Assembly (NCBI GenBank): GCA_017543445.1 | Contig: JAFYGB010000007.1 | Span: forward strand, 1 to 33,334 | Direction of reading: 5' to 3' | Origin: Lachnospiraceae bacterium | Lineage (GTDB): Bacteria > Bacillota > Clostridia > Lachnospirales > Lachnospiraceae | DNA: 33,334 nt | Shown here: one piece after another, positions 1-33,334 of the stretch | Layout: each line of letters opens with the position of its first letter | How positions within the stretch are numbered: position 1 is the stretch's first letter | Made by a program: the position numbers and the translations under genes | The notes under the pieces: model-generated | The model's input: the letters and a program-made list of their open reading frames with translations, nothing else | The model's database searches: none | What the model was told of the DNA's origin: nothing

Positions 1-972
1 CATTTCCGGATATTTTGCACAGTACTCAGCGAACATAGCTTCCCATGCTGCCTGCGCCTTAGCGCCCTTCTGTGCCTTTTCTTTGTAGTTTGCATAAACT
101 TCCTCGGGAACGAAGAACGGCTCCTGAGACGGCCATCCCAGGTTCTCCTTCAGAGCAGCTACATTGTCCACGCCGAGAGGCTCGCCGTGTGCGCTGGCCT
201 TACCCTGCTTAGCCGGGCAGCCATAACCGATCTGAGTCTTTACGATGATGAAGGAAGGCTTTGTCTTCTCAGCCTTTGCAGCTTCGATCGCCTTACCGAT
301 CTCTTCGAGGTTGTTTCCGTCCTCAACTGTGAGGGTCTGGAAACCGAATGCCTGCATACGCATCTCAACGTTCTCGGTAAATGCGATGTCGGTGCTACCT
401 TCGATGGAGATCTTGTTGGAATCGTAAAGAACGATCAGCTTCGAGAGGCCTAAGGTTCCCGCAAGGGAGAATGCTTCGGAGGAGATACCCTCCATCATGC
501 AGCCGTCGCCGCCGAGAACGAAGGTGTAGTGATCTACTACCGGGAAGTTCTCTTTGTTGAAAGTTGCAGCAAGGTGTGCCTCAGCGATCGCCATACCAAC
601 TGCCATACCCATACCAGCGCCTAAGGGACCGGTGGTTGCTTCAACGCCGCGGGTATGCTTATACTCCGGATGTCCCGGGGTCAGAGAGCCATCCTGACGG
701 AACTGCTTGAGATCCTCAACGGTCAGGCCGTAGCCGAACAGATGAAGAAGTGAATACAAAAGGGTCGAACCATGTCCGCCGGACAGGATGAAACGGTCGC
801 GGTTAGCCCACTCGGTGTCAGCCGGGTTGTGGTTCATATGATTTGCCCAAAGCTCGTAAGCCATGGCAGCGGAGCCGAGGGGAAGTCCCGGGTGACCGGA
901 ATTAGCCTTCTGGACCGCATCAGCGGCAAGCACACGAATGGCGTTTACCGACTGCATTTCGATATTGCTCAT
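1..972 (-). CDS. tkt: Transketolase, N-terminal part (cut by left window edge)
   Basis: The first 324 residues of a transketolase are visible; the full protein is normally about 650 to 660 residues, so the rest lies beyond position 1. The enzyme moves two-carbon ketol units between sugar phosphates using thiamine diphosphate, in the non-oxidative pentose phosphate pathway in the cytoplasm. Family motifs are clear: NSGHPGLPLG near the N terminus, GGHGSTLLYSLLHL, GPLGAGMGMAVG, and the thiamine-diphosphate-binding GDGCMMEGISSEAFSLAG followed by LYDSN. The ATG is preceded by AGGAGG at normal spacing. It starts 31 bases after the transaldolase stop, so the two are probably co-transcribed from the promoter near 1753-1781. 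Identification is secure. Confidence 0.96.
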   Translation of the reverse strand, partial: MSNIEMQSVNAIRVLAADAVQKANSGHPGLPLGSAAMAYELWANHMNHNPADTEWANRDRFILSGGHGSTLLYSLLHLFGYGLTVEDLKQFRQDGSLTPGHPEYKHTRGVEATTGPLGAGMGMAVGMAIAEAHLAATFNKENFPVVDHYTFVLGGDGCMMEGISSEAFSLAGTLGLSKLIVLYDSNKISIEGSTDIAFTENVEMRMQAFGFQTLTVEDGNNLEEIGKAIEAAKAEKTKPSFIIVKTQIGYGCPAKQGKASAHGEPLGVDNVAALKENLGWPSQEPFFVPEEVYANYKEKAQKGAKAQAAWEAMFAEYCAKYPEM

Positions 973-1003
973 GTCTGTATCCTCCTGGTTATTGATCGGT
1001 CGA

Positions 1004-1657
1004 TTATTCACCGAATACGGCAATGTAGTCCTTCTTGAACTTCTCGATGCCCTGTGTGGTCAGCGGGTGGTTGATCATCTGCATCAGAACGTTGTAAGGT
1101 ACGGTTGCGATGTCAGCGCCTGCAGCTGCGCAGTCGATAACGTGGATCGGGTTACGTACGCTTGCAGCGATGATCTCGGTCTCGATGCCGTGCAATGCAA
1201 AGATGTCAGCGATGGACTGGATCAGATCGATACCAGGCATGGAGATGTCGTCCAGACGGCCCAGAAACGGGGAAACGTAGGTAGCGCCTGCTCTTGCAGC
1301 AAGAAGTGCCTGTGCTGCGGAGAAGATCAGGGTAACGTTCGTCTTGATGCCCATCTTCTTACAAGCCTTTGTAGCCTTCAGACCTTCTGCGGTCATCGGG
1401 ATCTTAACGACCATATTCGGGTGGATGGCTGCGATCGCCTTAGCTTCCTCGATCATGGTCTCAGCGTCAACGGTGGTAGCCTTAACTTCGCCGCTGATGG
1501 GGCCGTCAACGATGGTGGTGATCTCCTTAATTACCTCGTTGAAATCTCTGCCTTCCTTTGCGATCAGAGAGGGGTTCGTGGTAACACCACAGATGATGCC
1601 CATGTCATTGGCCTTGCGAATCGCTTCAACGTCCGCTGTGTCGATAAAAAACTTCAT
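1004..1657 (-). CDS. tal: Transaldolase, small TalC/MipB type
   Basis: A 217-residue protein of the short transaldolase / fructose-6-phosphate aldolase family, which is about 215 to 220 residues long and forms a decameric TIM barrel. The Schiff-base lysine is K85 in [25 protein letters not shown] is the N-terminal family motif. At the position where E. coli FructoseA aldolase has Tyr131, this protein has Phe131 ([11 protein letters not shown]), the residue typical of true transaldolases, so dihydroxyacetone transfer in the pentose phosphate pathway is favoured over fructose-6-phosphate cleavage. The start has a strong CCGGAGG site. It is the first gene after the promoter at 1753-1781 and is followed directly by transketolase, its pathway partner. 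Confidence 0.93.
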
Positions 1658-1752
1658 AAAATTACCTCCGGTAAAATATTAAATTATTGGATTTCCGATC
1701 GGAGCTTAAGTGGGCATGGAACCGCCCCGGACCTCCGAGCGACATTACTACT

Positions 1753-1781
1753 ATTGTATCTTTTTTTTGCCATTCTTGCAA
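1753..1781 (-). promoter_or_regulatory. Sigma-A-type promoter for transaldolase-transketolase
   Basis: On the minus strand TTGCAA (1776-1781) is followed after 17 bases by TACAAT (1753-1758). The spacer is A-rich. The predicted transcript has a leader of about 90 bases that contains the complementary pair TCGGAG and CTCCGA, which may form a weak hairpin. No terminator is visible between araD and this promoter, so read-through from araD is possible. Confidence 0.65.
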
Positions 1782-1803
1782 GTCAAAAATGGTGCATTTT
1801 CGG

Positions 1804-2505
1804 TCAATTCTTTTTCTCCTGACCATAGTATGCATTCGGGCCGTGCTTACGCAGGAAATGCTTCGCGATAATGTACTGCCCCGCCGGCTGCATATCCGGG
1901 TTGATCATAAGTGCCTGCGCCGCCATCATTGCCACCTGCTCCAGCACTGCGGAATTGTAGACTGCCTCTTCGGGCGTTTTACCCCAGGTGAACGGACCGT
2001 GGCTTTTGCACAGCACGCCCGGCGTGTGGATCGGGTTCTTCTCGGCAAATGCTTCTTTGATCACGGTCGCGGTGTGGAATTCGTACGCTTCATTGATCTC
2101 CTCTTCGGTCAGATCACGTGTGCACGGGATCTCTCCGTAGAAGTAATCGGCATGCGTGGTCCCGTACGCCGGGATGCCGCGGCCTGCCTGCGCCCACGAT
2201 ACCGCCCACGGCGAATGCGTGTGCACAACGCCGCCGATCTGCGGCCATGCCTTATACAGTTCCAGATGGGTCGGTGTGTCCGATGAAGGGCGCAGATCGC
2301 CCTCCACCGTCTTACCGGTCATGAGATCCAGAACGACCATGTCTTCTGCCTTCATCGTCTCATACGGCACACCGCTCGGCTTGATCACAACGAGACCCTT
2401 TTCGCGGTCAATGCCGCTCACATTGCCCCAGGTGTAGATCGCCAGCTTGCGGTTAAACAGTTCCATATTCGCCTCGTAAACGCGGCGCTTCAATTCATCC
2501 AACAT
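1804..2505 (-). CDS. araD: L-ribulose-5-phosphate 4-epimerase
   Basis: A 233-residue class II aldolase/epimerase that converts L-ribulose 5-phosphate to D-xylulose 5-phosphate, the last step of L-arabinose catabolism. The length matches E. coli AraD (231). With the start at 2505 ([16 protein letters not shown]) the zinc-binding histidines fall at H95 and H97 in [10 protein letters not shown], the same numbers as in E. coli, and the third is in the later HTPGVL/HGPF region. An in-frame ATG six bases upstream (2511) would leave only about 3 bases to the AAGGAG site, so 2505 is preferred. It follows thrS by 31 bases and has no visible promoter of its own, so it probably shares the T-box-controlled transcript. 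Araban use is also supported by the GH51 gene at 25.6 kb. Confidence 0.92.
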
Positions 2506-2536
2506 TCTCATTCACTCCTTATGCAAGTGCGTATTT

Positions 2537-4501
2537 TTACTGCGCATTGTCCTGCGGGATCTCCTGACGGATCTCCTTCGTCTCGATCTCCTTTGTGATC
2601 GCTGCGATGAACTCATCCAGCGGCTTCACGCCCTCGTCACCGGCAAAACGGCTGCGAACGGCAACGGTACCGTCCTCGGATTCCTTCTGGCCCACAACGA
2701 GCATGTAAGGGATCTTATCGAGACGAGCCTCGCGGATCTTATAGCCGATCTTCTCGGAACGATGGTCTACGGTGCAGTCAATGTGTGCCTTCTTCAGCTT
2801 CGCAGCTACCTCGAAAGCGTAATCCTCGAATTTATCGGAGATGGGCAGTACACGAACCTGCTCCGCGCACATCCAGGTCGGGAACTTACCTGCATAGTGC
2901 TCGATGAGCCATGCCAGCGTTCTCTCGTAGCAGCCCAGGGAGGTTCTGTGAACGACCCAAGGACGTACCTTCTCGCCCTTCTCGTCGATGTAGTACATAC
3001 CGAACTTCTCGGCAGCAGCGCAGTCGAGCTGAACGGTGATCATGGTATCTTCCTTACCGTAAACGTTCTTCGCCTGGATATCGATCTTCGGACCATAGAA
3101 GGCTGCCTCGCCCTCTGCCTCAGTGAACTGGATACCCTTCTTGATCATAACGTCACGCAGGTACTTCTGCGTATTCTCCCAGTACGCGTCGTCGCCCAGG
3201 TACTTCTCGCGGTTCACCGGATCCCACTTGGACAGGCGGTAGCTTACGTCGCCTTCCAGGCCCAAGGTCTTAAGCACGTAATCGATACGGTCGACAACGT
3301 TGTTGAGCTCGACTTCTGCCTGGTCGGGGCGAATGATCAGGTGTGCCTCGGTGATCGTGAACTGACGTACACGTGTCAGGCCGTGCATCTCACCGGAATC
3401 CTCGTTACGGAACAGGGTCGATGTCTCCGCCATACGCACGGGCATGTCACGGTAGGAATGCTGCTCATTCATGAAAACATTGTACTGGAACGGGCAAGTC
3501 ATGGGACGCAGCGCCATCAGTTCCTTGCTTTCGTCGTCCTTATTCAGGATGAACATACCGTCCATGTAGTGATCCCAGTGACCGGAGATCTTATAGAGGT
3601 CGGACTTCGCCATGAGCGGTGTACGTGTACGTACATAGCCCCATTCATTGTCCTCCATATCCTCGATCCAACGCTGCAGCTTCATGAGCATCTTCGTGCC
3701 CTTTGGTGTGAAGAGCGGCAGGCCCTGGCCGATCACGTCGACCGTCAGGAAGAGCTTCATCTCACGGCCCAGACGGTTGTGGTCACGCATCTTCGCGTCT
3801 TCGAGTTTCGCCAGGTGCGCAGCCAGCTCCTCTTTGTTGAAGAACGCCGTACCATAGATACGCTGCAGACGCGCGCGGTTCGAATCGCCGCGCCAGTAAG
3901 CCATGGAGGAACTCAGCAGCTTGAAGGCCTTGATGCCCTTCGTGCTCTGCAGGTGCGGGCCTGCGCAGAGATCGACGAAGCCTCCCTGATCGTAGAAACT
4001 GATCTCGGCGTCCTCCGGCAGATCCTGGATGAGCTCTACCTTAAACGGCTGGCCCTTCTCCTCGAAATATTGGATTGCCTCGGCTCTGGGCTTCGTGAAA
4101 CGGGTCAATTCATGACCTTCCTTGATGATCTTCTTCATCTCGTCTTCGATGCGGTCCAGGTCCTCACGAGAGAACGGATCGGACTCGAAGTCATAGTAGA
4201 AACCATCCTCGATGGAAGGGCCGATAGTAACCTTCGCGTTCGGATACAGGCGCAGAACTGCCTCCGCCATGATGTGGGATGTGGTGTGACGCAGTACGGC
4301 GAGTGCTCTCGGATCGGACGATGTCACGATGTTCAGTGTGCAATCCTCCGACAGGATCGTACGCAGGTCCACGATCTTACCGTCCACCTCACCTGCGCAG
4401 GTATTGCGCGCCAGGCCTTCGCTGATGTCCTTCGCGATGTCGATGATCGACATCGGCTGCGCGTATTCACGCACCGAGCCGTCTTTCAATGTAATCTTCA
4501 T
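2537..4501 (-). CDS. thrS: Threonyl-tRNA synthetase
   Basis: A 654-residue class II aminoacyl-tRNA synthetase that charges tRNA-Thr in the cytoplasm. Domains in order: TGS domain (about 1-62), second editing/additional domain with the TTSHIMAEAVL histidine motif, catalytic core (LALRPMTCPFQ, FRNEDSGEMHGLTRVRQFT, VVHRTSLGCYERTLAWLIEHYAG), and C-terminal anticodon-binding domain (VRVLPISDKF to the end). The length is typical of the family. The ATG is preceded by AAAGGAGC. Expression is controlled by the T-box leader directly upstream. The large open frame on the opposite strand is a shadow of this gene. Confidence 0.98.
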   Translation of the reverse strand: MKITLKDGSVREYAQPMSIIDIAKDISEGLARNTCAGEVDGKIVDLRTILSEDCTLNIVTSSDPRALAVLRHTTSHIMAEAVLRLYPNAKVTIGPSIEDGFYYDFESDPFSREDLDRIEDEMKKIIKEGHELTRFTKPRAEAIQYFEEKGQPFKVELIQDLPEDAEISFYDQGGFVDLCAGPHLQSTKGIKAFKLLSSSMAYWRGDSNRARLQRIYGTAFFNKEELAAHLAKLEDAKMRDHNRLGREMKLFLTVDVIGQGLPLFTPKGTKMLMKLQRWIEDMEDNEWGYVRTRTPLMAKSDLYKISGHWDHYMDGMFILNKDDESKELMALRPMTCPFQYNVFMNEQHSYRDMPVRMAETSTLFRNEDSGEMHGLTRVRQFTITEAHLIIRPDQAEVELNNVVDRIDYVLKTLGLEGDVSYRLSKWDPVNREKYLGDDAYWENTQKYLRDVMIKKGIQFTEAEGEAAFYGPKIDIQAKNVYGKEDTMITVQLDCAAAEKFGMYYIDEKGEKVRPWVVHRTSLGCYERTLAWLIEHYAGKFPTWMCAEQVRVLPISDKFEDYAFEVAAKLKKAHIDCTVDHRSEKIGYKIREARLDKIPYMLVVGQKESEDGTVAVRSRFAGDEGVKPLDEFIAAITKEIETKEIRQEIPQDNAQ

Positions 4502-4566
4502 AAGTTGCTCCTTTCACAGTGTTTAAGTCTTTTCTCTGATTTCTGTTCGTTTTAGCTCCTATAACA

Positions 4567-4616
4567 TGAAAACGTCCCTTTTGACGCTCTGCCTCTCGGC
4601 GAGTTCAAAAGGGACG
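4567..4616 (-). terminator. T-box-controlled intrinsic terminator
   Basis: On the minus strand CGTCCCTTTTGA (4605-4616) pairs over 12 bases with TCAAAAGGGACG (4573-4584), followed by TTTTC. The 5' part of this hairpin is adjacent to the T-box sequence that forms the competing antiterminator. Confidence 0.92.
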
Positions 4617-4830
4617 CTTCCGCGCGGTTCCACCCTGCTTTCCCTGCGCACACGTAGCATGCGCAAAGACAACTTTGTTTGACAGTAACGGTGTCACCGG
4701 CTCGTATTAAGAGCTCTCAGGGGTGGTCTTCTCCGATCGGCTCAGGATGCGCTCCCAGCTTATGCGCCTCTCTCTGGACTTGAGTTTCGGACCGGATACT
4801 GTCCCCATCAACGATTTATTTTATTCCTTA
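4573..4830 (-). promoter_or_regulatory. T-box riboswitch leader of thrS (threonine specifier)
   Basis: The minus-strand leader carries the canonical T-box sequence GGGTGGAACCGCG (4623-4635), whose UGGAAC part pairs with the acceptor end of uncharged tRNA. Stem I lies upstream (about 4722-4810), with the specifier region GAAGACCACCCCTGAG; ACC at 4725-4727, followed by A, reads as a threonine codon. A stem III-like hairpin GCTCTTAATACGAGC follows. The T-box is directly followed by the terminator hairpin, so transcription should continue into thrS (and probably araD) when tRNA-Thr is uncharged. The match between specifier and downstream gene makes this very secure. Confidence 0.95.
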
Positions 4831-4836
4831 CGTTTC

Positions 4837-4864
4837 AGTTTAGCACGTTTCCGGAAAATGTCAA
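4837..4864 (-). promoter_or_regulatory. Promoter of thrS
   Basis: Minus-strand TTGACA (4859-4864) is separated by 16 bases from TAAACT (4837-4842). The -35 element begins only about 9 bases after the stop codon of the ABC permease gene. The predicted leader to the thrS start is about 330 bases, which fits a full T-box. Confidence 0.75.
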
Positions 4865-4872
4865 CCCATATT

Positions 4873-6642
4873 TTACTGCTTTCCTCTGCGTAAAAGCTTC
4901 GCGCACACGATGAAGAATACGATGGACAGAGCCAGCAGCATCCAGATCGTGAAACCCGCGAAGAGGTAGATCTTCGAAAGGTTCATTTTACCACGCAGCT
5001 GATACAGGATAAACAGCGGCGCTCCTGCCAGGATGAACGAAAGGATCTGCATCATCAGTTTCGCGATGTATACGCGGAAAATGCAGTTCAGTGCGAAACC
5101 GCACAGGCTGGTATATACATAGTAGATCAAGAGTAATACAAAGAACAGCAGCGCCAGACCGATGTTAAAATCGGATACCAGATACAAAAGCACTGCGACC
5201 GGAAGCAGATCCACCAGACCTTCCAGAATATACTCGGCATAACTCCAAAGCAGAATGGATGACATGGTCTCCGGTACCATATAGATGAAGTTGACATTCA
5301 TATCCAGCTGCAGCGGGTTCGTACGTGCCCGGAAGTACAGGATGAATGCAAATACCAGTGCTACGACCAGAACGAATACCTGATAAAACTGCTCCGGTAT
5401 CCTTTCCGTTTCCTCTTTCATTTGGGATAGCACTTTCCAATACGTATAGAACAGGATACCCGAGGTGAGCAGGTTAAACAGGAAGGAGCCGGCCAGCAGT
5501 CCCTTCAAACGGCTCTGACGCACACGGTTTCCAAGATTCTTCTTAAAGAAAGCCTTCGCGCCGGGCGCCCGGTCGAACGAGATCATCTTATTACGGATCT
5601 TATTACTCTTCTTCTCGATGCTTTCCTTGCTGCGCAGGCTGGTGTTCGTCAGGCCCTTCTTCTTATCCTTCATGCGCTCCAGGGTCTGCTGCTGAACCAT
5701 CGCGAAGTCCAAGGAATCCTCATAGAAATCCACTTCCTTACTGAAGATCCATTTCAGGAGCAGTACGCAGAAGATTACAGATACCGCAAAGAATGCCAGT
5801 GCCAGCAGGTATTCCTCCTGGATCAACATGGTGAAGCAAGTCTTCATCCAGCCGATGAACGGGATCAAACGTGTCCCGATGCTCGTACATACCAAAGTCA
5901 ATGATTTATAGAGTCCGATCTTCAAAACGAAGGCCAGGAACAGGAAGATCAGGATCGGCAGAGCGCCGATGACCAGGACGATCTTCGATACCATCGGACG
6001 GATCTTCGGATGGTTATAAAACAAAAGATACGACGCGAGGCTGATGACATTGTTCATGATGGACAGGCCGACATAGGCGAAGAAGCAGGCGATAAACGCC
6101 ACTGGCGTAAACAGGCCGTTTCCCACCAGATTCGGATATTGATACAGCAGGAAGAGTGAACCCAACAAGGCCATTCCGACCTGCGCGATCATCTTAAACG
6201 CCAGGACCGACTGTGGTTTATGCGGGGACGGGAACAGGAAGTTCACATCCGCCATCGAGAAGAAGTTCGCACCACTCTTCGCACCGGTCGCAAAGGATAT
6301 TCCAACGACGAGGATCACGATCATGAACACAACGCCCTCGATGATGATGGGGCCCATTTCATGGACCTTTCCGTTGGCGTCGCCGATGAACAGTCCGTCC
6401 TCCGTATCATAGAGTTTATCCAGCGTAGCGAATTCCGGGATCACATCGTACTTTTTCTCATCCACAACACCGCTCTCGGAAGCCTCCTGCGCCTTCTGTT
6501 TCTCTTTTTCGTTTGCGATATTACTCAGAACGATCAGTCCTACAACAAACAGGACCAGAAAGATAAACATGATCTTATGGCGCTTGAAGGTATTGCCGAT
6601 GCTATGCTTCATGTACCAAAAGGATAAAGGAACCAGTGTCAT
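4873..6642 (-). CDS. Membrane subunit of an ABC-type exporter
   Basis: A 589-residue integral membrane protein with many hydrophobic segments, beginning with a cytoplasmic N terminus (KHSIGNTFKRHK) and a first membrane span at about residues 26-43. A soluble loop follows, then two clusters of spans separated by a highly charged cytoplasmic stretch in the middle (around MKDKKKGLTNTSLRSKESIEKK). This arrangement resembles the putative ABC exporter family of Bacillota, paired with a single ATPase. It starts 3 bases after the stop of the ATPase gene, with GGAGG before the ATG, so the two form one operon and presumably one transporter. The substrate cannot be read from the sequence; proteins of this type often export peptides or act in stress responses. 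No terminator is visible before the thrS promoter. Confidence 0.75.
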   Translation of the reverse strand: MTLVPLSFWYMKHSIGNTFKRHKIMFIFLVLFVVGLIVLSNIANEKEKQKAQEASESGVVDEKKYDVIPEFATLDKLYDTEDGLFIGDANGKVHEMGPIIIEGVVFMIVILVVGISFATGAKSGANFFSMADVNFLFPSPHKPQSVLAFKMIAQVGMALLGSLFLLYQYPNLVGNGLFTPVAFIACFFAYVGLSIMNNVISLASYLLFYNHPKIRPMVSKIVLVIGALPILIFLFLAFVLKIGLYKSLTLVCTSIGTRLIPFIGWMKTCFTMLIQEEYLLALAFFAVSVIFCVLLLKWIFSKEVDFYEDSLDFAMVQQQTLERMKDKKKGLTNTSLRSKESIEKKSNKIRNKMISFDRAPGAKAFFKKNLGNRVRQSRLKGLLAGSFLFNLLTSGILFYTYWKVLSQMKEETERIPEQFYQVFVLVVALVFAFILYFRARTNPLQLDMNVNFIYMVPETMSSILLWSYAEYILEGLVDLLPVAVLLYLVSDFNIGLALLFFVLLLIYYVYTSLCGFALNCIFRVYIAKLMMQILSFILAGAPLFILYQLRGKMNLSKIYLFAGFTIWMLLALSIVFFIVCAKLLRRGKQ

Positions 6643-6645
6643 GAT

Positions 6646-7410
6646 TTATGCCTCCTTCTCCTCGGTCAGGCTATACATATCCGACTCGGAAATGCCTTCC
6701 GTGAGCGCGAAGAACTCGTCTTCGAGCGTGCGTCCCTGTGCTTCCAGGTCGGCGCGGGTAACATTGCCCAGAATGTGACCCTTCTGCATGATCACGGCGT
6801 GATCCCAAAGACGGTCCATGCTGTCAATGATGTGCGTGGACACCAGCAATGTCTGACCGTTCTTCTTCATCTCTCCCATCAGGACCTTAAGTTCCTTAAT
6901 GGCGTGGGGATCCAGACCGATCATCGGTTCATCCATGAGCATCAGTTTCGGCTGAGGGAGCAATGCGCAGCACAGCGAAAGTTTCTGTGACATACCTTTC
7001 GACAACTCATCGCCGAACTTATTCGTCTTATCCTGCAGTTCAAAGCGCTCCAGTAATTCATTCATGAAGGGGCGGTAATTCTCCAGGCGATAAGCCCGCG
7101 CCACGAACTCCATATGCTCCTCAACGGTCAGGTTCGGGTACAGGGACGGGATCTCCGGCATGTAGCCCAGAACGCGCTTCGCTTCGATGCTTTTGTTCGG
7201 ATGGCCCGCTACGGTGATGTTTCCCGAATAACGAAGGAATCCGATGATGCTCTTCATAATGGTACTCTTACCGGCGCCGTTCGGTCCCAACAATACCGTC
7301 ACGGATCCCGCGGGCAATGCAAATGACACATCATCGCATGCCAATTCATTCTTATACTTCTTCGTTACATTTTCCACTGATAAGATCGTTTTAAAATCCT
7401 GTTCACTCAT
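6646..7410 (-). CDS. ABC transporter ATP-binding protein
   Basis: A 254-residue ABC ATPase that powers the membrane protein encoded just downstream. Walker A is GPNGAGKST (residues 42-50), the signature is LSKGMSQKLSL (from about 136), Walker B is LMLMDEP (156-162), the D-loop is GLDP, and the switch histidine is H193 in VSTHI. It belongs to the exporter-type, CcmA-like class that works with a separate permease. The start at 7410 (MSEQDFKT) has GAGG at about 9 bases; an upstream TTG at 7431 is possible but not needed. A possible -10 (TATACT, 7468-7473 on the minus strand) lies upstream with only a weak -35. Confidence 0.93.
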   Translation of the reverse strand: MSEQDFKTILSVENVTKKYKNELACDDVSFALPAGSVTVLLGPNGAGKSTIMKSIIGFLRYSGNITVAGHPNKSIEAKRVLGYMPEIPSLYPNLTVEEHMEFVARAYRLENYRPFMNELLERFELQDKTNKFGDELSKGMSQKLSLCCALLPQPKLMLMDEPMIGLDPHAIKELKVLMGEMKKNGQTLLVSTHIIDSMDRLWDHAVIMQKGHILGNVTRADLEAQGRTLEDEFFALTEGISESDMYSLTEEKEA

Positions 7411-7440
7411 GGTTTGTTTCCTCTTTCTCAATTACCTATG

Positions 7441-7507
7441 TTTGAGTTTTCCCTCAAATCTTTCTAGAGTATAGCACGGTCCCCAAAAGAGTTTTTTAAA
7501 AATCTCT
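7441..7507. promoter_or_regulatory. Divergent control region with two palindromes (ABC exporter / serpins)
   Basis: The 170-base gap between the minus-strand ABC operon and the plus-strand serpin genes holds TTTGAG/CTCAAA with a 6-base centre (7441-7458) and a 20-bp AT-rich near-palindrome (7488-7507; AGAG, T6, A5, T, CTCT; 18 of 20 positions symmetric). A minus-strand TATACT sits between them at 7468-7473. These could be operators; no regulator can be assigned. Confidence 0.35.
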
Positions 7508-7580
7508 TACATTTCGGTAGGAAAATCAAAAAAGCGCTCGTTTCAAAGGAAAACGACCAAAACACACAAGGAGGATGTTT

Positions 7581-9014
7581 ATGAAAAAGCATTTTATTTC
7601 AAACCACAATCGAATCGCGTCCCTGCTCATGGCAGGCGTTATGACGTGTACACTCCCGCTCGCCGGCTGCAGCAACCCGAATAACCCCGGCGGTAACACG
7701 ACCGAGGCCGATACCAAAGGTATAGTATCCACGAAGCCGGAGGAAACAACGAACCCGCGTGAGACTACAGAGCCGATGCCCACAGAGGCGGAGCCGACCG
7801 AAACAGGCGCAGCGGGCGATCCGAAAGAGACCGGAGAAGAGATCGAACCCACCAAAGAAACACCTCGCGAAAAGAGCGTGTTGACCGGCGAAGCAAAATC
7901 TTCTCTCGCAGGGCAGTACGACCACCTGACGCTGGATCTCATGACCCACGCGATCAAGGACACCACCGATAACGTCATGATCTCCCCTCTCTCGATCCTG
8001 ACCGCACTCAGCATGACAGCCAACGGCGCGAGTGGGGAAACCCTCCGTGAGATGGAGCAGGTTCTCGGCGGCGAACTGAACATTTCGCAGCTCAACGAGC
8101 TCATCAAGGCTTACAGCGATGCATTGCCCTCTTCTGAAGAAGCGAAGCTGGCCATTGCGAACTCCATTTGGTATAAGGATGCCCCCGGAGTTTCCATCCG
8201 TGAGGACTTCCTGAAAGCAAACCAGAAGTATTATAGCGCTGGCATCTTCCCGGCAGCCTTCGATAATCAAACCGTTACCGATATCAATAACTGGGTCGAT
8301 AAAAACACCGACGGCATGATCAAAAAGCTGCTCGACGAACTCAGCCCGGAAAACCGCATGATCCTGATCAATGCCATCCTGTTCGACGGAAAATGGGAAC
8401 AGCAGTATTATGAAGATGATGTTTGGGAATTTCCGTTTACAGATGCCAAAGGAAACACGAAAAACGTGAAGCAAATGGTATCCACAGAGTACACTTACCT
8501 GTCCGATGAGGACTGCATGGGCTTTATGAAGTCTTATAAGGGTGGAAAATACGCCTTCGTCGGTCTCCTCGGAAGGGAAGGACTGACCCCAGATGATCTT
8601 CTCTCGAAGATGACTGAGGAGCAGCTCCAGAACCTCTTTAAGAACGCTCAGGATCGTAAAGTATACGTTCGCATCCCGAAGTTCACCTTCGACTATTCGG
8701 TTACCATGAACGATATTTTGAAGTCCATGGGCATGAAGCAGGCGTTCGATCCCGAACTTGCGGATTTCTCCGGTATGACCGATAATGACCGCTTCGTAAT
8801 CAGCAAGGTCCTGCACAAGACCCGCGTGGAAGTGACCGAAAAAGGCACCCGCGCAGCAGCTGTGACCGGCGTTATGGTCGATACCTGCGCGATGCCGGAG
8901 CCGGAGGAGGTTCCTGAAGTATATCTGAACCGTCCGTTCGTATTCATGATCATAGATACCGAAATGAACCTGCCGATCTTCATCGGACGGGTAAATACCA
9001 TCGAGAAGCAGTAA
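7581..9014 (+). CDS. Serpin lipoprotein 1 (surface protease inhibitor)
   Basis: A 477-residue lipoprotein: signal peptide with lipobox LPLAGC (Cys30), a Thr/Pro/Glu-rich stalk (about 32-105), then a complete serpin domain (about 108-477). Serpins trap proteases irreversibly after cleavage in the reactive-centre loop. Family signs are NNVMISPLSILTALSMTANG, the hinge EKGTRAAAVT (residues 420-429) with small residues as needed for loop insertion, and the C-terminal signature VYLNRPFVFMI. Counting from the hinge, P1 falls at or near Cys in DTCAMP; the loop is about 5 residues longer than in alpha-1-antitrypsin, so the exact bond is uncertain. The start at 7581 is preferred over 7575, which directly abuts AAGGAGG. 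It is the first of three serpin genes in a row, 27 bases before the next. Confidence 0.93.
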   Translation: MKKHFISNHNRIASLLMAGVMTCTLPLAGCSNPNNPGGNTTEADTKGIVSTKPEETTNPRETTEPMPTEAEPTETGAAGDPKETGEEIEPTKETPREKSVLTGEAKSSLAGQYDHLTLDLMTHAIKDTTDNVMISPLSILTALSMTANGASGETLREMEQVLGGELNISQLNELIKAYSDALPSSEEAKLAIANSIWYKDAPGVSIREDFLKANQKYYSAGIFPAAFDNQTVTDINNWVDKNTDGMIKKLLDELSPENRMILINAILFDGKWEQQYYEDDVWEFPFTDAKGNTKNVKQMVSTEYTYLSDEDCMGFMKSYKGGKYAFVGLLGREGLTPDDLLSKMTEEQLQNLFKNAQDRKVYVRIPKFTFDYSVTMNDILKSMGMKQAFDPELADFSGMTDNDRFVISKVLHKTRVEVTEKGTRAAAVTGVMVDTCAMPEPEEVPEVYLNRPFVFMIIDTEMNLPIFIGRVNTIEKQ

Positions 9015-9041
9015 TCTACGCTACAGGAAGGAGATGTTACG

Positions 9042-11159
9042 ATGAAACGCAAATCATTAAGTATATGTTCACTCGCATTGTCTGCAGCCCTTTTGGCGGG
9101 CTGTAGCAACCCCAATGCATCCGCACCGAAGGAAACGACCGCCCCGACCACAACGGCCGAGCCTAAGAAGACCGAGCCGGCGACGACCGAGCCTGTGACA
9201 GCAGGGCCGACCGAAGTCGAGCCGACGAAGACTGCGCCGACACCGACCGACCCGACCACGGTCGCTCCTTCCGATCCCGGAAATCTATCCGAGGTCTCCC
9301 TGAATGTTCAGTATGATCAATTCACTCTGGAACTCCTGAAGCGTGCACTTGCGGAAGAAAAAAACAACGTCATGATCTCGCCGCTGTCCATGATGCAGGC
9401 CCTGTCCATGACGGCCAATGGTGCCGCCGGCAACACCGCACAGGAGATGCTGTCCGTTCTCGGCGGCGGCATGACGATGGAGCAGCTAAATTACGTGCTG
9501 AATAAGTATACGAACTCTCTTCCGTCGTCGGAAGATGCATTGCTCTCCGTTGCAAATTCCATTTGGTACAAAGATACCCCGGAATTCTCCCTCCGTGAGG
9601 ATTTCCGTAATGCGACACAGAAATACTACAGCGCCGATATCTTCCCCTCCGCATTCGATAAAGCGGCCGTGACGCAGATCAACAAATGGGTCAGTGACAA
9701 GACCGACGGTATGATCAGCAAAGTTCTGGATCAAATGGCCCCGAACGTTCGCATGCTCCTGATCAATGCGATCCTCTTCGACGGAAAGTGGGCAGAGGAA
9801 TACTACGAAGACGCGATTCAGAAACTCCCGTTCACGAACGCTGACGGCGAGAAGAAAGAAGTCGAAATGATGAGTTCCTCCGAAGGTGTTTATCTTTCCA
9901 ACGATAAGTGCGTCGGTTTCATGAAGTATTACAAGGGCAGCCGTTATGCGTTTGTTGGTCTGCTCCCGAAGCAGGGTACACCGGATCAACTGATCTCGGA
10001 AATGACCGCAAAAGATCTGCAGGATCTGTTTAACGATCAAGAGAAGCGAGAAGTACACACTCTTATCCCGAAGTTCACCTTCGACTACAGCAAGTCCATG
10101 AACGAGATTCTTATTTCCATGGGCATGAAGGATGCTTTTGACGATACGAAGGCCGATTTCTCAAATCTTTCCAATATACCGCTCTACATTTCCGACGTGC
10201 TTCACAAAACGCGCGTGGAAGTGACGGAAAAAGGTACCCGCGCAGCCGCTGTGACCGTAGTCACTATGACTGAGAATTGTGTGATACCCGAAGAGACCCC
10301 GTCCGTTTACCTGGATCGTCCGTTCGTTTTCATGATCGTCGATACCGATCAGTACCTGCCGATCTTTATCGGCCGTGTGAACGATCTCGAAGGTACTCCG
10401 ATCGCATCGAAGGGTGCCATCGCTCCGGATAATGATACACCGGAAAACGATAAGCCGATTAGCCATGCCAAGGAAGTAGACATTTCCGACGAACTCGCCC
10501 AGATCTGCACCGATCCTCTGCTGCTCGACATTTTTAAGGAGAAGGTGACTCCGGTCCTGGTTGAATACGGCTTCAGCGGAGAAGCAGGTTATTCCCTCTG
10601 CTCCACGGATGAAGAGGCGATCATCGCAGAGTTTATCGAAGCGATCCGTGAACTGAACATCGAGGAATGCATCTCCAAAACCGAGCGCGTCTCCTTTTAT
10701 GCGGACTACGGCTGCGATATTATCTTCCACACTTCCGATGGTCGTAAGGCCACGGTAAGCTTCGACGGTCTCGAGTATATGTACATCGGAGAAGCCACCT
10801 ACAAGGTCGGAAAATCGGCCCGCTTTGCAAATATCTGTGAGCTCATGCCGTACGTACCCGTTCTCGCCGATATCTCAGAAGACTATATCGCGGTGCTGCA
10901 CGGCGGCGCCGGTGAACGGACCTACGAAACCTACGTATATAAGGCCGGTGACGGTTACATGTTCTACAACGTAACATCCACCACAGTATCCTGGGGCGCC
11001 ACCGAGTGGACACATAAAGTCAACGACTATGGTTTTACCGACTCTAAAGAAGAGATCCTCCGCAGAGCGAAGGCCCACGGTGCCGACCAATGCATGACCT
11101 ATGACGACGATAACAAAGCTTACCCGATCGAAGATTTCCTGAATTCGAAGGAGGGATGA
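9042..11159 (+). CDS. Serpin lipoprotein 2 with an extra C-terminal domain
   Basis: A 705-residue lipoprotein. Lipobox LLAGC (Cys21), repetitive Thr/Glu/Pro stalk (about 25-85), serpin domain (about 88-450), a polar linker (about 451-477), then about 230 residues that I do not recognise. The serpin core is intact: NNVMISPLSMMQALSMTANG, hinge EKGTRAAAVT (396-405), signature VYLDRPFVFMI. Hinge counting puts P1 at Asn or Cys in TENCVIP, different from serpin 1. The extra domain contains alternating hydrophobic strands (VSFYADYGCDIIF, GLEYMYIG, YETYVYKAG) and looks folded rather than like a linker. A serpin whose C terminus continues into another domain is unusual, because serpins normally end about 30 to 40 residues after the loop. 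ATG preceded by GGAAGGAG at 8 bases. Confidence 0.92.
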   Translation: MKRKSLSICSLALSAALLAGCSNPNASAPKETTAPTTTAEPKKTEPATTEPVTAGPTEVEPTKTAPTPTDPTTVAPSDPGNLSEVSLNVQYDQFTLELLKRALAEEKNNVMISPLSMMQALSMTANGAAGNTAQEMLSVLGGGMTMEQLNYVLNKYTNSLPSSEDALLSVANSIWYKDTPEFSLREDFRNATQKYYSADIFPSAFDKAAVTQINKWVSDKTDGMISKVLDQMAPNVRMLLINAILFDGKWAEEYYEDAIQKLPFTNADGEKKEVEMMSSSEGVYLSNDKCVGFMKYYKGSRYAFVGLLPKQGTPDQLISEMTAKDLQDLFNDQEKREVHTLIPKFTFDYSKSMNEILISMGMKDAFDDTKADFSNLSNIPLYISDVLHKTRVEVTEKGTRAAAVTVVTMTENCVIPEETPSVYLDRPFVFMIVDTDQYLPIFIGRVNDLEGTPIASKGAIAPDNDTPENDKPISHAKEVDISDELAQICTDPLLLDIFKEKVTPVLVEYGFSGEAGYSLCSTDEEAIIAEFIEAIRELNIEECISKTERVSFYADYGCDIIFHTSDGRKATVSFDGLEYMYIGEATYKVGKSARFANICELMPYVPVLADISEDYIAVLHGGAGERTYETYVYKAGDGYMFYNVTSTTVSWGATEWTHKVNDYGFTDSKEEILRRAKAHGADQCMTYDDDNKAYPIEDFLNSKEG

Positions 11160-11164
11160 TATCT

Positions 11165-13069
11165 ATGAAACGAAAAGGCTTGAAACTCTATACGCTGGCC
11201 CTGTCGACAGCATTGCTGGCGACAGGATGCAGCAATCCGTCACAGACGGGAAGTACGACAGCTGCCCCGGAAACCACGACGGCTGCCAAACCAGAGACCA
11301 CGGGGGCCACGCAACCTGCAACCACCCCTGCGAGCGTGCCTGCGACACAGTCGACCGAGCCTGCAACCACGGCTACGCCCGAAACCGAGCGACCGGTCAT
11401 CAACGATGAACTCTTCTATGAAACCGCAAAAGACGAGCACATGCCGGTCTTCTGCGTCGGGACCGGTTTTATCGGCTCGGATAAATGGGTGCGCTTCAGC
11501 GAACGCATTGAAACGACAACTGCGGTTACCGATGGTATGTTTCTGGAGATCCACGCCGACATCAAATACATGTCAGGTGGCATCGTCGGTTACGAACACG
11601 AACCTGTGATCGAAAAGTTGTACAGCGAGACCCCCGTCGACTATGACACCGCGATCTCGAAATACAAGATCCCGGAATTAGCGGAAAACAAAGCCTGCTA
11701 CATCCACTACTATTCGGTGAATTCCTTAAACTACATCATCGTTCGGGACGCAAGCGAATATCGTGTCTACTGTAGCAACAAATACTTAGGCGCGATCCCG
11801 CTCAACACGCATGCTCCGGCCACGACCCCCACGGCAGAGGAAATGGATCTCTTCCTGAATTCGATCCGCGTTCAGGTCAACGAAAACACTACGATCAACG
11901 CTTCAGAACTGACCGCAGGCCATAAGGACGACTCGATCACGACCGTTCCCATCGCCGAAGCATTTACCGAGAGTTTTCAGAACTTCACGTCCGCACTCTC
12001 AAAAACCGTTTTTGAAAACGCGAAGCCCGGGGAAAACTTCCTGGTTTCCCCGCTCTCCGTCATGACCTGCATGTCCATGGCAGCAAACGGTGCGGACAAT
12101 GAAACCCTCGCCCAGATCGAAAAGGTCATGGGAGGCAACCTCTCGATGGTCGACATTGCCCCGAGCCTGTATTCCTACTACGCTTTTCTCGCAGAGAAAG
12201 CCCCGGAGGTTTTTTCCACCGCAAACTCGATCTGGATCAATGAGCAGAACAGCACCGCCGACCAGATCCGCGAGGATTTCCTGAAGAAGAATATCAGCTA
12301 CTTTGACGCCGCGGTCTATCGGACGGTATTCGACACTGCCGCTCTTTCCGATATCAACAACTGGTGCAGTCAGAAGACAAACAACATGATCCCGAAGCTC
12401 ATGGATGAACTGTCTCCGCAGAGTGCCATGATCCTGATCAATGCCCTTTGCTTCGAGTCATACTGGCAGAAACCGTTTGAAGCAAACGACACCAAACAGG
12501 GTACCTTTACCGATGCGAACGGTAAGGAACTCCTCGTAGACCGGATGTCCGGAAGCGCGGATTACTACCTGGAAGGCGACGATTATACCGGTTTCATGAA
12601 ATCCTACCGGGATGTTCCCTTTGCATTTGCCGCTCTTCTTCCGAAGGAAGGCGAGACCGCTGAGGATCTGCTGAAGAGCTTCAGCGGCTCCGACTACGCT
12701 TCTCTTCTTACAGACCGGCAAGCCGAGGACGTGTACGTAGTCATCCCGAAATTCAAGTTCGACGCCGACTACCTGCTGAACAATTCACTACAGCAACTCA
12801 GTATTAAGGACGCATTCGTTTCAGGTCTGGCGGATTTCTCCGGCATGACCGGTGATAAGTCCCTGTACATCAGCAAGGTGATCCATAAGACACACATCGA
12901 GCTTTCGGAACAAGGCACACGTGCCGCTGCCGTAACCGCGATCGAAATGCGCAAATTAGCATTCGCAATGTCGGAGCATAAAGTCGTTTTGGATCGCCCC
13001 TTCGTATTTATGATCCTGGATACCCAATACGGGCTTCCAATCTTCGTCGGTGTAACACAGACCGTGTGA
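11165..13069 (+). CDS. Serpin lipoprotein 3 with an extra N-terminal domain
   Basis: A 634-residue lipoprotein. Signal peptide with lipobox LATGC (Cys22), Thr/Ala/Pro-rich stalk (about 25-76), an unrecognised domain (about 80-240, from VINDELFYETAKDEHM), then a serpin domain (about 265-634). Serpin signs are FLVSPLSVMTCMSMAANG, hinge EQGTRAAAVT (582-591) and signature VVLDRPFVFMI. Hinge counting puts P1 near Leu in MRKLAFA, so its loop differs from the other two and could face a different protease. An ATG at 11156 overlaps the previous stop but directly abuts AAGGAGGG; 11165 gives normal spacing. The gene follows serpin 2 at 5 bases, so all three are probably one operon. It is the most divergent of the three serpin domains. 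Confidence 0.92.
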   Translation: MKRKGLKLYTLALSTALLATGCSNPSQTGSTTAAPETTTAAKPETTGATQPATTPASVPATQSTEPATTATPETERPVINDELFYETAKDEHMPVFCVGTGFIGSDKWVRFSERIETTTAVTDGMFLEIHADIKYMSGGIVGYEHEPVIEKLYSETPVDYDTAISKYKIPELAENKACYIHYYSVNSLNYIIVRDASEYRVYCSNKYLGAIPLNTHAPATTPTAEEMDLFLNSIRVQVNENTTINASELTAGHKDDSITTVPIAEAFTESFQNFTSALSKTVFENAKPGENFLVSPLSVMTCMSMAANGADNETLAQIEKVMGGNLSMVDIAPSLYSYYAFLAEKAPEVFSTANSIWINEQNSTADQIREDFLKKNISYFDAAVYRTVFDTAALSDINNWCSQKTNNMIPKLMDELSPQSAMILINALCFESYWQKPFEANDTKQGTFTDANGKELLVDRMSGSADYYLEGDDYTGFMKSYRDVPFAFAALLPKEGETAEDLLKSFSGSDYASLLTDRQAEDVYVVIPKFKFDADYLLNNSLQQLSIKDAFVSGLADFSGMTGDKSLYISKVIHKTHIELSEQGTRAAAVTAIEMRKLAFAMSEHKVVLDRPFVFMILDTQYGLPIFVGVTQTV

Positions 13070-13091
13070 CCGACCACAACTTAAGTATCAA

Positions 13092-13154
13092 TTTCGGGCG
13101 GTCAGTCCGCACAGTTAACCTCCCCATCGATGCAAAAATCTGCACCGCCCGAAA
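13092..13154. repeat. Inverted repeat with 11-bp arms after the serpin genes
   Basis: TTTCGGGCGGT (13092-13102) is perfectly complementary to ACCGCCCGAAA (13144-13154), 41 bases apart. Inside the loop ACAGTT (13111-13116) can also pair with AACTGT (13153-13158), which would compete with the outer stem. No T-run follows, so it is not a typical terminator, though it may protect the 3' end of the serpin mRNA or act as a leader structure of the next gene. Confidence 0.55.
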
Positions 13155-13160
13155 CTGTAC

Positions 13161-13232
13161 ATCCCCCCTTATTCTCAATTACAATAAGCACATCATTCGT
13201 TTTTGCGCTATTATAATTGAATAAGGGGGGAT
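13161..13232. repeat. Long inverted repeat covering the ribosome binding site of the XRE regulator
   Basis: The left arm (13161-13189, starting ATCCCCCCTTATTC) is complementary to the right arm (13206-13232, ending GAATAAGGGGGGAT) over about 25 pairs, with a 2-base bulge and a few mismatches; 16 bases separate the arms. The right arm contains a possible -10 (TATAAT, 13212-13217) and the AAGGGGGG ribosome binding site of the regulator. In a transcript reading through from the serpins the CCCCCC run would mask this site; a transcript starting inside the right arm would escape. It could equally be a DNA operator for self-regulation. Confidence 0.7.
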
Positions 13233-13237
13233 TTATC

Positions 13238-13801
13238 ATGAATTATGAACCTACAAATGTAGGCGCATCAGAACAAGTTTTGCAGGAACTCTTAGCGCAA
13301 CTCCAACAAAGCCGGATGAAACAACGCGTTCGAAAAGGCAAACGGAATACCGGCCAGAGCCAGGCCGAAACTCCGGTACCGGATACGCCCGGGCGACGGA
13401 TCGTCCTTCTTCGAAAGCAGCAGAAAATCACACAGAAAGCATTGGCCGAAGCGGTCGGGATCACGACATCGACACTGTCCAAATACGAGACGGGAAAATG
13501 TCCGTTCCGGACGGATCTTTTGATCCGGTTCGCGAAGGAACTAAGTACCACCACCGACTTCATCCTCTGCTTATCCGGTCCAAACGAAGCAGAAAAACGG
13601 CAGGATCTTCTACGCGAAACGCCTGCTCCATACGAAAAAAAGAGCGAAAAAGACTCAGCCGAGGAACAGTTCCTCGCGCTCTTTCGCTCTCTTTCCGAGC
13701 AGCATCAATTGCTGCTCATCGATATGGTCCGCCTGTTTTGCAAACAGGTGGAAGAAAATCCGGAATGCTATCCGGAAGTCATGTTTTACAAAATACGATA
13801 G
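13238..13801 (+). CDS. XRE-family helix-turn-helix transcriptional regulator
   Basis: A 187-residue cytoplasmic protein with one Cro/C1-type helix-turn-helix domain at about residues 54-112 (RIVLLRKQQKITQKALAEAV, then GITTSTLSKYETGK). The N-terminal 50 residues are polar and basic, and the C-terminal part is a charged helix (EEQFLALFRSLSEQHQLLLIDM) of unknown role, possibly for dimerisation. The start at 13238 has AAGGGGGG at 7 bases; an in-frame TTG at 13217 is less likely. The gene sits directly after the serpin operon, behind two inverted repeats, so self-regulation or serpin control is plausible but unproven. Its stop overlaps the 3' end of the convergent GH8 gene by 16 bases. Confidence 0.85.
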   Translation: MNYEPTNVGASEQVLQELLAQLQQSRMKQRVRKGKRNTGQSQAETPVPDTPGRRIVLLRKQQKITQKALAEAVGITTSTLSKYETGKCPFRTDLLIRFAKELSTTTDFILCLSGPNEAEKRQDLLRETPAPYEKKSEKDSAEEQFLALFRSLSEQHQLLLIDMVRLFCKQVEENPECYPEVMFYKIR

Positions 13802-14934
13802 TTACCGCTCAGTGCCAGAAAGGCAAACAGGAAGAGGCAGTTATCGTAGTAGCGGCGGCCGCCTTCGCGCAGTTCCATCTCCCAGAACTTACGGACCCAG
13901 GTCTCCTGAAGAGCTCCGGTCGTAGCTAACGCACCCTGCGCAGTCGCAGCCATCAGGCCGACCGGATGCAGCACGCCCTTCTCGACCAGTTCCCCATCGA
14001 TCTTGTAGATGCCGATCGCGTCTTCCTTCTCCTTTTCGAGAATGAATTCCTGCTGACGGCGCACAGCGTCGACCTGACCGACATCGATCCCGAACCACTC
14101 GTAATCGAGGGCAATGTTCGCAACGGTGCGGTAAGAATCGCTGTAGAAGTAGTCGTGGTGGAACTTCGTCCAACGAAGCGGGCGGGACATCGGACTGCCG
14201 TCGAACTCCCCGTACTCCGGGTTCAAGCCGGTCACGGGATGGCACGCCTTCGCTAAATACTCACGACTCGCACGGGCCGCTTCCTTGAAAAAGGGGCGGT
14301 CCTCTTTGTATGCCCAAAGCGCAAACAACTCATAAAAATGCGGCAAATGATACGAAGGGTCCGTGTAATCGCTACCCGGAACGAAGAGAATGTAGTGGTT
14401 CTCGTTGTTGAACATTGGCGCGCCGTCGCGGCCGTTACTTCCCTTATGCACCATGGCGCGCAGAATCTCCTGCGCCTCATGTGAGTAGTTGAAGATGCCC
14501 TCGCCGTCGCCCCAGCGGTGGGACGCGAAAAACAGACTCATGGCGAAAAACTCTTCGCCGTCCGGCGCCGGGCCATCGGCGTTATGCTCTCCGTCCGTCG
14601 TACACGACCATGCGAAATAGCCCTCGTTTTCATTGTCCCCGAGCTTTGTGTACATGTAGGTCTTCGCCCACTTCCAGATCCGGTCGAACTCTTCCTTCAT
14701 GTCGAGCTGCACACAGAACATCATGCCATAGCTCATGCCTTCGGTGCGCGCGTCGTGGTTTCCGGTATCCTCCAGATAGCCCATATCCTCACCTACAGGA
14801 TGGAAGATCCGCTCCTGCTCGTTCCCGTAGAAGAACGTATCCACGATCCGCTTCAACTTCCGGTCGATGTCCTCCTGCAAAATGCCGCATTCGGCAAATA
14901 GATTTCTGTACTCACCTGTCTCAAATGCTTTCAT
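13786..14934 (-). CDS. GH8 reducing-end xylose-releasing exo-oligoxylanase
   Basis: A 382-residue glycoside hydrolase family 8 enzyme resembling Rex of Bacillus halodurans, which removes xylose from the reducing end of xylo-oligosaccharides. The length fits the family (about 380-390). The catalytic acid is E65 in the DARTEGMSYGMM motif and the probable base is D266 in FYSDSYRT; PAPDGEEFFAMSLFFASHRW is another family block. No signal peptide is present, so it acts in the cytoplasm on imported oligosaccharides. The start at 14934 has AGGAGG; the open frame extends upstream to 15072 but that part lacks family similarity. It is divergent from metF and shares with it an intergenic region containing a perfect palindrome. 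Its stop lies inside the end of the convergent XRE gene. Confidence 0.9.
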   Translation of the reverse strand: MKAFETGEYRNLFAECGILQEDIDRKLKRIVDTFFYGNEQERIFHPVGEDMGYLEDTGNHDARTEGMSYGMMFCVQLDMKEEFDRIWKWAKTYMYTKLGDNENEGYFAWSCTTDGEHNADGPAPDGEEFFAMSLFFASHRWGDGEGIFNYSHEAQEILRAMVHKGSNGRDGAPMFNNENHYILFVPGSDYTDPSYHLPHFYELFALWAYKEDRPFFKEAARASREYLAKACHPVTGLNPEYGEFDGSPMSRPLRWTKFHHDYFYSDSYRTVANIALDYEWFGIDVGQVDAVRRQQEFILEKEKEDAIGIYKIDGELVEKGVLHPVGLMAATAQGALATTGALQETWVRKFWEMELREGGRRYYDNCLFLFAFLALSGNYRIL

Positions 14935-15069
14935 GATAAACCTCCTCAAATACGGCCGGCTCCTGTGTCCGGGACACTTTTGCCTCACCGATACCTCTAT
15001 CATACTACACCACATCCGCGACCGCCATCCGAAGGTTGTCATGTTTCGGGCAATTATTGTCCCCGCCAT

Positions 15070-15086
15070 CATAGTTTGAAACTATG
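15070..15086. promoter_or_regulatory. Perfect 17-bp palindrome, candidate operator
   Basis: CATAGTTT-G-AAACTATG is symmetric over 8 bases on each side. It lies between the divergent GH8 oligoxylanase and metF genes, upstream of both. The form is typical of a dimeric repressor site, and a pentose-responsive regulator is the natural guess given GH8, but no regulator is encoded next to it. Confidence 0.55.
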
Positions 15087-15107
15087 TCAGGTAATAAGAA
15101 GTATGTT

Positions 15108-15137
15108 TTGGATTTTTATGCGCTCCTTTGCTATACT
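15108..15137 (+). promoter_or_regulatory. Probable promoter of metF
   Basis: TTGGAT (15108-15113) and TATACT (15132-15137) with an 18-base spacer. The leader to the start codon would be about 68 bases, too short for a SAM riboswitch followed by a terminator. Confidence 0.55.
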
Positions 15138-15211
15138 GGAAACCGTAAAGAGAGGCCCTTCCGGCTTTCTCCAAATAAACCGCGTGTTGCGCGGCTGTAG
15201 AGGATATGACC

Positions 15212-16075
15212 ATGAAATGCAGTGAATTGTTCAAAGAACGCAAAGTATTTTCCCTCGAGATCTTCCCGCCGAAGCCGGACGCTCCCGAGGACACCATATA
15301 TAAAACACTCGACGGACTGTCCTTCGTAAAGCCCGATTTTATCAGTGTGACCTACGGCGCTGCCGGAGGCAATAACTGCGGCAAGACCATCCAGATCGCT
15401 TCGGATGTCAAGCATCGCTACGGCATTGAGAGCGTAGCGCACCTGCCCGGCATCAACCTGACCCGTGAGGACGCACGCATGATTCTCGAAGGTCTGAAGG
15501 CCCAGGGCATCGAAAACATCCTGGCGCTGCGCGGTGACGTTCCGGAGGGCGAAACGCCCCGCGGCGAATTCAAACACGCTGACGAGCTGATCACCTTCAT
15601 TCGCGAACACGGAGACTTCGATATCATCGCTGCCTGCTATCCCGAAGGCCACATCGAGGCAACCACCATGGTGGATGATATTCACCACCTGAAGAATAAG
15701 GTCGATGCCGGAGCGAACCACCTCATTACCCAGTTGTTCCTGGACAATCGCCACTTCTTCAACTTCCGTGAGCGTGCAGCCATCGCAGGCATCAACGTCC
15801 CCATCGAGGCCGGCATCATGCCCGTAACGAATAAAAAGCAGATCGAGCGCATGGTAAAACTCTGCGGCGTCGAGCTTCCCGAGAAGTTCGTAAAGATGAT
15901 CAACCGCTACGAAAACAATCCCGTGGCGCTCCGCGACGCCGGCATCGCCTACGCTATCGATCAGATCGTCGATCTGATCAGCCAGGATGTCGACGGCATC
16001 CACCTCTACACCATGAACTCTCCGCTCGTGGCCCAGCGCATCCACGAAGCAGTATATAATCTGATCACGGCATAA
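15212..16075 (+). CDS. metF: Methylenetetrahydrofolate reductase
   Basis: A 287-residue FAD enzyme (E. coli MetF has 296) that reduces 5,10-methylene-tetrahydrofolate to 5-methyl-tetrahydrofolate for methionine synthesis or one-carbon metabolism. The active-site glutamate is E16 in SLEIFPPKP. Other family blocks are FISVTYGAAGG, VAHLPGINLT, NILALRGDVP, DIIAACYPEGH, LITQLFLDNRHFF and GIMPVTNKKQI. The start at 15212 has AGAGG at 8 bases; an ATG at 15206 is too close to it. A single-gene unit with its own promoter and a strong bidirectional terminator. Confidence 0.96.
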   Translation: MKCSELFKERKVFSLEIFPPKPDAPEDTIYKTLDGLSFVKPDFISVTYGAAGGNNCGKTIQIASDVKHRYGIESVAHLPGINLTREDARMILEGLKAQGIENILALRGDVPEGETPRGEFKHADELITFIREHGDFDIIAACYPEGHIEATTMVDDIHHLKNKVDAGANHLITQLFLDNRHFFNFRERAAIAGINVPIEAGIMPVTNKKQIERMVKLCGVELPEKFVKMINRYENNPVALRDAGIAYAIDQIVDLISQDVDGIHLYTMNSPLVAQRIHEAVYNLITA

Positions 16076-16082
16076 CATAGAC

Positions 16083-16122
16083 AAAACGATCCCGGACTCC
16101 GATCGGAGTTCGGGATCGTTTT
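16083..16122. terminator. Bidirectional terminator between metF and the LRR lipoprotein
   Basis: AAAACGATCCCGGACTCC (16083-16100) and GGAGTTCGGGATCGTTTT (16105-16122) pair over 18 bases with one G-T mismatch and a GATC loop. T-runs are present in both directions, serving two convergent genes. Confidence 0.92.
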
Positions 16123-16130
16123 ATACATTT

Positions 16131-17987
16131 TCAGTTCACACGGCAGATCTCCACATCTTCCCCTGCTCCTGTTACGACCACACGCTGATCAACAATAACA
16201 TAACTATAGTCCAGAGAACTCACATCCAGTTTTTTTATCAGGTTTCCGGAACAGTCCAGATTCTCGATATCACCGCATCCGCTCACATCCAAGCTCTTCA
16301 GCTGATTATGGGAACAATCCAAATTATACATATACGATTTCTCGCCCATAACCAGGCTCTTCAGCTGATTATTGAAACAATCTATATCCTCAAGGTAAAA
16401 ACATCCGTTTAGATCCAGGCTCTTCAGCTGATTACCGGAACAATCCAATGAACCTAAATTTTTACATCCGCTTATGTTCAACTTCGTCAGTTGGTTCTCT
16501 TCACAACTCAGGTAATCGAGATTGGAACATGCACCCAAGTCCAGACTCGTAAGAGCATTTTCGTCGCAACACAGACTGGAAAGTTGCGGGAGGGGTTCCA
16601 CATTCAGGCTCGTTAATAAATTTCTGCTACAAAACAGATCATCCAACGCCGGACAATGTCCCAAATCGAGACTCGTCAGCTGGTTATCCATGCAATACAC
16701 GTCTTTCAAAACAGGTTTATCACCCAATGTCAGGGTTTGCAGAGAGTTCGAACTACAGGAGATCTGGGTAAGCGCGGGATTCCCACTCAGGTCCAGATTT
16801 CTCAGCATATTGTCACTGCATTGAATGGTTTCAAGTGCCCGGCACCGACTCACATTCAAACTCCATAATTTGTTCTGATAACAGTTCAATTCCTCCAACA
16901 AAGGATTCCCGCTCAGGTCCAATACGGACAGGTTACAACCAGCGCAATCCAGAATCTTAAGTACGTCATTCCGGCTAACATCCAGCTTCGAGAGTGCATC
17001 ACTGCTGCAGTATAATTCTTCCAACAGAGGATTTGCGCTTAGGTCGAGTTCTTTCAGTTTCGGATCCGAACATCCGAGGACCCTGAGTTTGGGGTTCTTC
17101 GAAGTTACCGTTTCCGCAAAAATGCAACCGTGACAGATCAATTCCTCCAGTTTCGTATTTGAGCTTACATCCAAAACCAATGAGTTATAGTAGCAACTAC
17201 AATCCAGCGTTTTCAGGTTAGGATTCTTACTCAGGTCTAAGGCCGTGAGGTAATTATGGTCACACGAAAGGGTTACCAATTCAGGATTAGCGGTCAGATC
17301 CAATTGCGTGAATATGTTATCACTACACAAAAGGGCCTTCAGTTTAGGATTCCCACTCAGATCCAACAACCTGATGTTATTATAGTCACAATTCAGCTCT
17401 TCCAACAACGGATTATTCCTCACATTAAGTGAATCTAAAGCATTTCGTTCACAAAAGAGCCCTTTCAGTTTAGGATTCCGCGATATATCCAGTTCTTCTA
17501 TGTTATTCTGTGTGCAATCCAGATACTCCAGATTTTCAAAGTTCTCTATCCCATTCAGTCGAGCGATCGAAAATGAAGAGACTGCTATCCTTTTAACAGA
17601 CTTAAGTTCTTCCTCAGAAAGAATTCCGTCCTCATCCTTATCGAAATTTATAGCGATATACCTGCGAAAACGAACGTCCGGAAAGAATTCCTCCGTGATC
17701 GGAACCGTGCTCGGGCGCGGGACTTCTTCCGTCGCAGGTTCCACTGTTGTGGGCTCCTGCGTTGTAGATTCCTGCGTTGCGGGTTCGGCAAGCGTCGTTT
17801 CTTCTGTCACAGGCTCCGTTGATATTTTCTCCGTCATAGCAGTTGTTTCCATGTCTGCTGTCGTCGAAGCGATCTTCGTCATCTCCTGTGATATCGCCGG
17901 AGTGGTCTCCTCTTCATTCTTCCGATTACATGCTCCAAAACACAATGTCAATCCGAGGAATACCATGGCCGATCTGATCTTCTTCAT
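16131..17987 (-). CDS. Leucine-rich-repeat lipoprotein with EF-hand-like loop
   Basis: A 618-residue lipoprotein: lipobox FGAC (Cys20), Thr/Glu/Pro-rich stalk (about 25-95), a calcium-binding-type loop DKDEDGILSEEE (residues 116-127) that fits the EF-hand pattern, then 21 leucine-rich repeats (about 153-595). Each repeat is about 21 residues with the pattern LxCxxNxLxxLDLSxNPxL, the C in the third position being almost invariant, which suggests a stacked cysteine ladder. The C-terminal end is a short non-repeat cap. Similar repeats serve protein binding on bacterial surfaces; the ligand is unknown. The start has AAGGGGGTG. It lies 38 bases after the phosphate-binding-like lipoprotein gene and probably shares its promoter. 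A bidirectional terminator follows. Confidence 0.88.
   Translation of the reverse strand: MKKIRSAMVFLGLTLCFGACNRKNEEETTPAISQEMTKIASTTADMETTAMTEKISTEPVTEETTLAEPATQESTTQEPTTVEPATEEVPRPSTVPITEEFFPDVRFRRYIAINFDKDEDGILSEEELKSVKRIAVSSFSIARLNGIENFENLEYLDCTQNNIEELDISRNPKLKGLFCERNALDSLNVRNNPLLEELNCDYNNIRLLDLSGNPKLKALLCSDNIFTQLDLTANPELVTLSCDHNYLTALDLSKNPNLKTLDCSCYYNSLVLDVSSNTKLEELICHGCIFAETVTSKNPKLRVLGCSDPKLKELDLSANPLLEELYCSSDALSKLDVSRNDVLKILDCAGCNLSVLDLSGNPLLEELNCYQNKLWSLNVSRCRALETIQCSDNMLRNLDLSGNPALTQISCSSNSLQTLTLGDKPVLKDVYCMDNQLTSLDLGHCPALDDLFCSRNLLTSLNVEPLPQLSSLCCDENALTSLDLGACSNLDYLSCEENQLTKLNISGCKNLGSLDCSGNQLKSLDLNGCFYLEDIDCFNNQLKSLVMGEKSYMYNLDCSHNQLKSLDVSGCGDIENLDCSGNLIKKLDVSSLDYSYVIVDQRVVVTGAGEDVEICRVN
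16200..17530 (-). repeat. 63-bp coding repeat array of the LRR gene
   Basis: About 21 diverged tandem units of 63 bases, each encoding one leucine-rich repeat. The best-conserved parts encode the LxC and LDLSxNP segments. The units are diverged, so this is an old expansion rather than a recent unstable array. Confidence 0.8.
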
Positions 17988-18025
17988 AATTCCAACACCC
18001 CCTTAGCGGTTTCATTTTCCAATCG

Positions 18026-19087
18026 TTACCGTATGCTCGTATAACCGCCGGCGACTACTGCTTCCTGACCTTCATCCGTCAAAAGCCACTCACAGAGTTT
18101 ACGTACCGGACTGTCCTGCGGCTCATCACTACGATATACCGCATATACGACCTTCGATAACGGATATTCTCCACTCGCGATGGTCCGATCATTCGGCGCT
18201 ATCCCGTCGATCTTCATGAACTTGATATTCTCGACGACATACAGTTCTTTCGCGTATAGGTAAACGGAATAGCCTAAGGCTTCCGGTCCGTTCTCATAGG
18301 TAAGTAATTCCAGGACAGCATCCATTCCCACGGGCACCATGTGTGAAGGAGCTTCCATCAGAGGCCGATCCTTCATGACCATCTTCTCCATCAGGTTCTG
18401 GCTTCCCGAATTCTTCGGTCGCTGATAGGGAATGATATTCTTATCCGCCCCGCCGACGTCTTTCCAGTTTGTGATCTTACCGGAGTAAATGTCACGGATC
18501 TGGTCCAGCGTAAGACTGTCTACCGGGTTCTCTTCATTCGTCACAAACACAAAAGCATCACGGCCAATACCTGTCATTTCAAATGTCACTCCGGCTTCTT
18601 TCGCCTGCTGAATGATATCGTCCGACGGTTCCGAGACAAAGATCACATCCGCATCCCCATGGATCAGGTTGTAATATGCCTGGCTGGTCTTATTATGCTT
18701 GATAAAATCTTCTGCTTCCGTTTGGGTCAGGCCCATAGTCGCCATCGCGATCTCGATCGACATCGGATACTGTGCGGTCGCACCATCTACGCGCGGATAG
18801 GTATCCTTCGTAAACAGATACTCGACCGGTTTCTCTGTCGTAGGCTCCTGCGTAGTAGGTTCCTCCGTGGTAGGCTCCTGCGTAGTCGGTTCCTGCGTAG
18901 TCGGCTCCTGCGTGGTCGGCTCCTCGGTCACGGGTTCCTGCTTGGTCACCGCCTGCGTTACATCGCCCGTAGATGCAGCGACCTTAGTCGGCTCCGCACT
19001 ACTCTCGTTCGTATTCTTTTCGCCGCATCCCGTAACACAAAGCATAAGGGATAACGCCGATATCAACATCCGGTTTTTCTTTTTCAT
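18026..19087 (-). CDS. PstS-like substrate-binding lipoprotein with TTQEP-repeat stalk
   Basis: A 353-residue lipoprotein: lipobox VTGC (Cys21), a stalk made of seven TTQEP-type pentapeptides (about residues 51-87), then a phosphate-binding-protein-like domain of the PstS/PBP-like class (about 90-353). Recognisable blocks are GDADVIFVSEPSDD, GRDAFVFVTNEENPVDSLTL, IRDIYSGKITNWKDVGG and RPKNSGSQNLMEKMV; the last resembles the SGT/SGS oxyanion-binding loop of phosphate-binding proteins. No pstC, pstA or pstB gene is nearby, so it may be an orphan binding or sensing protein rather than a transporter subunit. It starts after AGGAGG and is followed at 38 bases by the large LRR lipoprotein gene. Confidence 0.83.
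   Translation of the reverse strand: MKKKNRMLISALSLMLCVTGCGEKNTNESSAEPTKVAASTGDVTQAVTKQEPVTEEPTTQEPTTQEPTTQEPTTEEPTTQEPTTEKPVEYLFTKDTYPRVDGATAQYPMSIEIAMATMGLTQTEAEDFIKHNKTSQAYYNLIHGDADVIFVSEPSDDIIQQAKEAGVTFEMTGIGRDAFVFVTNEENPVDSLTLDQIRDIYSGKITNWKDVGGADKNIIPYQRPKNSGSQNLMEKMVMKDRPLMEAPSHMVPVGMDAVLELLTYENGPEALGYSVYLYAKELYVVENIKFMKIDGIAPNDRTIASGEYPLSKVVYAVYRSDEPQDSPVRKLCEWLLTDEGQEAVVAGGYTSIR
18827..18937 (-). repeat. 15-bp coding microrepeats (TTQEP stalk)
   Basis: Seven near-identical 15-base units encode the TTQEP/TTEEP stalk of the lipoprotein. Copies differ by single bases. Such an array may vary in length between strains by slippage, changing stalk length without a frameshift. Confidence 0.8.
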
Positions 19088-19128
19088 AAGTGGTCCTCCT
19101 GATTCGTAAGATAACTTCTTTCACCCTT

Positions 19129-19157
19129 ACCATAGCAAACCCTGCCTGACTTTTCAA
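19129..19157 (-). promoter_or_regulatory. Promoter of the PstS-like / LRR lipoprotein pair
   Basis: On the minus strand TTGAAA (19152-19157) and TATGGT (19129-19134) with a 17-base spacer. Upstream, the 9-base sequence CGTAACAAT occurs twice in the same orientation (19184-19192 and 19227-19235, 43 bases apart), a possible activator site. Confidence 0.55.
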
Positions 19158-19256
19158 CCTCTTCGGGACAGATTTAAATCCTTCGTAACAATGTTTAATA
19201 GTTTTGAAACAAGGTCGGAAATAAAACGTAACAATTTGTAATAAACTCGAAAAGAT

Positions 19257-19281
19257 CCCGGGCTTCAAACCGAAGCCCGGG
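19257..19281 (-). terminator. Terminator of the seven-gene string
   Basis: CCCGGGCTTCGGTTTGAAGCCCGGG on the minus strand is written here as its 10-bp arms CCCGGGCTTC and GAAGCCCGGG around a 5-base loop. It is followed by ATCTTTTC and lies just after the degenerate Rep-like gene. Confidence 0.88.
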
Positions 19282-19291
19282 ACCTGTCTCC

Positions 19292-19885
19292 CTAGTCTTT
19301 CTTCTTCCAAAAGATGTCCGCCCAGCGCTTCCAGAAACCATCCCTGGTGCGTTTGCTCACGGGCTCTTTTGTATTCGTTATGTAGTCCCTGAAGTCGAAG
19401 TTCGCCTGTACCTCCTCGTCGGGGTAAATGGGGCGGTCCAGGGCCTGCTGGTGCTTATTCTCCCCGGTCAGGTCCTTCAGGGCCTCGGAGATCCAGTAGC
19501 GACCGTCGATCGGACGCGGAAAATGTTCCTGTGCGCCGAACCATTTCGCGAAATCTGCGCCCGTGACCGTAGACGCGACGATGCAGACCATACACCACCG
19601 GTTTGGCTTTTTATCGCCGAGATACGGCGGTTTATTCATGTATTCTTCGATGTATTCCTCGGCAGAAGCATAGTTCTCCATCTCGGGAAAACCGTCCGCC
19701 CAGTCGTGTTGCAGACCAAAGCGGCGGATATTCATATCGTGCTCGTTATAGTATTCCTTATCATGCAGGATATAGGCCCATAGCAGGATACCCTCGTGCT
19801 CCAAGGCAGCCCGGATAAAAGCCTCCGTGTCGTCGCCTCGGTCGCCATCTTTGATACTCAGATAAAAACCTTTTTCCTTCGCCAT
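19292..19885 (-). CDS. Diverged plasmid Rep-like protein, catalytic residues apparently lost
   Basis: A 197-residue soluble protein. Its outline matches rolling-circle replication initiators of the HUH class: WAYILHDKE (36-44), a KKP strand (92-94) where such proteins have a His-x-His metal site, FAKWFG (112-117), an LT(H)E-like segment (ALKDLTGENKHQQAL, 135-149) and DEEVQANFDF (156-165). In place of the expected KKPHxH it reads KKPNRW, and in place of YLTH it reads DLTG, so the metal-binding histidines and probable catalytic tyrosine seem absent. It is therefore more likely a domesticated relic or a binding protein than an active nuclease. It starts 5 bases after the small LRR lipoprotein gene, at the end of a seven-gene string. 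The family assignment rests on remembered motifs. Confidence 0.55.
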   Translation of the reverse strand: MAKEKGFYLSIKDGDRGDDTEAFIRAALEHEGILLWAYILHDKEYYNEHDMNIRRFGLQHDWADGFPEMENYASAEEYIEEYMNKPPYLGDKKPNRWCMVCIVASTVTGADFAKWFGAQEHFPRPIDGRYWISEALKDLTGENKHQQALDRPIYPDEEVQANFDFRDYITNTKEPVSKRTRDGFWKRWADIFWKKKD

Positions 19886-19890
19886 AGCAT

Positions 19891-20493
19891 TTACCTTGAA
19901 TCAGTCTCCCACTCCGGATGCGACGGACGCGTCACACGCATGACTATCAAGTCTTCTTGGTCAGCACCGATAAGTTCCACTTCCTTATCAACGCTCAGGC
20001 TATTCAGATAAAAAGATCCGCTGACGTCCAAACTCGTTAACAACGTGTCCGCTACACGCAAGGTCGACAAAAATCTATTCCCTGAAACATCCAGTTCCTT
20101 CAAAGGATTGTTGTTGCAATTGAGTTCGTTCAGCGAATCCAACCTGGAAACATCCAATTTAACCAAAGAATTCCCGGAGCAATTCAAACTCAACAGACTC
20201 GTAAAGTAATCAACTCCCGTCAAGTCAACGATGCCCATACCATTCACTTCGAGCACTTTCAGACCATGAGATTCGTCGCTGGTGAGGATCCCGTCTTTAT
20301 TCAAATCGATATGCGTCAAAACATACTCCCGAAATACAGGATCCGGAAAAACCGTATCATCAATATCTGCCAACTTATGCGCGGCTGTGGTTTGGTGTGG
20401 CGGTTCCGTAAAATCAAAACCCATAGGGCATCCTGTCAAAAACAAAGCGGAGGCCGCGATAGCCATCACCTTTATAACATTCGATTTCTTCAT
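19891..20493 (-). CDS. Small leucine-rich-repeat lipoprotein with EF-hand-like loop
   Basis: A 200-residue lipoprotein: lipobox FLTGC (Cys22), short linker, a calcium-type loop DLNKDGILTSDE (residues 63-74) and about four leucine-rich repeats (about 85-165; LNCSGNSLVKLDVS, LNCNNNPLKELDVSG). It has the same order of parts as the large LRR lipoprotein at 16.1-18.0 kb, including a FPDPVFREYV segment matching FPDVRFRRYI there, so the two are paralogues of very different length. The start at 20493 has AGAGGAG; the open frame extends a few codons upstream without support. It follows the LysR gene by 36 bases. Its partner is unknown. Confidence 0.84.
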   Translation of the reverse strand: MKKSNVIKVMAIAASALFLTGCPMGFDFTEPPHQTTAAHKLADIDDTVFPDPVFREYVLTHIDLNKDGILTSDESHGLKVLEVNGMGIVDLTGVDYFTSLLSLNCSGNSLVKLDVSRLDSLNELNCNNNPLKELDVSGNRFLSTLRVADTLLTSLDVSGSFYLNSLSVDKEVELIGADQEDLIVMRVTRPSHPEWETDSR

Positions 20494-20529
20494 GATCTCT
20501 CCTCTCGGGAAGGGCACCCCCGCCGCTCT

Positions 20530-21447
20530 TTACGACCGCAGGCCTTCCCTCAAAATTACTGCCTTAAGTTCTTCGATATAAGCCGTGGCAAAACTGCCCA
20601 GCAGGCTCTTCTCATGTTTGATATAGCCGATCCACATCTCCTCGTCGCACTCGAGCGGGCGGGAAATGATCCTCTCGCCGTTTAAGTCGCTCGAAAGAAC
20701 GCCGCTGGAGATCGTGTAGCCGCCCAGGCCGATGACCAGATTAAAGAGGGTCGCACGGTCGCTGACGTGGATGTGCTTGCTGTGCGGCACCTGGCTCATC
20801 AACTCCTCCGAATAGTAGACGGAGTTGCATTCGCCCTGTTCAAACGACAAGATCGGGTACGGTTCCAGGTCGTCCATGGTCACGCTCTCTTTTGCCGCCA
20901 GTGGATGGTTCGCTGCGATGAAAACATGCGGTTTCGCGGTGAACAGCGGGATGAATTCCAACTGTCCTTCACGCAGGCGCTTCAGGATGACCTTCTCGTT
21001 AAACGCGCTTAAATACAGCAGGCCGATCTCGCTGCGAAACTCTGCGACATCCTCGATGATCTTCGACGTTTGCGTTTCACGAAGCGCAAACTCGTACTCC
21101 GGAATGTCCATGCGGGAGATCAGACTAACGAGAGCGTCGACGGCAAAGGAATAGTGCTGGGTCGACACTGAGCACAGCATCTTCGCCGGGCCGCGGTCCT
21201 TATAGCGCTGGTCGAGGAGGTTGCTCTGCTCCACCACCGGACGTACAAACGACAGAAGCTCGCTTCCATCGGTCGTCAGCTGCATACCCTTCGGCGTGCG
21301 GTGGAAGATCTCGATGCCCATCTCCTTCTCGACTTCACGGACGGCCGCCGAAAGCGACGGTTGGGAGATAAACAACTCTTTTGCCGCTTCGGAAATGGAA
21401 CCGCAACGAACCACCTCGAGCAGATATTTCATTTGTTGAAGTGTCAT
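20530..21447 (-). CDS. LysR-family transcriptional regulator
   Basis: A 305-residue regulator with an N-terminal winged helix-turn-helix (about 1-60; MTLQQMKYLLEVVRCGSISE, AAKELFISQPSLSAAVREVE) and a periplasmic-binding-like effector domain (about 90-290). Length is typical for the family. The start at 21447 follows AGGGGGAGG. LysR regulators usually control a divergent neighbour, but here the gene is inside a same-strand string between apt and the small LRR lipoprotein, so its target is not obvious. The effector cannot be predicted. Confidence 0.93.
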   Translation of the reverse strand: MTLQQMKYLLEVVRCGSISEAAKELFISQPSLSAAVREVEKEMGIEIFHRTPKGMQLTTDGSELLSFVRPVVEQSNLLDQRYKDRGPAKMLCSVSTQHYSFAVDALVSLISRMDIPEYEFALRETQTSKIIEDVAEFRSEIGLLYLSAFNEKVILKRLREGQLEFIPLFTAKPHVFIAANHPLAAKESVTMDDLEPYPILSFEQGECNSVYYSEELMSQVPHSKHIHVSDRATLFNLVIGLGGYTISSGVLSSDLNGERIISRPLECDEEMWIGYIKHEKSLLGSFATAYIEELKAVILREGLRS

Positions 21448-21477
21448 GGTGCCTCCCCCTTTATACAAATAATATGA

Positions 21478-22011
21478 TTACTTTCCTTCGTAAATGATCA
21501 CGCTGTCGACGGCGGTGCCCTCGAGCTTCTTTCTGCCCTCTAAGCCCGCTAATTCCATCAAGAAGACGCATTTCACTACGGTACCGCCCATTTCCTCAAT
21601 GAGGTCGATAATAGCCTTTGTCGTGCCGCCGGTAGCGATGAGGTCGTCGATCACAACGACTTTCTGTCCGGGCTTGATGGAGTCGGCGTGCATCTCGATG
21701 GTGCCCTTACCGTATTCCAGTTCGTATTCCTTCGATACTACCTTACGCGGAAGCTTACCGGGCTTACGCACCAGGATAAACGGTTTGTGAAGCTCATAAG
21801 CGACCGGCATGCCGAAGATAAAGCCGCGGGATTCCGGACCCACTACCACATCAAAATCAACGTCCTTCAAACGCTCCAGGATCCCGTCGATCGCCAATCC
21901 CAGGCCGTCGGCATCCGCCAGGATGGATGTCACATCGCGGAACATAATGCCTGGCTCCGGAAAATCCGGAATGGTAAGCACATAATCTTCTACTTTCTTT
22001 ACCTTCTTCAT
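21478..22011 (-). CDS. apt: Adenine phosphoribosyltransferase
   Basis: A 177-residue purine salvage enzyme that makes AMP from adenine and phosphoribosyl pyrophosphate. The phosphoribosyl-pyrophosphate-binding loop is VVVIDDLIATGGT (residues 118-130), and GPESRGFIFGMPVAYEL, VRKPGKLP and YELEYGKGTIEMH are typical Apt blocks. Length is normal (170-180). The ATG at 22011 overlaps the stop of the PTS enzyme I gene (ATGA), so translation is probably coupled; AAGGAG lies inside the end of that gene. Confidence 0.97.
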   Translation of the reverse strand: MKKVKKVEDYVLTIPDFPEPGIMFRDVTSILADADGLGLAIDGILERLKDVDFDVVVGPESRGFIFGMPVAYELHKPFILVRKPGKLPRKVVSKEYELEYGKGTIEMHADSIKPGQKVVVIDDLIATGGTTKAIIDLIEEMGGTVVKCVFLMELAGLEGRKKLEGTAVDSVIIYEGK

Positions 22012-23675
22012 GAGAAATACTCCTTCCATTGATCATTTCGATCTGTAAAATCATCCACCCGCAACTCACAGATGGTTTTTCTTAAGGGCAATACGCGCGT
22101 CGGGGAGACCGAAAGCGCGGTCACGCCGATCGACAAAAAGTACGGACACAAGGTCGTATCCGCGGCGAGTTCTCCGCAGATGCTGACGGGAATGTTTTCC
22201 TTTCGTGCGTTGTCGACCGTCATCCGGATCAGGCGGAATACCGCCGGATGGTACGGATTCATATATTTTTTCAGTTTCGCGTTCTGACGATCCATCGATG
22301 TCGTATACTGCGTCAGATCGTTCGTTCCGATGCTGAAGAAATCCACATTCTGTGCGAGCGTGTCACTGATGAGTGCCGCCGCCGGTGTCTCGATCATCAC
22401 ACCGACCGGTACCATGCGACAGGGTTCACCTTGCACAGTCAACTGTCGTTTCACATCCTCCAGAAGTTCCCGCACCTGCAGGACCTCGGATAAGGAGACC
22501 ACCATGGGCAGCAGGATCGAGATCCTGCCATATACCGCTGCGCGTAAGATCGCAGATAACTGGGCGCGCAACAGCCCCTTATGCTCCAGGCAAAAACGGA
22601 TCCCGCGAAGTCCCATCGCCGGGTTCTCTTCCTCTGCCGTCTTTAGGTAGTCCGGCATTTTATCTGCCCCCAGATCCATGACGCGGATGACGACCGGACG
22701 GCTTCCCATCCGCTCCGCCACCTTACGGTAGATCCGGTATTGCTGTTCCTCGCTCGGTGCTTCTTTACGTCCCAGGAATAAGAATTCCGTACGGAACAAT
22801 CCTACACCATCGACATTGTACTGCAGTGCTCCGTCCAAGTCCACCAGACCGCTGATATTCGCCTCGATACGGACCCGCTTTCCATCCTGCGTGATGGTTT
22901 CACGATCCGTGTACTGCTGCAGCAGTTTCTTCGTTTCAGCCAGCTGTTCGCGACGTATTTCCATCTGGGACAGGATTTCTTCCGTCGGCGACAGGATCAA
23001 AGCGCCACGCTCGGCATCCGCAACCGCAGTCAGACCATTCATCTTCGGATCCAGTTCCGGACGCACGCCGACGATCATCGGAATGTCCATCAGGCCGGCC
23101 AATATAGCGATATGCGAGTTCTCAGCGGCATTTTCCAAAACGATCGCGCTGATATTCTCCTTCGTGATGTGCATCATCTCTCCAGGCGTCAGGTTCTGCG
23201 CTGCCAGGATGCCCTGTGCCTGCGCCAGGGTCTCAACCCCATGGTCGCCCACCAGTTTCTCAAACAGGCGTTGTGCAACGGCCTTTACGTCCTCTGCACG
23301 CTGTTTGAGGTACGGATCCTCCATCGGCAGAAGCGTGGCCGCGAGCGAGCGTCCCGCCTCAAGCACAGCATCCTCTGCGCACATACTGTCGCGATAGATC
23401 AACGTATGGACCTCCTCGAGAAACAGAAGATCCTGCAAGATCATGCGATAGGCCTCAAAAAGGCTGACGCCCTGACTGCCGACGCTCGCCAGTGCTGCGT
23501 CCTTCAGTGCGATCAGTTCGATGTCCAGTTGCGAGACCGCTTCATTGAAACGATGCTCTTCCTCTGCGGCGCCGGAAAATGCACGTTTATGCTCACCGGC
23601 CGCCTCTTTTTCATAGTAATACAGTTCCCCTATGGCAATTCCGGATACGACTCCGGTTCCCTGCAATCGCGTCAT
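22008..23675 (-). CDS. ptsI: Phosphoenolpyruvate-protein phosphotransferase (PTS enzyme I)
   Basis: A 555-residue enzyme I, which takes the phosphoryl group from phosphoenolpyruvate and passes it to HPr. The phosphorylated histidine is H188 in NSHIAILAGLMDIPMIVG (E. coli H189). The usual GG(x)TSH around it reads AAENSH here, an atypical surrounding. C-terminal substrate-binding blocks are present: GLFRTEFLF, RVMDLGADKMPDYL, MGLRGIRFCLEH, FFSIGTNDLTQYTTSMDR and the CGELAAD cysteine. The length is near the usual 570-575. No ptsH or enzyme II gene is in the window. It overlaps apt by 4 bases and lies 12 bases after the cysteine cluster gene. Confidence 0.94.
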   Translation of the reverse strand: MTRLQGTGVVSGIAIGELYYYEKEAAGEHKRAFSGAAEEEHRFNEAVSQLDIELIALKDAALASVGSQGVSLFEAYRMILQDLLFLEEVHTLIYRDSMCAEDAVLEAGRSLAATLLPMEDPYLKQRAEDVKAVAQRLFEKLVGDHGVETLAQAQGILAAQNLTPGEMMHITKENISAIVLENAAENSHIAILAGLMDIPMIVGVRPELDPKMNGLTAVADAERGALILSPTEEILSQMEIRREQLAETKKLLQQYTDRETITQDGKRVRIEANISGLVDLDGALQYNVDGVGLFRTEFLFLGRKEAPSEEQQYRIYRKVAERMGSRPVVIRVMDLGADKMPDYLKTAEEENPAMGLRGIRFCLEHKGLLRAQLSAILRAAVYGRISILLPMVVSLSEVLQVRELLEDVKRQLTVQGEPCRMVPVGVMIETPAAALISDTLAQNVDFFSIGTNDLTQYTTSMDRQNAKLKKYMNPYHPAVFRLIRMTVDNARKENIPVSICGELAADTTLCPYFLSIGVTALSVSPTRVLPLRKTICELRVDDFTDRNDQWKEYFS

Positions 23676-23687
23676 AGGTGCTCCCCC

Positions 23688-24443
23688 TTAGTCTTCCAGC
23701 CAGGTCTTGCGGATCGGCTTGTTTTTCCAATCTTCCACTTCCTTATCGGGCACACGGATCAGACCGAGGCCCTCATATGCCGTATCCATGCGCCGATAGA
23801 ACGCATTATAGAACGGCTCCATATCGACACCGTTCTCCCCTTTCGTCACGGGGAACGGTGTCAGATAAAACAATGTCAGTATAAATTTCGTCTGCTCCTC
23901 CAGAGCCTCGGTCGAGATGTCCGGTGTCAGGATCTGCTCATAATTCTTGCGGAACTGGTCCCACACCAGCAGATAACGCTCGTAAGCGGCCATATTCGGG
24001 ATCCCGATGAATTCCTCCACACGTACCTTTTTATTCGGTTTCTTCGGGCATTCGTGGATCTGGTGAATGTACGTCACGCGGTCATCCTCATAGATCCGCG
24101 CCAGCGGAAACAATCGGCACATCCCAGGCCGTGCCTTGTGGATCGTACAGCGTCCGTCCGCACTCAGCAGGCGGCAGCCCTTTCCCTCGTCGATCACCAG
24201 GTGCGGCAGCACCATCGCGCCCACTGGCGCAAACGACGTGTATTTCGCCCCGAGTCCGGCAGCGTCCAGTCCCAGTTCTGCCGACAACAGTGCGAAATCG
24301 TAAGGGTCCAGAACGATGCTGTCACCGACCGTCTTGCAACACTCGCTGCAGCCTTCGCAGTCTCCGCACCCCAGGCGTACCATGTCCCGGCGTTCGTAGA
24401 TCTTTCCGTCGGAAACCTCATCCAAATGTACTTTGTGTAACAT
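23688..24443 (-). CDS. YkgJ-type cysteine cluster protein
   Basis: A 251-residue protein with the N-terminal cluster LGCGDCEGCSECCKTVG (Cys26, 29, 32, 35, 36) and a later C(x)nHKARPGMCRLFPL segment, the pattern of the YkgJ / UPF0153 family, which is thought to bind zinc or an iron-sulphur cluster. The molecular function is not known. It starts after AGGAGGGG, lies between the PAP2 phosphatase gene (39 bases upstream) and ptsI (12 bases downstream), and is part of the seven-gene string. Confidence 0.86.
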   Translation of the reverse strand: MLHKVHLDEVSDGKIYERRDMVRLGCGDCEGCSECCKTVGDSIVLDPYDFALLSAELGLDAAGLGAKYTSFAPVGAMVLPHLVIDEGKGCRLLSADGRCTIHKARPGMCRLFPLARIYEDDRVTYIHQIHECPKKPNKKVRVEEFIGIPNMAAYERYLLVWDQFRKNYEQILTPDISTEALEEQTKFILTLFYLTPFPVTKGENGVDMEPFYNAFYRRMDTAYEGLGLIRVPDKEVEDWKNKPIRKTWLED

Positions 24444-24482
24444 CTTCCCCTCCTGCCGGACATAAGCCGGCGATATGTCCCT

Positions 24483-25082
24483 TTATCCTCGATCGTCTTC
24501 GCACGTTTCATCGGCTTCTTCCTCGGATCGCTTTCCGATCTTCCGTGCCAATACCGGCCATAACCGGTCAGCAGCCAGATGTCCAAGAATACCCATAACG
24601 ATGCCGAACGCCATGCCTCCGAGCACATCCGTCGGATAATGCACGCCCAGATACAACCGCGTCCACGCGATCAGCGTCGCCAGCGCCAGAAGTCCGATGC
24701 CGAACTTTCGGTCCAGGTAGAAAAACAAAGCGACTGCCGAACCGAAACTGATGGCGGTATGCCCTGACGGAAACGAATAATCCACCTGTTCTCCGATCAG
24801 GCGCGTCAACCCTTCGACCACCTCGTACGGACGTGTGCGCGCGACCAGATTCTTCGTGATCAGGTTGCACGTGATCGCCACAAAAACCATCCCCAGCGTC
24901 GATGCAAAAGCCGCCCGGCGCATCTTCGGGATAAACGACAAAACCAAAGTCAAAGCCAGCCAGAAACACCCGGCGATACCCAGGACCGTGACGGCTTTCA
25001 TAAACGGGGTCAATGCTTCAAACCGCAGGTGCTCCTGCACCCACAGGAGGAAATCCCCGTCCCATTGCAATAATGAGTCCAT
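24483..25082 (-). CDS. PAP2-family membrane phosphatase
   Basis: A 199-residue membrane protein with about five hydrophobic spans and the three PAP2 motifs: KNLVARTRP (77-85), FPSGH (104-108) and RLYLGVHYPTD (142-152) with the catalytic His148. Enzymes of this type remove phosphate from lipid pyrophosphates such as undecaprenyl diphosphate (BcrC-like) or phosphatidic acid, on the outer face of the membrane. It is the first gene after the promoter at 25107-25135, with AGGAGG before the ATG, and leads the string down to the terminator at 19257. Whether it recycles undecaprenyl phosphate cannot be decided from sequence. Confidence 0.9.
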   Translation of the reverse strand: MDSLLQWDGDFLLWVQEHLRFEALTPFMKAVTVLGIAGCFWLALTLVLSFIPKMRRAAFASTLGMVFVAITCNLITKNLVARTRPYEVVEGLTRLIGEQVDYSFPSGHTAISFGSAVALFFYLDRKFGIGLLALATLIAWTRLYLGVHYPTDVLGGMAFGIVMGILGHLAADRLWPVLARKIGKRSEEEADETCEDDRG

Positions 25083-25106
25083 ATTGCCTCCTATTCCACT
25101 CCTATC

Positions 25107-25135
25107 ATTTTACCACATATTGGGTATGAACGCAA
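25107..25135 (-). promoter_or_regulatory. Promoter of the PAP2-to-Rep-like gene string
   Basis: On the minus strand TTGCGT (25130-25135) and TAAAAT (25107-25112) with a 17-base spacer. The -35 element overlaps the T-run of the upstream terminator. The next clear terminator in this direction is about 5.9 kb away at 19257-19281. Confidence 0.65.
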
Positions 25136-25140
25136 GAAAA

Positions 25141-25177
25141 CGGCCGATGCCCCTGAATTACTCAGGTCGCACCGGCC
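25141..25177 (-). terminator. Terminator of the arabinofuranosidase / DUF6171-like unit
   Basis: Arms CGGCCGATGCCCCTGA and TCAGGTCGCACCGGCC form a nearly continuous stem with small internal mismatches. On the minus strand it is followed by GTTTTCTTG. The remaining bases up to the start of the DUF6171-like gene's stop at 25309 show nothing I can name. Confidence 0.8.
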
Positions 25178-25308
25178 ATTTACGGTTTTCGTCTGCTGAG
25201 TTTGGATCGTTTTCCCGTAAGACGATCTTCTCAAAAAAACCTAAACACACATTCTACATTGTTCGCGAAACATAAGCGATCGCGGCGATTTAAAAAGGGG
25301 GCATTCTG

Positions 25309-25575
25309 TCACTTCGTATCGTCAGTATCCCAACGACCGATTGGACAATACAAGGGGGATTTTGCCGCTCTCACTTGCACATAACATCCGCATTCCATGC
25401 ACATGCCGTCACTAAGCATGTTACACTCTTCGCATACCGCAAGACGTCGATTATAAACATAAGGAGGAGTTCGAACGTCATCAGGTATTTGATTCAAGAA
25501 AGCTTGTACCTTTTCCCTATAATCACTTCCATCATAATCTCTCAGCAGACATTTACCGCACTTTGCATTACTCAT
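25309..25575 (-). CDS. Small cysteine-rich protein, DUF6171-like
   Basis: An 88-residue protein with eight cysteines in pairs: Cys6/Cys9 (KCGKCLLRD), Cys48/Cys51 (CEECNML), Cys59/Cys62/Cys64 (CMECGC) and Cys77, suggesting one or two zinc sites. The pattern ([35 protein letters not shown]) matches a small uncharacterised family I know as DUF6171, common in Clostridia. Its start overlaps the end of the arabinofuranosidase gene by 8 bases, so it is translated from the same mRNA. Function unknown. Confidence 0.78.
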
Positions 25576-27034
25576 GACAGATTACCGTCACGACACTGCA
25601 AGGAGGAAGTGAAACAATTATTTTATCTCCATCTTTTGTAGCCTTGTAGGGGACGATAGAGACTTTTTCCGGATCTGTAAAATCGTTGTGCGCGTGCACC
25701 TCGTTCGTGAGGATCTGCGCATCGATCGTCTTTGCGTTGTAGCCGCAAAGGTCACAGGAGACCTCGTAGGTCTCGTCGAGCATACAGTTGGCAAACGTGA
25801 TGACCAGATCGCGGTCTTCGTTCATGGAAGCCGAGTAAGAGATCGCCGGAACGCCTTCGCGAACTTCGTTCTCTACAAAGCTGTCCACCAAATCATTGCC
25901 CTGGTGCTCCTTAAACATATCGAATACGTGGTAGGTCGGTGTTTTCACCATCTTCTCGCCCTCGGTGAGGATGAGGGACTGGAGAACATTGACCGCCTGG
26001 GCAATGTTTGCCATACAAACGATATCCGAATGCTGGTTGAAGATATTCAGGTTGATCGCAGCCACGATCGCGTCACGCATCGTGTTCTGCTGGAACAGGA
26101 AGCCGGGGTTCGTTCCGGGCTCGACATCGTACCAGCATCCCCACTCATCCACGATCAGCTTCATCTGCTTCGTGTGGATGGAAAGCAACGCACCGTGCTT
26201 TTTGATCATATCTTCGATGCAAAGCGTGTGCTCGATGGTCTGATAGTACTCTTTGTCGTCGAACTCGGTCGAGCTGCCCTTATGCTGCCAGTCGCCAGTC
26301 GGCAATGTGTAGTAGTGCATCGAGATCGCATTCGCATGCATGTCGTTGATGTTGTGCAGCAGACCTTCGGTCCAGTTGTACTGGGAGTCGCTCGGTCCGC
26401 AAGCTACCTTAAACAGACGGTTGCCGCTGAAGTTTTTGGCAAATGTCTGGAAGCGGCGATATACGTCCGCATAATACTCCGGCCGCATGTTGCCGCCGCA
26501 GCCCCAGTTCTCGTTTCCGATCCCCAGGTATTTCAACTTCCACGGCTTCTCGCGTCCGTTATCCCGGCGCAGCTGCGCCATCGGGGACACACCGTCGAAG
26601 GTGATGTATTCGATCCAGTTCGCCATCTCCTCGACCGTGCCGCTGCCGACATTGACCGAGAGGTAAGGCTCACAACCTACTGCTTCACAGAAATTGAAGA
26701 ACTCGTTGGTACCGAAGGAGTTATCCTCGGTAACGCCGCCCCAGTTGGTATTTACCATCTTCTTGCGGCTTTCCTTCGGGCCGATGCCGTCCATCCAGTG
26801 ATACTCATCCGCGAAACAGCCGCCGGGCCAGCGGATGACGGGCATCTTTATCTGACGGAACGCCTCAATGATGTCCTTACGAACACCGCCGATATTCGGG
26901 ATCGGTGAGTCCTCTCCCACGAAGATGCCTTTGTAGATGCAACGTCCGAGGTGCTCGGAAAAATGTCCGTAGATCTCGGGGTTGATATGGGACTTGCGGT
27001 TGTATGTATTGATCACCGCATTTATCTTCTTCAT
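25568..27034 (-). CDS. abfA: GH51 alpha-L-arabinofuranosidase
   Basis: A 488-residue intracellular glycoside hydrolase of family 51 that releases L-arabinose from arabino- and arabinoxylo-oligosaccharides. The acid/base is E175 in GIGNENWG and the nucleophile E297 in [30 protein letters not shown] and [19 protein letters not shown] are further family blocks. No signal peptide, length typical (about 490-500). The ATG has GGAGG at 9 bases and a promoter of its own upstream. The arabinose released could feed AraD (1.8-2.5 kb). The sensor-LytTR regulator encoded directly upstream on the same strand may control it. Confidence 0.96.
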
Positions 27035-27072
27035 ACGTGTAAACCTCCGAAGCAGTTTATAAATTCTTTAGA

Positions 27073-27101
27073 ATTATACCGCTATTCAATTCCCAAAACA
27101 A
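27073..27101 (-). promoter_or_regulatory. Promoter of the GH51 gene
   Basis: On the minus strand TTGTTT (27096-27101) and TATAAT (27073-27078) with a 17-base spacer, about 40 bases before the start codon. Confidence 0.7.
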
Positions 27102-27154
27102 TGATATATCTTCTCTTTTAACTGACGGATTCTCTTTTTTTGTGTTTCGTCACA

Positions 27155-28942
27155 TCACGTAATGCTCAAGTGATCCTTGAAGTCCTTCACATATTTACGC
27201 GAGACGCGAACTGTGCTTTTATCCGTAAGATAGACCAAAAGCGTACGATCGACATCTGGTTTGATTCTCGCCACTTTATCTACAGAAAGCAGGACGGATT
27301 TGGAAATCCGGACGAATCCGCGTCCGGAAAGCTGCAGTTCCAGCTCATATAATTTCTGCCGGCTCTCGTAGTTTCCACCCTTCGTGTGGGCATAGACTTT
27401 CTTATCGACTGCCTCAAAATAGAAGACATTGACCACATTGACCTTACACATGATGTCATCTTTCAAAACGAAGATGGTCGACGACTGCGTCGTCGTGTCT
27501 GCCTGCGGTTTCTCCGCCTCCGACGCGCGGTTCGTGCGAGCCGCGGAATGTGCGGGAGCCCCTCCGCCCGGCATCGTATCTTCCGACGGCAGCGAACTTT
27601 CGACCCATCTGCCGGATACGGACACGAGTTCCCGTTCTCTGAGGTTATACAGGCCGACCGCGATGTGGCGGCAAATGCGGCGCAGCAGGTCGGTGTAGAT
27701 CGTCGCCTCCGGGTAGCCGACCACCAGATAGCCGAGCTTCTGTCCGGCAAAATTCAGCGGCACCATATGGAAGTTCAACACCTGTTCATCGATGGTCGTG
27801 TCGACTGGGAAATAAACCCCCTTCGGCATGATCTCCGGATTACCGGCGGAAATCGCTTCCGTCGCAAATATGCAGGCGATCCGGTTATCCGGCGTATAAC
27901 GGCACAGCGCCACGTAATTCTGCTCAGGGATCAGGTAGATCAAATTCTCGAATCGATGCACAAACTCATCCTGATCCGCCGCCGTATACAGGCGCTCCAC
28001 GATCTCACTGTTTGCAAAATACATCTCCTGCCGGTCGACGGTCTTTCGGTGATGCAGCATCTCCTTAACATCGCTGCGCGGCGGACGCGTGCAGCCGCAG
28101 CTGCGCCCTGGGCACAGTTCAAATTCCAATTCTTTATAAACTTCGGCGGTCTCGCCGGTCATCATCTCAAATAACGCGGTAAATGCCCGCGCGCCCCAGT
28201 AAGCAGAGTCAGCCTTGATCGTCAGGATGGACACGGCCGGGTTATCCGCCTGCGAATGCCCGTCAAATCCGGAAACCAGAACGTCCTCCGGTACCCGGAC
28301 GCCGTATTCGGACAGTTCCGAGATCAATGCATAAGCTACGATGTCATCGATACATACGACCGCATCAGGCATCTTCACCTTACCGAACGCCAGGTTCTTC
28401 GCCAGACGCTGGGCACAATCGATCCAATATCCGCCATACAGAAGGGTATCATTTCCCGCCTCGATGCCATGCTTCGCCAGGGAATTCAGAAATCCGGCGA
28501 TACGCTTGCTGTTGTGCTCCTTCAAACCTCCGAGGAAATACAGGTTCTTACATCCGTGCTCCTCGATCAGATGGTCTGTGATCATCTCGAATTCCGGCTC
28601 ATTATTCATGGACAGCTTATCCGGAAAATAATCCGACTGTCCCAAAACCATCGTCGGCACCTTACAATATTTCTTAAGAATGCCGTCGATCTTCCTGCCG
28701 ACCCCTTTATGCGCGGAAAAAGAGCGCTCGATGAACATCACTCCGTCGTAATGCTCAAACGGAATGTTCTCAAAGATGCACTCTTCATCATTCGTATTCA
28801 ATCGCTCAAAGTTGAGCATGGAGTAGACCGTAGTCTCATACCCCAGAACCTCTGCCTGGCGCTCTATGCCATAACAAAAGCCATCATTATACTCTCCGAC
28901 AAAACCGGAAAGCAAAATACATACCTTACCTCTGTCCTTCAC
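27155..28942 (-). CDS. Sugar-sensor / GAF-like / LytTR transcriptional regulator
   Basis: A 595-residue cytoplasmic protein with an unusual order of parts. Residues about 6-285 are a LacI-type periplasmic-binding-like sensor (KVCILLSGFVGEYNDGFCYG, DAVVCIDDIVAYALISEL, VPEDVLVSGFDGHSQADNP, ending SCGC) without the helix-turn-helix that normally precedes it. About 310-435 resembles a GAF-like domain, 445-485 is a disordered Ala/Ser/Thr linker, and about 495-592 is a LytTR DNA-binding domain (KVYAHTKGG, FVRISKSVLLSVDKVARIKP, VRVSRKYVKDF). It probably binds a sugar and DNA through different ends. Start is GTG at 28942 with GGAGG at 9 bases. It lies just upstream of the GH51 gene, its most likely target. 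Confidence 0.85.
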   Translation of the reverse strand: MKDRGKVCILLSGFVGEYNDGFCYGIERQAEVLGYETTVYSMLNFERLNTNDEECIFENIPFEHYDGVMFIERSFSAHKGVGRKIDGILKKYCKVPTMVLGQSDYFPDKLSMNNEPEFEMITDHLIEEHGCKNLYFLGGLKEHNSKRIAGFLNSLAKHGIEAGNDTLLYGGYWIDCAQRLAKNLAFGKVKMPDAVVCIDDIVAYALISELSEYGVRVPEDVLVSGFDGHSQADNPAVSILTIKADSAYWGARAFTALFEMMTGETAEVYKELEFELCPGRSCGCTRPPRSDVKEMLHHRKTVDRQEMYFANSEIVERLYTAADQDEFVHRFENLIYLIPEQNYVALCRYTPDNRIACIFATEAISAGNPEIMPKGVYFPVDTTIDEQVLNFHMVPLNFAGQKLGYLVVGYPEATIYTDLLRRICRHIAVGLYNLRERELVSVSGRWVESSLPSEDTMPGGGAPAHSAARTNRASEAEKPQADTTTQSSTIFVLKDDIMCKVNVVNVFYFEAVDKKVYAHTKGGNYESRQKLYELELQLSGRGFVRISKSVLLSVDKVARIKPDVDRTLLVYLTDKSTVRVSRKYVKDFKDHLSIT

Positions 28943-28991
28943 TTTCTGCTGCCTCCGACCGATATTAATCTTCGTTGCATACCATGCCGCT

Positions 28992-29021
28992 ATAATACCA
29001 TGGCAACTTACGCAAAGTCAA
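28992..29021 (-). promoter_or_regulatory. Promoter of the sensor-LytTR gene
   Basis: On the minus strand TTGACT (29016-29021) and TATTAT (28992-28997) with an 18-base spacer, about 50 bases before the GTG start. Confidence 0.6.
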
Positions 29022-29201
29022 GCAATTTCAAAGCAAAATCATGTAAACGCACAGAATAACTTGCCAAATGCGCATACTAAGTTTCCAAGTTTCCACAGCG
29101 TCTTCCCACGCTTTAAAACGTGGCATTTCATTTCGCATTTTCGGCATCTTATCCTGCCATACGACCTTTCGAAAAAATTTTCGCCCTGTTATCGTGATTG
29201 A
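29022..29201. other. Intergenic stretch between the sensor-LytTR promoter and the RNA promoter
   Basis: No gene is seen. It contains a small inverted repeat CCACG/CGTGG with an 8-base AT-rich centre (29106-29123), a direct repeat GTTTCCAAGTTTCC (29091 area) and several GCATTT(C) words. These could be regulator sites for either divergent promoter. Confidence 0.4.
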
Positions 29202-29230
29202 TTGAAATCCCCCCCAAATCTATATATAAT
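29202..29230 (+). promoter_or_regulatory. Near-consensus promoter of the large structured RNA
   Basis: TTGAAA (29202-29207), a 17-base spacer and TATAAT (29225-29230). It is one of the best promoters in the window. The spacer contains a run of seven C. The predicted start of transcription is near 29237, and no ribosome binding site with a credible reading frame follows. Confidence 0.8.
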
Positions 29231-29236
29231 GTACTC

Positions 29237-29775
29237 GGTTGAGAAAGAACTCCTACATCTTTCGTCAATCAAACTTTGTATCTGTTTAAAGCCTGTTCTT
29301 CGGTGTCTAGGGGGACGCTCGGAAAGCAGTGTTTGATACAAACTGAGGAAGGTTGCTTGTCAGCTTTCTATTTGATGCAGTCTGGGGGAGATTGCATTTC
29401 TTCCGATTTAGAAAGCTGACGACACACTTCTAATTACTTAGCATTCATCCTTTTCTCAATATAATGCAGCCATTGTGCACACCAGTGGTTGTTTTCCCGT
29501 TAGAACACACTCCGCCAAACATGGTGGGGTGTGTTCTAATGTGTGGGAAACTACAAGCGGTGCACAAGAATAGGCCCACTTCACTTGAGAGCTCGCTCTC
29601 ATAAGTGAGGGGGCCTATTCTTGTATAGCGCGACAGCGCGACATGAGCCGGCCAAAGGCCGGCGAATGGGCACCGCTCGTAGTCTGGGTGGGAGCTTGCT
29701 CTTCAATACAAAAATAACTAATCCTGTACCCTATCCGGCCTTCAGCCAGCCCTCTAGGGTACAGGATTTTCTTGT
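29237..29775 (+). ncRNA. Candidate large structured non-coding RNA (about 540 nt)
   Basis: Between a strong promoter and a terminator, nearly all of this stretch can fold. Stems seen: 29239-29248 with 29258-29268; TTTGTATC/GATACAAA (29275-29282, 29335-29342); GTCAGCTTTCTA/TAGAAAGCTGAC, 12 bp (29359-29370, 29409-29420), enclosing a 9-bp stem (29375-29383, 29389-29397) with a GGGGG loop; TTGTGCAC/GTGCACAA (29473-29480, 29560-29567), enclosing a 17-pair stem (29500-29516, 29523-29539); AAGAATAGGCCC/GGGCCTATTCTT, 12 bp (29566-29577, 29611-29622); GCCGGCC/GGCCGGC (29647-29653, 29657-29663); and a long-range 14-base pairing (29550-29563 with 29670-29683, one G-T mismatch) closing the last two. Signatures of RNase P, tmRNA, SRP and 6S RNA are absent. 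Size and style resemble ornate large RNAs such as ROOL or OLE, but I cannot assign a class. Confidence 0.75.
29721..29775 (+). terminator. Terminator of the large RNA
   Basis: ATCCTGTACCC (29721-29731) pairs over 11 bases with GGGTACAGGAT (29757-29767), followed by TTTCTTGTTTTT. The plus-strand T-run agrees with the plus-strand promoter at 29202. Confidence 0.85.
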
Positions 29776-29912
29776 TTTTCCATCTTCGTTTCAATTATTT
29801 GTACCCCTTCGGCCTTCTCAGCCTCCTTTAGGGTACACTCTATCTTCGATCAAGCTTCATCAAGTTCATTTTTCGTACCCTAAACGGTACTTGCACCTCT
29901 CCACGGGGTACG
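29726..29912. repeat. Three GTACCC-armed hairpins at a 74-75 nt period
   Basis: GTACCC begins at 29726, 29801 and 29875, each followed by a complementary GGGTAC (29757-29762, 29831-29836, 29906-29911). Units 1 and 2 also share CGGCCTTC and a C/T-rich loop, so they look like copies of one element. Unit 1 is the RNA terminator; units 2 and 3 lack a T-run after the hairpin. The rest of the gap up to the Nudix gene shows nothing else. Confidence 0.7.
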
Positions 29913-29955
29913 AATCGTACAAATTGTGGAATCGCCGAAAGAACAGCTAGCCTTA

Positions 29956-30453
29956 TCACACTTTCGCGATCTTCTCGGCAAACAATTCATATCTCTTCCC
30001 GACGGAGTGCGCAAACTCTCCGTTTGCGATCATCCGGCGTATCTCGGCGTCTGTCGCCCACTTCACGTCCACGGCTTCTTCTTCCTGAAGCACGATGTCT
30101 TCCAGTGCCACATCCCTGTGCAGGATGTAGATATCCAGGAAATAATTCTTCTTCTGATAGGTCGCCAAAAACGTAAGTTCGCTTTCTTCTGCTTTAATGG
30201 CGGTCTCTTCGAGTAATTCACGTACCGCCGACTGTTTTGTCGTTTCTCCGGCCGCGGTCCCGCCGCCGACGAATTCCCACTGGTTTCCGGCCTTCAGGGC
30301 GGGATGTCGCTTCGTCGTCAGGAACGCTCCAGCCGAATTCATGACCCAGACTTCACAGCAAACATAGTACTCTCCCTCTTCAAATGCAGTTCCGCGCGCA
30401 TGCGTCCGCCCCAGCGGCTTGCGTTCTGCGTCATACAGATCCCAATATTCCAT
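29956..30453 (-). CDS. Nudix hydrolase
   Basis: A 165-residue Nudix protein, which cleaves a nucleoside diphosphate linked to another group. The Nudix box is at about residues 64-86 (GGTAAGE, then REL and LEE), with alanine in the last glycine position. The N-terminal MEYWDLYDAERKPLGRTHARG resembles Nudix proteins annotated as isopentenyl-diphosphate-isomerase-like, but the substrate is not predictable. The start at 30453 lies one base after the stop of the histidine phosphatase gene, with GGAGG inside that gene; the open frame extends to 30606 without family support. It is the last gene of the right-hand five-gene run. Confidence 0.9.
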   Translation of the reverse strand: MEYWDLYDAERKPLGRTHARGTAFEEGEYYVCCEVWVMNSAGAFLTTKRHPALKAGNQWEFVGGGTAAGETTKQSAVRELLEETAIKAEESELTFLATYQKKNYFLDIYILHRDVALEDIVLQEEEAVDVKWATDAEIRRMIANGEFAHSVGKRYELFAEKIAKV

Positions 30454-30454
30454 C

Positions 30455-31144
30455 CTACATATCCTCCAATCGGTGATATTTTCCCTCGTGGATATGACGC
30501 CCGTCATTTCCCAGTTCGATGCACGGCAAGGTCGCGCTGCCCGCCTTTCGGTCGAAACGCAGCGTGGTGATGCCGGTAAACTCCATGTGAAACAAAGCGC
30601 AAACATACGGGAATGGCAGGTTCAGGATATGCCCGATCGCCGCGGCCGACGATCCGCCATGGCTGAACAGCGCGATGGTCCTGTGCTGCTCCTCCTCTCG
30701 CTTATGCAGGTAATAGAATCCTCTCCGCTCATAGCCGAAGTCGGCCAGCCAGGCGTCGATGCCCTTCTCGACTTCATCCACGCACTCCGTCACGAAGTTC
30801 GTCTTGAAGTACGGGCTCTCCCGCCAGTCGGTCCGGTTTAGGTCAATGCCTTCCTGGGCCATTTTATCTGCGATATCCCAGGGATGGCCGCCATGGTACA
30901 AGTTCTTCTCTTCATTGCCCCAGCGGACTTCCCGCATGAAATCCAAGGTCTGGATGGGTAAGTCCAGCACCTGCGCCGCAGCCTGCGCGGTCTCCTGCGC
31001 CCGGCCCAGCGGCGAAGCATAGATCTCCTCGATTCCCTCTTCCCGCAGGCGCTGCGCCATCCGCTGTGCCTGTATCTTCCCGATCTCGGTCAGACAGTCG
31101 TTCTTGTAGTCCGGATCTCCGTGCCGGATAAATAAGATCCTCAT
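30455..31144 (-). CDS. Histidine phosphatase family protein
   Basis: A 229-residue protein of the phosphoglycerate-mutase-like histidine phosphatase superfamily. The phosphorylated histidine is in the N-terminal RHG motif (LFIRHGDPDY), the acidic partner region is YASPLGRAQETA, and the second histidine is in ALFSHGGSSAA. Such enzymes remove phosphate from small metabolites or proteins. Its ATG overlaps the stop of the upstream kinase-like gene (ATGA), and the Nudix start follows its stop by one base, so all are translated from one mRNA. Confidence 0.91.
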   Translation of the reverse strand: MRILFIRHGDPDYKNDCLTEIGKIQAQRMAQRLREEGIEEIYASPLGRAQETAQAAAQVLDLPIQTLDFMREVRWGNEEKNLYHGGHPWDIADKMAQEGIDLNRTDWRESPYFKTNFVTECVDEVEKGIDAWLADFGYERRGFYYLHKREEEQHRTIALFSHGGSSAAAIGHILNLPFPYVCALFHMEFTGITTLRFDRKAGSATLPCIELGNDGRHIHEGKYHRLEDM

Positions 31145-32187
31145 AGGTCGGTCCTTTCTTTCGCCAGACGCACCAGCGCCGCCGAGATCTCCTCGATGCG
31201 CGTGTAGACCTCACGGCACACGCCCGTGCGCCACGTGGCAAATTCCAGCAACGCATCACGGTTCTCCGTCTTCTGCACCAGGTACTCCTTATAGCCGTAG
31301 CTGCTCCGTGCCAGTTGCACGAGATACACGTACGGCATCGCTTCCAGGTCCCGCTCGGTCAATTCAAAATACTTCCGATACACGTTAACGTAGTCGCAAA
31401 AGTCCTCGACATCGAAGGGCGCGCCGTTTTGACAGGCGCCAAACGACTGCACGTACGAGCGCATGAGTTCCCAGACCGCCGGCAGCTTCGTCGCCGTCGT
31501 GAAATCGATCACCGCCCGCACCCGCTCGTCATCACAGATCAATTGACATGCCGTGTAATCGCCGTGACTCGGTGTGTAAGTGATGCCCTTATAGTACGAC
31601 CGCATATCTGCGATCTTCGCGGACAATTCCTTCTTAAACCGTAGATCCTCGCGGATCCGTTCGTAATTCGGATCGTCCTTGTATTCTTCCAAAACCGCCA
31701 GCAAGGCGTCGATCTTCTCCGAAGCATTCGCCGATGTGGCGATCTCCACCCACTTCTCGTCCATGCTCGTTTCCATCGGATAGTCCTTCAGGATCCGGTG
31801 CAGCATCCCGAGGTATATTGCGCAATCCTTCCGATAGCGCCGCGGCAGGTCGTTTAAGTAGCATTGTCCGTCCACAAATTCCTGTACGGCCAATGTGCGC
31901 CCGAGGACGCTGATGCACGACCTTCCGTCCGTCGTCAGGATAAAGTTCGCGACCGGGAAGTCCTGCGTACGCAAATACGCGACCAGTTCTGCCTCTTTCT
32001 TCACGCGGTCCATATCATACTCACTCTGATATTCCTTCACGAAGAAGACGCCCTCGTCGCAGCGCGCTTTATAACAGTTCGCCGATCCCAGCGACAGACG
32101 CTTTGGCTCGACCAGATGGAGGCCGTAAGCATTCGCCAAGATGTCGCGTAGTTCGGCCTCAGCCAAGACACTCTTCTCCAGTGCCAT
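31141..32187 (-). CDS. APH/CotS-like phosphotransferase
   Basis: A 348-residue protein with the aminoglycoside-phosphotransferase / CotS kinase-like fold. The catalytic loop is SHGDYTACQLICDD, with the metal-binding IDF in VIDFTTATK; the N-terminal part contains GSANCYKARCDEGVFFVKEY with the probable ATP-binding lysine. The size and layout are like spore coat CotS-type and homoserine-kinase-like proteins. The substrate is unknown. It overlaps the histidine phosphatase by 4 bases and follows the tyrosine phosphatase gene by 15 bases. Confidence 0.82.
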   Translation of the reverse strand: MALEKSVLAEAELRDILANAYGLHLVEPKRLSLGSANCYKARCDEGVFFVKEYQSEYDMDRVKKEAELVAYLRTQDFPVANFILTTDGRSCISVLGRTLAVQEFVDGQCYLNDLPRRYRKDCAIYLGMLHRILKDYPMETSMDEKWVEIATSANASEKIDALLAVLEEYKDDPNYERIREDLRFKKELSAKIADMRSYYKGITYTPSHGDYTACQLICDDERVRAVIDFTTATKLPAVWELMRSYVQSFGACQNGAPFDVEDFCDYVNVYRKYFELTERDLEAMPYVYLVQLARSSYGYKEYLVQKTENRDALLEFATWRTGVCREVYTRIEEISAALVRLAKERTDL

Positions 32188-32202
32188 CGCATTTCCCCCA
32201 CT

Positions 32203-32898
32203 CTATTTCAAAACCAGTTCCTTAAACCGCGCGAGCTCCTCCTCCGGCAAGCCCAGCGATCCGAAGAAATCCGGAAGTGCGTCCATCTCCGCCCAGGCGC
32301 CTTCCAGATACCCGCGGTCCGCGATATACGCGCGGTACACGCTCTCCGCGACCTCGTCGCCGCGCTCCGCCCGAAGGCGCTCCCGGATGGCCTCCGCCTT
32401 CGGGATGTTCACCTCATTCGTTTTCAGGTAATCCTCCATGATGGTCGCCCGGTCCACCCCCAGGATCTCCAAAAGTAGCGCAGCCGTCAGCCCGCAGCGG
32501 TCCTTACCCTCGGTGCAGTGCCACAGCACAGCCCCGGTGGAGTAATCGTGCCGCAGGATGGCTGTCAAAACCTCCGCAAAGGAGTCCCGATGTTCCCGGA
32601 TCATCCACTTATACAGAGCTCCCATATCGGGCGGTCCTTTGCGTTCGACCTTCTTCTCATGGCTGATACCGGACTTCGCTTCATCAAATATCGGGATCGG
32701 ATGGCTCGTCCTGCCGCACGGCTGGTCGGGAACTTCGATGCGCTCCCGCGTGGTCCGCAGGTCAATGATCTCGGATATTCCGACCAGATCGGCCTCCTCC
32801 GCCCGTGATAGATTTGCCGAGCGCACGAAGCACCCGTGCTTTATCGTTTTTCCCGAGGCGGTCCGAAGCCCGCCCAGATCCCGTAGATTTGAAATCAT
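32203..32898 (-). CDS. Tyrosine-phosphatase-like protein (Y_phosphatase3 type)
   Basis: A 231-residue protein with the cysteine phosphatase loop HCTEGKDRCG (nucleophile Cys128) and the N-terminal NLRDLGGLRTASGKTIKHG block of the PTP/MptpB-like family that acts on phosphotyrosine or phosphoinositides. The DLRTTRER segment is also conserved. Length is typical (about 230-260). The start ATG at 32898 has AAAGG at a long 14-base spacing, so initiation may be weak or coupled. It follows the right-edge phosphotransferase by 45 bases. Confidence 0.9.
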   Translation of the reverse strand: MISNLRDLGGLRTASGKTIKHGCFVRSANLSRAEEADLVGISEIIDLRTTRERIEVPDQPCGRTSHPIPIFDEAKSGISHEKKVERKGPPDMGALYKWMIREHRDSFAEVLTAILRHDYSTGAVLWHCTEGKDRCGLTAALLLEILGVDRATIMEDYLKTNEVNIPKAEAIRERLRAERGDEVAESVYRAYIADRGYLEGAWAEMDALPDFFGSLGLPEEELARFKELVLK

Positions 32899-32943
32899 TA
32901 TCCGTTACTTACCTTTCTTGTTGCATGTCTTATGCTTCCATCA

Positions 32944-33334
32944 TTACCCCTGCATGGCACCCCGGAAATCGATCTCGCGTGTTTGCGCGTATTCCATCGA
33001 ATCCAGGATCTTTTGGATCTTCTCTAGATCTGTTCCGGCGTTTTCCAGGTCACTCACGCTGCAGAACCACAGAGGTTTTACACAGCGGAAGATCTTCGGC
33101 GCGGCCGCGATCTCCTCCTCGGAAAATGTATAATACTGCGATGCGATCTTAAGCGCCCGAAGGATCTCATCTGCCGTTTGTTCAAGCGTAAGTGCATTGA
33201 TCTCGCGGAAGAGATAGTTGAGGAAATTATCCCTGCCGGCGCAGTTAAAGTCCAGCACACCGACGAACGCGCCGTCTTCGTCGACCAGCACGTTGGTATC
33301 ATTAAAGTCCGCCTGGAACACGGAGAACGGCAGA
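32944..33334 (-). CDS. APH-like phosphotransferase, C-terminal part (cut by right window edge)
   Basis: The last 129 residues of a phosphotransferase with the APH-type fold; the gene continues beyond the window. The catalytic-loop region is FQADFNDTNVLVDEDGAFVG followed by VLDFNCAGRD, which fits DxxxxN plus DFN metal-binding residues. The usual HxD begins with Gln here (QAD), as in some family members, so this may be a subfamily trait. The rest is helical. It is the most upstream visible gene of the five-gene run. The exact substrate is unknown. Confidence 0.78.
   Translation of the reverse strand, partial: LPFSVFQADFNDTNVLVDEDGAFVGVLDFNCAGRDNFLNYLFREINALTLEQTADEILRALKIASQYYTFSEEEIAAAPKIFRCVKPLWFCSVSDLENAGTDLEKIQKILDSMEYAQTREIDFRGAMQG

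Follow-up and report, generated by a model that had tools for sequence, protein, structure and literature searches.

What is encoded at 29202-29775, in the space between a regulator gene (27155-28942, minus strand) and a NUDIX gene (29956-30606, minus strand) on a contig of a Lachnospiraceae bacterium, and what might it do? The initial annotation of the window, by which we mean the whole 33,334-nucleotide stretch of DNA analysed here, proposed an RNA of about 540 bases with its own promoter and terminator. We find that a structured RNA with its own promoter is indeed predicted there, but that its length is likely ~390 nt. With high confidence, we take it to be a real and new structured RNA gene restricted to one genus, where new is meant relative to Rfam. 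The gene and its promoter are placed as follows:

29202-29230, plus strand: RNA promoter, TTGAAA-17-TATAAT, matching the consensus at 11/12 positions
29237-29624, plus strand: predicted structured non-coding RNA gene, its start placed 6-8 nt after the -10 and its end at the terminator hairpin

The RNA is present in all six genomes of the genus (own species included), and the near-consensus promoter read in the initial annotation is borne out by them, with the -10 TATAAT identical in all six and the -35 being TTGAA(A/T) across the set. Its claim of dense folding likewise holds: the excess of folding stability is large at 29235-29780 (z -14.6, with 0 of 100 shuffles as stable) and persists at 29235-29625 (z -12.4) and in the RNA core at 29235-29548 (z -8.6; 60 shuffles each), the predicted fold of the core giving z values of -6.7 to -8.6 in 6/6 genomes. 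We also agree that the stretch has no credible protein gene, since the longest frame kept in the six genomes has 21 codons. On the plus strand, only two frames keep both start and stop in all six, and these are nested, of 14-15 codons and devoid of a ribosome-binding site; the minus strand has six such frames of 8-21 codons and none longer. With only short conserved frames on either strand, we reject a protein-coding reading. A dual-function RNA or small-protein mRNA, comparable to RNAIII with its small peptide, would have the 14-codon frame MQSGGDCISSDL(E/G)S from 29375 translated, which we regard as very improbable: its start and stop are common to the six genomes, but the 16 bases upstream contain no ribosome-binding site, the frame lies inside a hairpin (H3, below), its sequence is nearly invariant at all codon positions and the E/G change keeps the stem paired.

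The 3′ end of the RNA depends on how three overlapping or adjacent elements are interpreted:

29564-29624, plus strand: likely terminator hairpin with the loop region TGAGAGCTCGCTCTCA, with counterparts in four relatives (G001, G002, G003, G005)
29720-29775, plus strand: second terminator-like hairpin, with a 14-bp stem (29720-29733/29755-29768) followed by T-rich sequence
29550-29690, no strand assigned: palindromic low-copy repeat around the terminator, containing a 14-base pairing (29550-29563/29670-29683)

The first hairpin follows hairpin H5 (below) and features the loop region GAGAGCTNGCTCTC or a close variant; even with 1 mismatch allowed, the loop string has no second occurrence in the own genome. 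Its stem sequences differ between the genomes, except between G000 (the own genome) and G005; an insertion precedes it in G001 and G002, and the contig of G004 ends inside it. The T-runs are clear in G001, G002 and G003 and poor in G005 and the own species. Taken as the terminator, this hairpin gives a transcript of ~390 nt, and this is where the RNA most likely ends; as the T-run is poor in the own species, read-through to the hairpin at 29720-29768 is possible. The initial annotation had put the terminator near 29775; the hairpin is present as a second terminator-like element, and the next 3 kb of the five relatives, as far as their regions reach, lack an 11-base string of its arm. The terminator scan did not list this hairpin, presumably because its 21-base loop exceeds the limit of the scan.

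The 14-base pairing, which had been counted as part of the RNA, exists; it appears instead to be the outer stem of the low-copy repeat and to lie outside the conserved RNA. The segment 29622-29680 recurs on further contigs of the own genome (G000:C15, 33507-33568) and of three relatives (G001:C50, G002:C21, G004:C2 and C10), stands in tandem in G002 and G004, and on 4/5 of the other contigs lies within 140 bases of the contig end. We take the pairing as the outer stem of the repeat because the G002 copies are bounded by similar outer arms. As 29550-29690 alone has a z of -11.1, the repeat accounts for much of the helix density. The repeat contains the small hairpins GCGCGACAGCGCG and GCCGG..CCGGC. 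A separate cluster of palindromes on GTACCC/GGGTAC, some of them terminator-like, occupies 29720-29910 between the RNA and the NUDIX gene.

A cis-acting leader or riboswitch was rejected, as the own species has no same-strand gene just downstream and the next gene, at 29956-30606, is on the opposite strand. Beyond the RNA, G001, G002, G003 and G005 also have opposite-strand genes of other families (the contig of G004 ends), and the gene past the RNA end is not the same throughout: NUDIX in the window, diacylglycerol-kinase-like in G001 and G002, APH in G003 and NUDIX with APH in G005. In G001 a same-strand 166-aa ORF without a Pfam match lies between the RNA and the opposite-strand gene.

Upstream of the terminator, the RNA is predicted to comprise these elements:

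29237-29270, plus strand: hairpin H1, with the invariant loop ACUCCUACA (29249-29257), folding in 6/6 genomes
29275-29342, plus strand: domain P2, with the closing stem GUAUC/GRUAC, an inner hairpin and a G-rich loop (29308-29313), of similar topology in the six
29359-29420, plus strand: hairpin H3, with a 12-bp stem (29359-29370/29409-29420) and an inner hairpin with a GGGGG loop
29441-29518, plus strand: 78-base run identical in six genomes, comprising a pyrimidine-rich single strand with CAUCCUUUUCUC, H4 and the 5′ half of H5
29466-29492, plus strand: hairpin H4, inside the 78-base invariant run
29499-29540, plus strand: hairpin H5, 19 pairs

H3 additionally displays an unpaired strand, UCUUCCGAUU (29399-29408). 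Identity to the own genome is 73-86% for the regulator gene, 90-92% for the arabinofuranosidase gene downstream of it and 72-88% for the intergenic 29041-29202, and reaches 100% at 29441-29492. The 5′ domain at 29271-29344 is only 35% invariant and falls into two types (G000, G001, G002 and G005 versus G003 and G004), all six sharing a similar topology in which the GUAUC/GRUAC stem closes off a hairpin whose loop is G-rich. As a side observation, G005 has the most distant regulator gene (73%), yet its 29271-29344 is closer to G000 (80%) than are those of G003 and G004 (47% and 57%), a pattern that suggests exchange of RNA alleles by recombination.

A test for covariation in homologues, which the initial annotation had proposed, had a mixed outcome. 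In the RNAalifold structure of the six sequences, 95.9% of the cells are paired, as against 43-49% for slid versions; 23 additional pair types are seen, and at 4 pairs both sides have changed. Of 500 shuffles, the real values were reached by 1 for paired cells, 47 for pair types, 38 for two-sided pairs and 3 for the covariation score. P2 holds three of the pairs changed on both sides, but 7/14 of its inner pairs are unpaired in some sequences, which is perhaps in part due to the alignment. In the helices of H3, H4 and H5 most pairs are constant, and pairing survives the few changes seen; helices 5, 6, 7 and 9 are 100% paired, and for H3 the outer helix (13 pairs) and the inner one (10 pairs) are 100% paired in the six sequences. 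We read this as modest covariation support for H1 and P2, drawn from six sequences in which most pairs are invariant.

Does the RNA belong to a known class? Covariance-model searches, suggested at the outset for ROOL, OLE, GOLLD and all of Rfam, gave no family match: Rfam 15 has none at the gathering score in the window or in the five relatives, and up to E 5 in the window there are four chance-level matches, none of them to OLE, ROOL or GOLLD. A search for tRNA and tmRNA found none in the stretch, and the 6S RNA model (RF00013) has no match in it, in keeping with the earlier reading that housekeeping RNA signatures are lacking; the 6S RNA of this genome is found elsewhere (G000:C64:31719-31897, 84.7 bits), and we reject both 6S and tmRNA identities. 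Of the two options first offered, membership in OLE, GOLLD or ROOL is not supported, whereas an RNA undescribed in Rfam is. Computational catalogues of structured RNAs also exist in the literature. That the RNA is a member of one of these large classes, too diverged for its model, we hold to be barely conceivable: its size and helix density and a ruminant source, as in the name of ROOL, would fit, but neither the E 5 search of the window nor the gathering-score search of the relatives found a match, and the layout and neighbours differ. What it shares with OLE, ROOL and GOLLD is being a structured bacterial non-coding RNA; those RNAs are larger than one of ~390 nt. The giant ornate RNA reading was set aside, since the RNA probably falls short of the length first proposed and what surrounds it suggests a regulatory RNA under LytTR control. 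Conservation, folding and the Rfam searches support a standalone structured non-coding RNA that has a promoter and a terminator of its own.

Its distribution is narrow. In 397 family genomes, a DNA search retrieved three members of the genus, counting the own species, plus a single match of 33 nt in G057 (E 4.8e-4), which we read as chance. A covariance model of 29345-29543 only (R1), run with Infernal's stricter filters on samples of 397 family, 392 order and 391 class genomes, matched the genus members and gave single weak matches in G285, G306, G415, G527 and G814 (best E 0.002), also read as chance. An exact 19-mer was found in seven stretches of genome contigs, namely in five genus members, Sporomusa and one Bacteroidales record, the last two with flanks that by eye lack similarity. 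The DNA searches and the R1 model therefore yield no convincing relative outside the genus in the sampled genomes. A mobile origin was rejected as well: searching 50,697 phage and 72,556 plasmid records with 29235-29720 gave no match, and two exact patterns are absent from viral contigs.

The genes on the other side of the promoter are the constant companions of the RNA:

27155-28942, minus strand: regulator of 595 aa, with a Peripla_BP_3 domain (LacI-type sensor, residues 123-282, Pfam E 7e-18) and a LytTR DNA-binding domain (residues 498-592, Pfam E 2.4e-22)
28992-29021, minus strand: regulator promoter, TTGACT-18-TATTAT with a TG before the -10, 10/12 consensus positions
25568-27034, minus strand: alpha-L-arabinofuranosidase (Pfam), downstream of the regulator

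In 6/6 genomes the regulator and the RNA are divergent and the arabinofuranosidase comes after the regulator, and the gene order next to it is the same in the relatives. Searching 299 family genomes at E 1e-30 gave ten regulator matches, two of them full-length in genus members and eight to the sensor part only; among the genomes searched, neither the RNA nor the full-length regulator turned up outside the genus. The relatives of the sensor part with solved structures are regulators of the LacI type, PurR, CcpA and the arabinose repressor among them, a span from which no ligand can be named. Two sensor-only homologues from two other genera, examined in full (L038, 514-2433; L040, 1441-3384), have GGDEF in place of LytTR, so that the output domain behind the LacI-like sensor seems to have been swapped between genera. 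Seven nearby proteins scanned (25309-32898) belong to families other than AgrB, AgrD and AgrC. Elsewhere in the window lie three consecutive serpin-domain genes (7575-13066; Pfam E 5e-91, 3e-92 and 1e-77), which are unusual for a bacterium. With good confidence, we consider the RNA and the LytTR regulator beside it to be linked.

LytTR regulators bind two 9-bp direct repeats with a gap of mostly 12 bp, as in the published example GCATCTTAG-12-GCATGTTAC (PMC6193735). The region between the two divergent genes contains two candidates of this type and a further conserved element:

29123-29152, plus strand: LytTR-type direct repeat pair GCATTTCAT-12-GCATCTTAT, facing the RNA, rank 2 of 66,610
29056-29085, minus strand: LytTR-type direct repeat pair GAAACTTAG-12-GCAAGTTAT, facing the regulator gene, rank 5 of 66,610
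29165-29193, no strand assigned: block CCTTTCGAAAAAATTTTCGCCCTGTTATC, conserved in six genomes

The ranks, among 66,610 positions of the window, come from a matrix of 33 published LytTR 9-mers of other organisms, the sites having first been spotted by eye; in the regions of the relatives the two pairs rank 1 and 2 (L047, L048, L049, L050) or 1 and 5 (L046). The repeats of the plus-strand pair and their GGCA-17-GGCA spacing are kept in six genomes while the sequence of the spacer has diverged. Across the 2.64-Mb genome, a pattern derived from the sites matches twice, each time at this locus (reversed control 0); as about 0.9 matches are expected by chance on our estimate, only their joint location counts. 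The pairs are 49 bp from the -35 of the RNA promoter and 34 bp from that of the regulator promoter, at about -89 and -75 from the respective starts. In most tabulated LytTR systems the repeats are ~10 bp from the -35 (PMC6193735), the proximal agr repeat is centred near -60 (PMC4227749) and VirR boxes are confined to roughly 50 bp immediately upstream of the -35 (PMC2838878). The block at 29165-29193, between the putative operator and the RNA promoter, contains CGAAAAAATTTTCG and is possibly the site of another regulator or an alternative promoter. The unusual 49-bp gap from the plus-strand pair to the RNA promoter and this block, as a potential site of another factor, would fit an RNA under other factors, with its place beside the LytTR regulator incidental and the repeat pairs dedicated to the regulator promoter only. 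We nonetheless consider such an arrangement improbable, given that one repeat pair faces each promoter, that the 12-bp gaps occur in six genomes and that RNA and regulator co-occur in 6/6 of them.

If the RNA is controlled by this regulator, what could it act on? Its invariant unpaired segments that are rich in pyrimidines (the H1 loop, the H3 strand and 29446-29457) direct attention to ribosome-binding sites. The H3 segment CUUCCGA is complementary to UCGGAGG (7 pairs, one of them G-U), which is the ribosome-binding site of the arabinofuranosidase in 6/6 genomes and of the regulator in 4/6, the regulator of G003 and G004 having ACGGAGG. Among 82 ribosome-binding-like starts, from 94 automatically picked ORFs of the six loci, TCGGAGG is found in 10, all in the two divergent genes, a count in which orthologues are not independent, the motif was chosen after being seen and some ORFs are maybe not genes. 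As a control, eight genes that could be compared in six species were used, and the real segments match two of them in at least 5 species (shuffled mean 1.17): the arabinofuranosidase in 6/6 and PTS enzyme I in 5/6, the latter by an overlapping 7-mer. Of 300 shuffled segment sets, 7 equal the real set in their match to both divergent genes. Predicted duplex energies of four of the six segments are like those of shuffled ones, while H1 and H3 are ~3 kcal/mol better than the mean of 20 shuffles. The complement of CATTCATCCTTTTCTC (29442-29457) has 28 non-self matches with at most 2 mismatches in the six genomes (reversed control 8), an excess that fits its likeness to ribosome-binding sites; none of the matched strings recurs in more than 3 genomes. 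A ribosome-binding site common to the regulator and the arabinofuranosidase is thus a weak candidate for the target. The CUCCU of the H1 loop might form a kissing contact with the AGGGG or GGGAG loops; sequestration of CsrA by a loop GGA was set aside, as the GGA is at the loop edge.

The same data bear on a structured RNA that acts through a bound protein, as a sponge or scaffold, with the invariant G-rich loops (GGGGG, UAGGGG) and other loops as protein contacts. Such a role would account for loops and even stems that are invariant over long runs, beyond what pairing alone needs, and for base-pairing targets not having been convincingly found. We deem it unlikely, albeit worth keeping in mind: the neighbouring genes examined suggest no partner except the DNA-binding regulator, and several unpaired segments that never vary are rich in pyrimidines and complement purine-rich ribosome-binding sites.

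On balance, we lean towards a dedicated pair of regulator and RNA, in which the latter is a LytTR-controlled, trans-acting riboregulator. We propose that the LacI-type sensor domain of the 595-aa protein would bind a cytoplasmic ligand, probably a sugar or nucleotide, and that its LytTR domain would bind both direct-repeat pairs in the shared intergenic region, thereby controlling two divergent promoters, its own (with the arabinofuranosidase) and that of the ~390-nt RNA; for this dual control we rely on the sites, the domain and synteny. The RNA would then base-pair in trans through ACUCCUACA (H1 loop), UCUUCCGAUU (H3 strand) and CAUCCUUUUCUC (single strand) and mask ribosome-binding sites as RNAIII does. 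As a weak lead, pairing with the UCGGAGG ribosome-binding site of the divergent genes could provide negative feedback. In its fullest form, this would be an agr-like circuit devoid of quorum sensing, in which the LacI-sensor-LytTR protein drives the RNA and CUUCCGA of H3 feeds back on translation of the regulator and the arabinofuranosidase. We regard this version as doubtful; if true, RNAIII-type control would have arisen independently for plant-fibre use in ruminants. To our knowledge, it is mainly in pathogens that LytTR regulators have been seen to drive large regulatory RNAs (RNAIII, VR-RNA), and the combination of a genus-confined RNA whose core is highly conserved, a sensor-LytTR fusion and a plant-polysaccharide gene would extend this design to gut commensals and metabolite sensing. 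The locus is compact and testable, with one regulator, two putative operators, one RNA and a candidate target next door.

By analogy with characterized systems, the likeliest role of the RNA is that of a riboregulator acting in trans in the manner of RNAIII or VR-RNA. Rfam contains an RNAIII model, and neither the window nor the five relatives have a match to any Rfam family that would indicate homology to RNAIII. RNAIII has 514 nt and 14 stem-loops and pairs with mRNAs to block ribosome binding (PMC7602753), and the agr P2 and P3 promoters are divergent, with LytTR direct repeats upstream of both (PMC4227749). In both systems the gene of a structured RNA and the operon of a LytTR regulator point away from each other (here by gene order in 6/6 genomes) and both promoters have LytTR-type repeat pairs (here from sequence alone). 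Unlike in agr, the repeat pairs are farther from the promoters and the regulator is a one-component LacI-sensor fusion rather than a phosphorylated response regulator with peptide signalling; unlike RNAIII, the RNA has ~390 nt, with no delta-hemolysin-like frame seen. In the parts of the open-licence literature covered, no paper turned up on a LytTR and Peripla_BP_3 combination or on such a regulator paired with an RNA, which is weak evidence of novelty. VirR of Clostridium perfringens is also of the LytTR type. It controls VR-RNA, a regulatory RNA of 386 nt with predicted 5′-3′ pairing that acts by base pairing with a target leader (PMC4963840, PMC7602753), virS/virR and VR-RNA being scattered in that genome (PMC4963840). 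The RNA described here resembles VR-RNA in size and in the type of control proposed; control there is by the two-component VirS/VirR, with the motif CCAnTT-15-CCAGTT. HdrRM and BrsRM, finally, are autoregulating LytTR systems with 9-bp repeats and mostly 12-bp gaps (PMC6193735); in them the regulator has an inhibitory membrane protein as its partner and the genes under control encode proteins, whereas the locus described here would combine a fused LacI-type sensor with an RNA output.
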